From Patulibacter minatonensis DSM 18081 (GTDB lineage Bacteria; Actinomycetota; Thermoleophilia; Solirubrobacterales; Solirubrobacteraceae): DNA of 64,000 nt. Shown one piece after another: positions 1 through 64,000 of the stretch (position 1 is the stretch's first letter; every line of letters begins with the position of its first letter). The translations under genes were made by a program, and so were the position numbers. Where the stretch lies: assembly GCF_000519325.1 (NCBI RefSeq), contig NZ_KI912613.1, positions 4,534,469 to 4,598,468 of the forward strand, read 5' to 3'. The notes under the pieces are model-generated. The model was not told where the DNA came from. It ran no database searches and worked only from the letters and a program-made list of their open reading frames with translations.

Positions 1-254
1 CGGTCCGGTGCCCGCCCCACCTGCCCGCGGACCGCGCGGCGGCGTGGTCGGCGCTCCGCCTCGCGCTGGACGCCACCGGCGCGGCATCGGTCAGCGCACC
101 CCAGGTCGCGGAGTGGCTGCGCGCGATCGACCCGGCGGCCGCGTCCCGGCCGCTGCGGGTCGAGCTGCTGCTCGAGGCCCTGGCCGTCGACGCGCGCACC
201 ACGGTGGTGTCGATCGACGCGTTCGGCGACCAGGAGCCCGGCTACGCGATGTGA
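1..254 (+). CDS. C-terminal end of an unknown protein (partial, cut by window edge)
   Basis: An open frame runs in from the left edge (first full codon at base 3) and ends at TGA 252-254, giving about 83 residues. It reads as natural protein, for example WSALRLALDATGA and LRVELLLEALAVDA, and ends DQEPGYAM. The third-codon G/C bias matches neighbouring genes. I do not recognise a family; the visible part is alpha-helical in character with no motif. It converges with the NAD synthetase gene 43 bases downstream. The start and most of the protein lie outside the window. Confidence 0.6.
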   Translation, partial: VRCPPHLPADRAAAWSALRLALDATGAASVSAPQVAEWLRAIDPAAASRPLRVELLLEALAVDARTTVVSIDAFGDQEPGYAM

Positions 255-297
255 GCCCATCCCGGTCGGGGTGCGGGCGGGGTCGCGGAGGCCCGGG

Positions 298-2337
<2,040 letters not shown>

Positions 2338-2465
2338 CGTGCCCTCGGTCGTGCGGTCCGCCCGGGCGCGGCGGGCGCGCGGGCCCGACGGAGCCTACGA
2401 GGCCGTCGCCCGTGGTGCCCGCGGCGACACCGGGCGTGCAGCGCGCCGTCCCGCCGGGCCGGCGG

Positions 2466-3821
2466 TCAGGGGGCGGCGGGCGTCATGTCCGTCGGGGTCA
2501 CGAGCGTGGCCCCCGACTCGGCGTAGCCGCTGCGCGTCGCGGCGGTGGGATCGCCGCCCGACCCGGACGCGAACGCGATGCCGCCCAGCGCCAGCAGGAT
2601 CGCGACCGCCCCGCCGGCCACGGCCACGCGCGGCTTCGTGATGCGCGGGGTCGGCCCACCGTTGCCGATCGTGCCCCACCCGCCCGGCGACGTCGCCGAC
2701 CCGTGACCGGACGCGGCGGCGTGCCCCGCGCCTCCGTGGCCCGACGCGGCGGCGCCGGCGTGCCCCGACGACGCGGACGATCCGGCGCCGGCCGTCCCGG
2801 CGTTCGCGGAGCTCGTCCCGGCGTGGCCGGCCGCGGCGGTGTTCCCGGCGGAGCCGGCGTGCCCCGCGGCCGCAGCGTGCCCCGTGGTCCCGCCGGCGTG
2901 GCCGGCACCCGACGCGGAGCCCGTCGTCCCGGCGTGCCCCGCGACCGCGTGCCCGGACGCGGTCGCGGCCACGTGGCCGGACGCCGCCGCCCCGGCGGCG
3001 GCGGACCCGCCCGAGGAGAAGATCGGCCAGCCGGAGAGGATCTGTCCCGGCAGTGCGAGCGGGTGCACGCCGAGGGCGCCCCACGGCAGCGCGAACGGCG
3101 GGACCACGGCCCCGATCCCCCGCAGGCGGCGCACGTGCGCCCGGCACCCGGGGCAGGACTCGAGGTGGGAGGCGGCGTACCGGCGTCGCTCGCCGTCCGG
3201 CGCCAGGACGCCGAGGGCGTAGGCGGTCATCAGCGACCGCTGGCTCTCGCACCAGCCGCCGGCGCCGACCTCGGCGGTGACGCCGCGGACGACCTTGGAC
3301 ACGCGGTCCATGATCTTCTCCATCCGCGGCGCCGAGACGCCCAGCGCCTCGGCGGCCTCGGGCCGGGAGTAGCCGTGGAGGTAGCAGAGGGCGGCCGCCC
3401 GGCGGTCCCGGCCGTCGAGGCGCTGGGTGAGCCCCTCGGAGAACTGCTTCAGGCGGGCGCGGTCGTCGAGGTCGCCCTCGAGGTCGGGCGCGACCCCGAG
3501 CTGGTCGAGGTCCGCGACGTCCCGCCGGCGATCGGGGTGCTGGGCGCGGTACTCGTCGACGGCACGGAAGAACGCGGCCTGGGTCAGGAACCCGGCCGGG
3601 TTCTGGACGTCCTCGCCGTCCGCGAGCTTCGCGTAGAGCGCGTGCCACGCCATGTTGTACGCAGCGTCGAGGTCCGCGGCGTCGAGCTGCACGCCCGCGG
3701 CGACCAGCCGGCGGCGGAGCGACGAGATCGTCGTCCCGCGGAGTCGCTCGTAGTCCCGGTCCATGGCCCGACGGGCACGCCGGCTCCCGCGCTCCTCGCG
3801 GGGCGGGAGGACGGTGCTCAT
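2466..3821 (-). CDS. Sigma-70-like / zinc anti-sigma / membrane-anchor fusion protein
   Basis: A 451-residue protein with a layout I do not know from a named family. Residues 20-180 look like a degenerate sigma factor: a helical region-2-like part (NMAWHALYAKLADG...NPAGFLTQAAFFRAVDEYRA) and a region-4-like helix-turn-helix (RRAAALCYLHGYSRPEAAEALGVSAPRMEKIMDRV). Residues 190-236 form an anti-sigma zinc domain with Hx3Cx2C (H219, C223, C226). Residues 270-400 are a low-complexity linker built from Gly, His, Ala, Ser and Thr (recurrent GHAG, SGHG, AAGHAG). A single membrane segment (about 407-426, AVAILLALGGIAFASG) precedes a short tail. It may therefore be a membrane-tethered sigma factor or DNA-binding regulator carrying its own redox/zinc sensor. 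ATG 3821 is chosen because the open frame further upstream has unnatural composition. It lies downstream of an ECF sigma gene on the same strand. Confidence 0.8.
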   Translation of the reverse strand: MSTVLPPREERGSRRARRAMDRDYERLRGTTISSLRRRLVAAGVQLDAADLDAAYNMAWHALYAKLADGEDVQNPAGFLTQAAFFRAVDEYRAQHPDRRRDVADLDQLGVAPDLEGDLDDRARLKQFSEGLTQRLDGRDRRAAALCYLHGYSRPEAAEALGVSAPRMEKIMDRVSKVVRGVTAEVGAGGWCESQRSLMTAYALGVLAPDGERRRYAASHLESCPGCRAHVRRLRGIGAVVPPFALPWGALGVHPLALPGQILSGWPIFSSGGSAAAGAAASGHVAATASGHAVAGHAGTTGSASGAGHAGGTTGHAAAAGHAGSAGNTAAAGHAGTSSANAGTAGAGSSASSGHAGAAASGHGGAGHAAASGHGSATSPGGWGTIGNGGPTPRITKPRVAVAGGAVAILLALGGIAFASGSGGDPTAATRSGYAESGATLVTPTDMTPAAP

Positions 3822-3962
3822 CGGGCCGCGCCGGCTGAGCGACCGGGGCGTGAGGACGCGGGTGAGCGGACGGAGCGGTGCGGCATCACGGGACGGTGCC
3901 GGGTGGCGGGGCGGGACTCGCGCCCCCGGCGACGGCCCGTGATGAAAGCAGACCCGGGCGGC

Positions 3963-3984
3963 CGCTCCCACCACGCTCCCACCA
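3963..3984. repeat. Two adjacent 11-bp direct repeats upstream of the sigma-fusion gene
   Basis: CGCTCCCACCA occurs twice back to back (3963-3973 and 3974-3984), about 140 bases upstream of the start of the sigma/anti-sigma fusion. Adjacent direct repeats at one helical turn are a common layout for a regulator that binds side by side. No partner is known; the role is inferred. Confidence 0.4.
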
Positions 3985-4087
3985 ATTCCACAGGCGTACG
4001 AGGGCGTCCCGAACGGGCCGACTGGGCCCTCCCCCGAACGTCCAGGGGCGTCGACCGGCCCGCAGCGGTCGTCCACCCGGGCGTCGC

Positions 4088-4663
4088 CTACGTGGCGAGC
4101 TCCGTGCGCATCCGGGCGAGACCGCGGCTGATCCGGCCCTTCACCGTCCCGAGCGGCATCCGGAGGCGCTCGGCGATCTCGATGTGCGTGCACCCGACGA
4201 AGAACGCGAGCTCGATGACCTCGCGCTGCTCGTACGAGAGGACGTCCAGCAGGTCGCGCGTGCGGTGGGCGTCGATCTGCCGCAGCGCCGCGACCTCCGT
4301 CGCCGTCGCCGCCGGTGCGGGCTGGCGGTCGATGGCGGTGTCGTCCCAGGACTCGCGCTCCGCGAGCCGGTTCCGGCGCCGCCGCTGGTCGACGGCGCGG
4401 TTGCGGACGATCGACAGGAGCCACGCGCGCGGCTCGCCGAGCGCGGGGTCGTAGGAGCCGGCCGACCGCCAGACCGCGATGAACGCCTCCTGGCAGACGT
4501 CGTCGGCGAGCGAGGTCCACCCGACGATCCGGCCCGCGAGCGCGTGGGCGGACACGACGTGCCGGTCGTAGAGCGCGTTGAACGCCGCGACGTCCGAGCG
4601 GGAGACGCGCTTCAGCAGCACCCGGTCGGAGACCGTCCGCAGGCTGTGGTCCGTATCGATCAT
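4088..4663 (-). CDS. ECF-type RNA polymerase sigma factor
   Basis: A 191-residue extracytoplasmic-function sigma factor that directs RNA polymerase to a small regulon. Region 2 is at about 20-90 (FNALYDRHVV...LADDVCQEAFIAVWRSAGSYDP...PRAWLLSIVRNRAVDQRRRR). Region 4 is at about 130-185 (LSYEQREVIELAFFVGCTHIEIAERLRMPLGTVKGRISRGLARMR). Region 3 is absent, as expected for ECF factors. I start it at ATG 4663 (MIDTDHSL...) because the open frame further upstream to 4849 is atypical N-terminal sequence. No separate anti-sigma gene is adjacent; the fusion protein just downstream on the same strand, with its zinc anti-sigma-like domain, is a plausible partner (inference). Confidence 0.9.
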   Translation of the reverse strand: MIDTDHSLRTVSDRVLLKRVSRSDVAAFNALYDRHVVSAHALAGRIVGWTSLADDVCQEAFIAVWRSAGSYDPALGEPRAWLLSIVRNRAVDQRRRRNRLAERESWDDTAIDRQPAPAATATEVAALRQIDAHRTRDLLDVLSYEQREVIELAFFVGCTHIEIAERLRMPLGTVKGRISRGLARMRTELAT

Positions 4664-4934
4664 CGTCCCGCGCCTCCCGACCTTCCGGTCGATGGCACGC
4701 AGCAGTGGGTGAAGTCGGTCGGCGCTCCGGTCGTGCGCCGCCTGGGCGAGTCCGTCATGTGTTCCCCGATAAGCGTTTCCCGCGCGGTCGGCGCGAGGAA
4801 CACGTCCCCCACTGACCGCGAGCATAGGGGGTGGGTCGCCCCATGACACCTACCCGGACGGCATGGATCTCTCCCCCTAAGGGAGGGTCGTCGCACGACG
4901 GAGTCAGGTTCCGGCGCCACGCGGAAAGGGCTGG

Positions 4935-4972
4935 CTACGGATCCGTAGTTCCGCTACGCTACGGATCCGTAG
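4935..4972. promoter_or_regulatory. Twin palindromic operators (CTACGGATCCGTAG twice)
   Basis: The perfect 14-bp palindrome CTACGGATCCGTAG occurs at 4935-4948 and again at 4959-4972, centres 24 bp apart; the second extends to 16 bp. They lie 75-112 bases upstream of the diiron oxygenase start. Perfect palindromes of this size in paired copies are typical operators for TetR-family dimers. The regulator is not identified; the TetR gene at 25.1 kb is one candidate but is distant and has a different candidate site in its own promoter. Confidence 0.65.
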
Positions 4973-5046
4973 CCACGAGCCGCCCGCGGGGTCCCCGACC
5001 ACGCGCAGGCGCCTCCGGCCCACCGTCACCGAGCAGGGAGCAGCAG

Positions 5047-6051
5047 ATGAGCACCACCACCGCCCCGCGCACCCGCACCAGCGGCCACGACCAGGCCTAC
5101 GAGACGATGCTGAAGACCCTCTCCGAGGGCTCCGTGCACGTCCACTTCGATCCGTACGAGGACATCGCCTGGGACGCCCCGGAGATGCAGATCGACCAGC
5201 AGGACCCGCGCTGGATCCTCTCCCCCGTGCTCGACCCGCTCGGTGCGACGGAGTGGTACCGGTCGCAGCCCCGGGAGCGCCAGATCGAGATCGGCCGCTG
5301 GCGCATGGTCAACGCCATCAAGGTCGGCGGCGCGTTCGAGAGCATCCTCATCCGCGGGCTCATGCACTACGCGATGAGCCTGCCGAACGGCTCCGCCGAG
5401 TTCCGGTACTGCATGCACGAGATGACGGAGGAGTGCAACCACATCCAGATGTTCCAGGAGCTGGTCAACCGCACCGGCACCGACGTCCCCGGGATGCGCC
5501 CCCTGTTCAAGGCCGCGACGCCCCTGATCGGCGTGGCCGGCGGCTACCTCCCGGTCGTCCTGATGGTCGGCATCCTCGCCGGCGAGGAGCCGATCGACCA
5601 CTACCAGAAGGCCATGCTGCGGGAGGGCGTCGACCTGCCGCCCGCGATGCTCCGGACGATGGAGATCCACATCGCGGAGGAGGCCCGCCACATCTCCTTC
5701 GCCGACGAGTTCCTGCGCCTGCGGGTCCCCCGCCTCGGCCGGGTCCAGAAGCACCTGCTGGCGATCGCTTTCCCGATCATCATGCGCTGGCTCGCCGGCG
5801 AGATCATGACCTCGCCGAAGTCGTTGAAGCGGCGCTTCCAGATCCCGGACGACGTCTACCGCGAGGCCTTCTGGAAGGGCGAGCACGCCCAGAGCGTCAT
5901 GGCGTCGTACTTCGGCGACATGCGCCGTCTGTGCACCGACGTCGGGCTGATGACCCCGATGGCCAAGCGGATGTGGAAGCGCATGGGCATCGACGGCGAG
6001 CCCTCGAACTACCGCGGCGAGCCCGACCGCCGCGCGACGCTGGTCGCCTGA
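5047..6051 (+). CDS. AurF-like diiron oxygenase
   Basis: A 334-residue ferritin-fold non-haem diiron protein. Two iron-ligand helices are clear: RYCMHEMTEECNHIQMF (about 120-135) and EIHIAEEARHISFADEF (about 210-225), each giving Glu plus Glu-x-x-(x)-His ligands. The family includes AurF, which oxidises aryl amines to nitro groups; most actinobacterial members have unknown substrates. The stop codon shares its last base with the start of the ferredoxin reductase gene (TGATG at 6049-6053), so the reductase is probably its electron supply. The start ATG 5047 has GAGCAGGGAGCAGCAG upstream as ribosome-binding sequence. Twin palindromic operators lie in its promoter. Confidence 0.88.
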   Translation: MSTTTAPRTRTSGHDQAYETMLKTLSEGSVHVHFDPYEDIAWDAPEMQIDQQDPRWILSPVLDPLGATEWYRSQPRERQIEIGRWRMVNAIKVGGAFESILIRGLMHYAMSLPNGSAEFRYCMHEMTEECNHIQMFQELVNRTGTDVPGMRPLFKAATPLIGVAGGYLPVVLMVGILAGEEPIDHYQKAMLREGVDLPPAMLRTMEIHIAEEARHISFADEFLRLRVPRLGRVQKHLLAIAFPIIMRWLAGEIMTSPKSLKRRFQIPDDVYREAFWKGEHAQSVMASYFGDMRRLCTDVGLMTPMAKRMWKRMGIDGEPSNYRGEPDRRATLVA

Positions 6052-7592
6052 TGCCCCACGTCGTCACGCAGTCGTGCGTCGGCGACGGGTCGTGCGTCTA
6101 CGCCTGCCCCGTCAACTGCATCCAGCCGACCCCGGACGACCCGGCGTTCGAGCTGGCCGAGATGCTGCACGTCGATCCGGCGAGCTGCGTCGACTGCGGC
6201 GCGTGCATCAGCGCGTGCCCGGTCGACGCGATCAAGCCGCACACGCAGCTGACGGAGGCCGAGCGCGTGTTCGCCGGCATCAACGCCGAGTACCACGCCG
6301 TCCCGAAGGCCCGGCCGGTGATGGCGCCCATGCGTCCGCGTCTGGTCGTCAAGGACCGCGGCGAGGCGCTGCGGGTCGCGATCGTCGGGTCCGGGCCGGC
6401 CGCGATGTACGCGGCCGAGGAGCTCCTGACCGTCCCCGATGCGCGGGTCGACGTCTACGAGCGCCTGGACCAGCCGTTCGGCCTCGTCCGCACGGGCGTC
6501 GCGCCGGACCACCGCCGCACCCGGCGCGTCAGCCGCCAGATGGAGCGGATCCGCGAGTCCCCGCGCCTGTCGCTGCACCTCGGGGTCGAGGTCGGCCGCG
6601 ACGTCACGCACGAGCAGCTGCTCGAGGGGCACCACGCGGTGATCTACGCCGTGGGCGCGGCGTCCGACCGGCGTCTGGAGATCCCCGGCGCCGACCTGCC
6701 CGGCGTCGTCTCCGCCACGCAGCTCGTCGGCTGGTACAACGGCCACCCCGACCACGCGGACCGCGCCGTCGACCTGTCGCACCGGCGGGCGGTCGTGATC
6801 GGCAACGGCAACGTCGCTCTCGACGTCGCGCGCGTCCTGACGCAGGACCCCGACGCCCTGGACGACAGCGAGATCGCGCCGGCCGCGCTCTCCGCCCTGC
6901 GGACGAGCGGGATCGAGGAGGTCGTCGTCCTCGCCCGGCGCGGAGCCGAGGGGTCGGCGTTCACGCTGCCGGAGCTCGTCGGCCTGCGGTCGACGCCCGG
7001 CGTCGCGCTGGACGTCCCGGCGTCCGAGCTCGTCGGGACCCCCGACGGTCACGCGAAGGTCGCCCTCCTGCGCGACCTGCCCGCGCCCGCCCCAGGGGAC
7101 CGGCGGATCGCGCTGCGCTTCCGGCGCGCGCCCCTGCGGGTGCTCGGCGAGGGTGGGGTCGCGGCGCTGGAGGTCGAGCGCACCACGACGGATGCGTCCT
7201 GCGCCGTCGTCGGGACCGGCGAGCTCGAGCGCCTCGACGCGGGGCTGATCGTCACCTCGATCGGCTACCGCGGGCTGCCCGTCGGGGACCTGCCCTACGA
7301 CGCCGCCCGCGGGATCGTCCCGAACGCCCTGGGGCGCGTCGTCGACCCGGCGACCGCGGTGCCGCGCGAGGGCACCTACGTCGTCGGCTGGATCAAGCGC
7401 GGCCCGTCCGGCTTCATCGGCACGAACAAGGGCTGCTCGCAGGACACGGTCGCCGCGCTGATCGAGGACTACAACGCCGGCCTGCTCCCGTCGCCGCCCG
7501 CGGTGGTCGCCGACCCCGCACCGGTCGGGGCACCCGGCAGGCGCGAGCGGCTGCGGGCGCTCGCGGGCCAGGCGCTCGCCGGACGGCGGTGA
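6051..7592 (+). CDS. Ferredoxin-NADP+ reductase with N-terminal ferredoxin domain (FprB type)
   Basis: A 513-residue fusion. Residues 1-75 are a bacterial ferredoxin with clusters of cysteines (CVGDGSCVYACPVNC and CVDCGACISACPV) able to hold iron-sulphur clusters. The rest is an adrenodoxin-reductase-like flavoprotein: FAD-binding GSGPAAMYAAEEL near residue 107, ATG-like FGLVRTGVAPDH, NADP-binding VVIGNGNVALDVAR and the C-terminal GWIKRGPSGFIGTNK motif. It transfers electrons from NADPH to ferredoxin. Translation is coupled to the upstream diiron oxygenase, which it most likely feeds; the P450 at 8.1 kb is another possible acceptor. The length and fusion match mycobacterial FprB. Confidence 0.94.
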   Translation: MPHVVTQSCVGDGSCVYACPVNCIQPTPDDPAFELAEMLHVDPASCVDCGACISACPVDAIKPHTQLTEAERVFAGINAEYHAVPKARPVMAPMRPRLVVKDRGEALRVAIVGSGPAAMYAAEELLTVPDARVDVYERLDQPFGLVRTGVAPDHRRTRRVSRQMERIRESPRLSLHLGVEVGRDVTHEQLLEGHHAVIYAVGAASDRRLEIPGADLPGVVSATQLVGWYNGHPDHADRAVDLSHRRAVVIGNGNVALDVARVLTQDPDALDDSEIAPAALSALRTSGIEEVVVLARRGAEGSAFTLPELVGLRSTPGVALDVPASELVGTPDGHAKVALLRDLPAPAPGDRRIALRFRRAPLRVLGEGGVAALEVERTTTDASCAVVGTGELERLDAGLIVTSIGYRGLPVGDLPYDAARGIVPNALGRVVDPATAVPREGTYVVGWIKRGPSGFIGTNKGCSQDTVAALIEDYNAGLLPSPPAVVADPAPVGAPGRRERLRALAGQALAGRR

Positions 7593-7625
7593 GCCGAGCC
7601 CGGGCGGGCCGCCCGGGCACGGCTC
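7591..7625. terminator. Bidirectional hairpin overlapping both stop codons
   Basis: A 17-bp stem (7591-7607 with 7609-7625, one mismatch, single-base loop) sits exactly between the convergent reductase and LuxR-remnant genes, covering the end of each. There is no T-run on either side. It is a likely shared transcription stop. Confidence 0.65.
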
Positions 7626-8110
7626 ACGACGGGCGACCGCGGGTCGTGCGCCAGTAGCGGTCGACGGCGTGCGCCCGATTGCTCGCCCGCATCTTGCGCA
7701 GGATCCGGCGGACGTGGCTCTTCACGGTCGGCTCGGACAGCGTCAGCCGCTCGGCGATCTCTGCGTTGCGCAGCCCTCCCGCCATCAGCCGGAGCACCTC
7801 GAGCTCGCGACCGCTGAGGTGCCGGAGCTCCTCGGTCGGCGCGGGACCGGAGAGGACCACCGGGTGGCGCTCGGCCAGGACCTCCTCGCCGCGGAGGTGA
7901 TCGGCGACGCGCAGGAGCTCGGAGCCGAGCCGCTCGACCTCCTGCGGCAGTTCGCGGAGGCGTTCGAGCAGCGCGGTCCGCTCCGAACCCGCAGCTCGCG
8001 GCCTCGACGGGGATGCGCTCGAGCATCTCGGCCACCGAGGCCACCGTCCGCAGGCGGGCGAGGGCCGCCTGGATCCGGCCGACGGCCGTCAGCTCGCCGG
8101 CGTCGTCCAC
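7624..8110 (-). pseudogene. LuxR-family regulator with frameshift and lost GAF domain
   Basis: Two reading frames make up one protein. From GTG 8110 the first frame gives MDDAGELTAVGRIQAALARL...IPVEAASCGFGADR, closely resembling the part of the 12.6 kb GAF-LuxR paralogue just before its GAF domain (RRACGFSRAM). Around 7978 the protein-like sequence passes to another frame (TALLERLRELPQEVERL...EEVLAERHPVV) and ends with an intact LuxR helix-turn-helix (LSGRELEVLRLMAGGLRNAEIAERLTLSEPTVKSHVRRILRKM). About 130 residues of GAF sensor found in the paralogues are missing. It is either a decayed gene or one from which a short HTH protein (from 7860) could still be made. A sequencing error could explain the shift but not the lost domain. 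Confidence 0.7.
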
Positions 8111-8120
8111 GCGACCGACC

Positions 8121-9440
8121 TCAGGCCGCCGTACTGCGGACCGGCATCTTCTTCAGCCCGCCGCCGAAGTTCGACTGCGCGACCTTCGTCGGGCCGGCGG
8201 CCTCGATGGACTCGATCCGCGGCAGGAACTCCTCGAAGAAGATCTTCATCTCGAGCTTCGCGACGTGCTGGCCGATGCACGCGTGCGGGCCGTACCCGAA
8301 CGCGATGTGCTTGTTCGGGCGGCGCGTCAGGTCGAACGTGTCCGGGTCGTCGAAGACGTCCGCGTCGCGGTTGCCCGACTGGTACAGGAGCATCAGACGG
8401 TCGCCCTTCCGGATCTCCTGACCGCTGATCACCGCGTCCTCCTCCGCCCTGCGGACGAAGTGCTTGATCGGCGATGCCCACCGGATCGCCTCGTTGACCA
8501 ACCCACCGATGTTCTTCGGGTCCTCCCGGACGAGCGCCAGCTGGTCCGGGCGCCGGAGCAGCTCGTCGATGCCGGTGGCGATCGAGGTCGTCGTGGTGTC
8601 GTGCCCCGCGGTGGCGATTGCGACGAAGTAGCCGAAGCAGTACCCCTTCGACAGGTACTCGCCGTCGACCTTCGCGTTCGAGATCAGGCCGGCGAGATCG
8701 TCCTTCGGGTTCGCGCGTCGGTCCTCGACGAGCGCGTCGAAGTACCCGTAGAAGCCCTGGATGGCGTTCGCGAACTGCTCCGCCGCGGCCTCGGGGGTGA
8801 CCTCCACGTCCGGCTTCTTCACGTCGGGGTCGTCGGTCCCGAAGAACTCCTGCGACAGGGCGTGCATCTGCGGCTCGTCCTCCCGCGGCACCCCGAACAG
8901 GGTCATGATCACGTGCATCGGGAAGGCCAGCAGCCAGTCCTGGATCAGGTCGAACTCGCCGTCCTTCACGGCCAGCTCCTCCATCGCCTCGCGGGCCGAC
9001 CCGCGGATGCGGTCCTCGTAGCCCTTGAGGTTCGCCGGCCGGAACCAGTCGACGGCGACGTCCTTCAGCCGCGTGTGCTCCGGCGGGTCCAGGTACGGGA
9101 TCGCATCGAGGATGCGCAGGTTGCCACCGGTCAGCGACTTCGTGAACGCGTCGCCGGCCTGGTTCTGCAGGATCGGGTTGTTGCCGCCCGGCTCGTCGGG
9201 CCCGCCGGCGCTCGAGAAGATCGTCGGGTTGCGCTCGATCTCCATGATGTCGGCGTGCTTGGAGACGAGCCACACCGGGTCGTAGCCCTCGACGCGGCCG
9301 ACGCCGAGCGGCACGTGCTCGCGCAGCCACCGGTACGCCTCGTACAGGGCGGGCTCGTCGACGTGGCCCTCGGGCGTGACGATCCGGCGCGCCACCTCGT
9401 CGGGGATCTGACCGGTGGTGGGGGCTTCCGTGGTGCTCAT
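8121..9440 (-). CDS. Cytochrome P450
   Basis: A 439-residue soluble bacterial P450 monooxygenase. Visible are the I-helix oxygen-activation motif AGHDTTTTS, the K-helix ExxR (NEAIRWAS) and the haem-binding loop [15 protein letters not shown] with the proximal cysteine. General sequence character resembles the CYP families of actinobacteria that hydroxylate sterols, terpenoids or fatty acids; I cannot assign a substrate. It is the last gene of a three-gene operon (acyl-CoA ligase, acyl-CoA dehydrogenase, P450) 43 bases after the dehydrogenase, so it probably acts on a lipid or isoprenoid that is then CoA-activated and oxidised. Electrons may come from the nearby ferredoxin reductase. Confidence 0.95.
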
Positions 9441-9483
9441 GAGACTCCGTTGGTGCGAGGGGTGAGGGGTGGTGCGGGGACCG

Positions 9484-10668
9484 TCACGAGGGCACCGGGC
9501 CGGCCGTCCGCGCGGCGTCGCCCCGCATCAGGGAGCGGCCGACGATGTCGCGCATGATCTCGCTGGTCCCGCCGTAGATCCGCTGCACGCGGGCGTTGCG
9601 CAGGAGCCGCGCCATCGGGTACTCCTCGGAGTAGCCGTAGCCGCCGTGGAGCTGCAGGCAGCGGTCGATGACGCGGAATTCCATCTCGGTCGTCCAGTAC
9701 TTCGCCGTGGCGGCCTGGGCGCCCGTGAGCTCACCGTCGCCGAGGGCCTGCAGGCACCGGTCGACGTAGACGCGTCCGAGCTCGACGTCGGCGTGCAGGT
9801 CGGCGAGCTGCCAGCGCAGTCCCTGGTGCTCGCCGATCGGCCTGCCGAACGTCGTGCGGTCGCGGCAGTACTCGACCGTGAGCTGCAGCGCGCGCTCGGC
9901 GACGGCGACGGCGACGACCGCGATCGACAGGCGCTCGCGCGGCAAGTGGCGCGTCAGTTGCGCCATGCCCCGGCCCTCGGCCCCGAGCAGGTTCGCCGCC
10001 GGCACGAAGACCTCGTCGAACGAGAGCTCGCCGGTGTCCTGGGCGTGGCACCCGAGCTTGTGCAGCGGGCCGCTGCGCGTGAAGCCCGGGGCGCCGTCCT
10101 CGACGCAGAGGAGCGTGAGACCGCCACCGGCACCCGCGGCGTCCGGCTCGAGGTCGGCGACGACGATCACCATGCCGGCCTGCAGGCCGGCGGTGACCCA
10201 CGTCTTCGTCCCGTCGAGCACGTAGCCGCCGACCGCGCGACGGGCGGTCGTGCGGATGCCGCGCAGGTCGGAGCCGGTCCCGGGCTCGGTCATGCAGATC
10301 GCGAACGTCAGGTCGCCGGTCATGAACGACGGGAGCCAGCGCGCCTGCTGCTCCTCGGTGGCGAGGTCGCAGAGGTAGGGGCAGATGATGTCGCTCTGCG
10401 CCTGGAAGTTGTCGCCGACGGCGTCGCCGTAGGCGACCTCCTCGGCCACGATCGCGTTGAAGCGGTAGTCGTCGATCCCCGGGCCGCCGTGGGCCTCGGG
10501 GACCTCGAACCCGATCAGGCCCTGCGCGGCGGCCGCGCGCCAGAACGCCCGGGGCACCTCGCCGGCGGCCTCCCAGGCCGCCACGTTCGGGGTGGCGTGG
10601 GTGGCGACGAAGTCGCGGACCGCGGCCCGGAAGGCGTCGTGCTCGTCGGTGAAGAGCGTGCGCCTCAC
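9484..10668 (-). CDS. Acyl-CoA dehydrogenase
   Basis: A 394-residue FAD enzyme introducing a 2,3-double bond into an acyl-CoA. It has the signatures [11 protein letters not shown] and the C-terminal [41 protein letters not shown]. The position that carries the catalytic Glu in short/medium-chain enzymes is Gly here (YGGTSE). A Glu is instead present at the long-chain-type site (AVAERALQL), aligning with the long-chain dehydrogenase base. Start GTG 10668 overlaps the ligase stop (GTGA), so translation is coupled. It probably acts on the product of the preceding acyl-CoA ligase. Confidence 0.94.
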
Positions 10669-12479
10669 GCGTAGAGCTCGTCGATCTGCGCCGCGTAGCG
10701 CTCCTCGATCGGTCCGCGCTTGAGCTTCGCGGTCGGCGTCAGCTGGTCGCTCGCCGGAAGCCAGACGTGGTCCAGGACCCGGTAGGACTTGATCTGCTCG
10801 ACCCGCGCCAGCTTCTCGTTGCCCTCGCGCACGGCCCGGTCGACCTCGGAGAGCACCTCGGGGTGCTGCGACAGCTCGGCGAACGGGGCCTCGGCGAGCC
10901 CACAGCTCGCGCGCAGCGCCTCGAGCCCGTCGGGATCGAGCACGATCAGCGCGACGTTGTACCTGCGCGCGTCGCCCACCGCGACGACCTGGCCGATCAG
11001 CGGCTCGCCGCCTTTGATCGCCTGCTCGATCATCGCCGGCGACATGTTCTTGCCGGCGCTGTTGATGATCAGCGCCTTCTTCCGATCGGTGATCGTGAGG
11101 TAGCCGTCGGCGTCGATCGTGCCGATGTCGCCGGAGTGCATCCAGCCGTCCTTCAGGACCTCGGCCGTGCGCTCTTCGTCGTCGAGGTAGCCGGGCATGG
11201 TCGTGACCCCGCTGACGAGGATCTCGCCGTCGTCGGCGAGCTTGACCTCGACCCCCGGGAGCGGCACGCCGCACGTGCCGATCTTCACGCGCTCCGGCGG
11301 GCTCGTCGACACGATGATCGTCTCCGACATGCCGTAGAGCTCGTTGACCGGGAGCCCGAGGGCGTGCAGCGCGACGAGCGTGTCGCGACCGGCGGGCGCC
11401 CCCGCCACGCCGAGCCACTCGGCCCGGTCGAGGCCGAGCATCGGCTTCACCGCACCGAGGACCGCGTCGTCGGCCTCGCGTGACGTGTCGAGCTCGGCCG
11501 CCGGGGCCGTGCCGGCCTGCTCGGCCTCGACCCGCTGGATCGCCCGCCCCCACGCCGCGCGGAACGTCGCGGCCTGCTCGGCGGGGAACTGCTCGCCGAC
11601 CGCGCGGTGCACGCCGGAGAGGAGCTTCTCCCAGATCCGGGGGACGCCGAAGAACCGCGTCGGGCGGACCTCTGCGAGCGCACCACCGAGCTTCGTGGGG
11701 TCGCCGAGCGTCGTGATCTCGCAGCCGAAGACGAACCCCGCGTAGTGGCCGAACATCCGCTCGGCGATGTGTGCCATCGGCAGGTACGAGACGACGCGAC
11801 CGTCCTCCGACACCGGGGTGTGCCCGTGGATCGAGGCCATCGTCGCCATCAGGCACCGGTGCAGGTACGGCACGCCCTTCGGCGCCCCGGTGGTGCCCGA
11901 GGTGTAGACGAGGCTGCAGAGGTCCTCCGGCCCGACGCGGGCGGCGGTCGCCTCGACGTCGAAGTCGTCCGGGCCGAGGTCCTGCAGGCCGAAGAGGTCG
12001 AGCTCCTCCCCCCGGTCGCCGTCGATCACGACGAGGTGCTCGAGGCCCGGGCACCGTTCGAGGAGCTCGCGTCCCTCGTCGGCCATCGACGCCTCGGTGA
12101 TGAGGACCCGCGACGCGCTGCCCACGATGCTCGGCTCCAGCTGCGCGACCGGGGAGGTGGCGTACGCCGAGAACGGCACGGCGCCGAGGAGCAGGGCGCC
12201 CATGTCGGCGACGTGGAACTCCAGGCGGCTCGTGAGCAGCAGGGCGACGCGGTCGCCGTGCCCGACCCCGAGCGCGTGGAGCCCACCCGCGACCCGGCGG
12301 GCCTCCTCGTGCCACGCGCCGTAGGTCAGGGTCCGCTCCGAGCCGAAGGCGCGCAGCGCGACGCGGTCGGGCCGGTCGCGGACGACCTGGAGGAAGGCCG
12401 CGCAGAGCGTCGCCTCCCCGAGCGCCCGCTCGATCGGACCGCTCGTGGTGGTGTCGTCGTCTCGGGTGGGGTTCGTCAT
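10665..12479 (-). CDS. Long-chain fatty-acid-CoA ligase (AMP-binding)
   Basis: A 604-residue adenylate-forming enzyme activating a fatty or other carboxylic acid to acyl-CoA with ATP. The AMP-binding P-loop is LVYTSGTTGAPKGVPYLH; later motifs are ELYGMSETI and the hinge region GDIGTIDADGYLTITDRKKALIINSAGKNMSP. Length fits bacterial long-chain (FACS/bubblegum-like) ligases. It heads the operon ligase - dehydrogenase - P450, divergent from the GAF-LuxR gene with 109 bases between starts. The intergenic inverted repeat at 12531-12546 could be its operator. Confidence 0.95.
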   Translation of the reverse strand: MTNPTRDDDTTTSGPIERALGEATLCAAFLQVVRDRPDRVALRAFGSERTLTYGAWHEEARRVAGGLHALGVGHGDRVALLLTSRLEFHVADMGALLLGAVPFSAYATSPVAQLEPSIVGSASRVLITEASMADEGRELLERCPGLEHLVVIDGDRGEELDLFGLQDLGPDDFDVEATAARVGPEDLCSLVYTSGTTGAPKGVPYLHRCLMATMASIHGHTPVSEDGRVVSYLPMAHIAERMFGHYAGFVFGCEITTLGDPTKLGGALAEVRPTRFFGVPRIWEKLLSGVHRAVGEQFPAEQAATFRAAWGRAIQRVEAEQAGTAPAAELDTSREADDAVLGAVKPMLGLDRAEWLGVAGAPAGRDTLVALHALGLPVNELYGMSETIIVSTSPPERVKIGTCGVPLPGVEVKLADDGEILVSGVTTMPGYLDDEERTAEVLKDGWMHSGDIGTIDADGYLTITDRKKALIINSAGKNMSPAMIEQAIKGGEPLIGQVVAVGDARRYNVALIVLDPDGLEALRASCGLAEAPFAELSQHPEVLSEVDRAVREGNEKLARVEQIKSYRVLDHVWLPASDQLTPTAKLKRGPIEERYAAQIDELYA

Positions 12480-12530
12480 GGGCTGGCGTCAGTCTCTGCC
12501 GCCGTCGGCCCCCGGCGCTGCCACCGAGCG

Positions 12531-12546
12531 GGTGACCCCTGTCACC
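12531..12546. promoter_or_regulatory. Inverted repeat GGTGAC-N4-GTCACC in divergent promoter
   Basis: A perfect 6-4-6 inverted repeat between the divergent acyl-CoA ligase and LuxR genes, about 45-60 bases from each start. It is a candidate binding site for the LuxR-type regulator encoded next door; role inferred from position. Confidence 0.45.
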
Positions 12547-12588
12547 CCAAGGGCTGACTTTTTGCCACCGGGCCCCTAGGGTGGACCC

Positions 12589-13674
12589 GTGAGCGACGTC
12601 CTCGAGCGGTGCCGGGAGGAACGCCACCGCGCCCGCGAGGTCCGCGGGCACGTGTCCGTGGCCGTCGTCGCCGAACTGCGGTCGGAGTGGGAGTCGTGGC
12701 GTGCGACGGCGCGGACCCTCCCGACCACGGAATCGCTGCGCCGACTGCTCGAGGTCGCCGACGAGCTGCGCGCCGTCGACGAGCACGAGGAGCACACCCT
12801 GGAACGGACGAGGACCGAGATCCAGCACGCCCTCGGGCGGCTCCGGCGCTGCGACTCGATCGACCAGCTCGTCCGGCTCGCCCCCGGCGAGCTGCGGCGG
12901 GCCTGCGGGTTCTCCCGGGCGATGATCTCCCGGGTCGACGGGTCGTCGTGGGTGCCGATCTTCCCGCCGCCCGGGGTCGACGCCGACGCCGACGCGCTGC
13001 GGGCCCGGTTCGGGGACCACTTCGTCCTGCCGATGCAGCACATGCTGCTGGAGGCCGAGATGGTCCGGCGCCGCATCCCGCTGCTCGTGGAGCACGCCGC
13101 GAGCGACCCGCGGGTCCACGAGGCGTTCGTGAGCCTGGCGGGCGCGCGGGACTACGTCGGGGCTCCGATCCTGTCGGGGCGTCGCGTGATCGGCTTCCTC
13201 CACGCGGACCGCCGGGACCAGGACCACGCCGTCGCGCCGGGCGACCGCGAGGGGATCCACGTCTTCGCGCGGCACTTCGGCCTGCTCCACGACCGCGTGG
13301 CGATCGCCGAGGAGCTGCAGCGCCGGCACGACGACATCGCCGGCCGCCAGCGGGCGATGGCGGACGAGCTCGCGTCGCTCGTGACGAGTCGCCTCGTCTT
13401 CCTCCCGCCGGCGGAGTCGGACGTCTGGCGGCCGCAGGCTGAGCACCACCACGAGGCGGACGACCAGCCCGCACCCGACACGCTCACGGCCCGCGAGCGC
13501 GAGATCCTCGCGATGGTCGCGTCGGGTGCGACGAACCAGGCGATCGCCCGGGAGCTCGTCGTCTCGCCGAACACGATCAAGACGCACGTGGCGCGCGCGA
13601 GCCGCAAGCTCCGCGCCCACTCGCGCGCGGAGGCCGTCGCCCGATACCTGCAGGCCACGGAGCGGACCTGGTGA
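12589..13674 (+). CDS. GAF-domain LuxR-family transcriptional regulator
   Basis: A 361-residue regulator. The N-terminal helices (about 1-90) are followed by a GAF-type sensor domain (about 95-245, CGFSRAMISRVDGSSW ... GARDYVGAPILSGRRVIGFLHADR) and a C-terminal LuxR helix-turn-helix (about 295-355, LTAREREILAMVASGATNQAIARELVVSPNTIKTHVARASRKL). The sensor ligand is unknown. GTG 12589 starts it close to TAGGGT, suggesting a very short leader. The stop overlaps the start of a second GAF-LuxR gene. Both are divergent from the ligase/dehydrogenase/P450 operon, which they probably control. Confidence 0.9.
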   Translation: MSDVLERCREERHRAREVRGHVSVAVVAELRSEWESWRATARTLPTTESLRRLLEVADELRAVDEHEEHTLERTRTEIQHALGRLRRCDSIDQLVRLAPGELRRACGFSRAMISRVDGSSWVPIFPPPGVDADADALRARFGDHFVLPMQHMLLEAEMVRRRIPLLVEHAASDPRVHEAFVSLAGARDYVGAPILSGRRVIGFLHADRRDQDHAVAPGDREGIHVFARHFGLLHDRVAIAEELQRRHDDIAGRQRAMADELASLVTSRLVFLPPAESDVWRPQAEHHHEADDQPAPDTLTAREREILAMVASGATNQAIARELVVSPNTIKTHVARASRKLRAHSRAEAVARYLQATERTW

Positions 13675-14795
13675 GCACCCCGGAGCACGTCGGCCGGACC
13701 GAGCCGCACGTCCTCGCGGCGGTCGAGCGGCTCGCTCGTCGTGCGGCGGATCGTGGCCTCGCGACGGCGGACGTGCCACGGCCGCCCCGCGCCCCCGACG
13801 CGCTGGCCCTCGTCCAGGGGCTCGCGCGCGACGCCGGTGCGCGGATGGCCGAGGGGTCCGGCCGCTCCGACGACGCCGCGATCGCGATGGACGCCCTCGA
13901 CCTCGAACGCGAACTCCGGCACCACGGGGCGGTCCGGCGGGCCCGCCGCCGTGCCGCGCAGGAGGACGCCGTCGAGCGGCTGATGGCGATCGCCGATCCC
14001 GCGACCCTGCTGCGGCGGGTCGCCGACGAGGCCGTCCTCGCCGGGGGCATGCGGCGCGCGCTGTTCAGCCGCGTCGGGGACGACGCCTGGTCCCCGGTGT
14101 CGTGGTCGTCCGGCGCGTCCGACCGCCAGGACCCCGACGAGCCCACGGTGCCGCTGGACCGCATGCCGCTGGAGTTCGAGGTCGTGCGGACGCGCCGGCC
14201 GCTCCTCGTCACCGACGCCGACGCCGACGCACGGGTGCACCGGCGGATCCGCGGGGTGATGGACCGGTCGTTCGCCGTCGTCCCCGTCGCGCCGGACGAC
14301 CGCGTGATCGGGCTGCTCCACGTCGACCGGGACGGGGAGGACCGCGACGTCGACGAGGGCGACCGCGACCTCTTGTGGGCGTTCGCCGAGGGGTTCGGCC
14401 GGCTCTACGAGCGCGCGGCGCTGCGGTACCGGCTCGGCGCCCAGCGCGCGATCGTCGAGGCGACTGCCCGCGCGGCGCTGAAGGCGGTGCCCGAGCTCAG
14501 CGAGACGATCGAGCTCGCCCGGCCCGTCGACCTCCGGTACCGCGCACGCGACCCGCTGGAGGACCGCCCGGTCGACGACGCGCTCCTGACGCCGCGCGAG
14601 CGCGAGGTCGCAGACCTCATGGCGGCGGGGCTGACGAACGCCGCGATCGGCCGGAAGCTCGTCGTCGAGCCCGCGACCGTGAAATCGCACATGCGGATCA
14701 TCCTCCGGAAGCTCGGGGCCACGAACCGGGCCCAGGCGGTCGCGCTGTACCTCCGCCGCGACGTGCCCGGATCGTCGCCGCGCGACCGCCGCTGA
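13671..14795 (+). CDS. Second GAF-domain LuxR-family regulator
   Basis: A 374-residue paralogue of the preceding gene with the same order: helical N-terminus, GAF sensor (about 105-245, RRALFSRVGDDAWSPV ... DDRVIGLLHVDRDGEDRDV), and LuxR helix-turn-helix (about 303-365, LTPREREVADLMAAGLTNAAIGRKLVVEPATVKSHMRIILRKL). Start GTG 13671 overlaps the previous stop by four bases, so the two are made together and could form heterodimers (inference). Tandem GAF-LuxR pairs suggest sensing of two related ligands or catabolic intermediates. Confidence 0.9.
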   Translation: MSTPEHVGRTEPHVLAAVERLARRAADRGLATADVPRPPRAPDALALVQGLARDAGARMAEGSGRSDDAAIAMDALDLERELRHHGAVRRARRRAAQEDAVERLMAIADPATLLRRVADEAVLAGGMRRALFSRVGDDAWSPVSWSSGASDRQDPDEPTVPLDRMPLEFEVVRTRRPLLVTDADADARVHRRIRGVMDRSFAVVPVAPDDRVIGLLHVDRDGEDRDVDEGDRDLLWAFAEGFGRLYERAALRYRLGAQRAIVEATARAALKAVPELSETIELARPVDLRYRARDPLEDRPVDDALLTPREREVADLMAAGLTNAAIGRKLVVEPATVKSHMRIILRKLGATNRAQAVALYLRRDVPGSSPRDRR

Positions 14796-14884
14796 CGCCG
14801 CTCCGGCGCCGAACACGACGGGAGTTCCGCCCAACGCACGACGAGAGTCACCCGCAGGGCTGAAGCGCGGGAGGTCACGGTTGA

Positions 14885-14922
14885 CAGAGACTGCTCCCAG
14901 TCCCAGAGACTGCTCCCGGTCC
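14885..14922. repeat. 19-bp tandem direct repeat in the crotonase operon leader
   Basis: Two adjacent 19-bp copies (14885-14903 and 14904-14922) differ at one base; each contains CAGAGACTGCTCCC. They immediately follow TTGACA (14881-14886), a perfect -35 box, and lie 100-137 bases before the first gene of the operon. The layout suggests a regulator covering the promoter, possibly one of the LuxR proteins encoded just upstream. No clear -10 is seen at the standard distance. Confidence 0.5.
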
Positions 14923-15021
14923 GGGCCGCCGACGCCCCGACCGCGTCGTCCCCGGACGCGTCCCTCGACGCCCGACACCGGGTGGCTCCGTCCCCGGAGC
15001 ACCCACGACCCAGAAGGCCGC

Positions 15022-15803
<782 letters not shown>

Positions 15804-15807
<4 letters not shown>

Positions 15808-16601
15808 GCGACCCGACCACCCTGACGCTGACGCGCCCCCGGGACGGCGTCGCGCAGATCACGCTGAACCGGCCGGAGAAGCTCAACGCGCTGAACGCGA
15901 CGATGTTCGACGAGCTGACCGCGACCGCGAGGACCGTCGGCGCCGACCGCACCGTCCGGGCGGTCGTGCTCACGGGCGCCGGACGCGCGTTCTGCCCGGG
16001 CTTCGACCTGGCGGACGCCCCCGCGCTCGCCGAGCTGACGTCGAGCGAGATGCTCGACTTCCAGGAGCGCGCCGCCGGCGTCGTCGAGGCGATCCACGCC
16101 GTCCCGCAGCCGGTGGTCGCCGCGATCAACGGGGCCTGCGTCGGCGGTGGGCTCTCGCTCGCGCTGGCGTCGGACGTCCGGATCGCCGCGGAGGACGCGA
16201 AGCTCTGCGCGATCTTCGTGCGCGGCGGGTTCTCGGCCGGCGACCTCGGGTGCACGTGGTTCCTGCCCCGGATCGTCGGCCTCGGCGTCGCCGCCGAGCT
16301 GATCACGACGGCCCGCACGGTCCTCGCCGACGAGGCCCTGCGGATCGGCCTGATCAGCCACGTCCACCCCGCGGAGGACCTGGTGGACGCCGCCCTCGAC
16401 ACCGCGTCGACGATCGCGGCCAACGCGCCGCTCGGCGTCCGGATGAGCCTCCGCGCGCTCTACGCCAACGTCGACGCCCCCTCGCTCCGCACCGCGCTCG
16501 AGCTCGAGAACCGCGGCCAGGCGATGCTCTCCCCCGGCCCCGACGTGCGCGAGGCGCTCGCCGCCGCGCGCGACGGCCGGACGCCCCGGTTCGCGGACTG
16601 A
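15804..16601 (+). CDS. Second enoyl-CoA hydratase/isomerase family protein
   Basis: A 265-residue crotonase. Motifs are GRAFCPGFDLADA (Pro replaces the common Ala-Gly) and INGACVGGGLSLALASDVRIAA for CoA binding, then FSAGDLGCTWFLPRIVG near the active site. Start GTG 15804 overlaps the previous stop (GTGA). It is similar in size but clearly diverged from the upstream crotonase, so the two may carry out successive steps, or form a mixed complex. The substrate is unknown; the operon context indicates CoA-thioester degradation. Confidence 0.9.
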
Positions 16602-16651
16602 CCAGCATCCGTGCGCCCCCCGACCACCGCCAGCCGACGAGGACTCCCCGC

Positions 16652-17593
16652 ATGACCACGACCGCCCCCGGCATCGGCATGACCGTCTTCAACGAGCCGC
16701 TGAAGCACCGCACCGCCGAGGACCGACGCACCGTGCTGCGCTCCATCGGCGAGTCCGGGATCGACCACATCCACCTCGGCGACCACGTCAGCTTCCGCAA
16801 CGGCACCGGCTGGGACGGCCTGATCACCGCCACGTCGATGCTCCACATGCAGGACCTCGTCCCGGTGCACCTCGGCGTCTACCAGCCCGTGCTGCGCCAT
16901 CCCGTCCTCGTCGCCCGGGAGCTCTCGACGCTGACGGAGCTCGCCCCGGGCCGTCTGGTGCTCGGCGTCGGCGTCGGAGGCGACGACCCCGCCGAGGTCC
17001 GCATGTGCGGCGTCAACCCGAAGACCCGCGGACGCCGGATGGACGAGCACCTGCCGATCCTGCGGGCGCTCCTGCACGGCGAGCGCGTCACGCACGACGG
17101 CGAGTTCTTCCAGCTGGACGACGTGTTCCTCACGCCCACGCCCGATCCCGAGATCCCGATCCTGATCGGTGGGCGCTCCGACAAGGCGATCCAGCGCACC
17201 GGGCGGCTCGGCGACGGCTGGCAGGGGATCTGGGTCTCCGCCGACCGGTTCGCCCAGACCGTCGAGCAGGTCGAGCAGGCGGGCGCCGACGCCGGCCGGA
17301 CCGACGTGCCGTGGCGCCACCAGATGATCGTCTGGTGCGGCCTCGGCGACGACCGCGTGAAGGTGCGGGAGGTCGTCGCGCACGAGATGCACGCGATCTA
17401 CGGCATCGACTACGAGCGCTTCGAGAAGTGGTCGCCCGCCGGGACGCCCGAGGACCTGGCCGAGTTCCTCGCGCCGTACGCCGAGCGGGGGTGCAGCGAC
17501 TTCAGCCTGATCGCCCACGGCGGGGAGCTCGAGGAGACCATCGAGCACGTCGCCGCGGTCAAGCGCCTGCTGTCGGGGGTGACGGTCGCATGA
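16652..17593 (+). CDS. LLM-class F420-dependent oxidoreductase
   Basis: A 313-residue luciferase-like monooxygenase-fold protein. Features: VHLGVYQPVLRHPVLVARELSTLTELAPGRLVLGVGVGG (the F420/FMN-binding core), RGRRMDEHLPILRALLHGERVTHDGEFF and PEIPILIGGRSDKAIQRTGRLGDGW. Relatives in actinobacteria use cofactor F420 for hydride transfer. Start ATG 16652 follows GAGGA at a suitable distance. Member of the crotonase operon; the gene after it overlaps by ATGA. It may reduce or oxidise a CoA-bound or free intermediate; the substrate cannot be read from sequence. Confidence 0.9.
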   Translation: MTTTAPGIGMTVFNEPLKHRTAEDRRTVLRSIGESGIDHIHLGDHVSFRNGTGWDGLITATSMLHMQDLVPVHLGVYQPVLRHPVLVARELSTLTELAPGRLVLGVGVGGDDPAEVRMCGVNPKTRGRRMDEHLPILRALLHGERVTHDGEFFQLDDVFLTPTPDPEIPILIGGRSDKAIQRTGRLGDGWQGIWVSADRFAQTVEQVEQAGADAGRTDVPWRHQMIVWCGLGDDRVKVREVVAHEMHAIYGIDYERFEKWSPAGTPEDLAEFLAPYAERGCSDFSLIAHGGELEETIEHVAAVKRLLSGVTVA

Positions 17594-18624
17594 GCGGGAC
17601 GACGGCCGGGCCCGACGTCGACCGGGCGTCGCTCGAGCGGTGGCTCGTGGAGCGCGACCTCCTCGACGCGGTCGCCGACATCCGCCGCATCGGGGACGGG
17701 CACTCGAACATCACCCTGCTGGTCGGGGACGGCACGCGGCGGGTCGTGGTCCGGCGGCCACCGCCGCCCCCGCTCCCGCCCGGGGCGCACGACGTGCTCC
17801 GGGAGGCGCAGGTGCTCCGTGCGCTCGAGGGCACGGGCGTGCCCGTGGCGCGGGTCGTCGCCGTCGACGACGTGCCGGAGGTCGCAGACGTTCCGATGTA
17901 CGTGATGGACCACGTCGACGGCGTGGTCCTGACCGACGACACGCCGGCTCCGTACGCCGACCCCGCGACGCGCCGGCACATCGCGGACGGCATCGTCGAC
18001 GCCCTCGCGGCGCTGCACGCCGCGGACTGGCGCGCCCACGGGCTCGAGTCCTTCGGCAGGGCCGACGGGTACCTGGAGCGGCAGCTCCGGCGGCTCGGGA
18101 AGCTCATCGGCGACGGCGAGCAGCCCGTGGGCCTCGAGGAGCTCGGTGCCTGGCTCGTGGGGACCACGCCGGAGTCCGGGCCGGCCACGATCGTCCACGG
18201 CGACTACCGCATCGGCAACCTCATGCTCCGCCCGCAGGACGACCAGCCGGTCGCGGCGATCCTGGACTGGGAGCTCGCCACTATCGGTGACCCGCTGGCC
18301 GACCTCGGCTACCTCGTCGCAACGTGGGCCCACCCGACCGCACCCGAGCACCCGCTCACCCGACTCTGTCGCGTGACCACCGAGGACGGCTATCCGGACC
18401 CGGCCGCGCTCGCCGCCCGGTACGCGGCGAGGACCGGACGCGACGTCTCCGCCCTCTCGTGGTACGCGGCCTTCGCCCTCTGGCGGCTCGCCATCCTCTT
18501 CGAGTACAGCCGGCGCCGCTACGAGAGCGGCAACGGTGATCCGTACTACGCCGATCCCTCGATGGTGCGCGAGTTCGTCGACGCCGGGCTCGCGATCCGC
18601 GACCGAGGGAGCACGGGCGGATGA
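17590..18624 (+). CDS. APH-fold phosphotransferase (ACAD10-like)
   Basis: A 344-residue aminoglycoside-phosphotransferase-fold kinase. Catalytic loop IVHGDYRIGNLML (Asp base) and metal-binding DWELATIGDPLADLGYL are intact; the ATP-contacting part is RRVVVRRPPPPPLPPGAHDVLREAQVLRAL. This subgroup resembles the kinase part of ACAD10, implicated in phosphorylating hydroxyacyl-CoAs during beta-oxidation of branched or 4-hydroxy acids. That role fits its place between the F420 oxidoreductase and the DUF7064-like gene in an acyl-CoA operon. The start overlaps the previous stop (ATGA). Confidence 0.9.
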   Translation: MSGTTAGPDVDRASLERWLVERDLLDAVADIRRIGDGHSNITLLVGDGTRRVVVRRPPPPPLPPGAHDVLREAQVLRALEGTGVPVARVVAVDDVPEVADVPMYVMDHVDGVVLTDDTPAPYADPATRRHIADGIVDALAALHAADWRAHGLESFGRADGYLERQLRRLGKLIGDGEQPVGLEELGAWLVGTTPESGPATIVHGDYRIGNLMLRPQDDQPVAAILDWELATIGDPLADLGYLVATWAHPTAPEHPLTRLCRVTTEDGYPDPAALAARYAARTGRDVSALSWYAAFALWRLAILFEYSRRRYESGNGDPYYADPSMVREFVDAGLAIRDRGSTGG

Positions 18625-18656
18625 CGATCGTCGCCCGCCCCGCCCGAGAGGACCAC

Positions 18657-19568
18657 ATGACCGTCAGCACGCTCACCGCCCAGGACGACCTCCGCCACCG
18701 CGTCCCCGCGGGCGTGAAGGGCCGCGACAGCCTGTTCTGGAACCTGATCCTGCCGGAGGAGGAGCTCGGGCTGCAGGTCTACACGATGGTCGACCACAAC
18801 GGCTGGGCCGGCCGGCAGCTCGCCGTCTTCGGCCCCGGGCCGGAGCCGCTGGCGCTGGAGATGGAGCACGGGATCAAGGTCCCCGACGACCAGGACTTCG
18901 ACGCCTGGCGCGTCGGCGGCCTGGAGATCGACCTGCCCGAGCCGCTCACGCGCGCCGAGATCCGGTACGCCGGCGACGGCGTCTCGCTGGAGTACTCCTA
19001 CACCGCCCTCCACGCGCCGTTCAGCTACACCCGCAACCCGGTCGGCTGCCCGCAGTGGATGGCGATCGACCGCTTCGAGCAGACCGGCCGCGCGACTGGG
19101 ACGCTGAAGGTCGACGGGCGGACCATCGACTTCGACACGCTGGTCCACCGCGACCACTCGTGGGGGCGCAGGAACTGGCGCTTCCCGCACCACTGGAAGT
19201 GGCTGTGCGCGCAGACCCCGGACGGGGTGGGGCTCAACGCGATGTTGTGGATCGCGCGCGGCGAGCTCGGCGTCAACGGCTACGTGCTGCGCGACGGCGA
19301 GCCCGTCGCGTTCACCGGGGTGCGGCAGTCGGCGACATACGACGACGACATGACCCAGCGGCACCTCGAGGTCGAGTTCGACGACGAGCGGGGCGACACG
19401 ACCACCATGACCATGGACCGCTACGCCGTGGTGAACATGCCGTTCGGGACCGACACGACGGTCACCGAGGCCGCCTGCACCGTCACGATCGACGGCGCCC
19501 CCGGCCACGGTCAGTGGGAGTGCCTCTGGCCGACCTCGTACGTCACCCACCTCGCCGCGACCGAGTAG
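18657..19568 (+). CDS. DUF7064-like protein (tocopherol-cyclase-like fold), unknown function
   Basis: A 303-residue protein rich in Trp and beta-strands (DSLFWNLILPEEELGLQVYTMVDHNGWAGRQ; VHRDHSWGRRNWRFPHHWKWLCA). This pattern belongs to a widespread actinobacterial family of unknown function often found with steroid and terpenoid catabolism genes. The assignment is from memory of the sequence pattern. I prefer ATG 18657 because GAGAGGA lies five bases before it; an in-frame ATG at 18621 overlaps the previous stop and would add 12 residues. Last gene of the five-gene operon. Confidence 0.75.
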   Translation: MTVSTLTAQDDLRHRVPAGVKGRDSLFWNLILPEEELGLQVYTMVDHNGWAGRQLAVFGPGPEPLALEMEHGIKVPDDQDFDAWRVGGLEIDLPEPLTRAEIRYAGDGVSLEYSYTALHAPFSYTRNPVGCPQWMAIDRFEQTGRATGTLKVDGRTIDFDTLVHRDHSWGRRNWRFPHHWKWLCAQTPDGVGLNAMLWIARGELGVNGYVLRDGEPVAFTGVRQSATYDDDMTQRHLEVEFDDERGDTTTMTMDRYAVVNMPFGTDTTVTEAACTVTIDGAPGHGQWECLWPTSYVTHLAATE

Positions 19569-19668
19569 CGCCCGGGAGGGTCCCGTACGGTCCGAGCTTG
19601 GCCGGCGGCGCCAGGACCGGTCGGTCGCCGGTCGCGGAATCGCCAGAGCCGGCGTGTCGGGGTCGGGC

Positions 19669-19969
19669 TCAGCCGCCGATGGCGCTCATCGGGCGGTCCG
19701 GCGGCCGGAACCCCGGCTTGTGCATCTCGTGCCCCCACTGCTTCCCCGCCACCGCACGACGGATCATCGCGACCAGCTCGTCGTCCGACGCACCCGACCT
19801 GAGCGCCTTGCCGTCGGCCACCCGCCGCATGGGTGACGTCAGACGCCGGGTGTCCTCGCGGTGCTTCCCGGAGTTGCGGCCCTTGATGCGACTCGGCGAC
19901 GGCCGACACGTCCGCGGGCGGGACCTCCGTGGTCGAGACGGGTACCGCGGTGCTGGTGTTCTCGGGCAT
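19669..19969 (-). pseudogene. Small gene split by a frameshift (unknown function)
   Basis: From ATG 19969 one frame begins MPENTSTAVPVSTTEVPPADVSAVAES. Around 19888 protein-like sequence moves to the next frame: RIKGRNSGKHREDTRRLTSPMRRVADGKALRSGASDDELVAMIRRAVAGKQWGHEMHKPGF... ending at TGA 19669. The total length is not a multiple of three. The C-terminal part could be translated alone from the internal ATG giving MRRVADGKALRSG (53 residues). I do not recognise the family. It could be a true mutation, a sequencing indel, or just the short C-terminal ORF. Confidence 0.5.
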
Positions 19970-20058
19970 GCGAGGGGCTCCGGTGACGACTGAGGAGGGT
20001 CCTGAGGTCGACGAACCTCCCCCCGGTCGCGACGGCGGCGCCAGGGCTGCGGACCGAA

Positions 20059-20078
20059 GGGATGAGTCGATTCATCCC
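20059..20078. promoter_or_regulatory. Inverted repeat GGGATGA-N6-TCATCCC
   Basis: Perfect 7-bp arms with a 6-bp spacer, in the 139-base gap between the small broken gene (start 19969) and the end of the carboxyltransferase gene. It may be an operator for the small gene or a weak 3' hairpin of the carboxylase operon. Confidence 0.35.
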
Positions 20079-20108
20079 CGTGGACCGCGCACGACGCGGA
20101 ACCGCCCC

Positions 20109-21773
20109 TCACATCCGGAACAACGGCCGCGCGACCGGCTCCAGCGGGGCGTTCGCGCACGCCTCCAGCGCCAGCGCCACGACGCGCCGGGTGTCCCGCG
20201 GGTCGATGACGCCGTCGTCCCAGAGCCGGGCGGAGGCGTAGACCGGGTTGCCCTGCCGCTCGAACTGGTCGCGCAGCCCGTCGCCGAACGCGCGGCGCTC
20301 GTCGGGGTCCCACGTCTCGCCGCGCGCGGCCGCCTGGTCGTCGCGGATCGTCGTCAGCACCGTCGCGGCCTGCTCGCCGCCCATCACCGAGATCCGCGCG
20401 TTGGGCCACATGAACATGAACCGCGGCGAGTAGGCGCGGCCGCACATCCCGTAGTTGCCGGCGCCGTACGAGCCACCGATGACGACGGTGATCCGCGGCA
20501 CCCGGGTCGTCGAGACCGCGGCGACGAGCTTCGCGCCGTCCTTCGCGATGCCGCCGGCCTCGTAGTCCCGGCCGACCATGAAGCCCGCGACGTTCTGGAG
20601 GAACAGCAGCGGGATGCCGCGCTCGTCGCAGAGCTCGACGAAGTGCGCGCCCTTCAGCGCGCTCTCGCGGAAGAGGATCCCCTGGTTGGCGAGGATCCCG
20701 ACCGGATGGCCCTGCACCACCGCGAAGCCGCAGACGAGCGTCTCCCCGAACAGCGGCTTGAACTCGTGGAACGATCCCGCATCGACGATGCGGGAGATCG
20801 CGTCGCGGACCTCGTAGGGCTCGCGGGGATCGGCCGGCACGACGTCGAGGATCGTGTCCGGGTCGTGCTCGGGACCGACGGCCGGCCCGACCTCCCACGG
20901 CGCCGTCGTCCCCGCCGGGGCGATCCCGTCCGGCCCGGCGGCGGTGACGTACGGCGTGCGGGGCCGCGGCAGCGTCCGGACGATGCGCCGCACGAGCTGC
21001 AGCGCGTGCGCGTCGTCCTCGGCCAGGTGGTCGACGACCCCCGACGTCCGCGCGTGCAGGTCGCCGCCGCCGAGGTCCTCGGCCGAGACGACCTCGCCCG
21101 TCGCCGCCTTCACCAGCGGCGGGCCACCGAGGAAGATCGTGCCCTGCTCCTTGACGATCACCGTCTCGTCGCTCATCGCCGGCACGTACGCGCCGCCGGC
21201 GGTGCACGACCCCATGACGGCGGAGACCTGCGGGATCCCGGCGCGCGAGAGGTTCGCCTGGTTGAAGAAGATCCGGCCGAAGTGCTCGCGGTCGGGGAAG
21301 ACCTCGTCCTGCCGCGGCAGGAACGCGCCGCCGGAGTCCACGAGGTACACGCACGGCAGGCGGTTCTCCTTCGCGATCTCCTGCGCACGGAGGTGCTTCT
21401 TCACCGTCAGCGGGTAGTACGACCCGCCCTTCACCGTCGCGTCGTTGGCGACGATCATCACCTCGCGGCCGTGCACCCGGCCGATCCCGGCGACGACCCC
21501 CGCGGCCGGCAGGTCGTCCTCGTAGACGTCCTCGGCGGCCAGCGGCGCGACCTCCAGGAACGGCGAGAACGGGTCCACGAGCCGCTCGATCCGCTCACGG
21601 GCCAGGAGCTTGCCGCGCGCCGTGTGCCGGTCGCGGGCGCGCTGTCCCCCACCGCCCGCGATCCGCTCCAGGCGGGTCCGCAGGTCGGCGATCAGGGTCA
21701 GGTGCCGCTCGCGGTGCGTCGTGGGGGCCGACCCGACCGTCACGTCCTCGGCGTCCTGCTCGATGCTGCTCAT
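20109..21773 (-). CDS. Acyl-CoA carboxylase carboxyltransferase (beta) subunit, methylcrotonyl-CoA type
   Basis: A 554-residue carboxyltransferase that moves CO2 from biotin onto an acyl-CoA. It has the two crotonase-like halves, with [25 protein letters not shown] and [17 protein letters not shown] in the N half and [29 protein letters not shown] in the C half. These motifs, especially [12 protein letters not shown], match 3-methylcrotonyl-CoA carboxylase beta subunits. Start ATG 21773 overlaps the upstream stop by ATGA. The operon order dehydrogenase - alpha - beta matches the mycobacterial fadE19-accA1-accD1 leucine pathway set. Confidence 0.95.
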
Positions 21774-23794
21774 GCCTCGTCCTCCTCGACCGCCGCGAGC
21801 ACCTGGCCGCGCGCGACGGGGTCGCCGACCGCGACGTCGATCGCGGTCACCGTTCCGGCGTGCGGCGCGGTGACGTCCATCTCCATCTTCATCGACTCCA
21901 CGACGAGCACCACGCCACCGGCGCCCACGCGGTCGCCGACCGCCGCGCGGACGGCCAGGACGACCCCGGGCAGCTGCGCCTCGAGACCACCCGCCGTCGC
22001 GCCCGGCCCGCCGGTGGCCTCGGGCGCGTCGCGCCACGACCACGTCCCGCCGTCCGTGTGCAGCCACCACCGGTCGCCGTCGCGCGCGAGGGTCCGCGCC
22101 GGGTCGGGGACGATCGGTGCGGCGGGGCCGGCGGCCTCGCCCTGCCGCTCGTCGCCGACCAGCACGACCACGCCGTCCGCGGTCGCACGTGCCCGGACCG
22201 TCACCGCGGCGTCGTCGGGGTCCAGCAGGTCCAGCGGGGTCCAGCCCGCGGCGCCGGAGCGCCACGAGTCGACGGCCGCGAACGCCCCGGCGCCCGCCTC
22301 CGCGGCGAGCACGGCGTGCCGCTCGACCACGAGCGACCGCAGGGCCCGGTCGCGGTCGTCGACGGGCTCCGCCGACAGGGACGCGGCGTCGTCCGGTCGC
22401 GCGAGCAGCCGCTCGACGAGGGTCGTCGTGGGGCGGTCGGCCACGACCTCCTCGCGGGCGGTCAGCCGGCGCAGGAAGCCCGCGTTCGTCTCGACCCCGA
22501 GCACGACGAGGTCGGCCAGCGCACGGTCCAGTCGCGCGAGCGCCTGCGCGCGGTCGCGGCCCGTCGCGATCACCTTCATCAGCATCGGGTCGAACGCGGT
22601 CGTCACGACCGTGCCCTCCTCGATGCCGGAGTCCACGCGCACACCGGGACCGGACGGCTCGCGGTACGCGACGACCGGACCGATCGCCGGCAGGAACCGC
22701 GCGGGGACGAACGTGCCGTCCGTCCCGGTGGCCCCCGCGATCCGCTCCGCGGTGATCCGCGCCTCGATCGCGTGGCCGACCGCGGGCGCCGAGAGCGCCT
22801 CCGCGTCGATCCGCTCCCCGTCGGCGATCCGCAGCTGCAGCTCGACGAGGTCCAGCCCGTGCACGAGCTCCGTGACCGGGTGCTCGACCTGCAGCCGGGC
22901 GTTCATCTCGAGGAAGTAGAAGGGCCGGGCACCGTCCGCGCCGACGGTCCCGGACACGTCGAGCAGGAACTCGACCGTCCCGAGGTTCCGGTACCCCGCG
23001 GCCGTCGCCAGCCGCACCGCCGCCCCGTGGAGCGCGGTCCGCTCGGCGTCCGTCAGGCAGACCGCCGGGGACTCCTCGAGCAGCTTCTGGTGCCGGCGCT
23101 GGAGGCTGCACTCCCGCTCGCCGATCGCCACGACGGTGCCGTGCGCGTCGGCGGCGATCTGCACCTCGACGTGCCGCGCCGGGTCGACGAGCCGCTCGAC
23201 GAGGAGCTCGCCACGCCCGAACGCCGCCTGCGCCTCGCGGCGGGCGGCCTCCACCGCACCCCTGATCGCGCCGGCGTCGTCGACGCGACGCATGCCCTTG
23301 CCACCGCCGCCCGCCGACGCCTTCAGGAGGAGCGGGAGCCCCGCGTCGTCGGCGAACGCGCGCACGGCGGCCTCGTCGACGTCCGCGCCCTGGAGCCCCG
23401 GGACGACCGGCACCCCGGCGTCGGCCGCGGTCTCCTTCGAGCGGATCTTGTCGCCGAGGAGGTCGATCGCGTCGGAGCCGGGCCCGATCCACGTGATGCC
23501 GGCGGCCTCGAACGCCCGGGCGGCGTCGGCGCGCTCCGCGAGGAACCCGTAGCCCGGATGCACGGCGTCGCAGCCGGTGTCGCGGGCGACGTCGACGAGC
23601 TGCTCGAGGTCGAGGTAGGGCGACGACGTCCCGTCGGTGCGCAGGGCGACGGCGCGGTCGGCGGCGCGCGCGTGGGGCGCGCCGAGGTCCTCCGGCGCGC
23701 ACACGGCGACGGACTCCGTGCCGACGCGGGCGAGCGTCCCGGCGATCCGGACGGCGATCTCGCCGCGGTTGGCGATCAGGACGCGGTCAGGCAC
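21770..23794 (-). CDS. Acyl-CoA carboxylase biotin carboxylase/biotin carrier (alpha) subunit
   Basis: A 674-residue two-part protein. The N-terminal biotin carboxylase has [21 protein letters not shown], the ATP-grasp glycine loop [31 protein letters not shown] and [16 protein letters not shown]. The C-terminal biotin carrier domain ends [20 protein letters not shown], where the MKM lysine is biotinylated. It carboxylates biotin with ATP and bicarbonate for the partner beta subunit. GTG 23794 is chosen since [14 protein letters not shown] is the standard beginning. Located 38 bases after the dehydrogenase gene. Confidence 0.96.
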
Positions 23795-23832
23795 GGGCGT
23801 CCCGCCCGTCCGGGCAGGCGGTCGGCATCCGA

Positions 23833-24993
23833 CTACGCCAGGACGGCGCGGGAGATGACCATCTGCTGGACCTCGTCCGTGCCCTCGCCGATGGTCAGGA
23901 TCTTCGCGTCGCGGTAGAACCGGCAGACGGGGTACTCCTCGATGTAGCCGTAGCCACCGTGGATCTGGACGGCCTCCTCGGACGCCTTGACCGCGAGCCG
24001 CCCGGTCTTCAGCTTCGCCTGGGCGGCGGTCAGCGAGAAGTCGCGGCCGGCGTCCTTCAGCGCCGCGGCGCGGTAGACGAGGAGCCTCGCGGCCTCGATC
24101 TCCGTGGCCATGTCGGCGATCTTCGCCTGGATCTGCCCGAACCGCGCGATCGGCCCGCCGAACGCGTTGCGGCTCTTGGCGTAGGCCGCGGCCTCGTCCA
24201 GCGCGCCCTGCGCGAGCCCGAGCCCCATCGCCGCCACGCCGATCCGGCCGCCGTCGAGGATCCGCATGAACTGCTTGAAGCCCTGACCGCGCGGACCGAG
24301 GAGGTGCGCCTCGGGCACCTCGGCGCCGGAGAACGAGAGCGGCCGCGTGTCCGAGGCGTTCCAACCCATCTTCCGGTACGGCTCGCCGATCTCGTAGCCG
24401 GGCGTGCCGTTCGGAACGATGAGGTTCGAGATCTCCGGACGCGTGCGGCCCTTCGCGTCGGTGGTCTCCCCCGTGATCGCGGTGATCGCGACGTGCCCGG
24501 AGATGTCGGTCCCGGCGTTGGTGATGAACTGCTTGGAGCCGTCGATCGTCCAGGTGCCGCCGTCGAGGCTCGCACGGGTCTTCAGGGCGCCGGCGTCGGA
24601 CCCGGCCTCGGGCTCCGTCAGCCCGAACGCCCCGAGCTTCTTCCCCGCGCAGAGGTCGGGCAGGTACTCGGCCTTCTGCGCGTCGTCGCCGAACAGCCAG
24701 ATCGGCTGCGTGCCGAGCGACGTGTGGGCGCACATCGTGATCGCGACGGACGAGTCGATCCGCGTGAGCTCCTCGACCGCGACGGCGTACTGCAGCGTCG
24801 TGCCGCCGGCGCCCCCGACCTCCTCCGGGAACGGGATGCCCATCCACCCGAGCTCCCCCATCTTGGCGACGAGCTCGTAGGGGAACGCCTTCGTCCGGTC
24901 GAGCTCCTCCGCGACCGGCGCGACCTCCTGGACGGCGAAGTCGCGGACGACCTTCCGCAGTTCGAGGGCGTCGTCGGGCAGATCGAGGTCCAT
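23833..24993 (-). CDS. Acyl-CoA dehydrogenase, isovaleryl/branched short-chain type
   Basis: A 386-residue FAD enzyme with FGLTEPEAGSDAGALKT and QIHGGYGYIEEYPVCRFYRDAKILTIGEGTDEVQQMVISR. The catalytic Glu is at the short-chain position (GEGTDE). It is the first gene of an operon with both acyl-CoA carboxylase subunits and divergent from a TetR gene, so it most likely catalyses the isovaleryl-CoA or 2-methylacyl-CoA step of leucine or branched-chain degradation. Start ATG 24993. Probably repressed by the divergent TetR protein (see the site at 25006). Confidence 0.95.
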   Translation of the reverse strand: MDLDLPDDALELRKVVRDFAVQEVAPVAEELDRTKAFPYELVAKMGELGWMGIPFPEEVGGAGGTTLQYAVAVEELTRIDSSVAITMCAHTSLGTQPIWLFGDDAQKAEYLPDLCAGKKLGAFGLTEPEAGSDAGALKTRASLDGGTWTIDGSKQFITNAGTDISGHVAITAITGETTDAKGRTRPEISNLIVPNGTPGYEIGEPYRKMGWNASDTRPLSFSGAEVPEAHLLGPRGQGFKQFMRILDGGRIGVAAMGLGLAQGALDEAAAYAKSRNAFGGPIARFGQIQAKIADMATEIEAARLLVYRAAALKDAGRDFSLTAAQAKLKTGRLAVKASEEAVQIHGGYGYIEEYPVCRFYRDAKILTIGEGTDEVQQMVISRAVLA

Positions 24994-25005
24994 GCCTGCA
25001 CTTCT

Positions 25006-25019
25006 ACCGACTGAACGGT
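25006..25019. promoter_or_regulatory. Candidate TetR operator ACCG-N6-CGGT
   Basis: The imperfect palindrome ACCGACTGAACGGT lies 13 bases upstream of the dehydrogenase start and 78 bases before the divergent TetR gene. The position over the dehydrogenase leader suits a repressor site shared by both promoters. The arms are short (4 bp), so this is moderate evidence. Confidence 0.45.
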
Positions 25020-25096
25020 CTAATTTCAAGATGCGCGGCGTTCGTGGTTGACTCCCGGGGCAGCCCCGCCCCCGAGTTCCGCGAACCTCCACCCCC

Positions 25097-25717
25097 ATGG
25101 CCGACCCGCCCAAGAGCCCCACGCTGCGGCGCAAGTACGACTCCCGTCAGCGGGAGGTCCTCGACGCGTGCGCCCGTGCGTTCGCCGAGCGCGGGTACCA
25201 CGGGACCTCGATCGACGACCTGATCGAGGCCACGGGCCTGGCCCGCGGTGGGCTCTACCACTACATCGGGTCGAAGTCCGAGGCCCTGACCCGGATCCTC
25301 GACGACCTGATGGGCCCGCTGCTCGAGGCGGCGACGGCGGCCGTGGAGGGCCCCGACGCCCCGGCGTCGGCCGCGGGCCGGCTCCGTGCGATGACGCGCA
25401 TCTGGATGCACCAGGTCGAGACCCATCGGGCGCACGTCGCGGTCTTCGAGCAGGAGCGCCGGACCCTGGAGCGCGACCCCGCGTGGTCCGCCGTCCGCGA
25501 CGACCGCCGGGCGTTCGAGGCCCTGCTGCTCCGGGTGCTCCGCGACGGCGTCCGCACCGGGGAGTTCACGATCCCCGACCCCGACCTCACCGCGCTGGCC
25601 CTCCTCGGCATGGTCAACCACAGCGCCCTGTGGTTCGCCCCCGACGGGCGCCTCGACGCCGAGCAGGTCGCCGACGGCTTCGTCGACCTCCTCCTGCGCG
25701 GCGTGCGGAACAGCTGA
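25097..25717 (+). CDS. TetR-family transcriptional regulator
   Basis: A 206-residue one-component regulator. The N-terminal helix-turn-helix is at about 15-60 (REVLDACARAFAERGYHGTSIDDLIEATGLARGGLYHYIGSKSEAL). The rest is a ligand-binding helical domain (IWMHQVETHRAHVAVFEQERRTLERD). Divergent from the leucine-type dehydrogenase/carboxylase operon with 103 bases between starts, so it probably represses that operon and itself, released by an acyl-CoA (inference from arrangement). Confidence 0.92.
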   Translation: MADPPKSPTLRRKYDSRQREVLDACARAFAERGYHGTSIDDLIEATGLARGGLYHYIGSKSEALTRILDDLMGPLLEAATAAVEGPDAPASAAGRLRAMTRIWMHQVETHRAHVAVFEQERRTLERDPAWSAVRDDRRAFEALLLRVLRDGVRTGEFTIPDPDLTALALLGMVNHSALWFAPDGRLDAEQVADGFVDLLLRGVRNS

Positions 25718-25882
25718 CGCGGAGCGTCGCCGACGCGACGCATGGCGGCGGCACGGGTGGGGAGCCACCGCGAGCGGAGGTCGCCGGGGCGCCCCGCCCC
25801 GGGCCCGTGCGTGATCCGCCGCGACCTTCGCCGACCCGTCTCCCCCGCGCCCGTCCGGCGCCGGGCGGCACCGCTTCCCCCG

Positions 25883-25985
25883 AAGGAGGTCAAGGAGGGA
25901 CGGCCGATCTGGACTCAAGGCGCAACAGATCGGCATCGTGCTCGTCCTGATCCTGCTCGTCTGGATCTGGCTGCTCGGTCGCTGA
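25883..25985 (+). other. Strong Shine-Dalgarno pair and a hydrophobic reading frame without start codon
   Basis: The 304-base gap between the TetR gene and the next gene (26022) holds AAGGAGG and a second AGGAGG within 25883-25898. Downstream, one frame reads LKAQQIGIVLVLILLVWIWLLGR and stops at TGA 25983-25985, looking like a single membrane helix. No ATG, GTG or TTG is in frame after the ribosome-binding sites. Either a tiny membrane protein is broken by an indel, or a non-standard start is used, or the match is chance. I see nothing else in the gap. Confidence 0.35.
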
Positions 25986-26021
25986 CGATCCCGCCGGGCG
26001 AGCGACGGGTCGGGGGTCCGC

Positions 26022-26771
26022 TCAGGACCCGGTCGGGCGCATCCGCTCCCGGGGCTCGTGCTTGCCGAGGCGCAGCAGGCGCCCGAACCGGCCGACACCC
26101 GCCCGGTCGAGGTCGGCGGACGCGAGCGAGTGGATGAAGCCGAACGCCAGGAGCACGTGGTACCGCGACTGGGTCTGCCGGTAGACGAAGCCGGCCAGGC
26201 CGGAGGACATCGTCGGGTGGAAGTCGCGCACCTCGAGCTGCATCCGCGCGTGGCTCATCGGGGTGCCGTCGGCCTCGCCGCCGCGGTCGTCGTCGCGCCG
26301 GACCTCGAGCTCGAGGACCCCGCGGCCGCGGCCCCGGCGCGAGATCAGCAGCCCGCGGTCGATCGGCCAACGGACCGTGCCGCTGTCGGCGTCGACGAGG
26401 AACTCCGGCTCGCGGAAGCCGAGGAGCTTGATGCGGGGCGAGAGGAAGCAGACGTATCGCCCGCCGCCCTCGACGACGACGCGGATCAGCCCGAGGGACG
26501 TCTTCTCCATGTAGAGCCAGTAGAGGCTCGCGAGGCGCTCGAGGTGCCGGACGTCCCAGCTCGCGTCCAGCCGCTCGGTCGGCGTGATGATCGACGCCGA
26601 CTGCACGGAGTGGACGGCCCTCGTGCGCCGGTCGACGCCGGTGTCGTTGACGTAGTGCCCGATCCGGCTGCGGTCGGTCGCGACCAGCCGGCGGATCCTG
26701 CCGCGCATCACCCAGAGCGCGACCGGCAGCGTGACCAGCAGGACGAGCGAGATGATCAGGGCGAACGGCAT
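26022..26771 (-). CDS. Hypothetical membrane-anchored protein
   Basis: A 249-residue protein I do not recognise. The N-terminus MPFALIISLVLLVTLPVALWVM is one membrane segment, followed directly by basic residues (RGRIRRL), so the remainder probably faces the cytoplasm. The body contains YWLYMEKTSLGLIRVVVEGGGRYVCFLSPRIKLLGFREPEFLVD and FVYRQTQSRYHVLLAFGFIHS. Start ATG 26771 is preceded by no strong ribosome-binding site. It lies 49 bases after the SDR gene on the same strand and could be co-transcribed with the two SDRs. Confidence 0.75.
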   Translation of the reverse strand: MPFALIISLVLLVTLPVALWVMRGRIRRLVATDRSRIGHYVNDTGVDRRTRAVHSVQSASIITPTERLDASWDVRHLERLASLYWLYMEKTSLGLIRVVVEGGGRYVCFLSPRIKLLGFREPEFLVDADSGTVRWPIDRGLLISRRGRGRGVLELEVRRDDDRGGEADGTPMSHARMQLEVRDFHPTMSSGLAGFVYRQTQSRYHVLLAFGFIHSLASADLDRAGVGRFGRLLRLGKHEPRERMRPTGS

Positions 26772-26820
26772 GGCGGGCTCCGGGACGGGTGGGCGCTGGG
26801 ACGGGGCGGCGTCGGAGCGG

Positions 26821-27675
26821 CTAGACCGGCGGGGCGGACGGCGCCGCCGGTCCCGAGCGGCCGCGCGGCAGCTCCCGGGCGAGCGCCGTGAGGCGCAACC
26901 CGGTCTCCACGGCCTTCTGTACCCCGAGCTGCGGTGCGGCGATCGGGAGCTGCCACGCGGGTGCGACCACCGCGCCCTGCCGGTGCTCGACCGCGCGGAC
27001 GATGCGCTCGGCGGCGTCGGCGGCGGTCAGCGAGCGGGTCAGCACGCCCGGGGTCCGTTCCATGGCGCGGTGCAGGCGCTCGTCCTCCCCGACGAGGGTC
27101 GACATCTCGGTGTCGACCATGCCGAGGTACATGACGCCCGCGGACGTCCCGCGGTGCAGGAGCTCGATCCGCATCTGCGCGACGAGCTCGCCGACAGCGG
27201 CCTTCGTCGCGGGGTAGACGCCGGCCAGCGGCGTGGGGACGATGCCCGCGATCGACGCCACGGCGAGCAGGTGGCCCTCGGAGCGGTCGACGTGCGGCAG
27301 GGCGGCCTGCAGGGTCCACAGCGTGCCGCAGAGGTTCGTGTCGATCACGCGGCGGGCGTCCTCCTCGGACTGCTCGGCGATCGTGCCCGTCAGGACGACG
27401 CCCGCACCGGCCACGACGGCGCTCAGCCCCCCGAAGCGCTCGGCCGCGCGGTCGGCGGCCTCGACGACCTGCCGGCGGTCGGTGACGTCGGCGGGCGCCG
27501 CCACCGCGTCCTCGTGGTCGAGCTCCTCGACGAGGGCGTCGAGCCGCTCGCTCGGGCGACTCATCAGCGCGACCTTCGCCCCGCGCTCCAGGAGGACGCG
27601 CGCCACCTCGCGGCCGATACCGCCGGTCGCGCCGGAGAGGAGGACGCCGCGGCCCTGCAGCGAGATGCGGCTCAT
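26821..27675 (-). CDS. Short-chain dehydrogenase/reductase (SDR) A
   Basis: A 284-residue NAD(P)-dependent oxidoreductase with Rossmann motif LLSGATGGIGREVARVLLERGAK, ADVTDRRQ for cofactor choice, structural AGAG (VVAGAGVV), NLCGTLWTLQAALPHV and the catalytic Ser/Tyr/Lys (AVASIAGIVPTPLAGVYPATKAA). The substrate is unknown. Start ATG 27675 overlaps the stop of the paralogous SDR upstream (ATGA), so both are made from the SigB-type promoter at 28668-28691. Confidence 0.92.
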   Translation of the reverse strand: MSRISLQGRGVLLSGATGGIGREVARVLLERGAKVALMSRPSERLDALVEELDHEDAVAAPADVTDRRQVVEAADRAAERFGGLSAVVAGAGVVLTGTIAEQSEEDARRVIDTNLCGTLWTLQAALPHVDRSEGHLLAVASIAGIVPTPLAGVYPATKAAVGELVAQMRIELLHRGTSAGVMYLGMVDTEMSTLVGEDERLHRAMERTPGVLTRSLTAADAAERIVRAVEHRQGAVVAPAWQLPIAAPQLGVQKAVETGLRLTALARELPRGRSGPAAPSAPPV

Positions 27676-28658
27676 GCCGCGCCGCTCCCGTCGTCGACGG
27701 GGTCCGTCGTGCGGTGCTCGCTCCGGGCGACGAGGTCGTCCGGGTCCCGGTCGCCGAGGCCGTCGTCGCCGTCCGGGCCGCCGCCGTCGCGCTCGGGAGC
27801 ACCCCGGGTCCCGGCCCGTTCGGTCAGCGCCTGCGCCGACTCGCGGCCCCCGGGGAGCTCCTCGCGGAGCGCCGTGTGGCCCATGAACCACTCGGCGATC
27901 GCACGGGTCAAGGTCTGCGGCCAGACCGACGGGGCGAGCCAGCGGGGCGCGGTCACCACGCGGCTGCGGCGCTCGAGGGCGCGGACGATCCGCTTTGCGA
28001 CGGCGTCCGCGGTGATCGCCCTCGTGAGGAACGCCACCGAGTGCTGCGCCGCGCGGGCGGCGCGTGCGTCGGACTGGACGTCGCGGTTCATCTGGGTGTC
28101 GACCGCGCTCAGGTAGACGACACCGGCGGAGGACGGGCGGTTCATCGCCTCGGTCCGGACGGTCGCGACGATCGAGTCGACCGCGGCCTTCGTCGCCGGG
28201 TAGACCCCGGAGAGCGGGATCGGCGCGATGCCGGCGATCGACGACAGCGCGAGCGCATGGCCGCCCTGGCGGTCGATGTGCGGCATGGCCGCCTGGAACG
28301 CCCACAGGGTCCCGTAGAAGTTCACGTCGACGACGTTGCGGGCGTCGGCCTCGGTCTGGGCGACGAGCGTCTCCGGGCGGACGAGCCCCGCACCGATGAC
28401 GGCGCCGATCAGACCGCCGGTGACCTCGCACGCGGCGTCGACGGCCGCGACGACCTGGTCGCGGTCGCGGACGTCGGCAGGGGCCGGCACCGCGGCGGGG
28501 CCCAGCTCGGCGGCGACCGCGTCGAGGCGCTCGCCGGTGAGGTCGAGCAGCACGGGTCGGGCGCCGGCCCGGACCAGCCGGCGGGCCACGGCCGCGCCGA
28601 TCCCGCCCGCCGCGCCGGTCACGAGGACGCCGCGCCCTTGGAGGAGGAGTCGAGCCAT
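27672..28658 (-). CDS. Short-chain dehydrogenase/reductase (SDR) B
   Basis: A 328-residue paralogue of SDR A: LVTGAAGGIGAAVARRLVRAGAR, APADVRDRDQ, NFYGTLWAFQAAMPHID and catalytic ALSSIAGIAPIPLSGVYPATKAA. An additional acidic, low-complexity C-terminal tail of about 50 residues (ERDGGGPDGDDGLGDRDPDDL) has no counterpart in SDR A. The start ATG 28658 lies exactly nine bases after a GGGTAG -10 box, indicating a leaderless transcript. Tandem SDR paralogues suggest a heteromeric enzyme or duplication; the substrate is unknown. Confidence 0.92.
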   Translation of the reverse strand: MARLLLQGRGVLVTGAAGGIGAAVARRLVRAGARPVLLDLTGERLDAVAAELGPAAVPAPADVRDRDQVVAAVDAACEVTGGLIGAVIGAGLVRPETLVAQTEADARNVVDVNFYGTLWAFQAAMPHIDRQGGHALALSSIAGIAPIPLSGVYPATKAAVDSIVATVRTEAMNRPSSAGVVYLSAVDTQMNRDVQSDARAARAAQHSVAFLTRAITADAVAKRIVRALERRSRVVTAPRWLAPSVWPQTLTRAIAEWFMGHTALREELPGGRESAQALTERAGTRGAPERDGGGPDGDDGLGDRDPDDLVARSEHRTTDPVDDGSGAA

Positions 28659-28667
28659 CCGGCGTCC

Positions 28668-28691
28668 CTACCCCCGCGCGGCGGCCCCACC
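28668..28691 (-). promoter_or_regulatory. SigB-type promoter for the SDR pair
   Basis: On the minus strand GGTG (28691-28688), 14 bases, then GGGTAG (28673-28668) followed by GGAC. Nine bases separate the -10 from ATG 28658, so the transcript probably starts at or next to the start codon. Confidence 0.65.
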
Positions 28692-28702
28692 CGTCGGCTC
28701 CC

Positions 28703-28801
28703 TCAGACGGCCCGCAGCACGAGCAGCAGGAGGAGCGTCAGGCCGACCGACAGGGCGATCGAGCCGGCGCAGCCGAGGCGGTTCGAGAAGAAGAGGAACA
28801 C
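28703..28801 (-). CDS. 32-residue small membrane protein
   Basis: GTG 28801 to TGA 28703 encodes VFLFFSNRLGCAGSIALSV plus a run of leucines ending LVLRAV. One hydrophobic helix with an N-terminal FFSNRLGC motif. The pattern resembles very short proteins I recall from other actinobacterial genomes, but no function is known. It lies 12 bases after the alcohol dehydrogenase stop on the same strand and in the same frame, so it may be translated from that mRNA by re-initiation. It is followed by the SDR promoter. Confidence 0.6.
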   Translation of the reverse strand: MFLFFSNRLGCAGSIALSVGLTLLLLLVLRAV

Positions 28802-28813
28802 GTGGCCCGCGGC

Positions 28814-30010
28814 TCAGGCCGGGCCGTGCGGCTGGAGGACGGCCTTGATCATGCCGTCGTCCTTCTTCTGGAACGTCTCGTAGGCCTGCGGGCCCTCCTC
28901 GAGCGGGAGCTTGTGCGTCGCGAGGCCGTCGACGTCGAGGGGGTCCTCGTCGCCCTCCAGGAGCGGCATGAGGTCGCCGATCCAGCGCTTCACGTTCGCC
29001 TGGCCCATCTTCAGCGTGAGCTGCTTGTCGAACATCTGCAGCATCGGCATCGGGTCGGCGGTGCCGCCGTAGACGCCCGAGATCGACAGCGTGCCGCCGC
29101 GGCGGACGACGTCGATGGCGGTGTGCAGGACGACCATCCGGTCGATGCCGCCGGTCTCCATGACCTTCTGCGCGAGCTTGTCGGGCAGGAGGCCCGTGAT
29201 CTTCTGCGCGAAGGCGCCGACGGGCGCGCCGTGGGCCTCCATGCCGACGGCGTCGAGCACGCTGTCGGGGCCGCGGCCGCCGGTCAGCTCGCGCAGGGCG
29301 GCGCCGAGGTCGTCGTGCTTCGTGATGTCGATCGGCGTGACGCCGTGCTTCTCGGCCATCGCCAGGCGCTCGGGCACGAGGTCGAGGCCGAAGACCTGGC
29401 CGGCGCCGCGGTGCAGCGCGATGCGGGCGGCCATCTGGCCGATCGGGCCGAGCCCGAAGATCGCGATGGTCCCGCCCTTGGGGACGTTCGCGTACTCGAC
29501 GCCCTGCCAGGCGGTCGGGAGGACGTCGGAGAGGTAGACGAAGCGCTCGTCCTTCGGGCCGTGCGGGACCTTGATCGGGCCGTACTGCGCCTGCGGCACG
29601 CGGAGGTACTCGGCCTGACCGCCGGGGACCTGGCCGTAGAGCTTCGAGAAGCCGAGCAGCGAGGCGCCGGTGTCGTACTCGCGGACCTGCGTGGTCTCGC
29701 ACTGCGACTGCAGCCCGCCGTCGCACATGAAGCAGTGGCCGCACGAGATGTTGAACGGGATGACGACGCGGTCGCCCGCCTTGATGTGCGTCACCTCGGG
29801 GCCGACGGCCTCGACGATGCCCATCGGCTCGTGGCCGAGGACGTCGCCCTTGTCGAGGTAGGGCCCGAGGACCTCGTAGAGGTGCAGGTCGGACCCGCAG
29901 ATGCCGCTCGAGGTCACCTTGATGATCGCGTCGGTGGGCTGCTCGATCGTCGGGTCGGGGACCGTGTCGATGCGGACGTCGTCGACGCCGTGCCAGGTGA
30001 GTGCCTTCAT
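28814..30010 (-). CDS. Zinc-dependent alcohol dehydrogenase (threonine/formaldehyde-dehydrogenase-like MDR)
   Basis: A 398-residue medium-chain dehydrogenase. Catalytic-zinc region: SGICGSDLHLYEV (Cys) and GHEPMGIVEAVG (His-Glu). The structural-zinc lobe has CGHCFMCDGGLQSQC, with four cysteines. The NAD(P) Rossmann motif is IFGLGPIGQMAARIA. The long form with the insert before the C-terminus (GGIDRMVVLHTAIDVVRRGG) resembles glutathione-independent formaldehyde dehydrogenase-like enzymes; the substrate is uncertain. Two SigB-type promoters lie upstream (30049-30072 and 30117-30141), pointing to stress induction. The next gene on the strand is the 32-residue membrane protein. Confidence 0.93.
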   Translation of the reverse strand: MKALTWHGVDDVRIDTVPDPTIEQPTDAIIKVTSSGICGSDLHLYEVLGPYLDKGDVLGHEPMGIVEAVGPEVTHIKAGDRVVIPFNISCGHCFMCDGGLQSQCETTQVREYDTGASLLGFSKLYGQVPGGQAEYLRVPQAQYGPIKVPHGPKDERFVYLSDVLPTAWQGVEYANVPKGGTIAIFGLGPIGQMAARIALHRGAGQVFGLDLVPERLAMAEKHGVTPIDITKHDDLGAALRELTGGRGPDSVLDAVGMEAHGAPVGAFAQKITGLLPDKLAQKVMETGGIDRMVVLHTAIDVVRRGGTLSISGVYGGTADPMPMLQMFDKQLTLKMGQANVKRWIGDLMPLLEGDEDPLDVDGLATHKLPLEEGPQAYETFQKKDDGMIKAVLQPHGPA

Positions 30011-30048
30011 GGGGATGCCTCTCGTTCGGGGTGCTGCGAGCGGGGTCC

Positions 30049-30072
30049 CTACCCGTGCCCCGGGGTGCGAAC
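30049..30072 (-). promoter_or_regulatory. SigB-type promoter P1 of the alcohol dehydrogenase
   Basis: Minus strand: GGTTC with GTTC at 30072-30069, 14 bases, then GGGTAGGGAC (-10 at 30054-30049). It gives a leader of roughly 30 bases before ATG 30010. Confidence 0.65.
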
Positions 30073-30116
30073 CGGGCGGATCCGGACGGTCGCGGGCACC
30101 CGCCGGATCGGCGTCC

Positions 30117-30141
30117 CTACCCCGCGACGGCGCCCCGGAAC
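30117..30141 (-). promoter_or_regulatory. SigB-type promoter P2 of the alcohol dehydrogenase
   Basis: Minus strand: GGTTC with GTTC at 30141-30138, 15 bases, then GGGTAGGGAC (-10 at 30122-30117). It shares the full ten-base -10 extension with P1, making a tandem pair 68 bases apart. Confidence 0.6.
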
Positions 30142-30168
30142 CGGGGCGACGAACAACGTCTACGCGGG

Positions 30169-30195
30169 GTTTCCCGACGCGCGGACCCGGGGTAC
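30169..30195 (+). promoter_or_regulatory. Candidate SigB-type promoter for the glycosyltransferase operon
   Basis: Plus strand: GTTT (30169-30172), 17 bases, GGGTACGGAC (-10 at 30190-30195). The spacer is longer than in the other copies. An ATG follows ten bases after the -10 and opens a short upstream ORF. Confidence 0.45.
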
Positions 30196-30205
30196 GGACG
30201 GCGCC

Positions 30206-30271
30206 ATGCCGCGACGGACGATCCTTCCCATCGCCTCTCCCCACGCCCGGTCCACGGCCTCCGGGAGCTGA
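30206..30271 (+). CDS. Short leader ORF before the glycosyltransferase operon
   Basis: ATG 30206 to TGA 30271, reading MPRRTILPIASPHARSTASGS (21 residues). It starts ten bases after a GGGTAC -10 box, where a leaderless message would begin, and ends three bases before the GTG start of the first glycosyltransferase. The peptide itself is probably unimportant; terminating ribosomes could re-initiate at GTG 30275. The function is inferred from position only. Confidence 0.4.
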   Translation: MPRRTILPIASPHARSTASGS

Positions 30272-30274
30272 GTC

Positions 30275-31447
30275 GTGCGCATCGTCCTCATCGCCCACCA
30301 CGTCGCCCCCATCCGGCCGCCGTTCGGTGGCGGCGTCGAGTCGTTCACCTGGAACCTCGGACGCTGGCTCGCCCGCCGCGGGCACGACGTGGTCGCCCAC
30401 GCGCCACGGGGCTCGGCGATCCCGGGCGTCGAGATCCGCGAGCTCGACCTCGACGTCCGTCTCAGCGACGCCGCCCGCTCCGACGTCGACATGCCGCCGG
30501 GGGACTTCATGGCCGCGCACCACGCCTACCAGCGCCTGATGCTCGAGCTGCGCGCGGCGCCCACGACCTACGACGTCGTCCACTCGAACACGCTGCACTA
30601 CCTGCCGCTCCTGATGGCGTCGACGATCGGCATCCCGATGCTGACGACGCTGCACACGCCGCCGACCCCGTGGCTCGAGAGCGCGCTGCGGTCGCTCGAG
30701 CCCACCGGGCGCCCGGCGCTGAACGCGGTCTCCCCCGCCACCCGCGCGGCCTGGGACGAGGTCGTGCCCGGCGTGCCGGTGGTCCGCAACGGCGTCGACC
30801 CGGCGGCGTGGCCGGCGGGGCGGGGCGGCGGGGGCGCCGTCTGGAGCGGGCGCATCGTGCCCGAGAAGGCGCCGCACCTGGCGATCGACGCCTGTCGGGC
30901 CGCCGGGCGCGGGCTCGTCCTAGCCGGGCCGGTCATCGACCGGGCCTACTGGTCGGCGGAGGTCGAGCCGCGCCTCGGGCCGGACGTCCGCTACGCCGGG
31001 CACCTCGACCACGAGGACCTCGCCCGGGAGCTCGGCGCGGCGTCCGTCGCCCTGATGACGCCGGCGTGGGACGAGCCGTTCGGCCTGGCGGCCGCCGAGG
31101 CGATGGCCTGCGGGACCCCCGTGGCCGCGTTCGCGCGCGGCGGCCTGCCCGAGCTCGTCGGCGACGACGGCGGGCGCCTCGCCCGCCCCGGCGACGTCGC
31201 CGACCTGGCCCGGGCGATCATCGCCGCGGCCGCGATGGATCGCGACGCCGTCCGCGCGCACGCGACCCTGACGGCCGGCATCGACGCGATGGGCCGGGCC
31301 TACGAGCGCCGGTACGCGCGCCTCGCCGGCGGGCGGACGCGTCCCGAGCCGCTGCACGTCGTGCGCACGCCGCCGGTCGTCGCCCCCGGCCCGCGACGGT
31401 CCCGGAGCCGGGCGCTCGCCGTCGCCCCGGTCCGGGCACCGTCGTGA
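30275..31447 (+). CDS. Glycosyltransferase family 4 protein
   Basis: A 390-residue GT-B enzyme that transfers a sugar from an activated nucleotide sugar. The N-terminal acceptor domain has the loop FGGGVESFTWNLGRWLARRGHDV. The C-terminal donor domain has IVPEKAPHLAIDACRAAGR and the E-x7-E signature DEPFGLAAAEAMACGTPV. Start GTG 30275. First of three consecutive, overlapping glycosyltransferase genes of different families, suggesting assembly of a glycan or glycolipid; there are no polymerase or export genes beside them. Confidence 0.92.
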   Translation: MRIVLIAHHVAPIRPPFGGGVESFTWNLGRWLARRGHDVVAHAPRGSAIPGVEIRELDLDVRLSDAARSDVDMPPGDFMAAHHAYQRLMLELRAAPTTYDVVHSNTLHYLPLLMASTIGIPMLTTLHTPPTPWLESALRSLEPTGRPALNAVSPATRAAWDEVVPGVPVVRNGVDPAAWPAGRGGGGAVWSGRIVPEKAPHLAIDACRAAGRGLVLAGPVIDRAYWSAEVEPRLGPDVRYAGHLDHEDLARELGAASVALMTPAWDEPFGLAAAEAMACGTPVAAFARGGLPELVGDDGGRLARPGDVADLARAIIAAAAMDRDAVRAHATLTAGIDAMGRAYERRYARLAGGRTRPEPLHVVRTPPVVAPGPRRSRSRALAVAPVRAPS

Positions 31448-32532
31448 CGGTCGGCTGGTACGTCCACCACCACGGCGCCGGCCACCTCCACCGCTTCCTC
31501 GCCGTCCGCGAGCTGCTCGGACCGGAGGTCGTCGGACTCGGCTCGCTGGCGCGGCCCGCGTCGGTCCCGGAGGACGGCTGGGTCCAGCTCCCCGGCGACG
31601 TCCCCGACGGCGAGCCCGACGACCCGACGGCGGGCGGCACGCTGCACTGGGCGCCGCGACGGGTCGCCGGCCTCCGCGCCCGCACCGCGCGGATCGCGGC
31701 GTGGGTCGCCGAGCACGACCCCGCCGTCCTCGTCGTGGACGTCTCCGTCGAGGTCGCGCTGCTCGGCCGGCTGCTCTCGGTGCCGACGGTCGTGGTCGCC
31801 CAGCGTGGCCGCCGCACGGACCGGCCGCACGCCGCGGCCTACGCGGGCGCCTCCGCGGTGCTCGCGCCGTGGACCGCCGCCACGCACGCGCCGGGCGACG
31901 GTCCACCCGAGGACCGGTTGGTGCTGTGCGGGGCCGTCTCGCGGTTCGACCGCCTGTCGCCGGACCGGCCGGAACGCGCCCCCGCCGCCGACCCGCGACG
32001 GGTGCTCGTGCTCGTCGGCGCCGGTGGGCACGACCTGCACGCCCAGGACGTCGTCGCGGCGGCCGCCGCGACGCCGGGCGTCGTCTGGGAGGTGGCGGGG
32101 GCGCTGCGGGTGCCTGACGGCCGCGTCACCGATCGCGGCCCGGACGCCGACGTCCGCGCGCTGCTCCACGCCACCGACGTCGTGGTCGGGACCGCCGGAG
32201 GCAACGTCGTGGCGGAGGTCGCGGCGGCCCGCCGCCCGCTGATCCTCCTGCCGCAGGCCCGCCCCTTCGGGGAGCAGCGCCGCCAGGCGTCGCTGCTGCA
32301 GTCCGCCGGTCTCGCGGCGACCCTCGCCGCGTGGCCGGCCCCGGAGGCGTGGCCGGAGCTCCTGCGCGACGCTGCCGCACGGCCGGTCGGGCGGTGGTCG
32401 GCCCACCACGACGGGCGGGGCGCGGAGCGGATGGCGACGGCGGTCCGCGCGGTGGCCCGCGGGGAGGATCCACCCCGAGCGGCCGCGACGACATCGCTCG
32501 CCCGCGCCGAGGGGCCGGCCCGGTGCGCGTAG
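31444..32532 (+). CDS. MurG/UGT-like glycosyltransferase
   Basis: A 362-residue GT-B protein of the GT1/GT28 type. The N-terminus is WYVHHHGAGHLHRFLAVRELL (His-rich acceptor loop), and the C-terminal donor-binding part is VVGTAGGNVVAEVAAARRPLILLPQARPFGEQRRQASLLQSAGLA, the segment that contacts the nucleotide in MurG. Start GTG 31444 overlaps the previous stop; its end overlaps the next gene by ten bases. The acceptor and donor are unknown. Confidence 0.88.
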   Translation: MTVGWYVHHHGAGHLHRFLAVRELLGPEVVGLGSLARPASVPEDGWVQLPGDVPDGEPDDPTAGGTLHWAPRRVAGLRARTARIAAWVAEHDPAVLVVDVSVEVALLGRLLSVPTVVVAQRGRRTDRPHAAAYAGASAVLAPWTAATHAPGDGPPEDRLVLCGAVSRFDRLSPDRPERAPAADPRRVLVLVGAGGHDLHAQDVVAAAAATPGVVWEVAGALRVPDGRVTDRGPDADVRALLHATDVVVGTAGGNVVAEVAAARRPLILLPQARPFGEQRRQASLLQSAGLAATLAAWPAPEAWPELLRDAAARPVGRWSAHHDGRGAERMATAVRAVARGEDPPRAAATTSLARAEGPARCA

Positions 32533-33359
32533 GCCTCGCCACGATCCAGCGCGGACGCCGCGAGCACCTCCGGCGCCAGGTCGCGGGCGTCGCCGCCCAG
32601 ACCCGGCGGCCCGACGCGTACGTCGTCGTCTCGATGGACCCCGCCAGCGCGGACCGCCCGTCGCCCGACGGGCCGAGGATCGACGACCCCGATCCGAGGG
32701 TGATCCGGATGCCGGTCGCGGACGAGCTGCCCCTCCCCCTCGCCGCCGCCCGCAACGCCGCGGTCGCGGCCCTCGACGGGATGGACCTCGTCGTCCTGCT
32801 CGACACCGACTGCATCCCGGGCCCGGAGCTCGTCGCCCGCTACGCCGACGCGACGCGCGAGCGCGGCGGCCTGCTCGCCGGACCCGTCGGTCACCTGCCC
32901 GCGGGTCGCCCCTCCGCGACCGTCCTGACCGAGGACGACCGCCGGGCCGCGCGGGTCCGGGGCGGTCGGCCGGTCCCGGACGCCGGAGCGCTGCTCGACG
33001 AGCCGCGGCACGAGCTGTTCTGGTCGCTCTCCTTCGCGGTGACGCCGCTGACGCACGAGCGGATCGGCGGGTTCGACGAGGGGTACGCCGGCTACGGCGG
33101 CGAGGACACCGACTACGCGTTCCGGGCCCGGCGGGCGGGCGTCGGACTGACGTGGGTCGGCGGCGCGTGGGCGTATCACCAGGACCACCCGGTCTCGGAC
33201 CCGCCGATCGAGCACCTTCACGACGTCGTGCGCAACGCGCGACGGTTCCGTGCGGTCTGGGGGCGCTGGGCGATGGAGGGTTGGCTCGCGGCGTTCGCGG
33301 CTCGGGGACTCGTCGAATGGGACCCGGACGGCGACCACCTGGAGCTCGCGGCCGGATAG
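32523..33359 (+). CDS. Glycosyltransferase family 2 protein
   Basis: A 278-residue GT-A enzyme. Nucleotide-sugar/metal site: LVVLLDTDCIPGPELV (D-x-D). The acceptor-side motif is IGGFDEGYAGYGGEDTDYAFRARRAG, typical of the galactosyltransferase-like C-terminal region. Start GTG 32523 overlaps the preceding gene. Last gene of the glycosyltransferase operon; an IS110-type element has its border about 20 bases after the stop, so any further operon members may have been displaced. Confidence 0.9.
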   Translation: MRVGLATIQRGRREHLRRQVAGVAAQTRRPDAYVVVSMDPASADRPSPDGPRIDDPDPRVIRMPVADELPLPLAAARNAAVAALDGMDLVVLLDTDCIPGPELVARYADATRERGGLLAGPVGHLPAGRPSATVLTEDDRRAARVRGGRPVPDAGALLDEPRHELFWSLSFAVTPLTHERIGGFDEGYAGYGGEDTDYAFRARRAGVGLTWVGGAWAYHQDHPVSDPPIEHLHDVVRNARRFRAVWGRWAMEGWLAAFAARGLVEWDPDGDHLELAAG

Positions 33360-33408
33360 CGCGCGGGCGGCCGGGGGGTGTCCCTATCGGGTTGTCAAGT
33401 CGATCGGG

Positions 33409-34635
33409 TCAGGTTGTCTGGGTGAGGGGGCCGGCGGAGCCGGCCCCCTCGAACCGGTAGAGCGTCTGCGTGCGGAGCATCTTGTGAAGCAGGTCGCAGC
33501 GCCGGCGAGCGAGGCACATGATCGCGGCGTTGTGGCGCTTGCCCTCGGCCCGTTTGCGGTCGTAGTAGGTCCGGGAGGGTGGGTGGTGCAGCGAGCAGAA
33601 CGCGGAGAGCCACAGCGCGTTCTTCAACCGGTGGTTGCCGCGCCGAGACCGGCTCTGGCCACGGATTGATGAACCGGATTGGCGGGTCACGGGCGCAAGT
33701 CCGGCGTAGGCGGCGAGGTGCCCGGCGGTCGCGAATCGGGTCGGGTCACCGATCTCGCTGAGGATCCTGGCGCCGGTCCTGGTCCCGATCCCGGGGAGGC
33801 TCTCCAGGACCGGGGCGAGAGGGTGGGAAGCAAACAACTCCCCGATCTGTTCCTCGAGCGCTGCCCGATCGCGCCTGAGCGTTTGCAGGTTCTTCGCCTG
33901 TCCGGCGACGATCGATCCGATCGTGCGCTCGGCCGGCACCACGATCGTCTGCTGCTCCAGAGCGGCCCAGATGTCGTCGCGGAGCCGCTCGGCCATCCGT
34001 GGTGCGTGGTGCTTCAAGGTCTGCAGGATCCGGCCCTTGCCGGCCTTCCGCAGCGTCGTTGCAGTCGGATACCGGGTCAGCAGCTGCAACACCGCCGGGT
34101 GCTCCAACCGCTTGCCAAGCACCGATTCCAGCGGCGGATGGGCCTGCAACAGCAGGTCTCGCAGCCGGTTTGAGACCCGCGTCACGTCGTGTGCGAAGTC
34201 GTCATCCATCCCGCACAACAGCTGCAGCGCCTGCAGCACCTCGTCGTCCTCCGGCAGCCAGTGCAGCCGCGCTGCGTGAAGCCTCGCGGTGTCGGCGAGG
34301 ACCATGCTGTCGCGTCGGTCGGTCTTGCTTTCGCCCGGGTAGAGCTCCGCCGCCCTGCGCATCACCAGGCCCGGCACATAGGCCACCGGCATATCCCGTG
34401 CCCTCGCGGCCTGCACCGCGAGCGACCCGATCGAGCCGGGCTGATCGATCACCAACGCCGCCCGGCCCACACCCTGAGCGGTGTCCAGCAGCGCCTCGAG
34501 GTCGTCCTGGCGATTCCTCACCGCCCGGTCCGCGAGCTGCCCACCCGCCGTGTCGATGAGCGTGGCGTGGTGGTCGTGCTTGCCGACGTCCAGCCCGATC
34601 CAAACCTCGATCCCCGGATCGTCGTGGTCGCTCAT
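33409..34635 (-). CDS. IS110-family transposase
   Basis: A 408-residue DEDD-type recombinase. The N-terminal RuvC-like domain starts IGLDVGKHDHHATLIDTAGG with the first Asp and continues with ALVIDQPGSIGSLAV and ESKTDRRDSMVLADTARLH. The C-terminal domain (Transposase_20) contains SLPGIGTRTGARILSEIGDPTRFATAGHLAAYAGLAPVTRQSG and SRRGNHRLKNALWLSAFC, with the catalytic serine region of this family. It appears intact. Start ATG 34635 has GAGGAGGAG nine bases upstream. RNA-guided recombination is known for this family. Confidence 0.95.
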   Translation of the reverse strand: MSDHDDPGIEVWIGLDVGKHDHHATLIDTAGGQLADRAVRNRQDDLEALLDTAQGVGRAALVIDQPGSIGSLAVQAARARDMPVAYVPGLVMRRAAELYPGESKTDRRDSMVLADTARLHAARLHWLPEDDEVLQALQLLCGMDDDFAHDVTRVSNRLRDLLLQAHPPLESVLGKRLEHPAVLQLLTRYPTATTLRKAGKGRILQTLKHHAPRMAERLRDDIWAALEQQTIVVPAERTIGSIVAGQAKNLQTLRRDRAALEEQIGELFASHPLAPVLESLPGIGTRTGARILSEIGDPTRFATAGHLAAYAGLAPVTRQSGSSIRGQSRSRRGNHRLKNALWLSAFCSLHHPPSRTYYDRKRAEGKRHNAAIMCLARRRCDLLHKMLRTQTLYRFEGAGSAGPLTQTT

Positions 34636-34654
34636 GACGGCTGCTCCTCCTCGT

Positions 34655-34700
34655 TTCGGGGTGCGGTTCGGGCCCTGCAGGGCCCGAACCGCACCCCGAA
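34655..34700. repeat. 46-bp perfect palindrome in the 5' non-coding end of the IS
   Basis: Bases 34655-34700 read identically on both strands (21-bp arms plus central TGCA, itself palindromic). It lies 20 bases upstream of the transposase start, inside the region expected to encode bridge RNA. As RNA it would form a very stable hairpin that may fold the bridge RNA or block read-through into the transposase. Confidence 0.8.
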
Positions 34701-34910
34701 GCCGCAGCCACCTTACGAATCAGCCCCAACGTGGGCGTGTCCCTATCAGCGGTCACCGGGATGCCCGTGCCGCTGGCCGCAACACCCCCCAGATCACAAC
34801 GGACAGGGGGCCTTCAGCGCTACCAACGACACCGGGCCCACAACGCATCCTGGCCGAATCACCAGGACGCACCAAAACGGTAAGGGGGTCGCACGCCTCG
34901 AGACGCGGAC

Positions 34911-35039
34911 GAACGGCCGCGCCTTCCGGCGCTCGCGGAAGGTGAACGACCGGACCGTGTCGTTCAGGAAGGTCGACATCTCGCCGGACGTCCCGCCCAT
35001 CAGCTCCTGGACCACCGCGACCGACGGGCCCCGTGGGTC
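34911..35039 (-). pseudogene. Manganese catalase relic (N-terminal fragment)
   Basis: About 43 codons read DPRGPSVAVVQELMGGTSGE then MSTFLNDTVRSFTFRERRKA then RPF. This matches the conserved N-terminal segment of Mn catalases (AVQELLGGKFGEMSTLMNYTYQSFNFRGR...RPYY). The expected continuation (YDLIAAIAAEEYGHVE with the metal ligands) is missing and replaced by unrelated sequence, and there is no start codon. The surrounding 34748-35037 holds nothing else recognisable. It sits between the IS and the SigB operon, so deletion or rearrangement near the IS probably removed the catalase. Confidence 0.7.
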
Positions 35040-35265
35040 AGGTTCCGGTGCCGAGGCGCCGGGCGTCGGTCGGGGCGTAGGGCGCGTACGCACGCAGCGC
35101 TCGGCGCGCGGCGGCCACGCGGCGACGGTCCGACCGCACCGGGCCCGAATCGGCGGCGGCACGGTCCTGCGCGTCGGCGTCTCGGACGGCCGCGAGCACC
35201 CGCGACACGTCGACGTCGGACGTGCCGGTGCGCTCGCCCACGGAGTCGGGGGCCGGCGCGCTCAC
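35038..35265 (-). CDS. Small hypothetical protein coupled to the sigma factor gene
   Basis: 75 residues: VSAPAPDSVGERTGTSDVDV..., then SDRRRVAAARRALRAYAPYAPTDARRL. Start GTG 35265 overlaps the sigma factor stop (GTGA at 35265-35262), so it is probably translationally coupled. It is Arg/Ala-rich and helical, with no recognised domain. Its placement directly after a SigB-type sigma factor would suit a modulator of that factor, but that is speculation. Confidence 0.55.
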   Translation of the reverse strand: MSAPAPDSVGERTGTSDVDVSRVLAAVRDADAQDRAAADSGPVRSDRRRVAAARRALRAYAPYAPTDARRLGTGT

Positions 35266-36026
35266 GCCGCCACCGCCCGGTCCGCCCCGGGCTCGAGATG
35301 GGCGCGCATCTGCGCGGCGGCGTTCTCGAGGATGCGGGAGATCTGCATCTGCGAGACGTTCACCTCGGCGCCGATCTCGCGCTGCAGCATCTCGTCGCGG
35401 TATCGCATGTCGACGACCTTGCGGTCGCGTTCGCTGAGCACGGCGAGGGCGTCGTCGAGCAGGTCGACGTCCTCGACGTGCCCGTAGCCCTTCTCCGGAC
35501 GACCGAAGGTGTCGAGCAGCTCGCGGTCCTCGCCCGAGGGGAAGCTGAGCGAGTCGATGCGGAAGCAGCGCGCGGCACGCCGGGCGTCGACCACCTGCTC
35601 CTCCGTGGTCTCGAGCCGGCGGGCGAGCTCGGCGGTCGTGGCGACGTCGCCCCCGCGCTCGATGACCGCCTCCTCGGCGGTGACGCGCGTCTGGAGCTCC
35701 TTCATCGACCGCGGCACGGCGACCGACCAGCAGTGGTCGCGGAAGTGGCGCTTCATCTCGCCGGTGATCGTCGGCGCGGCGTACGCCACGAAGCGGTGCG
35801 GTCGGGAGAGGTCGAAGCCCTCGATCGCCTTCACCAGGCCGAGCATCCCGACCTGGACGAGGTCCTCGAGCTCCTCGCCACGCCCGGCGTACTTGCGGGC
35901 GAACGAGCGCACCATCGGCGTGAACCGGTGCACGAGCTCGTCGTACGCCGCCCGGTCGCCGCGGTCGCGGTACCGGCCCAGCAGCTGCTTGTCGCGCAGG
36001 TCGCGCAACGTCGCGTCTTCGACCAT
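35262..36026 (-). CDS. SigB/SigF-type stress sigma factor 1
   Basis: A 254-residue group 3 sigma factor with regions 2, 3 and 4 (no region 1). Region 2: YDELVHRFTPMVRSFARKYAGRGEELEDLVQVGMLGLVKAIEGFD; region 2.4/3: FVAYAAPTITGEMKRHFRDHCWSVAVPRSMKELQ; region 4: LSERDRKVVDMRYRDEMLQREIGAEVNVSQMQISRILENA. The MKRHFRDHCW.V.VPR segment is diagnostic of the SigB/SigF/SigG group, which recognises GTTT...GGGTA-type promoters. Start ATG 36026. No anti-sigma or anti-anti-sigma gene is adjacent. Probable driver of the GGGTAG promoters in this island. Confidence 0.95.
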   Translation of the reverse strand: MVEDATLRDLRDKQLLGRYRDRGDRAAYDELVHRFTPMVRSFARKYAGRGEELEDLVQVGMLGLVKAIEGFDLSRPHRFVAYAAPTITGEMKRHFRDHCWSVAVPRSMKELQTRVTAEEAVIERGGDVATTAELARRLETTEEQVVDARRAARCFRIDSLSFPSGEDRELLDTFGRPEKGYGHVEDVDLLDDALAVLSERDRKVVDMRYRDEMLQREIGAEVNVSQMQISRILENAAAQMRAHLEPGADRAVAA

Positions 36027-36291
36027 GGGTGTCCCTTCGAGTGATGAACCGTGAGAAGCGGCATCGCTCGAGCCGAGATCGGCCGCGAAGGACTGTCCAC
36101 CTGGAGCTGAAGTGCGCCGCCGCCCGGGGGGCCGCGGACGTCCGACCCGTGAGCCTCTGGTCGAGGCGGGGGCGGGAGGCGACCTGATCGGCAGCGCTAT
36201 ACACCTGTTCCCCGTTCCGACCGTCCGAAACACCGGATCGCCGATCGGGCCGAAGACATCCGATCGGCCTCACGGCCCGTAGTGTGCGCGT

Positions 36292-36669
36292 TCAGCGCCC
36301 CTCCAGGCGTTCGATGAGGTCGAGCGTCAGGAACAGGGCGTCGGAGATGCTCCGGCGGGCTCGGTGGAGCTCCGGTACGTCCGCACCGTCGAGGCGGCGC
36401 CGCGTGGCGCCGGCGACCTGGGACTGGAGATCGCGCAGCGCGCCCGTGAGGACCTCGACCCGATCGACGTCCACCGGTCCACCGACGTGGACGCCGTGCG
36501 TGATCGCCCGGAGGTCCGCGAGGATCAGGTCGGCGCGGGCGCGCAGCCCGTCGGCGCCGCGGACGTCGAGGCCTCCGGCGTGCCGATCGTCCGGGGCGGG
36601 TCCGTCCCGGTTCGCGAGGCGGGTCGCCGGGGCGGCGGGACGTCCGGCGCGCGGGTCGTCGAGGGGCAC
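36292..36669 (-). CDS. Hypothetical helical protein
   Basis: 125 residues from GTG 36669. The N-terminal third is disordered and rich in Pro/Ala/Asp; the rest is helical (LRARADLILADLRAITHGVHVGG; VEVLTGALRDLQSQVAGATRRRL; HRARRSISDALFLTLDLIERLEGR). I do not recognise it. It stands alone, 215 bases after the DUF2294 gene and 265 bases before sigma factor 1 on the same strand. I see nothing definite in 36027-36291. Confidence 0.6.
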   Translation of the reverse strand: MPLDDPRAGRPAAPATRLANRDGPAPDDRHAGGLDVRGADGLRARADLILADLRAITHGVHVGGPVDVDRVEVLTGALRDLQSQVAGATRRRLDGADVPELHRARRSISDALFLTLDLIERLEGR

Positions 36670-36782
36670 AGTGGATCCTTCGCGTTCGGGTTCGGGGCCT
36701 CCTGTCGGCGGGCGATGCCCGCCGGCGGTCCTGCCTCACGCCTCCCGGAGCTCCCTGGTGAGATCCCTGCGACTCGTGCGTC

Positions 36783-36802
36783 CGGGCTCGTCGCCGAGCC
36801 CG
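36783..36802. terminator. Perfect 8-bp hairpin after the DUF2294 gene
   Basis: CGGGCTCG-TCGC-CGAGCCCG forms a perfect stem with a 4-base loop about 80 bases downstream of the minus-strand DUF2294 stop. A second inverted repeat (TGCACCCG at 36838-36845 with CGGGTGCA at 36871-36878) lies between it and that stop. No T-run is present. It is a likely termination region. Confidence 0.45.
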
Positions 36803-36884
36803 ATCACCGGAGAGTACGACGCGGGGGGCCGGTCGGTTGCACCCGGTCCGCCGACCCGACGCCCGCGGAGCGGGTGCACCGTCG

Positions 36885-37277
36885 TCAGTCCCCGTGGTCG
36901 TCCACGGGTTCCGGGTCGCCTGCCGACCCGAGCACGAACACCTCGCACATCATGTCCGGATCCTGGTGGTTGCCGGACATGAAGCCGACCACGGGACGGC
37001 CCGTCGCGTCCTCGACGACCTGTTCGAACCGCCGGCGCAGGAGCTCCTGGAACGCCATCCGCTGCTCGATCACGGCCGCGCCGTGGCCGGCCTCGAGCAA
37101 CGTCGCCTCGACACGGGTGAAGCCGCCGCGGAGGATGCAGACGACGAGGTCGTCCGCGTAGTAGCTCCGCACGCGCGTCGGACCGCGACCGTAGAACTCC
37201 TTCAGCAGCCCGACGAGGCCGTCGGAGACCGCCGTCAGGACGTCCCCGCGGTCGGGGTGCGGCCGTCGCGCGTTCAT
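36885..37277 (-). CDS. DUF2294 (MpsC-like) protein, copy 1
   Basis: 130 residues matching the DUF2294 pattern: GDVLTAVSDGLVGLLKEFYGRGPTRVRSYYADDLVVCILRGGFTRVEATLL, then MAFQELLRRRFEQVVEDATGRPVVGFMSGNHQDPDMMCEVFVL. Soluble, alpha/beta; the family's biochemical role is not established, although members have been linked to a membrane-potential-generating system. One of three paralogues within 6.5 kb (others at 37.3 and 43.0 kb), scattered among sigma factor genes. Confidence 0.88.
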   Translation of the reverse strand: MNARRPHPDRGDVLTAVSDGLVGLLKEFYGRGPTRVRSYYADDLVVCILRGGFTRVEATLLEAGHGAAVIEQRMAFQELLRRRFEQVVEDATGRPVVGFMSGNHQDPDMMCEVFVLGSAGDPEPVDDHGD

Positions 37278-37346
37278 CGTCGGCCCGTCCGGACGCCGGT
37301 CGTCCGGGTCATGCCGTGCGTCGAGGACCGGACCGTCCTGCGTCGT

Positions 37347-37793
37347 TCACGGCCGGTCCGCCCCGCGGTCCTGCGGGGCCCCCAGCACGAAGACCTCGCA
37401 CAGCATGTCCGGATCCTGCTGGCTCCCGCTCATGAAGGCGATCACCGGCCGTCCGGTGGCGTGCTCCACGACGGCCTCGTACCGGTCGCGCATCATCGCC
37501 TGGAACTCGCGCCGCTGCCGAAGGACCGCCTCGCCCCGGCCGCCGTTCAGGAGCGTCTCCTCGACGCGGGTGAACCCGCCGCGGAGGATGCAGACCACGA
37601 GGTCGTCCTCGTAGTACGACTTCGCCTGCGTCGGTCCCTTCCCGTAGAACTCCTTCTGCAGGGCGACCAGGCCGTCGGAGATCGCGGTCAGGACGTCGCC
37701 GCGCTTCGTCTGGGTGTGCTGTGGCGCTGGTACCGGGGACCTCGGGCGGAGGGGTCGGTCGGGTGGTGTGCTGGGCTTCTCCGATGCGGGCAT
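37347..37793 (-). CDS. DUF2294 (MpsC-like) protein, copy 2
   Basis: 148 residues, about 60 percent alike to copy 1 by eye (GDVLTAISDGLVALQKEFYGKGPTQAKSYYEDDLVVCILRGGFTRVEETLL; GRPVIAFMSGSQQDPDMLCEVFVLG). It has a longer Pro-rich N-terminus (PPDRPLRPRSPVPAPQHTQ), so the true start could be further in. It is followed after 69 bases by copy 1 on the same strand; the pair is a recent tandem duplication. Confidence 0.88.
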   Translation of the reverse strand: MPASEKPSTPPDRPLRPRSPVPAPQHTQTKRGDVLTAISDGLVALQKEFYGKGPTQAKSYYEDDLVVCILRGGFTRVEETLLNGGRGEAVLRQRREFQAMMRDRYEAVVEHATGRPVIAFMSGSQQDPDMLCEVFVLGAPQDRGADRP

Positions 37794-37957
37794 GCGGACT
37801 CCGGTCGCGACGACGTCATGGACCGGAAGTCAGACCGCGCGATCCTCGACGACACGGCGCCGAACCTCGCTGGTTGCCCTCCTCGGCAAAAAGTAGCCCG
37901 CCGGGGTCGGGCGTGTCGAGTCCCCGGCGTCGGCGTCGGTGCTCCGACGGCGGACCG

Positions 37958-38179
37958 TCACGTCCTGCGACCGTCCCCACCGGCCGGGTCGGGCCGCGCC
38001 GGAGGATCGTCGGGCCCGTCGCCGGCCGCGGTCGGTCGGCGGTCGGCGAGGCGGCGCACCTCGTCGTCGAGGCGCCGACGGGTCGCGTCGAGGGCGTCCC
38101 GCAGGTTCGTGAGCGCGCTGACCGTCGCCCGTCGGAGCTCGGCATCGACCGCGGCGGGTCGGCGTTCGTGGTCGGTCAT
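37958..38179 (-). CDS. Small hypothetical protein with a predicted coiled coil
   Basis: 73 residues from ATG 38179: MTDHERRPAAVDAELRRATV, then SALTNLRDALDATRRRLDDEVRRLADRR and a disordered Pro/Asp-rich tail. The middle has heptad-like spacing of Leu/Val suggesting a short coiled coil. No family recognised. It is upstream of the DUF2294 pair on the same strand (164 bases, nothing else seen in that gap). Confidence 0.55.
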   Translation of the reverse strand: MTDHERRPAAVDAELRRATVSALTNLRDALDATRRRLDDEVRRLADRRPTAAGDGPDDPPARPDPAGGDGRRT

Positions 38180-38470
38180 GGGGCCTCCGGTCGCTGGCGC
38201 GGGTGGACCAGAAGTCGATCGGCCGGTACTCGTCCGGGCGGACGAACCCCGGCGCGGGGCCCTCGGCGTTCGGGGGCCGCCCCGGTGCCGGCCGCGCACG
38301 AGCCGCCGGTGCCCTGAGGACCCTCCTCGCGCAACGCTAGCACCGGGTCGGGCGCCCCCGAAGGAGCTGCCCGGTGCGCCGCCGGTGGACGCACACGCGG
38401 ACCGACGTCGCGCCGGGAGCGCCGAGGACCGCCGGGAGCTCCGGCCCACGTCGCGCGGGCTCGCGGGGCG

Positions 38471-38494
38471 GGTCCGGGGCGACGCAGCGGGTAG
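38471..38494 (+). promoter_or_regulatory. SigB-type promoter for the VOC gene
   Basis: Plus strand: GGTC (38471-38474), 14 bases, GGGTAG (38489-38494), then nine bases and ATG 38504 of a short upstream ORF. The 368-base gap 38180-38547 otherwise holds nothing I recognise. Confidence 0.6.
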
Positions 38495-38503
38495 TGCACC
38501 TGC

Positions 38504-38557
38504 ATGCCCCGCCCCGCCTCCCGACGCCGCTGCCGGCACGACCGCTCATGGACGTGA
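38504..38557 (+). CDS. Short upstream ORF overlapping the VOC gene start
   Basis: ATG 38504 to TGA 38557 reads MPRPASRRRCRHDRSWT. It begins exactly nine bases after the GGGTAG box, so it would be the first codon of a leaderless message, and its stop lies a few codons inside the VOC gene in another frame. It may set the translation level of the VOC protein by coupling. It could be accidental. Confidence 0.35.
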   Translation: MPRPASRRRCRHDRSWT

Positions 38558-38958
38558 ACGACGTCGTCGAGCTGACCCTCGAGTCCGACGACCCCGAGGC
38601 GCTGGAGCGGTTCTACGTCCGGGCGTTCGACCTCGAGGTGCTCAGCGAGGAACGCGACCGGCGGTGGCTGAAGGTCGGCGAGCGCACGCGCCTGGGGCTC
38701 TGGAGCCCGGGCCGCAAGGAGTTCGGCGACCAGGGTGGCCGGCACGTGCACTTCGCGATGTCGGCCACCCCGAACCGCCTCGACGCGATCCACCGGCGGC
38801 TCACCGAGGAGATGGGACTGGAGGTCGAGGGTCCCGAGGAGCACGACGGCGGCGACCGCTCGCTCTACGTCCGCGATCCGGCGGGCAACCTGATCGAGGT
38901 CTGGGACTTCTTCGAACGCGGGAAGGGCGCCCGCGAGGGGGCCGACGGGCTCGGCTGA
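38548..38958 (+). CDS. VOC (glyoxalase/bleomycin-resistance) family protein
   Basis: 136 residues in two beta-alpha-beta-beta-beta modules: VVELTLESDDPEALERFYVRAFDLEVLSEERDRRWLKVG and HVHFAMSATPNRLDAIHRRL ... GDRSLYVRDPAGNLIEVWDF. The final DPAGNLIEVW with its metal-ligand Glu is typical. The reaction is unknown (candidates: glyoxalase-like isomerisation or binding of a hydrophobic compound). Start ATG 38548. Apparently stress-controlled by the promoter at 38471-38494. Confidence 0.88.
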   Translation: MDVNDVVELTLESDDPEALERFYVRAFDLEVLSEERDRRWLKVGERTRLGLWSPGRKEFGDQGGRHVHFAMSATPNRLDAIHRRLTEEMGLEVEGPEEHDGGDRSLYVRDPAGNLIEVWDFFERGKGAREGADGLG

Positions 38959-38978
38959 GCGCCGCCGGACCCCCGGGG

Positions 38979-40622
<1,644 letters not shown>

Positions 40623-40631
40623 CGCGGGTCC

Positions 40632-40655
40632 GTACCCACGCCGCCGCGACCGCAC
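40632..40655 (-). promoter_or_regulatory. SigB-type promoter for recQ
   Basis: Minus strand: GTGC (40655-40652), 14 bases, GGGTACGGAC (-10 at 40637-40632), nine bases, GTG start. It sits in the 45-base gap between the epimerase stop and recQ, giving recQ its own leaderless promoter. Confidence 0.65.
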
Positions 40656-40667
40656 CCCCGGTCGGGA

Positions 40668-41732
40668 TCAGGCGCCGCCGCCAACGCCGGAGCGCACCTC
40701 GCCGGTCCGCCACGGCCCTCCGGCGTCGGGATGGAGCGGCGGGGTGTCGCCGCCGGCGCGGTCGCGGAGGCCCTCGAGCAGCTCGAGCAGGACCTCCGGT
40801 CCATCGTGGACGGGCGCCCAGCCCAGGCCGCGGATGCGGTCGGTCGAGAGCAGCGGCGAGTCCATCGCGAGGTCCAGCCAGCCCGGCGGCGTCGGCTGCG
40901 CGCGACCGAGCCACGTCGCCTTCGCGAGCAGGCGCAGCGCCCTCGCCGGGACGGGGACCGGCACGCCGCGCGGCCCTCCGAGCACCCGGGCGATCCGACG
41001 CGGCGTCAGCACCGGCTCCGTCGCGACGTTGTACGCCCCGCGGGCGTCCGCGTCGAGCAGCACCAGGCGGTAGGCCTCGGCGACGTCGTCGGCGTGGACC
41101 GCCTGGAACCGCAGCGCGGGCGGGAGCGGCGCCACTGGGATGCGGCCCGGGCGGACCAGCGCGCTCGGCCAGAACGGGCCGAGGAAGTAGCGGCGGATCT
41201 CCTGGGCGGCGGACCGCTGGAAGATCAGCGCCGGGCGCAGGCGCACGAGACGCACCTCGGGGTGCCGGCGCTCGAAGACGTCGAGGAGGCGCTCCGCGGC
41301 GACCTTCTCGCGCGAGTAGAACGACGTCGAGATCCCGACCGTCGGCCAGCCCTCGTCGACCCGGAGCGTCGGGTCGCCCGGGTGCGGGCCGTAGGCGGCC
41401 AGCGACGACGCGTGCACCAGGACGGGGACGCCGGCGGCCGCGACCGCCTCGAGCACGCGTCCCGTGCCGCCGACGTCGGTCTCCCGCGTGACGTCCCGCC
41501 GGCGCGACGGCTGGATCCGCCACGCCAGGTGGACGACCGCGTCGGCGCCTGCGAAGAGCCCGGCGAGGTCGTGGTCGCGCACGTCGCCCGTCACCCAGGT
41601 GACCCCCGGGGACGTGTGCTCCGGGGCGCGCCGGGCGAAGCCGGTGATCGCGGTCACCTGCGGCTCCGCGACCAGCGATCGGACGAGCGCGGTCCCGACG
41701 TTGCCGGTTGCTCCGAGGACGACGACGTGCAT
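40668..41732 (-). CDS. NAD-dependent epimerase/dehydratase family protein (extended SDR)
   Basis: 354 residues. Cofactor-binding VVLGATGNVGTALVRSLVAEP (G-x-x-G-x-x-G), VTGDVRDHDLAGLF, AVVHLAWRI, catalytic Ser region VHASSLAAYGPHPG, and SFYSREKVAAERLL with Tyr-x3-Lys (YSREK). A nucleotide-sugar or other carbonyl substrate is possible but not deducible. Start ATG 41732 is nine bases after a GGGTAG box. It is upstream of recQ on the same strand. Confidence 0.9.
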   Translation of the reverse strand: MHVVVLGATGNVGTALVRSLVAEPQVTAITGFARRAPEHTSPGVTWVTGDVRDHDLAGLFAGADAVVHLAWRIQPSRRRDVTRETDVGGTGRVLEAVAAAGVPVLVHASSLAAYGPHPGDPTLRVDEGWPTVGISTSFYSREKVAAERLLDVFERRHPEVRLVRLRPALIFQRSAAQEIRRYFLGPFWPSALVRPGRIPVAPLPPALRFQAVHADDVAEAYRLVLLDADARGAYNVATEPVLTPRRIARVLGGPRGVPVPVPARALRLLAKATWLGRAQPTPPGWLDLAMDSPLLSTDRIRGLGWAPVHDGPEVLLELLEGLRDRAGGDTPPLHPDAGGPWRTGEVRSGVGGGA

Positions 41733-41741
41733 CGGCGCTCC

Positions 41742-41765
41742 CTACCCGCGGATCGCGCCCCGCAC
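41742..41765 (-). promoter_or_regulatory. SigB-type promoter for the epimerase gene
   Basis: Minus strand: GTGC (41765-41762), 14 bases, GGGTAGGGAG (-10 at 41747-41742), nine bases, ATG. The -35 and spacer lengths are identical to those of recQ. Confidence 0.65.
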
Positions 41766-41797
41766 CGAACGGCACGGGGCCGCGTCGCGCGGAGGCG

Positions 41798-41983
41798 TCA
41801 CCACGCGGGCGGGGTCTCCTCGGGGGTGTTCTCGGTGCCGACCTGCTTCTCGGTCTGCGCCTCGCCGGGCTGCTCGTCCTCACCGCCGGACCGCTTCGCG
41901 GCGTCGGGGACGCTGACGGCCGGACCGGACTCCGGGTCCACGCCGCCGTCCGTCTTCTCGGGATCGGGGTTCGGATCGGGCAT
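41798..41983 (-). CDS. Small acidic disordered protein
   Basis: 61 residues: MPDPNPDPEKTDGGVDPESG ... GGEDEQPGEAQTEKQVGTENT. Highly hydrophilic, rich in Glu/Pro/Asp/Gly, with no hydrophobic core, so likely unstructured. GAGGAG lies eight bases before ATG 41983, supporting real translation. No family known; such proteins in stress regions are sometimes desiccation-related (speculative). Confidence 0.6.
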   Translation of the reverse strand: MPDPNPDPEKTDGGVDPESGPAVSVPDAAKRSGGEDEQPGEAQTEKQVGTENTPEETPPAW

Positions 41984-42125
41984 CGGATGCTCCTCTGGTC
42001 GTGTGGCGGGATCGCCGTCCCGGCGGCTACCCGGTTCGCGGCCGGCCATGGGTCGGTCGTCGAGCGGACCCCGACGCGGGCGGCCGCGCGACCGCAGGAC
42101 CGACGCAACCCGTCGCCACGGGCGC

Positions 42126-42143
42126 CACGTACCGGGGTACGTG
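42126..42143. promoter_or_regulatory. Inverted repeat over the glycosylase start codon
   Basis: CACGTACC-GG-GGTACGTG, perfect 8-bp arms, with its right arm ending on the GTG start (42141-42143). It could be an operator or an RNA hairpin hiding the start codon. It includes GGGTAC, but with no room for a leader this is unlike the other SigB-type promoters. Confidence 0.5.
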
Positions 42144-43004
42144 TCGGAGGGCGACTCGATCCACCACCTGGCGCGCCGGCTCCGGCCCGCCCTGGTCGGG
42201 TCGCCCATCGAGGGTGCCTGGCATCCGGGACCCCGGATGCGGGGGCGCGGATGGGACCGGGCGCTCCGCGGCGCGACGGTCACGTCGGTCGCCGCACGCG
42301 GGAAGCACCTGCTGATCGCCTTCGACCGGCCGCTGGTCGTCCACAGCCATCTCGGCATGAGCGGCTCCTGGGTCGTGTGCGAGCACGGGGAGGCATGGAC
42401 GCGACCCCCGGCCGCCGCGTGGGTGGTGCTCCGTCGTGCCGGTCGCGACGTCGCCCAGTTCGGCGGTCCCTTCCTGCGCCTGCGGGAGCGACGGTCCGTC
42501 CTCGCGGACCCGAACCTGCGCCGGCTCGGTCCGGATCTGTGCGTCGCGCGCGAGGTCGACGTGCGCCGCATCGTCCGGAGGCTGCGGGACGACGACCCGG
42601 AACGGCCCGTGGGCGACGCGTTCCTCGACCAGCGCACGATGGCCGGGGTGGGCAACGTCTGGAAGGTCGAGGTCTGCTGGGCCCTGGGCGTCAATCCGCT
42701 CGTGCCCCTCGGCGTCGTCACCGATCGGCAGCTCGGGGCGATGGTCGAGTGGATCGCGCCCCGGATCCAGCGCTGCGGCCGGCTGGGGACGCACCTGCGT
42801 CCCCGGGAGATCTACGGCCGCGCGGGTCGGCCCTGCCCACGGTGCCGCACCCCGATCGTCCAGCGCGGCTCGGGCGAGAACAACCGCCGGACCTTCTGGT
42901 GCCCCGCCTGCCAGCCCGGCCCCTCGCCGCCGCAGCTCGGTCGGGTCCGGGTACCGTCCCGGACGCCGGCCTCCCCGGGCGACGATGCACGACGGAGGGC
43001 GTAG
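42141..43004 (+). CDS. Nei/Fpg-family DNA glycosylase with Ser in place of Pro2
   Basis: 287-residue base-excision repair enzyme. It begins V-S-E-G-D-S-I-H-H, whereas Nei/Fpg proteins begin M-P-E-G and use Pro2 as the Schiff-base nucleophile. Glu3 is kept. Other hallmarks are present: the lysine in ARGKHLLIAF, VHSHLGMSGSW, DQRTMAGVGNVWKVE (helix-two-turn-helix) and the C-terminal zinc finger CPRCRTPIVQRGSG...RRTFWCPACQ. No upstream in-frame Met-Pro-Glu exists. It may act through another N-terminal amine (Ser2, or retained Met/Val) or as a lesion binder. Confidence 0.88.
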   Translation: MSEGDSIHHLARRLRPALVGSPIEGAWHPGPRMRGRGWDRALRGATVTSVAARGKHLLIAFDRPLVVHSHLGMSGSWVVCEHGEAWTRPPAAAWVVLRRAGRDVAQFGGPFLRLRERRSVLADPNLRRLGPDLCVAREVDVRRIVRRLRDDDPERPVGDAFLDQRTMAGVGNVWKVEVCWALGVNPLVPLGVVTDRQLGAMVEWIAPRIQRCGRLGTHLRPREIYGRAGRPCPRCRTPIVQRGSGENNRRTFWCPACQPGPSPPQLGRVRVPSRTPASPGDDARRRA

Positions 43005-43019
43005 GGCGGCCCGGCGACC

Positions 43020-43406
43020 TCAGGGCCGCTCGAGCACGAGGACGATCGCGCCGAGGTCCGGGTCCTGGCACGTGTCCGCGAGCACCGCGACGACCTCCCG
43101 GCCCAGGACCTCCGAGACCGCCACGCCGAGGGTCGGGGCGATCATGTCGCCGAACGCCCGGCGCTGGTCGCGGACCGCCTCGGACCGGCCCGCCTTCCGC
43201 AGCGACTCCTCGACGATCGAGAAGCCGCCGCGCAGGACCGCCAGCACCGAGTCGGGGTTCAGGTGCACCTTGATGCTCTCCGGGCCCCGCCCGTACTGCG
43301 CCTTGTACGCCGCCGAGATCGCGTCGGCGATCGCCTGCCGCTCCGACCGCTCGCGTGGCAGGACTTCGGGGACGATGGCGGGCGGATCCTCCGGACGCGC
43401 GGTCAT
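43020..43406 (-). CDS. DUF2294 (MpsC-like) protein, copy 3
   Basis: 128 residues: AIADAISAAYKAQYGRGPESIKVHLNPDSVLAVLRGGFSIVEESLRKAG and GVAVSEVLGREVVAVLADTCQDPDLGAIVLVLE. Clearly the same family as the 36.9 and 37.3 kb copies but more diverged (LNPDSVLAVLRGGFS replaces YADDLVVCILRGGFT). It converges with the glycosylase gene, 15 bases apart. Function unknown. Confidence 0.85.
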   Translation of the reverse strand: MTARPEDPPAIVPEVLPRERSERQAIADAISAAYKAQYGRGPESIKVHLNPDSVLAVLRGGFSIVEESLRKAGRSEAVRDQRRAFGDMIAPTLGVAVSEVLGREVVAVLADTCQDPDLGAIVLVLERP

Positions 43407-43521
43407 ACGAGACCCGTACGTCCGGCCCGGCCCAGTGGTTGCAGGGACCGAGCATCGGGTGCGCGCGACCCCGGCGTCCGCCCCGCGACCGCCGACCGGC
43501 CGGGGGCCCGGACGGCACCGC

Positions 43522-44361
43522 TCACGCCGTGGGGTGGTCCTCGTGCGTCGGGGCGGCGCTGCTGTCCAGCGCGACGAAGTCGCGGTCGTCGCGGATGCGG
43601 TGCCACCGGACCACCGCGTCCAGCTCGGAGTACATCGAGCCCAGCGTCACGTCGAGGATGTCCGCGCTGTCGTCCATCTGTCCATCCGGTGCGCCCGCGA
43701 GGACGACGAGCAGCCTGGAGCTCCCCCACCGGCCGAGGATGGCGGGAGGCGGGAACAGCTCGCGCAGCAGCATCGCGACCTTCGCGAGGTCCTGGTCGGG
43801 GACGAGGTCCGCGGACGTGCCGGGGGCGGCGAGCTCGACGCGGACCGCAGCGACCGTCCGGCGCTCGAACACGAGCTGCCGCATCTGCTGCTCGAGGCTC
43901 GCCCGGTTGCGGAGCCCGGTGACGTCGTCGTGGGTGGCGTGGTGCTCGAGCGCGCGCTCGGCCAGCCGCTGCGGGGTGATGTCGGTGTGCGTGACGATCG
44001 CCCCGATCCCGGGGAGCTCCATGCGGACCGCGAGGAGCCGGAACCACCGGAGCTCGTCCGGGGCGTGGCAGTCGTAGTCGTGCTCGAACCGCGAGCGTCG
44101 TCCGTCCAGGACGGCGCGGAGCCCCTCGGCGATCGGGTCCGTGGCGTCGGGATCGTCGCAGGGGACGGCACTCGCGGCGACGTAGTCGACGCCGATCCAC
44201 TCCGTCGGATCGCCGCCGTTGTCGAGCGAGAACCGCTGCCATGCGACGTTGACGTGCACCACCCGGCCGCGATCGTCGAGGAGCACCACGTGGTCGCTCA
44301 CGACGTCGAGCGCGGCGACGACGGCCGCCAGGAGCGCGGGACGGGGACGGGAGTCGGTCAT
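43522..44361 (-). CDS. PAS-domain signalling protein with degenerate GGDEF-like part
   Basis: 279 residues. A PAS domain spans about 10-125 (LDVVSDHVVLLDDRGRVVHVNVAWQRFSLDNGG; WFRLLAVRMELPGIGAIVTHTDIT). It is followed by LAERALEHHATHDDVTGLRNRASLEQQMRQLVFERR, the hallmark beginning of GGDEF domains (HDxLTGLxNR). The later GGDEF active-site motif is not visible; ILGRWGSSRLLVVLAG occupies that position, so cyclase activity is unlikely. Start ATG 44361 overlaps the stop of sigma factor 2 (ATGA), suggesting a sensor that controls that sigma factor (inference). Confidence 0.82.
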   Translation of the reverse strand: MTDSRPRPALLAAVVAALDVVSDHVVLLDDRGRVVHVNVAWQRFSLDNGGDPTEWIGVDYVAASAVPCDDPDATDPIAEGLRAVLDGRRSRFEHDYDCHAPDELRWFRLLAVRMELPGIGAIVTHTDITPQRLAERALEHHATHDDVTGLRNRASLEQQMRQLVFERRTVAAVRVELAAPGTSADLVPDQDLAKVAMLLRELFPPPAILGRWGSSRLLVVLAGAPDGQMDDSADILDVTLGSMYSELDAVVRWHRIRDDRDFVALDSSAAPTHEDHPTA

Positions 44362-45155
44362 GCGGAGCGGGCGGCGTCGTCGTCCGCGACGACGATCGCG
44401 GAGTCGGTGTCGAGGTGGTCGGCCATGTCCATGAGGGAGCGGTTGAGGATGCGGGAGATCTGCATCTGGGACAGCCCGATCTCCGTGCCGATCTCGCGTT
44501 GGAGTCGCTCGTCGAAGTACCGGAGCTGCACGACCTCGCGGTCGCGGGGGCCGAGGATCGACAGCGCGTCCTCGACCTCGTCCTGATCCTCGACCTCCCT
44601 GTACCCACGCTCGACGGTGCCGAGACGGTCGCCGAGGGTCGATCCCTCGTCGCCCGCCGACCGGAAGTCGAGCGAGTCCGCGCTGTACGCCCGCTGGACC
44701 GCCTCGGCGTCCTGGATCTGCTGGACGGTCAGCTCGAGGATCGACGCCAGCTGCTCGCGCGTGGCGTCCGGGTGCTCGGCCCGGGCGCGGGAGACGCGGA
44801 CGTGCAGCTCCTGCGCCGATCGCGGCACCTTGACGTCCCACGTGTGATCGCGGAAGTGGCGTTTGATCTCGCCGCTGATCGTGGGCCGCGCGAACGCGCC
44901 GAAGCTCGCTCCGGGCTGCGGCTCGAACCGCTCGATCGCCTTCACCAGCGCGAGCAGGCCGACCTGCAGCAGGTCCTCGATCGGCTCGCGGCCCCGGGCG
45001 TGCTGCTGCGCGACGTGGCGCACCATCGGCCGGAACCGCACGACCAGCTTCTCGAGCCGTCGCGGATCGCGGGTCGACCGGTAGAGCCGGATCAGTGCGA
45101 GATCCATCGCGTCTCGCTCGCGATACGAGCTGTCGGAACGTCGGTCCTGTGCCAT
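44358..45155 (-). CDS. SigB/SigF-type stress sigma factor 2
   Basis: 265 residues, paralogue of the 35.3 kb factor. Region 2: RLEKLVVRFRPMVRHVAQQHARGREPIEDLLQVGLLALVKAIERFE; SigB-group signature FGAFARPTISGEIKRHFRDHTWDVKVPRSAQEL; region 4: LGPRDREVVQLRYFDERLQREIGTEIGLSQMQISRILNRS. Start ATG 45155. Translationally coupled to the PAS protein downstream. A GGGTAG box at 45308-45313 (minus strand) lies about 150 bases upstream, but without a matching -35 box. Confidence 0.95.
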   Translation of the reverse strand: MAQDRRSDSSYRERDAMDLALIRLYRSTRDPRRLEKLVVRFRPMVRHVAQQHARGREPIEDLLQVGLLALVKAIERFEPQPGASFGAFARPTISGEIKRHFRDHTWDVKVPRSAQELHVRVSRARAEHPDATREQLASILELTVQQIQDAEAVQRAYSADSLDFRSAGDEGSTLGDRLGTVERGYREVEDQDEVEDALSILGPRDREVVQLRYFDERLQREIGTEIGLSQMQISRILNRSLMDMADHLDTDSAIVVADDDAARSA

Positions 45156-45349
45156 GCGGCGCCAATCGCGACCCGGTGCGGGCCGTAGTGGGACTGGCCG
45201 CCCGGCAACCTGGACTCGACGCCCTGGCCCACCCAACGGATACGACACCTCGGCGGACGCGCCGCCCGGTCTTCACCGGAGCGGACGCCAACCGACTCGC
45301 AGCCAGCCTACCCCACCGCGTCCTCGCCGGTGCCCGCCGCGGCCGCGAC

Positions 45350-46303
45350 TCAGGCCTTCTGGCCCCGCGGCTCCGTGGCCGTCAGGACGCCGGTGCGGGC
45401 CCGGTGCGCACGCTCGTAGGTGCCGACGCGGTCGACGAGGTCGGCGTCCGCGGTCAGCAGAACCGCGCGGACCTCGTGCACGGCGAGCTCGTCGTAGTTC
45501 GCCCACGGCTTGTCGTCCGTGTCGTCGTGCTCCGGCGCGTCGTCGCCGGTCGTCGGCTCCGGGGCCGCGTCCTCCGTCGGCTCCGGCGCGGCCGCGCTCA
45601 CGGTATCGGCGGCCTCCTCGGTCTTCGCCTTCGCCGCTGTGGCCGCCGCGGCGGCGGAGCTCTTGGCCTTCGCCGCTTCCTGCGTGGCGGTCTCCTTCGC
45701 CTTCGCCGCTCCCTGCGTCACCGTCGTGGTGGCGGCCTTCGCCGCCTGCGCGGCCCCGGTGTCCCCGACGTCGTAGGACCCGGCACCCCGGACGTCGGCG
45801 TCGAACACGGCGTCGGTCAGTCGCGGGATCTCGTCCAGGATCCGGTCGAGCATGCGCTGCTCGTCGCGCAGGATCGACTCGGCGAGCTCGGCGGTCTCGG
45901 CGTCGCCGGCGCGCTCGGCCAGCTGCCTGATGGCGGTGTACGTCGCGATCTCGAGCGCCTCCGTCGCGGCGGCGTCCTTCGCGTTCTTCAGGACCTTCTC
46001 CTCACCGCCGCTCCCGCGGAGGAGGTCCAGCGGGGTCTTCGCGAGCGCGAGGGCCTGTCCGACGACCGCCTCGGTCGTGCCGATCGCCAGCGCGACCGGA
46101 TCGAACCCGGACTGCAGGCCCTTCGCCCGTCGGTGCACGCGGGAGGCGTGCTGCCGCGTCTCGCCCAGGTGCCGCTCGAGCCCCGAGCGGAAGGGCCCCT
46201 CGGGCGTCATCGCGATCTGCGACTGGAGCACCCGGACCAGGGCCAGCTCGCTCGCGCGGGCCTCCTTGAGGTACTGCACGATCTTCTCGTCGGCCGTCGT
46301 CAT
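45350..46303 (-). CDS. DUF892-type ferritin-like protein with Ala/Lys-rich tail
   Basis: 317 residues in three parts. 1-150: helical ferritin-like domain of the YciE/YciF (DUF892) type (EKIVQYLKEARASELALVRVLQSQIAMTPEGPFRSGLERHLGETRQHASRV; ALEIATYTAIRQLAERAGDAETAELAESILRDEQRMLDRI). 175-265: an Ala/Lys/Thr/Glu repeat region (AAKAATTTVTQGAAKAKETA, TQEAAKAKSSAAA) resembling LEA/apolipoprotein helices. 265-317: a short C-terminal domain (YDELAVHEVRAVLLTADADL...VGTYERAHRARTGVL) similar to the right-edge gene. A stress role is supported by its SigB-type promoter. ATG 46303 follows GGGAGAA; an in-frame GTG at 46354 is an alternative. Confidence 0.82.
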   Translation of the reverse strand: MTTADEKIVQYLKEARASELALVRVLQSQIAMTPEGPFRSGLERHLGETRQHASRVHRRAKGLQSGFDPVALAIGTTEAVVGQALALAKTPLDLLRGSGGEEKVLKNAKDAAATEALEIATYTAIRQLAERAGDAETAELAESILRDEQRMLDRILDEIPRLTDAVFDADVRGAGSYDVGDTGAAQAAKAATTTVTQGAAKAKETATQEAAKAKSSAAAAATAAKAKTEEAADTVSAAAPEPTEDAAPEPTTGDDAPEHDDTDDKPWANYDELAVHEVRAVLLTADADLVDRVGTYERAHRARTGVLTATEPRGQKA

Positions 46304-46381
46304 CGTTCTCCCGCGGGTGGTGGTCGTCAGCGCGCGTCCCGGCGCCGACCACACCCCGGTCGACCGAAGTGCCCGGGGTCC

Positions 46382-46405
46382 CTACCCCGGTGGGGCGCGC
46401 ACACC
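46382..46405 (-). promoter_or_regulatory. SigB-type promoter for the DUF892 gene
   Basis: Minus strand: GGTG (46405-46402), 14 bases, GGGTAGGGAC (-10 at 46387-46382). The leader before ATG 46303 is about 75 bases. Confidence 0.65.
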
Positions 46406-46518
46406 GCGCACCGGTCGAACCGCACACGACCGACCGGGGCCGTGCCGCGATCGCGGCCCCGGGACGGCACCCCGGAGCCCGGAGCGGCCCGACCGGCCGG
46501 GCCGCGTCGGCCGGGACC

Positions 46519-46767
46519 TCACCCCTCCTCGAGGAGCTCCGCGTAGGCGTACTCGACGTCGCCCTCCAAGCCGCTCGCGTCGGTCGACAGGCGGTAGAGC
46601 TCGCGCCCCGCGCGCTCCTCCCCCTCCGCCACCGGGTCGCCCAGCACCGGTCCGTCCGGCCCTGCGCTGAGCACGACCAGCTCGTCCGCGCGGTCCTCGT
46701 CGATCGACAGGCTGCCGCCGTCGAACGGTCCTCCGTGGAAGTGCGCGGTCACGGTCGGGCGCGGCAT
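46519..46767 (-). CDS. Small hypothetical protein
   Basis: 82 residues: MPRPTVTAHFHGGPFDGGSL ... YRLSTDASGLEGDVEYAYAELLEEG. The AHFHGGPFDGG start followed by strands and YRL resembles small DUF-type proteins seen in actinobacteria, but I cannot name the family. It stands alone, divergent from the mycosporine cluster with 202 bases between starts. Confidence 0.65.
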   Translation of the reverse strand: MPRPTVTAHFHGGPFDGGSLSIDEDRADELVVLSAGPDGPVLGDPVAEGEERAGRELYRLSTDASGLEGDVEYAYAELLEEG

Positions 46768-46969
46768 GACCGCACTCTCTGCCCGCCGCCGACGCCCCGC
46801 AATCGTCGTGCTCCCCGGGCCCGTCCGACCCCGTCCGCCGGCGTCGGACGGATCCGCGGAGGAGGGCAACCGGCACACCGCACCGCCCCGTAGCGACGGC
46901 ACCCGGGGGCGCTCCAGATCCCCATGGCGGCCCCCGCCGCCGACCGCCCCGCGACCGCAAGGACCCACG

Positions 46970-47638
46970 ATGACCGCCATCCTGTTCGGCTCGATCAGCA
47001 CGATCGCCGACACCTCCGAGCTCCAGCGCGACGCGTTCAACCGCGCCTTCGAGGAGCACGGGCTCGACTGGAACTGGAGCCGCGTCGAGTACGTCGAGCT
47101 GCTGCAGAAGAACGGCGGGAAGCAGCGCATCGCCGAGCAGGCCGAGGCCTCCGGCGAGGACGTCGACGCCGAGGCCGTGCACGCGACGAAGTCGCGGATC
47201 TTCCAGGAGGCGCTGGCGGACGCCGAGCTCTCGCCGCGCGCCGGCGTCGTCGAGACCATCCGTGAGGGCCGCGACGCCGGCTACAAGATCGCGCTCGTGA
47301 CGACGACGTCCGCGGAGAACGTCGACGCGCTCGTGCAGGGGCTCGCCGGGACGGTCGACCGCTCCGACTTCGACCTCGTGGTCGACGCCGGGAGCGTCGA
47401 GCGGCCGAAGCCGGACGAGTCGGCGTACCTCTTCGCGCTGAGCACGCTCGGCGAGGACGCGTCGGGCTGCGTCGCGATCGAGGACAACGTCGGCGGCGTC
47501 GCGTCGGCCCGGGCCGCGTCGGTCGCCGTCGCGGCGTTCCCCAACGCGAACACCGCCGGCCACGACTTCGAGGCGGCCGACGGACGGGTCGACGAACTGA
47601 GCCTCCCCGCCCTCCGCGCCCTGATCCCCGTCGCCTGA
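46970..47638 (+). CDS. HAD-like protein lacking the catalytic aspartates
   Basis: 222 residues with the overall pattern of a beta-phosphoglucomutase-like HAD protein: cap region ([43 protein letters not shown]), motif [13 protein letters not shown], motif III lysine [13 protein letters not shown] and motif [19 protein letters not shown]. Motif I, normally D-x-D-G-T, reads F-G-S-I-S-T ([15 protein letters not shown]), so both catalytic aspartates are gone. It starts the mycosporine operon, 8 bases before mysA. It may bind a phosphorylated intermediate or scaffold rather than hydrolyse. Confidence 0.82.
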
Positions 47639-47646
47639 GGCCTGCC

Positions 47647-48870
47647 ATGAGCAACGTCGAAGCGAGCTACACCGCCACCGATCGCGAGTTCCGGGTCGAG
47701 GGCTACGAGCGGATCGACTTCAGCCTGCTGATCGTCGACGGCGCGTTCGCGGTGGAGAACACCGAGATCGCCGACCACTACCGCGACGCCGGCCGCTGCC
47801 TGATGATCGTCGACGAGGCCGTGCACGGCCTCTACCGCGAGACGTTCGAGGCGTACTTCGAGCACCACGGGATCGCGCTGACCGCGTTCCCGATCCGCCA
47901 GCACGAGACCGCCAAGTCGCTTCGCACCCTCGAGCGCATCGTCGACGAGTTCGGCCGGTTCGGCCTGCTCCGCAAGGAGGCACCGCTCGTCGTCGGCGGC
48001 GGGCTGACCACCGACATCGCCGGGTTCGCCTGCGCGAGCTACCGCCGCGCCACCCCCTACGTCCGCGTCCCGACGACGCTCATCGGCCTGGTCGACGCGA
48101 GCGTCGCGATCAAGGTCGCCGTCAACCACGGGCACATGAAGAACCGCCTCGGCGCGTACCACGCGTCGTCGAAGGTGCTCCTCGACTTCTCGTTCCTCAG
48201 GACCCTTCCGACGGAGCAGGTCCGGAACGGCATGGCCGAACTCGTGAAGATCGCGGTCGTCGCCGACCTCGGCCTGTTCGAGCTGCTCGAGGCGCACGGC
48301 GAGGACCTGCTGCGCACCAGCTTCGGGCACGTCGACGGCACGCCCGAGCTGCTCGAGCACGCGCGGAAGGGCACGTACGACGCCATCGACACGATGCTGC
48401 GCCTCGAGGTCCCGAACCTCCACGAGATCGACCTCGACCGCGTCATCGCCTACGGCCACACGTGGAGCCCGACGCTCGAGCTCGTGCCCGAGACGCCGAT
48501 GCGCCACGGCCACGCGGTGACGGTCGACATGGCGTTCTCCGCGACCCTCGCGGCCGAGCGTGGCTACATCACACCGGAGGACCGCGACCGCGTCCTGCGC
48601 CTGATGAGCGGGCTGGGCCTCGCGATCGACAGCCCGTACCTCACGTCCGAGCTGCTCGACGAGGCCACGGCCTCGATCACGCAGACGCGCGACGGGCTGC
48701 TGCGGGCCGCGGTCCCGAAGCCGATCGGCACGTGCTTCTTCGTCAACGACGCGACCTCCGAGGAGCTCGCCGCGACGCTGGCCGTGCACCGCGGTCTCTG
48801 CGCCGAGCACCCGCGCGGCGGCGACGGCGAGGACATGTTCGTCTCCGCCGGCGCCCCGGCGGTGGGCTGA
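47647..48870 (+). CDS. mysA: Demethyl-4-deoxygadusol synthase (sugar phosphate cyclase)
   Basis: 407 residues of the dehydroquinate-synthase fold. It converts sedoheptulose 7-phosphate to 2-demethyl-4-deoxygadusol, the first step to mycosporines. NAD-binding [20 protein letters not shown] (about 116-134), then [49 protein letters not shown] and the metal/substrate site GMAELVKIA and AYGHTWSP. The [16 protein letters not shown] pattern and neighbours favour DDG synthase over 2-epi-5-epi-valiolone synthase. The assignment is supported by mysB, mysC and mysD directly downstream. Confidence 0.92.
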
Positions 48871-48878
48871 GCGCCGTC

Positions 48879-49706
48879 GTGGCCCCGGAGACCGAGGCGA
48901 CGACGGGCGCGCCGCGCCCCGTCACGCCGGTGGGCATCCTCGCCGCGGAGCTCGAGGCGCTCGTGGCGCGGGTCACCGCCGAGGGCCCCCCGGACGCCGA
49001 GCTGCTGGCCGGGCTGGTCCGCGCCCGCGACCTCGCCGCCGGGCTCGACCCGTACGTCGCGGCGTGCACGAGCCCGGAGTCGCCGGCGCTCGCGGCGCTC
49101 CACCGTCGGACGGCCGCGGAGGACTGGGGCACGCACGACGGCGGCCTCGGGCTCGAGCAGGAGATGGTCTCCGGCCACGTCGAGGGGCAGGTCCTGCGGT
49201 TCCTCGTCCACGCGACCGGCGCGCGGCGGGTGCTCGAGGTCGGGCTGTTCACCGGGTACTCCGCGCTCGCGATGGCCGAGGCGCTCCCGGACGACGGGGA
49301 GCTCGTCGCCTGCGAGGTCGACCCGCGGGCCGCGGCGATCGCAGAGGAGTGCCTCGGCGCGTCCGCGGCGGGCGCGAAGGTGCGGATCGAGCTGGCCCCC
49401 GCGCTCGAGACGCTCGGGCGCCTCGCGGACGCGGGCGAGCGCTTCGACCTGGTCTTCGTCGACGCCGACAAGGCGGGCTACGCCGGCTACCTCGACGCGG
49501 TCCTCGACCGCGGGCTGCTGTCCCCGGACGGCGTGGTCGCGGTCGACAACACGCTGCTCCAGGGGCAGCCGTACCTCCCCGGCGAGCCGACGCCGAACGG
49601 CGCCGCGATCCGCGACTTCAACGCCGCGGTCGCCGCCGACCCGCGGGTCGAGCAGGTCCTCCTGCCGGTGCGCGACGGCCTGACCCTGATCCGGCGGGCG
49701 GCGTGA
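48879..49706 (+). CDS. mysB: O-methyltransferase forming 4-deoxygadusol
   Basis: 275-residue SAM-dependent methyltransferase of the caffeoyl-CoA-O-methyltransferase-like family: SAM-binding RRVLEVGLFTGYSALAMAEALP, acidic LVACEVDPRAAAIAEE, FDLVFVDADKAGYAGYLDAVLDRG and VAVDNTLLQGQPY. It methylates demethyl-4-deoxygadusol to 4-deoxygadusol. GTG 48879 is chosen; a CTG at 48867 would overlap the mysA stop. The following gene overlaps its stop (GTGA), consistent with the mysABCD operon. Confidence 0.92.
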   Translation: MAPETEATTGAPRPVTPVGILAAELEALVARVTAEGPPDAELLAGLVRARDLAAGLDPYVAACTSPESPALAALHRRTAAEDWGTHDGGLGLEQEMVSGHVEGQVLRFLVHATGARRVLEVGLFTGYSALAMAEALPDDGELVACEVDPRAAAIAEECLGASAAGAKVRIELAPALETLGRLADAGERFDLVFVDADKAGYAGYLDAVLDRGLLSPDGVVAVDNTLLQGQPYLPGEPTPNGAAIRDFNAAVAADPRVEQVLLPVRDGLTLIRRAA

Positions 49707-51046
49707 CGTCGCGGGAGGCCCCGCCGGACACCGGTGACCGTGCCCGGGCGGTGCTGCGCTCCGTCGCCGCCCTCGGCGCGCTGACCGCCGTCCTGCCGCT
49801 GAACGCCGCGGTCACCGGGGCGCTGCTGCTGCGCCGCCCGCGACGCGTGCCCGCCGGTCCTCCCGGCGCGGCGCGGAGGACGGTCCTCATCAGCGGCGGG
49901 AAGATGACCAAGGCGCTGCAGCTCGCGCGGTCGTTCCACGCCGCCGGGCACCGCGTCGTCCTCGCCGAGACGTCGCGCTACCGGCTCACCGGCCACCGCT
50001 TCTCGCGGGCCGTCGATGCCTTCCACGTGGTGCCGCAGCCCGACGCCGAGGACTATGCGCGGGCGCTCCTGCGGATCGTCCGCGACGAGGACGTCGACGT
50101 GTACGTCCCCGTGTGCAGCCCGAAGGCGAGCTTCTACGACGCGCTCGCCCGCCGGACGCTCGACGCGCACTGCGAGGTCGTCCACGTCGACTCCACGACG
50201 ATCGAGACGCTCGACGACAAGGACCGCTTCGCGGCCGCCGCGGCGGGGCTCGGGCTCCCCGTGCCGGACACCCACCGGATCACGGACCCGCGGCAGGTCG
50301 AGGCGTTCGACTTCCCGGACGACGGCACCCGGTACGTGCTGAAGAGCATCGCCTACGACCCCGTCCGCCGCATGGACCTGACCCTGCTGCCCCGGCCGAC
50401 GCCCGAGGAGACCTCGGCGTTCGCGCGGTCGCTGCCGATCTCCACCGGCAACCCGTGGATCCTGCAGGAGTTCGTCGAGGGCGAGGAGTTCTGCACCCAC
50501 AGCACCGTGCGGGGCGGCCGGGTGCGCCTGCACTGCTGCTGCCGCTCCTCCGCGTTCCAGCTGAACTACGAGCACGTGGACGACCCCGAGATCGAGGCGT
50601 GGGTGACGCGGTTCGTCGGCGCGCTCGGGCTGACCGGCCAGGCCTCGTTCGACTTCATCCGCGGCCGCGACGGCGTCGCCCGCGCGATCGAGTGCAACCC
50701 GCGCACGCACTCCGCGATCACGATGTTCTACGACCACCCCGGCGTCGCGGGGGCGTACCTCGAGGACGACGGCGACGTGGTCCTGCCGACCGCGTCGAGC
50801 CGCCCCACCTCCTGGCTCTACCACGAGGCCTGGCAGGCGCTCCGTCACCCGGCGACGGCCGCGGGCCGCCTGCGGACGGTGCTGCGCAGCAAGGACGCGA
50901 TCTTCGACCCGGGCGACCCGCTGCCGTTCCTCCTGGTCCACCACCTGCAGATCCCGCGGCTGATCCTCGGCAACCTGCTGCGCGCGAAGCCGTGGGTGAA
51001 GGTCGACTTCAACATCGGCAAGCTCGTGGAGCCGGCGGGGGATTGA
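49703..51046 (+). CDS. mysC: ATP-grasp ligase forming mycosporine-glycine
   Basis: 447 residues. The N-terminus has a hydrophobic segment (VLRSVAALGALTAVLPLNAAVTGALLL), then an ATP-grasp protein: RRTVLISGGKMTKALQLARSFHAAGHRVVLAE, DVYVPVCSPKASFYDAL, YVLKSIAYDPVRRMDL, PWILQEFVEGEEFCTHS and IECNPRTHSAITMF (metal-binding Glu/Asn). It couples glycine to 4-deoxygadusol in known pathways. The hydrophobic N-terminus suggests membrane association. Start GTG 49703 overlaps mysB. Confidence 0.92.
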   Translation: MTSREAPPDTGDRARAVLRSVAALGALTAVLPLNAAVTGALLLRRPRRVPAGPPGAARRTVLISGGKMTKALQLARSFHAAGHRVVLAETSRYRLTGHRFSRAVDAFHVVPQPDAEDYARALLRIVRDEDVDVYVPVCSPKASFYDALARRTLDAHCEVVHVDSTTIETLDDKDRFAAAAAGLGLPVPDTHRITDPRQVEAFDFPDDGTRYVLKSIAYDPVRRMDLTLLPRPTPEETSAFARSLPISTGNPWILQEFVEGEEFCTHSTVRGGRVRLHCCCRSSAFQLNYEHVDDPEIEAWVTRFVGALGLTGQASFDFIRGRDGVARAIECNPRTHSAITMFYDHPGVAGAYLEDDGDVVLPTASSRPTSWLYHEAWQALRHPATAAGRLRTVLRSKDAIFDPGDPLPFLLVHHLQIPRLILGNLLRAKPWVKVDFNIGKLVEPAGD

Positions 51047-51048
51047 GC

Positions 51049-52113
51049 GTGCGCGTCCTGCACCTCGCGGGCTCGCCGACGAGCGCGTTCCACGCCGATC
51101 TCTCGCGCCTGTACGCCGCCGACTGCCTCGACGCGATCGCCGGCGCCGATCTCGAGTCGCACGTCGCCTGGGTCGCGCCGGACGGCCGGTGGCGGTTCCC
51201 GGACGACCTCTCCCCCGCTGCGATCGCCGGCGCCGAGCCGCTCGCGCTGGGCGACGCCGTCCGTCGCATCGCGGGGCTCGAGGTCGACGTGATGGTGCCC
51301 CAGATGTTCTGCCTCGCGGGCATGACCGTCTACCGCGGGCTGTTCGACGTGCTCGGGATCCCCTACCCGGGCAACGGCCCGGACGTCATGGCGCTGACCG
51401 CCGACAAGGCGAAGGCCCGCGCGGTCGTCGCGGCGGCGGGGGTCGACGTGCCGCGGGGCGAGGTGCTCCGCGCGGGCGACCGTCCCGGGATCGCACCGCC
51501 CGTCGTCGTCAAGCCGGTCGACGCCGACAACTCGGTCGGCGTGACGCTCGTCCGCGACGTCGACGGGTTCGACGCCGCGCTCGCCGGGGCGCTGGACCAC
51601 GCCGGTGCCGCGCTCGTGGAGGACTACGTGCCGCTCGGTCGCGAGGTCCGCTGCGGCGTGCTCGAGCAGGACGGCGCGCTCGTCTGCCTGCCGCTCGAGG
51701 AGTACCGGGTCTCCGACGTGCGCACCGCGGAGGACAAGATCGTCCGCCACGCCGACGGCGATCTGCGCCTGATGGCCAAGGACGCCGCGAGCGCCTGGAT
51801 CGTCGACGCCGACGACCCGATCGTCGCCGCGGTCCACGAGCTCGCCCGCCGCACGTTCGTCGCCCTGGGGTGCCGCGACTACGGCCTCTTCGACGTGCGC
51901 GTGGACCCCGAGGGCCGGCCGTGGTTCCTCGAGGCGAGCCTCTACTGCTCGTTCGCGGAGCAGAGCGTGCTCTGCGTCATGGCCCGCGCGGCCGGCGTCG
52001 GCCCGGCGGAGCTGCTCCGCCGGACCGTCCGGCAGGCGCGGACGCGCCGCGCGGACCACGCCCACGGCGGCGGCCCCACCCGGACGACGAAGGAGACGCC
52101 CCGTGCAGGTTGA
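51049..52113 (+). CDS. mysD: D-Ala-D-Ala ligase-like enzyme adding the second amino acid
   Basis: 354 residues of the D-Ala-D-Ala ligase ATP-grasp group: LGIPYPGNGPDVMALTADKAKARAVVAAAGVDVPRG, PPVVVKPVDADNSVGVTLV, GREVRCGVLEQDG, LPLEEYRVSD and CRDYGLFDVRVDPEGRPWFLEASLYCSF. In known clusters MysD joins serine, threonine or another amino acid to mycosporine-glycine, giving shinorine-type imines; the specificity here is not readable. Start GTG 51049, two bases after mysC. Its last 11 bases overlap the dioxygenase gene. Confidence 0.92.
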   Translation: MRVLHLAGSPTSAFHADLSRLYAADCLDAIAGADLESHVAWVAPDGRWRFPDDLSPAAIAGAEPLALGDAVRRIAGLEVDVMVPQMFCLAGMTVYRGLFDVLGIPYPGNGPDVMALTADKAKARAVVAAAGVDVPRGEVLRAGDRPGIAPPVVVKPVDADNSVGVTLVRDVDGFDAALAGALDHAGAALVEDYVPLGREVRCGVLEQDGALVCLPLEEYRVSDVRTAEDKIVRHADGDLRLMAKDAASAWIVDADDPIVAAVHELARRTFVALGCRDYGLFDVRVDPEGRPWFLEASLYCSFAEQSVLCVMARAAGVGPAELLRRTVRQARTRRADHAHGGGPTRTTKETPRAG

Positions 52114-52888
52114 GCCGCTGGACCCCCTCGGAGCCCGGGTGACCGGACTGCGCCTGGCCGACGTCGGCCCGGACGAGACCGACGCGCTGCGCGGGCTGCT
52201 CGCCGACCACGGCGTCCTCGTCCTCCCGGGCCAGGACGACGCGGGGGACCCGGAGTTCGTCGCCTTCCTCCGCGGCTTCGGGCCGCTGGCGTTCACCACG
52301 GGCGAGGCGTCCGCACCGGGCGCCCCGGACCTCAACGTCGTCAGCAACGTCGGCCGGACCACGCCGCCGAGGAGCACGTGGCACGTGGACACGAGCTACG
52401 TCCGCGAGCCCCCGGCCTACACCGCGCTGCGCGCCGTCCGGATCCCCGCGCGCGGCGGTGAGACCCTGTTCTCCGACCAGGAGCGCGCGTACGAGACGCT
52501 CCCGGCCGACGTCCGGGACCAGCTCGAGGGACGGAGCATCCTCCACGTCGCGACGGGCGTCGAGCTCGCCGACGCCGACGAGTCCGAGGCGTGGCACCCG
52601 ATCCTCCGCCCGCACCCGCTCACCGGCCGGCTCGGGGTGTTCCTCACGACCCCGAAGCGGTGCGCCGAGGTCTCCGGTGCGTCGCCGGCGGAGACCGAGC
52701 GGGTCGTGGAGCACCTCCTCGGGCACTCGACCGAGCCGCGCAACGTCCTCGCGCACGCGTGGGCTCCGGGCGACGTCGTGATGTGGGACAACGCCCGCGT
52801 CCTGCACCGCGCCGACCACTCCGCCGTCGACGGCGACCGCGTGATGCACCGCGGCATGGTGGCGACGCACCACGGCGGCGCGGGCTGA
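52103..52888 (+). CDS. TauD/TfdA-family Fe(II)/2-oxoglutarate dioxygenase
   Basis: 261 residues. Iron site: His and Asp in STWHVDTSYVREPPAYT, and distal His in VVMWDNARVLHRADHS; 2-oxoglutarate-binding Arg in HRGMVATHH; GFGPLAFTTGEA is the usual start of the jelly roll. It overlaps mysD, so it is almost certainly part of the mycosporine pathway. The known oxygenase of such clusters, MysH, belongs to the phytanoyl-CoA hydroxylase type; this is a different branch and may hydroxylate, demethylate or desaturate the product in a new way (inference). Confidence 0.9.
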   Translation: MQVEPLDPLGARVTGLRLADVGPDETDALRGLLADHGVLVLPGQDDAGDPEFVAFLRGFGPLAFTTGEASAPGAPDLNVVSNVGRTTPPRSTWHVDTSYVREPPAYTALRAVRIPARGGETLFSDQERAYETLPADVRDQLEGRSILHVATGVELADADESEAWHPILRPHPLTGRLGVFLTTPKRCAEVSGASPAETERVVEHLLGHSTEPRNVLAHAWAPGDVVMWDNARVLHRADHSAVDGDRVMHRGMVATHHGGAG

Positions 52889-52900
52889 ACGCGCCCGGCG

Positions 52901-53914
52901 TCAGCCGGCGGCGACCGGCGCCGCGCGCAGCGAGCTGCGGCCGTCGGCCCACGCCGCGTCGACCGCCGCCGCGAACCGGCCCTCGACGGCCGCGAGCGCC
53001 GCGGCGCCGAAGAGCGCGTCGCACCCGAGCTCGGGGTCCTGGTGCGCCAGACCGCCGGCCAGGTCGACGGCGGCGATGCTCTCGTGCACCGCGTCGGCCT
53101 CGACGTGCTCGTCGAAGAAGTCGGTCGCCCGCGCGGTGTCGAACCCGAGCCGGCGCAGCCCGGTCGCGTACCGGCGGCTGGGCACCGAGGAGGTCATCTC
53201 CGTCAGCGCGAGGTGCCCGGCGCACGCGGCACGCAGCCGGCGATGCAGGCCGAAGAACGACGCGAGGTTCACGGTCGCCAGCGTCGTCGCGGGCAGGACG
53301 TCCAGGTAGGCGCCGTAGCGCGGGTCCAGGTCGAGCTCGTCCATCGTCGCCGCGAAGAGGTCGGCGTGGATGCGGTCGGGCTTGCCGGCGCCGTACTCGT
53401 CGACCTGGATCTCGACCATCGCGGCCTTCGGGCGACCCCAGAGCCGCGGCAGCGCGAACGAGTGCGGGTCGGCCTCCTTCAGCTGGTACGCCGAGCGGTG
53501 GACCAGGAGCTCGCGGACCTGGTCGGCGTCCGCCTCGCGCTCGACGAACGCCGACAGCGACGGCCCGTCGTCGGCGCGGACGATCTCGCGCAGCGCGTCG
53601 TCCATCCGCGACGGGTCGACGCGCTCCGGACGGGGCGCGACGGCGCGCACGTCCTGCTCGAACGCGCGCTCCAGGCGGCCGCGGAGGGCCAGCAGGCCGG
53701 GATCCCACTCCCACGCGTCGTCGACGCCGGGGAGCCCGCGATAGTGGAGCTCGTAGCAGCAGTAGAGCGCGAGCTGGACGTCCTCGTCGCCGAGCACGTC
53801 GTCGGGCACGCGTTCCTCGGCCGCGACGTCCCCCCGACCCGGTGCGCCCGCGATCACGTCGAGGAGCCGCTCGGTGAGCGGTCCGCGTGCGGTGGGGAGT
53901 CCGATCGTGGTCAC
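52901..53914 (-). CDS. Haem-oxygenase-fold iron-containing redox enzyme
   Basis: 337 residues of the family annotated as iron-containing redox enzyme (haem-oxygenase-like diiron type). Recognisable parts: VQLALYCCYELHYRGLPGVDDAWEWDP, KAAMVEIQVDEYGAGKPDRIHADLF, GHLALTEMTSSVPSRRYATGLRRLG and FFDEHVEADAVHESIA, with Glu/His pairs suited to iron binding. The substrate is unknown. It is convergent with the dioxygenase (12 bases) but divergent from the methyltransferase/CDGSH pair, with which such genes are typically grouped. Start GTG 53914 lies nine bases after GGGTAC. Confidence 0.85.
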   Translation of the reverse strand: MTTIGLPTARGPLTERLLDVIAGAPGRGDVAAEERVPDDVLGDEDVQLALYCCYELHYRGLPGVDDAWEWDPGLLALRGRLERAFEQDVRAVAPRPERVDPSRMDDALREIVRADDGPSLSAFVEREADADQVRELLVHRSAYQLKEADPHSFALPRLWGRPKAAMVEIQVDEYGAGKPDRIHADLFAATMDELDLDPRYGAYLDVLPATTLATVNLASFFGLHRRLRAACAGHLALTEMTSSVPSRRYATGLRRLGFDTARATDFFDEHVEADAVHESIAAVDLAGGLAHQDPELGCDALFGAAALAAVEGRFAAAVDAAWADGRSSLRAAPVAAG

Positions 53915-53923
53915 CGTCGGTCT

Positions 53924-53947
53924 GTACCCAGCCCGGGCGCTCCCACG
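53924..53947 (-). promoter_or_regulatory. SigB-type promoter for the iron redox enzyme
   Basis: Minus strand: CGTG (53947-53944), 14 bases, GGGTAC (53929-53924), nine bases, GTG start: again leaderless. Confidence 0.6.
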
Positions 53948-53989
53948 GGTCCGGATCGCGGAGACGGTGGGGTCGTCGCCCCGCCGCCG

Positions 53990-54013
53990 GATGGGAGGCG
54001 CCGCGGTGGGTAG
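53990..54013 (+). promoter_or_regulatory. Candidate SigB-type promoter for the methyltransferase gene
   Basis: Plus strand: GATG (53990-53993), 14 bases, GGGTAG (54008-54013). A 30-base leader precedes ATG 54044. The -35 match is weaker than in other copies, but the mirrored arrangement with the divergent iron enzyme supports co-regulation. Confidence 0.45.
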
Positions 54014-54043
54014 CGACGCGCCGTCCGGCCTCGGACCTCCCTC

Positions 54044-54787
54044 ATGCTCGACGACCTCCTGCTCTCTCCCGCCCCGCCCACGACGTCGCGCGAGCCGGTG
54101 CCGGCCGCCGACCCGCTGCGGATCCGTACCGCTCCGGGCGTGTACGAGCCGCAGGCCGACTCGTGGCTCCTGGCCCGCGAGCTGCGCCGCGAGGCCCCGG
54201 CCGGCCGACGCGTCCTGGACCTCTGCACGGGCTCCGGACTCCTCGCGCTCACCGCGGCGCGGGCGGGGGCCGCCGAGGTCGTCGCCGTCGACGTCTCCCG
54301 ACGGGCCGTGGCGACCGCCCGGATGAACCTCAGACGCAACGGCCTGCGCGGGACCGTCGTCCGGGGCGACCTCGTCGGCGCGCTGCCGGACGACCGCGGC
54401 TTCGACCTGATCGTGTCCAATCCGCCCTACGTCCCGGCCGACGCCGTCGCGGTCCCGGATCGGGGCAGCGCCCGCGCGTGGGACGCGGGCCTCGACGGGC
54501 GCCTCGTGCTCGACCGCATCTGCGCCGACGCACCGTCGCGCCTGCTTTCGGGCGGCCGCCTGCTGCTCGTCCACAGCCACGTCAGCGGCGTCGACCGCAC
54601 CCTCGAGCTGCTCGCCCGGCAGGGCCTGCGCGCCGAGGTCGTGGCACGGCGGGAGCTCGCGTACGGCCCGGTGATGCGCCGCCGCTCCGCCTACCTGCGA
54701 CGCGCGGGACTGGCGGACCACGGCGACGTCCACGAGGAGCTCGTCGTGATCCGGGCGGAGCGTCCGGCCGGGGACGCCGTCTCGTGA
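54044..54787 (+). CDS. HemK/PrmC-like class I methyltransferase
   Basis: 247-residue SAM-dependent methyltransferase: RRVLDLCTGSGLLALTAARAGA, VVAVDVSRRAVATARMNLRRNGL and the N-P-P-Y motif (LIVSNPPYVPADAV), which indicates methylation of an amide or amine nitrogen, as in HemK (Gln of release factors). The short N-terminus lacks the HemK release-factor-binding domain, so the substrate may differ. The next gene, a CDGSH protein, overlaps by GTGA. Confidence 0.88.
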   Translation: MLDDLLLSPAPPTTSREPVPAADPLRIRTAPGVYEPQADSWLLARELRREAPAGRRVLDLCTGSGLLALTAARAGAAEVVAVDVSRRAVATARMNLRRNGLRGTVVRGDLVGALPDDRGFDLIVSNPPYVPADAVAVPDRGSARAWDAGLDGRLVLDRICADAPSRLLSGGRLLLVHSHVSGVDRTLELLARQGLRAEVVARRELAYGPVMRRRSAYLRRAGLADHGDVHEELVVIRAERPAGDAVS

Positions 54788-55011
54788 GCCCCGGGGCCGA
54801 CGACGATGCCGTCCGCATCGTCCCGTACCGCGACGGGCCGCTGATCGTGCGCGGTCCCGTCACGATCACCGACCAGGACGGCGTCGAGATCGACCCCGGG
54901 CGGTCCCCCGTCGCCCTGTGCCGGTGCGGGCGGTCCCGGATCCGACCGTTCTGCGACGGCACGCACGCCACCACGCGCTTCCGCGCCCCCAGCGGGCGCG
55001 AGTCCCGGTGA
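54784..55011 (+). CDS. CDGSH-type iron-sulphur protein
   Basis: 75 residues. The motif CRCGRSRIRPFCDGTH supplies the three Cys and one His ligands of a 2Fe-2S cluster as in mitoNEET-like proteins. Small, cytosolic, probably electron or cluster transfer. Start GTG 54784 overlaps the methyltransferase stop, so both are made together, probably working with the divergent iron redox enzyme. Confidence 0.92.
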   Translation: MSPGADDDAVRIVPYRDGPLIVRGPVTITDQDGVEIDPGRSPVALCRCGRSRIRPFCDGTHATTRFRAPSGRESR

Positions 55012-55116
55012 CCCGGCCCGGTCCCCCGCAGGCGTTTGCCGCGGCCCGGATCGGGGTTCGTGGACCGGGCCCCCGTCGCACGTCCACCCCCGTCCCCCCC
55101 ATCTCCTCCTGACCTC

Positions 55117-55557
55117 GTGACCCCCGAACTCTCTCCCCAGGACCGCGTCGACCTCCGGCTGCTCGGCCGCCACCACGCGACCGACGACCGGCGCGCGTTC
55201 GCCGAGCTGCTCCGCCGCTGGACGCCGCGCGTGCGGTCGCTCGCCCGGACCGTGGCCCGGACCGACGACGACGTCGAGGTCCTCGCCCGATCGGGCACCA
55301 CCGCCCTGGTCGACGCGATCGAGGCGTTCGACCCCGGATCGGGGGCGCGCTTCTCGACGTTCGCGGGACGCCGCATCGCGATCGCGATGCGGCACGCCGA
55401 CGTGGGGCGCCCGCGGGACGCCGCAGCGCTGACCCTCGCGCCGCCGCCCACCCCGACCGATCGGACGGTGGTCGTCGTCCGGCCCCGTCGATCAGCACCC
55501 GGGACCGCTGTCGACCGCGGGACCGCCCCGTCGACCGGCGGGCGCCGGGCCGCCTGA
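55117..55557 (+). CDS. Truncated sigma-factor-like protein (region 2 only)
   Basis: 146 residues. Residues 15-85 follow the SigB-type region 2 pattern: RRAFAELLRRWTPRVRSLARTVARTDDDVEVLARSGTTALVDAIEAFDPGSGARFSTFAGRRIAIAMRHAD (compare YDELVHRFTPMVRSFAR...LVKAIEGF...FVAYAAPTITGEMKRHF in the 35.3 kb factor). Regions 3 and 4 are absent; the remainder is a disordered Pro/Thr/Arg tail. It could be a decayed gene or a protein competing for core polymerase. Start GTG 55117 lacks a clear ribosome-binding site. Confidence 0.65.
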   Translation: MTPELSPQDRVDLRLLGRHHATDDRRAFAELLRRWTPRVRSLARTVARTDDDVEVLARSGTTALVDAIEAFDPGSGARFSTFAGRRIAIAMRHADVGRPRDAAALTLAPPPTPTDRTVVVVRPRRSAPGTAVDRGTAPSTGGRRAA

Positions 55558-55643
55558 CGGCCGCCCCGTCCGCGCCGGTGGTCGGGACGCGCCGGGCGGC
55601 GGTCGCGCGGCGGCCGGGCTCGCGCCTCTGCCAGGCTCGGCCC

Positions 55644-57176
55644 GTGCCGCCCGACGCCTCCCCCGTGCCCGTCGTCCTCGCGGTCGACGTCGGCACGACC
55701 GCCGCGAAGACGACCGCGTTCGGCCCCGACGGCCGACGCCGCGGCGCCGGCGCGGAGCAGGGCTACCCGCTCGACGCGCCGCACCCGGGCCACGCGACGC
55801 AGGACCCCGCGCGCGTCACCGCGGCGGTGCTGCGCACGGTGCGGGACGTCGCGTCCGAGCGGCGCGCCGCGGGCGACCGGGTCGCCGGGATCGCCGTGTC
55901 CACCGCGATGCACGGCCTGTGCGCGCTCGACGCCCGCGACGCACCGTTGACGGCGATCCTCACGTGGGCTGACACGCGCGCCTCCGCCCAGGCCGATCGG
56001 CTGCGCGAGGCCGATCCCGGGCTGCACGACCGGACCGGCACGCCGGTCCACCCGATGGCGCCGCCGGCGAAGCTCGCGTGGCTCCGCGAGCACGACCCGG
56101 CGACGTTCGCCGCGGCGCGCCGCTGGGTCGGCGTCAAGGAGCTCGTGCTCCACGCCCTCACCGGCGAGCTCGTGCTCGACGAGTCCGTGGCGTCCGGGAC
56201 GGGGCTGTGGAACGCGTCGACCCGCGACTGGGACCCGGCCGCGCTCGATCTGGTGGGCGTCGACGCCGGCCTCCTCGCGCCGGTCGTCCGGACGTCGACG
56301 GTCCTCGGCGGGCTGAGCGCGGAGGCGGCGGACGCGACCGGGCTCCCCGCGGGGACGCCGGTCGTCGTCGGGGCCGGGGACGGCCCGCTCGCGAACCTCG
56401 GCATCGACGCGGTCGCCCCGGGCGTCGCGGCGTGCTCGATCGGGACGAGCGGCGCGCTGCGGCTGACCGTCGACCGCCCGGCGGTCGACGCCCGGCGGCG
56501 GCTGTTCAGCTACGCGCTGGACGACGACCGCTGGGTGACCGGCGGCGCGATCAACAACGGGGGCGTCGTGCTCCGCTGGGCCGGGGCGGCGCTCACACCG
56601 GACCTGGGCCCGCACCCTGAGGACGCGCTCCTCGCGCTCGCGGCGGAGGTCCCGCCCGGCGCGGAGGGGCTCGTCCTGCTGCCGTCCCTGTGGTCGGAGC
56701 GCGCGCCGCGGTGGCGGGGCGACGCCACCGGTGCGTTCGTCGGACTGACGGCACGGCACGGGCGCGGGCACCTCGTGCGCGCGGCCGTCGAGGGCGTGTG
56801 CCTCCAGCTCGCGCTCGTCCTCGCGTCGCTGCGGGAGGCCGGGCACCGCGTCGACGAGGTCCGTGCCACCGGTGGGTTCTCGCGCAGCCCGCTCTGGCGG
56901 CAGCTGCTGACCGACGTGCTCGCGCTGCCGGTCGGGTTCCCGGACGACCCGGAGGGGTCGGGACGCGGCGCGGCGCTCGTCGGCCTGCGCGCCCTGGGCC
57001 TGGACGACGGCGCCGGTCCCACCCCGCCGGGACGCGTCCTGCATCCGGACGGGGCGGCGGCCGCGACCTACGCGGACCTGCTCCCGGTCTTCGCGGACCT
57101 CCAGGACGCCCTCGGGCCGGGGATGCGCGCCCTGCGGGACCTCGCCTCCGCGCAGGACCCCGGCGCCGGGCCCTGA
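55644..57176 (+). CDS. FGGY-family carbohydrate kinase (gluconokinase/xylulokinase-like)
   Basis: 510-residue sugar kinase: ATP/phosphate motif VLAVDVGTTAAKTTAFGPDG, VSTAMHGLCALD, TWADTRA, VVVGAGDGPLANLGIDAV, SIGTSGALRL and ATGGFSRSPLWRQLLTDVL. The MHGL and TWxDxR sequence resembles gluconokinases (GntK of the FGGY type). It phosphorylates a sugar acid or polyol; the exact substrate is not certain. Start GTG 55644. No transporter or dehydrogenase for its sugar is beside it. Confidence 0.9.
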   Translation: MPPDASPVPVVLAVDVGTTAAKTTAFGPDGRRRGAGAEQGYPLDAPHPGHATQDPARVTAAVLRTVRDVASERRAAGDRVAGIAVSTAMHGLCALDARDAPLTAILTWADTRASAQADRLREADPGLHDRTGTPVHPMAPPAKLAWLREHDPATFAAARRWVGVKELVLHALTGELVLDESVASGTGLWNASTRDWDPAALDLVGVDAGLLAPVVRTSTVLGGLSAEAADATGLPAGTPVVVGAGDGPLANLGIDAVAPGVAACSIGTSGALRLTVDRPAVDARRRLFSYALDDDRWVTGGAINNGGVVLRWAGAALTPDLGPHPEDALLALAAEVPPGAEGLVLLPSLWSERAPRWRGDATGAFVGLTARHGRGHLVRAAVEGVCLQLALVLASLREAGHRVDEVRATGGFSRSPLWRQLLTDVLALPVGFPDDPEGSGRGAALVGLRALGLDDGAGPTPPGRVLHPDGAAAATYADLLPVFADLQDALGPGMRALRDLASAQDPGAGP

Positions 57177-57183
57177 GCGACGA

Positions 57184-57417
57184 TCAGTGGAAGCGGGGCA
57201 GGACGTGCTCGGCGTACGCGGCGAAGAACGCGTCGTGCCCGCCGCCGACCTGCTGGACGTACAGCTCGTCGACGCCGGCGTCGGCGTACGCCTGGAGCTG
57301 CTCGACGTGGTGGTCGAGGTCGGGCCCGCAGACGATCGACTCGGCGATCAGCTCCTCCGTCACGAGCTCGCCGGCCTGCTCGAAGTGCCTCGGGGTCGGC
57401 AGCAGCTGCGCGAGCTC
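57184..57417 (-). pseudogene. C-terminal relic of an F420-dependent LLM oxidoreductase
   Basis: 77 codons: ELAQLLPTPRHFEQAGELVTEELIAESIVCGPDLDHHVEQLQAYADAGVDELYVQQVGGG... ending VLPRFH. This is the conserved end of the F420-dependent glucose-6-phosphate dehydrogenase-like family (CGPD...H...AYADAGVDELYVQQVG). Roughly the first 240 residues of a normal protein are absent; upstream sequence on this strand is antisense to a Dps relic. The breakpoint is within a few bases of 57420. Confidence 0.7.
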
Positions 57418-57421
57418 GCCG

Positions 57422-57631
57422 GACATCGCCGACACGATCGACCTCGTGCCCGAGCGCCTGTACGGCGTCTGCCGCACGATCCGCGAGGGCCACGACGACG
57501 TCGACGAGGCCGACCCCACGACGGCCGACCAGTTCCACGGCTTCCTCGAGTAGCTCGAGCAGTTCGCCTGGATGGTCTCCGCCGAGAACCGCGTCGCCGG
57601 CCGCACCGATCCGCGTCCGATCGACGAGTAG
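57422..57631 (+). pseudogene. Dps-like relic with in-frame stop
   Basis: The plus frame reads DIADTIDLVPERLYGVCRTI, then REGHDDVDEADPTTADQFHG, FLE, TAG at 57551-57553, and LEQFAWMVSAENRVAG to TAG 57631. This matches the C-terminal part of Dps/starvation ferritins (TIREAIDEVDEADPxTADLLxxxxEQLEKxxWFLxAHxE). The N-terminal half with most iron ligands is missing, and there are no start codons. It abuts the F420 oxidoreductase relic, so two broken genes meet at one junction near 57420. I see no gene in 57632-57769. Confidence 0.65.
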
Positions 57632-57769
57632 CGGTTCGACCGGCCGGCCCTCGGGCCCGGGACCCGATTACCGAATAACACCATAAGCCAGCTAGGGTGG
57701 TCGCTCGCGAGCGGCCATCCGGGCCGCAGCGCCCGCGGCAGGAGCGGGATCGCGACGATCGCCCGCCCC

Positions 57770-58006
57770 ATGCCCGGAACCGACGACGGACCCGCTCGCG
57801 CCCTCCGCGCCGGCGTCGAGCACCTGCAGCGCCTGATCGATGCGCTGCAGTCCGAGCTGCGCGACGCGGTCCCCGTCCGGGACGCGGTCGTCGACCCGCT
57901 CGTGCACGCGATCGAGGCGCGCCAGCAGGAGCTCGCCCGGTGGCGGGCGGCACTCGAGATCGCGGAGCCCGGCGCAGGGCCCGACCCACTCGATCGCCCC
58001 CGCTGA
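57770..58006 (+). CDS. Small helical hypothetical protein
   Basis: 78 residues from ATG 57770: ARALRAGVEHLQRLIDALQS, ELRDAVPVRDAVVDPLVHAI, EARQQELARWRAALEIAE. Regular heptads suggest a helical hairpin or coiled coil. No family recognised. A terminator hairpin at 58069-58090 follows. Confidence 0.6.
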   Translation: MPGTDDGPARALRAGVEHLQRLIDALQSELRDAVPVRDAVVDPLVHAIEARQQELARWRAALEIAEPGAGPDPLDRPR

Positions 58007-58068
58007 GCGCGGACGTCTGCCACGCCCGAGCGCGGCCTGCTGCCGGCGCATCGCCCCGGAAACGCGAA

Positions 58069-58090
58069 AGCCCCCGCGTCAGCGGGGGCT
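58069..58090. terminator. Hairpin terminator between the small gene and tRNA-Gly
   Basis: Stem AGCCCCCGC / GCGGGGGCT (9 bp) with loop GTCA. On the minus strand it is followed by TTTCG and lies 18 bases after the tRNA 3' end, so it most likely ends tRNA transcription; it could also serve the plus-strand small gene. Confidence 0.75.
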
Positions 58091-58107
58091 TCCGGTACTG
58101 CCCGAGG

Positions 58108-58181
58108 AGCGGATGAAGAGACTCGAACTCTCGACCTTCTGCATGGCAAGCAGACGCTCTAGCCAACTGAGCTACATCCGC
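58108..58181 (-). tRNA. tRNA-Gly (anticodon GCC)
   Basis: The minus strand folds as a full cloverleaf: acceptor GCGGATG/CATCCGC, D arm GCTCAGTTGGCTAGAGC, anticodon stem TCTGC/GCAGA with loop TTGCCAT (anticodon GCC), variable loop AGGTC, and T arm GAGAGTTCGAGTCTC. The discriminator is T and no CCA is encoded. 74 bases. Confidence 0.96.
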
Positions 58182-58287
58182 GCGGGACGTGGAATATAGC
58201 GAGCCTGGATTTCGCGTGTCGGCTGCTTCCCGTTCGGGGGCCGGACACGTAGGCTTGCAGGGGAATGCCGCCCCCGGACCCGCCCAG

Positions 58288-59382
58288 ATGACCGACGTCG
58301 ACGTCCTCGGCGACGGCGAGGCGGTCGCCGACCTGTGGGACCTGGACGACCCGCTGGCCGCCGCGGGGTGGAACGACGACGTCGCCCGCGACCTCCAGCC
58401 GTACCTCACCGGGGACCGCCGCCCGGCCCGGGTGGCGCGCATCGAGTACGGCGGCTGTCACCTGGTGACCGCCGAGGGCCGCACGCCGGGGGTCGGCCGG
58501 CTGGGCCGGACCTCGGAGCTCGACGACGACCGCTCGGACACCCCGCTCGCGGTCGGCGACTGGGTCGCGACCGAGCGCGACAAGAGCGACGACCGCCTGC
58601 TGGCGGTGGCCGTCGGGCCACGGCACCGCCTCGTCGGCCGCCGCGATCCGTCGCGGGAGCTGCTCGAGCAGGTGCTCGCCTCCAACGTGGAGGCCGTCCT
58701 CGTCGTGCACGCCCTCGACCGCCCGCTCCGACCGAGCCGCATCGAGCGCTCCCTCGTGATCGCGCACGAGGGCGACGTGCGACCGATCGTGGTCGCGACG
58801 AAGGCGGACCTCGACCTGCCGGACGCGTGGCGGGCGCTGCGCGACGAGATCCCGCCGGGCACGCCGGTGGTGGCGGTCTCCAAGCGCGACGGGCGCGGGT
58901 TCGACGAGCTGGAGGCCCTCCTCCCCCGCGGCGGCACGACGGCGCTGATCGGCGAGTCCGGGGCCGGGAAGTCGTCGATCGTCAACGCGCTGCTCGGCCG
59001 CGAGCTGCTGGCCACCGGCGCGGTCCGCGGGACGGACGCGAAGGGCCGTCACACGACGACGGCGCGCGAACTCGTGCCGCTGCACGGCGGCACCTGCCTG
59101 CTCGACACCCCGGGGACCAGGGAGCTGGGTCTCGTCCGCGACACCGGCGGGCTCGACGCGGCGTTCGTCGACGTCGTCGAGCTCGGACGCACCTGCCGGT
59201 TCACCGACTGCCGACACGACCGGGAGGCCGGGTGCTCCGTGCTGGGCGCGGTCGCCGACGGCACGCTGCCGGAGGCCCGCCGGGTCTCCTACCTGGAGCT
59301 CCGCGCGGAGATCGAGGAGCTCGACGAGAAGCGCGAGAAGCGCGAGCAGCGGCTCGGCGAGGGCCGGCGGCCCCGGCCGTAG
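58288..59382 (+). CDS. rsgA: Ribosome small subunit-dependent GTPase
   Basis: 364-residue circularly permuted GTPase that helps mature the 30S subunit. Order of motifs: G4-like VVATKADLDLP comes before G1 LIGESGAGKSSIVNALLG, then G2 region GRHTTTARELVPL and G3 LLDTPGTRELGL. The C-terminal zinc knuckle is CRFTDCRHDREAGCSV (Cys-Cys-His-Cys). An N-terminal OB-fold part is present (GDWVATERD). ATG 58288 is chosen because the 33 residues upstream in frame are not RsgA-like and overlap the tRNA promoter region. Confidence 0.95.
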   Translation: MTDVDVLGDGEAVADLWDLDDPLAAAGWNDDVARDLQPYLTGDRRPARVARIEYGGCHLVTAEGRTPGVGRLGRTSELDDDRSDTPLAVGDWVATERDKSDDRLLAVAVGPRHRLVGRRDPSRELLEQVLASNVEAVLVVHALDRPLRPSRIERSLVIAHEGDVRPIVVATKADLDLPDAWRALRDEIPPGTPVVAVSKRDGRGFDELEALLPRGGTTALIGESGAGKSSIVNALLGRELLATGAVRGTDAKGRHTTTARELVPLHGGTCLLDTPGTRELGLVRDTGGLDAAFVDVVELGRTCRFTDCRHDREAGCSVLGAVADGTLPEARRVSYLELRAEIEELDEKREKREQRLGEGRRPRP

Positions 59383-59402
59383 CGACGCGGGGCCCGCCGT
59401 CG

Positions 59403-60182
59403 TCAGCCGGCGACGCCGGCCTGCAGGTACAGGTAGCCGTGGTCGTCGGCCACGGCGTTGGGGTCGACGTCGCCCGGAGAGAGGTCCTGCAGCGACGTGC
59501 CCTGACCGGTCGGGCGGACACCGTCGGCCTCGCGGGCGAGGTCCAGCTCGAACCGGTACCAGGTGAGCTCCCAGGCCAGGACGATCTGGACGCGCGAGCC
59601 CTCGACCGTCCGGACGGTGACCCACGGCGCCCCGAGCGTGCGGGCGATCCCGGCGAGCCTCCGCGGGTGCTCCGAGTGGTTGTAGACGTCGATCGCGCGG
59701 GCGCTCATGCGGGCACCCGACGTGGTGACCTGGGCCGGTGCGCCGGCCGCCGTCGTCGCGTACGCGGCCAGCGGGGCGGCGGCGGGCTCGTCGTGGAGCC
59801 CGAGCCCCTCGACCTCGTCCTCCAGGCGGTGCGGGCGCCACTCGGGGCGCGCCGTCGGATCCGGGGCCTCGTCCGTCTGGTGGTCGCGGCGGCGGCCGGC
59901 GCGCTGCGCACCGGGCTCGGGGTCCGGCGTCCGCGGTGCGCGGTCGCGCTTGATCCCGCGGCGGAGGCGCTCGACGAGCGACGCACCGCGGCCGCGACCG
60001 GGCTCGAGGGTCGGGGCGTCGTTGACGCCGACGCGGATCCAGCCGGCGTAGAGCGCCCGCGGGACGCAGAGCTCGCAGACGTCCTTGCGGGCGCCGTCGT
60101 GCAGGAAGATCTCGGGCTGCTCGCCGCGGAGCAGGTGCCGGTCGCAGACCGCGCAGACCTCGTAGTTGCCGTCAGATGCCAC
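59403..60182 (-). CDS. Hypothetical zinc-ribbon protein
   Basis: 259 residues. The N-terminus has a two-CxxC zinc ribbon (YEVCAVCDRHLLRGEQPEIFLHDGARKDVCELCVPRALYAGW). The middle, about 70-155, is charged and disordered. The C-terminal domain contains AIDVYNHSEHPRRLAGIARTLGAPWVTVRTVEGSRVQIVLAWELTWYRFELDL. I do not recognise the whole; the conserved position next to a WhiG-type sigma factor suggests a regulatory protein. Start GTG 60182, 39 bases after the sigma gene on the same strand. Confidence 0.75.
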   Translation of the reverse strand: MASDGNYEVCAVCDRHLLRGEQPEIFLHDGARKDVCELCVPRALYAGWIRVGVNDAPTLEPGRGRGASLVERLRRGIKRDRAPRTPDPEPGAQRAGRRRDHQTDEAPDPTARPEWRPHRLEDEVEGLGLHDEPAAAPLAAYATTAAGAPAQVTTSGARMSARAIDVYNHSEHPRRLAGIARTLGAPWVTVRTVEGSRVQIVLAWELTWYRFELDLAREADGVRPTGQGTSLQDLSPGDVDPNAVADDHGYLYLQAGVAG

Positions 60183-60221
60183 CCGCAGAGGCTAGCAACG
60201 CGGGGCGGCCCGACGCCGCCC

Positions 60222-61013
60222 TCAGGCGACCGCGACGTCGTCCGGGCTGATGCGCGCGCGGAGGCGCAGCACGGCCTTCGTGTGCAGCTGCGAGGCGCGC
60301 GACTCGGTGACGCCCAGGACCTCGCCGATCTCGCGCAGCGTGAGGTTCTCGTAGTAGTAGAGGGCGATCACGACCTTCTCGCGCTCCGGGAGCCGCTCGA
60401 TCGCCCCGCGCATCTGGTCGCGCACGTCCTGCTCGGCGAGCATCGCGGCGGGGTCGGGGGCCTGCTGGTCCTCGATCGTGTCCAGCAGCGAGACCTGGTC
60501 GCCGCCGCTGGAGTCGCCGACGGACCACATCTCGTCCAGCGCGTGGATCGTGGACTGCGACACGGACACGAGGGCGTCCTGGAACTCGCGGACGGTGATC
60601 TCGAGCGCGTGGGCCATCTCCTCGTCGGTCGGGGCCCGGTGGAGCTTGTGCTCGAGCTTCGCGTGGGTGCGCTCGATCTCCCGCGCGCGCTGGCGGACGG
60701 ACCGCGGGACCCAGTCCTGGGACCGGAGCTCGTCGATGATCGCGCCGCGGATGCGGGTCACGGCGTACGTCTCGAAGCGGACGTCCCGCGTGGTGTCGAA
60801 GCGGTCGACGGCGGTGGTGAGCCCGACGAGCCCGTACGAGATAAGGTCGCCCTCCTCGACGTGCGGCGGCAGCGTCGCGGCGACACGCCCGGCGACCCAT
60901 TTGACGAGTGGCGCGTAGTTCAGGACCAGCTTCTCCCGGGCGACCGGGTCCTGGCTCTCCCGGAGGCGACGCCAGAGGTCGCGGAGGTCGTTGGGACGTG
61001 GCGGGCTCGGCAC
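60222..61013 (-). CDS. WhiG/FliA-type RNA polymerase sigma factor
   Basis: 263 residues. Region 2: YAPLVKWVAGRVAATLPPHVEEGDLISYGLVGLTTAVDRFDTTRDVRFETYAVTRIRGAIIDELRSQDWVPRSVRQRAREIE, a pattern diagnostic of FliA/WhiG (RIRGAIIDELRxxDWVPRSVR). Region 3: RAPTDEEMAHALEITVREFQDAL; region 4: LPEREKVVIALYYYENLTLREIGEVLGVTESRASQLHTKAVLRLR. Known members run flagellar genes or sporulation in actinobacteria; no such genes are in view. Start GTG 61013. Confidence 0.95.
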   Translation of the reverse strand: MPSPPRPNDLRDLWRRLRESQDPVAREKLVLNYAPLVKWVAGRVAATLPPHVEEGDLISYGLVGLTTAVDRFDTTRDVRFETYAVTRIRGAIIDELRSQDWVPRSVRQRAREIERTHAKLEHKLHRAPTDEEMAHALEITVREFQDALVSVSQSTIHALDEMWSVGDSSGGDQVSLLDTIEDQQAPDPAAMLAEQDVRDQMRGAIERLPEREKVVIALYYYENLTLREIGEVLGVTESRASQLHTKAVLRLRARISPDDVAVA

Positions 61014-61080
61014 CGAGGAGGATCCGTGGTCGTGGGAATTGGGAGGAATCGGGGGGATCGTCCAGCCTCCCCGACCGCGC

Positions 61081-62031
61081 TCAAGCTCGGGGGTGGCTAC
61101 GCCGATAAGCCGTCTTCAGTCGGCTGGACTCTACACGTGTGTACACCTGGGTTGTGGACAAGCGTGCGTGTCCCAGGAGCTCCTGGATCGACCGAAGGTC
61201 CGCTCCGCCGTCCAGCAGGTGGGTGGCGAACGAGTGGCGCAGGGCGTGGGGGTGCAGGTCGCTCGGCAGGCCCGCGGCACGGACCCAGAGGTCCATGCGG
61301 CGACGGACGTCGCTGGTGGACAGTCGGCGTCCGCGGCGGGAGAGCAGGAGCGCCTGCTCCGCCGGGCCGTCGGCGCCGGGCGCGGCCAGCGCCGGACGTC
61401 CACGGTGGAGGTACCTGCGGATCGCGTCGGCGGCGGGATCCCCGAGCGGGACCGTCCGGGTCTTCTCGCCCTTGCCCGTCGTGCGCAGCGCCCGCTCCTC
61501 GAGGTGGACGTCCTGGACGTCGATCCGGACGAGCTCGGCGGCGCGGAGCCCGCAGCCGTAGGCGATCTCGAGCATCGCGCGGTCGCGGATCGCGAGCGCG
61601 TCGTCGTCGGCGGGGATCTCGTCCAGGAGCCGCGAGGCGTCGTCCGGCTTGACGATCCGCGGCAGGTGCTGCGGCCGCCGGGGCCCCTGGGCCAGCTCCG
61701 CGGGGTTGCCCGGGACGACGCCGGCGCGGACGAGTGCGCGGAACAGCGCGCGGAGCGCCGCGAGGGCCCGCGTCACGGACGACGCCGCGGCCCCGCGCTC
61801 GGTCAGGCTCTGGGTGTACCGGCGGATCGTCCGGACGTCCACATCGCCGGGCCCGGGGCGTCCGTCGGCGACGCACCAGCGCGCGAACCGGCCGACGTCG
61901 CCCGCGTAGGCCGTGCGCGTCCGCTCGGCCGCACCCTTGCGGCGATGCTCGTCGTCCAGGACGACCAGGGCGGCGGCCCAGGCCTCGGGGAGCTCGTCCG
62001 TATCCTGTGGGGCTGTGGGCTTGTTCTTCAT
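61081..62031 (-). CDS. xerC: Tyrosine recombinase (XerC/XerD type)
   Basis: 316-residue site-specific recombinase. The N-terminal SAM-like DNA-binding domain is at about 15-110 (RTRTAYAGDVGRFARWCVADG...RRYTQSLTERGAAASSVTRALAALRALFRALVRAG). The catalytic domain has Arg in AYGCGLRAAELV, Lys in TGKGEKTRTVPL, HALRHSFATHLLDGGADLRSIQELLGHARLSTTQVYTRV with His-x-x-Arg, His and the Tyr nucleophile. Length and motifs fit the chromosome-dimer resolvase XerC or XerD; which of the two is not certain. Start ATG 62031 lies inside the 5' end of the opposite-strand gene. Confidence 0.92.
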   Translation of the reverse strand: MKNKPTAPQDTDELPEAWAAALVVLDDEHRRKGAAERTRTAYAGDVGRFARWCVADGRPGPGDVDVRTIRRYTQSLTERGAAASSVTRALAALRALFRALVRAGVVPGNPAELAQGPRRPQHLPRIVKPDDASRLLDEIPADDDALAIRDRAMLEIAYGCGLRAAELVRIDVQDVHLEERALRTTGKGEKTRTVPLGDPAADAIRRYLHRGRPALAAPGADGPAEQALLLSRRGRRLSTSDVRRRMDLWVRAAGLPSDLHPHALRHSFATHLLDGGADLRSIQELLGHARLSTTQVYTRVESSRLKTAYRRSHPRA

Positions 62032-62428
62032 CGACACCGACTCCGGTCGCGTCGCGACGCAGCGGCAGCTGACGTACGCGGGGCTGGGCGACTCCATGAC
62101 CCCGCCCCCGCGGCCGTGGCACCAGATCCGCGGCTCGGGCGACGCCTCGACGCTCTGGTACGCGGTGCTGCGGAAGCAGGAGCGCGGGATCTGGCTGGGC
62201 TCCCTCGTCTTTCGACAGGGGGACCACTATCCCCTCCTCCTGCAGAAGGGCTGGCAGGAGGTCCCGGTCGAGGAGATCGCGGCGTTCGGCCCCGTGACCC
62301 CGACGAGCCAGGAGGGCATCGGCGACCTCGACGACGCGATCCAGGCCCTCGCGGCGGCGGAGATCTCGGCGGTCTCGCCCGAGGTCCGTGCCCTCGCGGC
62401 GCAACCGCCGCGCGACCCGCAGGACTGA
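62015..62428 (+). CDS. Hypothetical protein overlapping the recombinase 5' end
   Basis: 137 residues from GTG 62015: VGLFFIDTDSGRVATQRQLTYAGLGDSMTPPPRPWHQIR..., with WYAVLRKQERGIWLGSLVFRQGDHYPLLLQKGWQEVPVEEIAAFGPVTPTSQEGIGDLDDAI. Unknown family. TATCCT at 62001-62006 lies eight bases before this GTG, suggesting a leaderless mRNA; an in-frame ATG at 62096 is the alternative. From GTG 62015 the first 17 bases are antisense to the start of the recombinase gene. Confidence 0.75.
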   Translation: MGLFFIDTDSGRVATQRQLTYAGLGDSMTPPPRPWHQIRGSGDASTLWYAVLRKQERGIWLGSLVFRQGDHYPLLLQKGWQEVPVEEIAAFGPVTPTSQEGIGDLDDAIQALAAAEISAVSPEVRALAAQPPRDPQD

Positions 62429-62448
62429 CGCCGGGTCCGGGACGCTCG

Positions 62449-62554
62449 GGTCGGGGCCCGCACCGCGGGTCGGGGCCCGCACCCCTCAGGTGGCCCGCCG
62501 CGCCGCGGTCCGGCGCGATGGCAGCCCGCGACTCAGGTCGGGGCCCGCACCCCT
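62449..62554. repeat. Three copies of GGTCGGGGCCCGCACC between convergent genes
   Basis: Copies at 62449-62464, 62468-62483 and 62536-62551; the last two share three further bases (CCT). They fill the gap between the hypothetical gene and the L,D-transpeptidase. Each has a partly self-complementary core (CGGGGCCCG). They could act as terminators or protein-binding repeats; no known family recognised. Confidence 0.6.
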
Positions 62555-62563
62555 GCGTCGTCC

Positions 62564-63601
62564 CTAGAGGATGTAGATCGGCGTCCCGACCGGCACCCGC
62601 GGGAACAGGTCGATGACGTCCGGCACGTGCATGCGGAGGCAGCCGTGGGAGGCGTTGGTGCCGATCGAGGCATCGTCGCTGGTGCCGTGGATGCCGACGC
62701 CGTCGTAGATGCCGAGCCAGCGGGCCTTGATCGGGTTCGACGGTCCGGGCGGGACCACGGTGCCGGCGAGGCTGCCGGCCCAGGCGGAGTTCGGCACGTG
62801 CCACGACGGGTTCTCGGCCTTGTTGCCGATCGTGTACTGCCCGGCGGGCGTGTCGTGGCCGGCGGCGCCGACCGAGATGCCGTAGCTCTTGGCGACCTTG
62901 AGGTCCTTGTAGAGCGTGAGCTTGAAGGTGGAGCGGTTGGCCACGAGGACCGTGCCGTACTTCTTGCGGATCGCTGCGGTCGTCTCCGCCGGCTTGATCT
63001 TGTTCGTGTACGCCGAGACGTCGTGGTCCGCGGAGGGGTCCATCAGCGCGGTGCGGACGAGCTGCGCGACGCGCTCGCGCTGGAGCCGCAGCCCGACGCG
63101 GCCCTTCGTGAACTGGAACGTGCCGCCCGCGAACGACACCGCGGCGGACTTCGGCTCGCGGTGGAGGTCCTTCTCGACCCGGTTGAGGAGGCGCGTGATC
63201 GCGTACCGGTTGTACGTGCTGAGCGGCGAGTAGTCCTTGCGGACCGTGCGGCCGGCGACGCGGTGGTAGACGCGGGAGAAGGCGTTGCCGTCCTCGCCGA
63301 GCTTCACGGCCTGGACGACGGCGTCCTTGATGTCGACCTTGATCTTGGCCTGGGCCGCGGTGAGCGTCCACTTCCGGTCGCTGTGGTTGACGACCACGGG
63401 CTTCGACAGGCGGTTGGTGAGCTCCGTCGTCGCCTTGCGCTCGGCGGCTGACGCGGTCAGCCCGCCGACGTCCACGCCACCGATGGTGACGCCCTCCGGG
63501 ATCTTCTTCGGCGTGCTCGCGTCGGCGACGAGGACGCCGCCGCAGGCCACGAGGAGCACCGAGAGCAGCGTGGTGAGGATCAGGACAGGACGTTGACGCA
63601 T
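62564..63601 (-). CDS. L,D-transpeptidase with N-terminal peptidoglycan-binding-like domain
   Basis: 345 residues. N-terminal signal or anchor (MRQRPVLILTTLLSVLLVAC; LVAC resembles a lipobox). A VanW-like/peptidoglycan-binding-4-like region follows (IPEGVTIGGVDVGGLTASAAERKAT; GGTFQFTKGRVGLRLQRERVAQLV). The C-terminal YkuD catalytic domain has LVANRSTFKLTLYKDLKVAKSYGISVG, GHDTPAGQYTI and the active site GIHGTSDDASIGTNASHGCLRMHVPDV (His and Cys). It makes 3-3 cross-links in peptidoglycan outside the membrane. Start ATG 63601. Confidence 0.95.
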   Translation of the reverse strand: MRQRPVLILTTLLSVLLVACGGVLVADASTPKKIPEGVTIGGVDVGGLTASAAERKATTELTNRLSKPVVVNHSDRKWTLTAAQAKIKVDIKDAVVQAVKLGEDGNAFSRVYHRVAGRTVRKDYSPLSTYNRYAITRLLNRVEKDLHREPKSAAVSFAGGTFQFTKGRVGLRLQRERVAQLVRTALMDPSADHDVSAYTNKIKPAETTAAIRKKYGTVLVANRSTFKLTLYKDLKVAKSYGISVGAAGHDTPAGQYTIGNKAENPSWHVPNSAWAGSLAGTVVPPGPSNPIKARWLGIYDGVGIHGTSDDASIGTNASHGCLRMHVPDVIDLFPRVPVGTPIYIL

Positions 63602-63772
63602 GGCGGCACCATGGATGGTAACGGGGAATCGGCGGAACCGAAGCCGCGTGCAACGGCGGGTTCAGCGGCAGACGGTCCTACGTCGGAGGTGGCCCCGCGG
63701 TTGCATCCATGAGACCGTTCTCACGATCGCGGACGGCGTACGTCCCGCCGGGGGTCCCGCGGTGGTCGCCGG

Positions 63773-64000
63773 TCAGCGCTGCTGGAGGAGCAGGTCGATC
63801 TCGTCGAGCACCCGGCGCCGGCCCGGGCCCGCGGCCTCGTGCGCCCGGAGCGCGCGCAGCGCCTCAGGGTCCAGCGACGGCAGCAGCACCAGCAGCGCGT
63901 CGCCCTCCAGGGCGCCGATCCCGTCGTCGTCCGGCGCGCTCGGCGAGCCGCCGTCGGACCGCGCCGACGGGCTGTACCGCAGGAACGCCTCGACCTCGGG
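63773..64000 (-). CDS. C-terminal end of an unknown protein (partial, cut by window edge)
   Basis: The last 75 codons of a minus-strand gene: PEVEAFLRYSPSARSDGGSP, then ALEGDALLVLLPSLDPEALR, ALRAHEAAGPGRRRVLDEID, LLLQQR, stop at 63773. The final helical unit (LDPEALRALRAHE..GRRRVLDEID) resembles the C-terminal segment of the DUF892-type protein at 45.35 kb (TADADLVDRVGTYERAHRARTGVL), a short domain that recurs in actinobacterial proteins. The function of the whole cannot be told. The 171 bases before the L,D-transpeptidase hold only its likely promoter. Confidence 0.65.
   Translation of the reverse strand, partial: PEVEAFLRYSPSARSDGGSPSAPDDDGIGALEGDALLVLLPSLDPEALRALRAHEAAGPGRRRVLDEIDLLLQQR

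What the first reader, a model, noticed from the sequence alone, without database searches (positions are those of the whole stretch)
2466..3821. One-piece sigma / zinc anti-sigma / membrane protein with a Gly-His-Ala linker
A sigma-like helix-turn-helix half, an Hx3Cx2C zinc anti-sigma motif, about 130 residues of GHAG/SGHG-type repeats and a membrane helix are encoded in one frame. Sigma and anti-sigma are normally separate proteins. The His-rich linker could bind metal or act as a flexible tether, making a self-regulating membrane sigma factor.
Basis: partly seen in the sequence, partly recalled or inferred. Interest (0 to 1): 0.72.

Follow-up and report, generated by a model that had tools for sequence, protein, structure and literature searches.

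The report
Membrane-anchored sigma fused to its inhibitor
This gene of a Patulibacter-like soil bacterium encodes a gene switch (ECF sigma factor) joined in one protein to its own zinc-binding inhibitor and a membrane anchor; the layout is already known from other actinobacteria, but this copy has an unusual histidine-rich tether and has lost the outside tail and the secreted partner gene found in most of its relatives.

Summary
Window 2466-3821 (minus strand) is one open frame of 451 aa: ECF sigma regions 2 and 4 (about residues 20-184), a zinc anti-sigma (ZAS) domain with all four ligands (C191, H219, C223, C226), a ~140-residue Gly/Ala/Ser linker with 11 Gly-His pairs, one transmembrane helix (399-417) and a 34-residue tail. 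Separate profile searches, AlphaFold2 models and structure searches support both halves. It is not an assembly accident: the same genome has at least nine sigma-ZAS-TM fusions, and P0001 sits in a well-supported clade seen only in Solirubrobacterales. The kind is known: reviewed groups ECF48, ECF52, ECF53 and the characterised IutY. P0001 is not ECF52 (no carbohydrate-binding domain, different clade). The histidine linker occurs in no relative examined, so it is not a family feature. Two family traits appear undescribed: most relatives directly follow a gene for a secreted Ig-like protein, and 29 of 32 complete genes end in an 'EF' peptide. P0001 has neither, and its outside tail is the shortest seen. 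Best reading: a self-inhibited, membrane-tethered sigma released by intramembrane proteolysis, possibly without a first cut. Function is inferred, not shown.

The parts
2466..3821 (-). whole gene, 451 aa sigma / ZAS / linker / TM / short tail protein (P0001)
   Evidence: third-position GC
3522..3752 (-). sigma region 2 (about residues 24-100), core-RNAP and -10 recognition domain
   Evidence: TIGR02937 alignment over 25-174; sigma chains matched over 8-189; Pfam region-2 model itself gives no hit
3270..3473 (-). sigma region 4 (about residues 117-184), -35 recognition domain
   Evidence: Sigma70_r4_2; VIA-align Z 7-8, rmsd 1.2-2.9 to region 4 of SigL, SigD, SigK, CnrH, SigW
3102..3263 (-). ZAS zinc anti-sigma domain (residues 187-240); ligands C191, H219, C223, C226
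   Evidence: AF2 model of the domain matches RslA, RsiW and RskA
2646..3068 (-). cytoplasmic Gly/Ala/Ser-rich linker (residues 252-392)
2703..2978 (-). GHA/GHV/GHG motif stretch (residues 282-373), 11 Gly-His pairs
2571..2627 (-). single transmembrane helix (residues 399-417), preceded by PRITKPR (inside-positive)
   Evidence: hydropathy 2.37, next best separate segment about 1.1
2469..2570 (-). 34-residue extracytoplasmic tail lacking the EF motif of relatives
4088..4663 (-). separate canonical ECF sigma factor upstream, 266-bp gap; neighbour only, not found at the relatives' loci

Best explanation
P0001 is an ECF sigma factor made inactive and membrane-bound by its own C-terminal zinc anti-sigma domain. 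Shown here: sigma 2, sigma 4 and ZAS domains in one polypeptide, the ZAS domain with its zinc ligands, one TM helix, conserved sigma residues, relatives of the same order. Inferred: (1) the ZAS domain folds onto its own sigma regions, as ZAS anti-sigmas do on partner sigmas; (2) the long Gly/Ala/Ser/His linker is a slack cytoplasmic tether that lets the sigma-ZAS unit sit away from the membrane; (3) activation is by intramembrane (site-2) proteolysis at the TM helix followed by removal of the ZAS part, by analogy with IutY; (4) because only 34 residues lie outside, P0001 should be a direct site-2 substrate that needs no site-1 cut, unlike relatives with tails of about 100-200 residues. In most relatives the outside tail with its EF end, and the secreted Ig-like protein encoded just upstream, would be the sensor; P0001 has lost both.
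For: Profiles for each half on its own; fold of the sigma part and of the ZAS part, whose ten best PDB hits are all anti-sigma chains. Four zinc ligands near-invariant. In the sigma part P0001 departs at only 1 of 25 near-invariant columns, D for E at 139. At least nine sigma-ZAS-TM proteins in this genome; Solirubrobacterales-only clade of 33, SH-aLRT 98. A full-length site-2 protease homologue is encoded. In IutY, versions with about 50 or fewer periplasmic residues bypass Prc but still need RseP (PMC5411451). Truncating SCO4117 to its sigma domain gave a milder phenotype than deleting it (PMC5826349).
Against: No binding, localisation or proteolysis data. Matches to curated sigma and anti-sigma models are mostly under the curated cut-offs; Foldseek E-values are only 0.03-0.45. 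AF2 pTM 0.44 says nothing reliable about how ZAS sits on sigma. Peptidase_M50 was found in all 14 control genomes, so its presence is weak evidence. Both EF tail and Ig partner are missing here, so the family's sensor logic cannot simply be carried over.
Confidence: 0.55

Rival explanations
1. Cytoplasmic switch: the TM helix is only an anchor, and metal or redox state acting on the CHCC zinc site, with the His-rich linker as extra ligand, opens the sigma-ZAS clamp without proteolysis (as RsrA/ChrR-type ZAS proteins or sigma factors with on-board metal sensors do).
For: Complete CHCC set; 11 GH pairs in the linker, above every shuffle; almost nothing outside the membrane to sense with.
Against: His linker in no relative examined, while the zinc ligands are shared by relatives with long outside tails, so they do not explain this copy; no evidence for an ordered metal site in the linker.
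Confidence: 0.2
2. Decaying paralogue: P0001 lost its sensor tail and partner gene, and the linker is neutral low-complexity drift; it is constitutively on or off and contributes little.
For: Shortest complete tail seen, no EF motif, no Ig neighbour; low-complexity segments vary freely in the family.
Against: Frame intact with third-position GC 0.94-0.98; zinc ligands kept and sigma residues kept at 24 of 25 near-invariant columns.
Confidence: 0.12
3. The ZAS domain acts in trans on the neighbouring ECF sigma factor (4088-4663), and the fused sigma half is a decoy.
For: Adjacent on the same strand, in the usual sigma then anti-sigma order.
Against: 266-bp gap; the neighbour is not found at the relatives' loci; relatives are fusions without it; the fused sigma half keeps its conserved residues.
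Confidence: 0.08

Closest known systems
ECF52 sigma factors (SCO4117 of Streptomyces coelicolor)
   Same: Same order sigma - zinc finger - Gly/Ala/Ser linker - TM in one actinobacterial protein; putative orthologues recovered here align colinearly with the family profile.
   Different: ECF52 has a proline-rich stretch and an NPCBM carbohydrate-binding domain outside; P0001 has 34 residues there and no such domain. ECF52 lies in its own clade.
ECF48 and ECF53 groups
   Same: Reviewed as actinobacterial ECFs with C-terminal zinc-finger plus one or two TM helices, expected to be activated by proteolysis (PMC8999054).
   Different: No reference sequences were available here, so membership could not be tested.
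IutY of Pseudomonas putida (ECF243)
   Same: Sigma and membrane anti-sigma in one protein; model for release by Prc and RseP (PMC5411451).
   Different: Anti-sigma part is a periplasmic cell-surface-signalling type tied to an outer-membrane receptor, not a cytoplasmic zinc domain.
RslA (anti-SigL) and other ZAS anti-sigmas (RsiW, RskA, ChrR)
   Same: Best structural and sequence matches of the P0001 ZAS domain.
   Different: Those are separate proteins acting on a partner sigma.

Membership tests
ECF sigma factor | sigma region 2 and region 4 only | tested here: met
   TIGR02937 over 25-174, all 12 relatives match; structure matches over 8-189 (52, 53). Pfam region-2 model gives no hit; no extra sigma domains seen.
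ECF sigma factor | binds core RNAP and initiates at a specific promoter | not testable with these tools
   No experiment; two-box motif search upstream of 38 family genes gave nothing above shuffles.
ZAS (zinc) anti-sigma domain | C...Hx3Cx2C zinc ligands in a helical anti-sigma fold | tested here: met
   C191, H219, C223, C226; NF052375 in 17 of 17 (62); RslA E 3e-4 (60); Foldseek top ten all anti-sigma chains (76).
ZAS (zinc) anti-sigma domain | binds zinc and inhibits a sigma factor | not testable with these tools
   needs purified protein
ECF52 | sigma, zinc finger and TM in one chain | tested here: met
ECF52 | extracytoplasmic proline-rich stretch and carbohydrate-binding domain | tested here: not met
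   only 34 residues after the TM; no such Pfam hit
ECF52 | groups with ECF52 in the sigma tree | tested here: not met
   P0001 in a separate starred clade of 33 rows; ECF52 orthologues form their own starred clade (quick tree, ECF52 branch is long)
ECF48 / ECF53 | assignment by published group HMMs | not tested
   reference models not available
IutY-type hybrid (ECF243) | periplasmic anti-sigma domain of the cell-surface-signalling type | tested here: not met
   34-residue tail, no such domain among Pfam hits
[quoted passage not shown]
   no Cys in the sigma 2-4 linker; only C146, C191, C223, C226 in the protein

The most novel reading that the evidence does not exclude
Solirubrobacterales control sigma/anti-sigma fusions through an undescribed outside sensor module (a secreted Ig-like protein, encoded just upstream, that engages a C-terminal 'DGAxEF' peptide of the fusion). 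P0001 is a derivative that dropped this module, needs only the site-2 protease, and is gated from inside the cell by metal binding to its Gly-His linker.
Probability: 0.08. Interest if true: 0.7.

Novelty: new variant of a known kind. Interest (0 to 1): 0.42.

Why it matters
One-piece sigma/anti-sigma proteins are a small, little-tested class in which the inhibitor is present at exactly one copy per sigma. Here a single genome has at least nine, in an order for which I found no paper on them. The family gives natural contrasts: long tail with EF end and an Ig-like partner gene, versus P0001 with neither. That makes the question of which outside segment gates proteolysis of a tethered sigma directly testable.

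Tried and rejected
Assembly artefact: rejected (contiguous, paralogues). Frameshift-lost tail: the other minus-strand frames listed around the gene's end show no EF motif. His linker as a family trait: rejected. Clean tandem repeat: only a 2-copy array found in the linker. Conserved operon with the neighbouring ECF sigma or NAD synthase: not found in relatives. Shared two-box promoter in upstream regions: nothing above shuffles, so autoregulation is neither shown nor excluded. The broad alignment A1 could not seed search for related loci. EFGxE-stop pattern over the class: outside Solirubrobacterales no fusion was seen among the hits opened, and many hits are TGG or non-coding noise. The correlation of Ig neighbour with EF tail is not significant (17 of 17 versus 12 of 15, Fisher p 0.09). 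Published ECF group models could not be consulted; a literature search for Solirubrobacter with ECF and anti-sigma gave no paper.

Full report
What is there. The minus-strand frame 3821-2466 encodes 451 residues, here called P0001. The window is part of a 5.52-Mb single contig. The organism is a Patulibacter by GTDB kinship: the 'same genus' genome G069 has the P0001 relative on a 52,940-base contig, the length of the Patulibacter americanus DSM 16676 contig that carries the same gene.

Sigma half. Pfam and NCBIfam give sub-cut-off but consistent sigma hits. With the sigma part cut out, TIGR02937 aligns almost end to end (E 1e-6 for P0001) and matches all 12 relatives. AlphaFold2 with 17 sequences gave mean pLDDT 79. 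Foldseek and VIA-align list mainly sigma factors, region 4 fitting at 1.2-2.9 A over 51-80 residues. The low pTM (0.44) and large whole-chain rmsd mean that the relative placement of domains is not predicted.

Zinc half. C191, H219, C223 and C226 are near-invariant. All 17 family members match the anti-sigma model NF052375. The best PDB sequence match is RslA, E 3e-4, then RsiW and ChrR. The domain modelled alone (pLDDT 83) has anti-sigma chains as its ten best Foldseek hits: RslA, RsiW, RskA.

Linker, membrane helix, tail. One TM helix, 399-417, with positive residues on its inner side. Between the ZAS domain and the TM the same measure gives 160 residues in P0001, against 20-100 in the complete relatives and paralogues tabulated. 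All 11 His of the GH stretch follow Gly; no shuffle reached that. No relative, including those in the genomes of the same genus that have one, has such a linker. The tail after the TM is 34 residues, against about 100-200 in nearly all other complete genes.

Family. The own genome has at least nine sigma-ZAS-TM proteins, among them a 59 percent identical paralogue (L002). P0001 lies in a 33-row clade (SH-aLRT 98) whose members all come from Solirubrobacterales. In the order, 57 of 151 genomes have a match to the first 251 residues at E 1e-5, but many of the weaker ones are more distant fusions or ordinary ECFs. ECF52 proteins, found through their NPCBM domain in Streptomyces-like genomes, share the order of parts but form a separate, long-branched clade.

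Context in relatives. In most of the clade the fusion overlaps by about 4 bases the stop of, or lies close behind, a gene for a secreted protein of about 550 residues with an N-terminal 'YxVWSCR' segment and Ig-like and carboxypeptidase-regulatory-like domains (weak Pfam hits). In some genera a helical-looking protein of about 190 residues with no Pfam match lies between. One subclade (L012-L025) lacks the Ig-like neighbour; in several of its loci an NDP-sugar-dehydratase-like gene, named here from its sequence only, stands there instead. Complete fusion genes end in a short EF motif, consensus near 'TDGAxEF[D/G/E][L/P]R' in the Ig-linked ones, in 29 of 32 cases; chance expectation is about 0.004 per gene. 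P0001 and L002 have neither the neighbour nor the motif. In the window's genome two Ig-like genes lie elsewhere; one is followed by a membrane protein ending in 'RDGSEEFGD' in whose readable part no sigma domain was seen (a run of N interrupts it). These genes were collected by similarity to P0001, so the fractions describe this set, not the order.

Mechanism. Reviews expect ECF48/52/53 to be released by proteolysis (PMC8999054). For the sigma/anti-sigma hybrid IutY, Prc trims the periplasmic part to about 50 residues and RseP then cuts; shorter versions bypass Prc (PMC5411451). With 34 outside residues P0001 is predicted to be such a direct site-2 substrate. A site-2 protease homologue is present, as in every control genome. 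If no outside gate remains, regulation must lie in expression, in the site-2 protease, or on the cytoplasmic side (ZAS zinc, linker). That last step is open and is where the His linker could matter; nothing here shows that it does.

Verdict. Real, well-formed, and a new variant of a known kind. The fusion itself is not new to science. The specific combination in P0001, and the Ig-like partner and EF tail of its relatives, seem undescribed as far as the literature searched here shows.

Noticed in passing
L004-L017, L026, L063-L076, L079, L179-L183 (upstream of fusion genes): Secreted 'YxVWSCR' Ig-like protein gene directly upstream of, often overlapping, the sigma-ZAS-TM fusion in most of these relatives of P0001; absent at P0001 and L002.
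   Followed up: partly
C-termini of 29 of 32 complete fusions, e.g. L064, L065, L067, L070: Conserved terminal EF peptide (EFGIE, EFDLR, EFELR, REFSPG), sometimes two copies; candidate extracytoplasmic recognition motif.
   Followed up: partly
L112:2892-3638 (+), L118:206-949 (-), L164, L169: Single-TM proteins without a sigma domain that also end in EFGFE/EFGLE; in L112 and L118 they lie next to ribosomal-protein/ssb genes.
   Followed up: partly
L177 (G000:C1:1376500-1380600): In the window's genome an Ig-like gene is followed by a charged coiled-coil / TM protein ending RDGSEEFGD, no sigma domain seen; a run of N interrupts it.
   Followed up: no
L036, L038, L039 (same genome): Three related sigma-ZAS-TM paralogues carry a ~200-residue outside region that looks folded rather than low-complexity, possibly a sensor domain.
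   Followed up: no
L035, L037, L177: Runs of about 100 N sit in low-complexity tails of fusion-type genes, so the 'single-contig' genome reads as unresolved there.
   Followed up: no
L011/L072 and L013, L182, L183: Fusion genes with an Ig-like partner occur in tandem (two cassettes side by side) in family f4 genomes.
   Followed up: no
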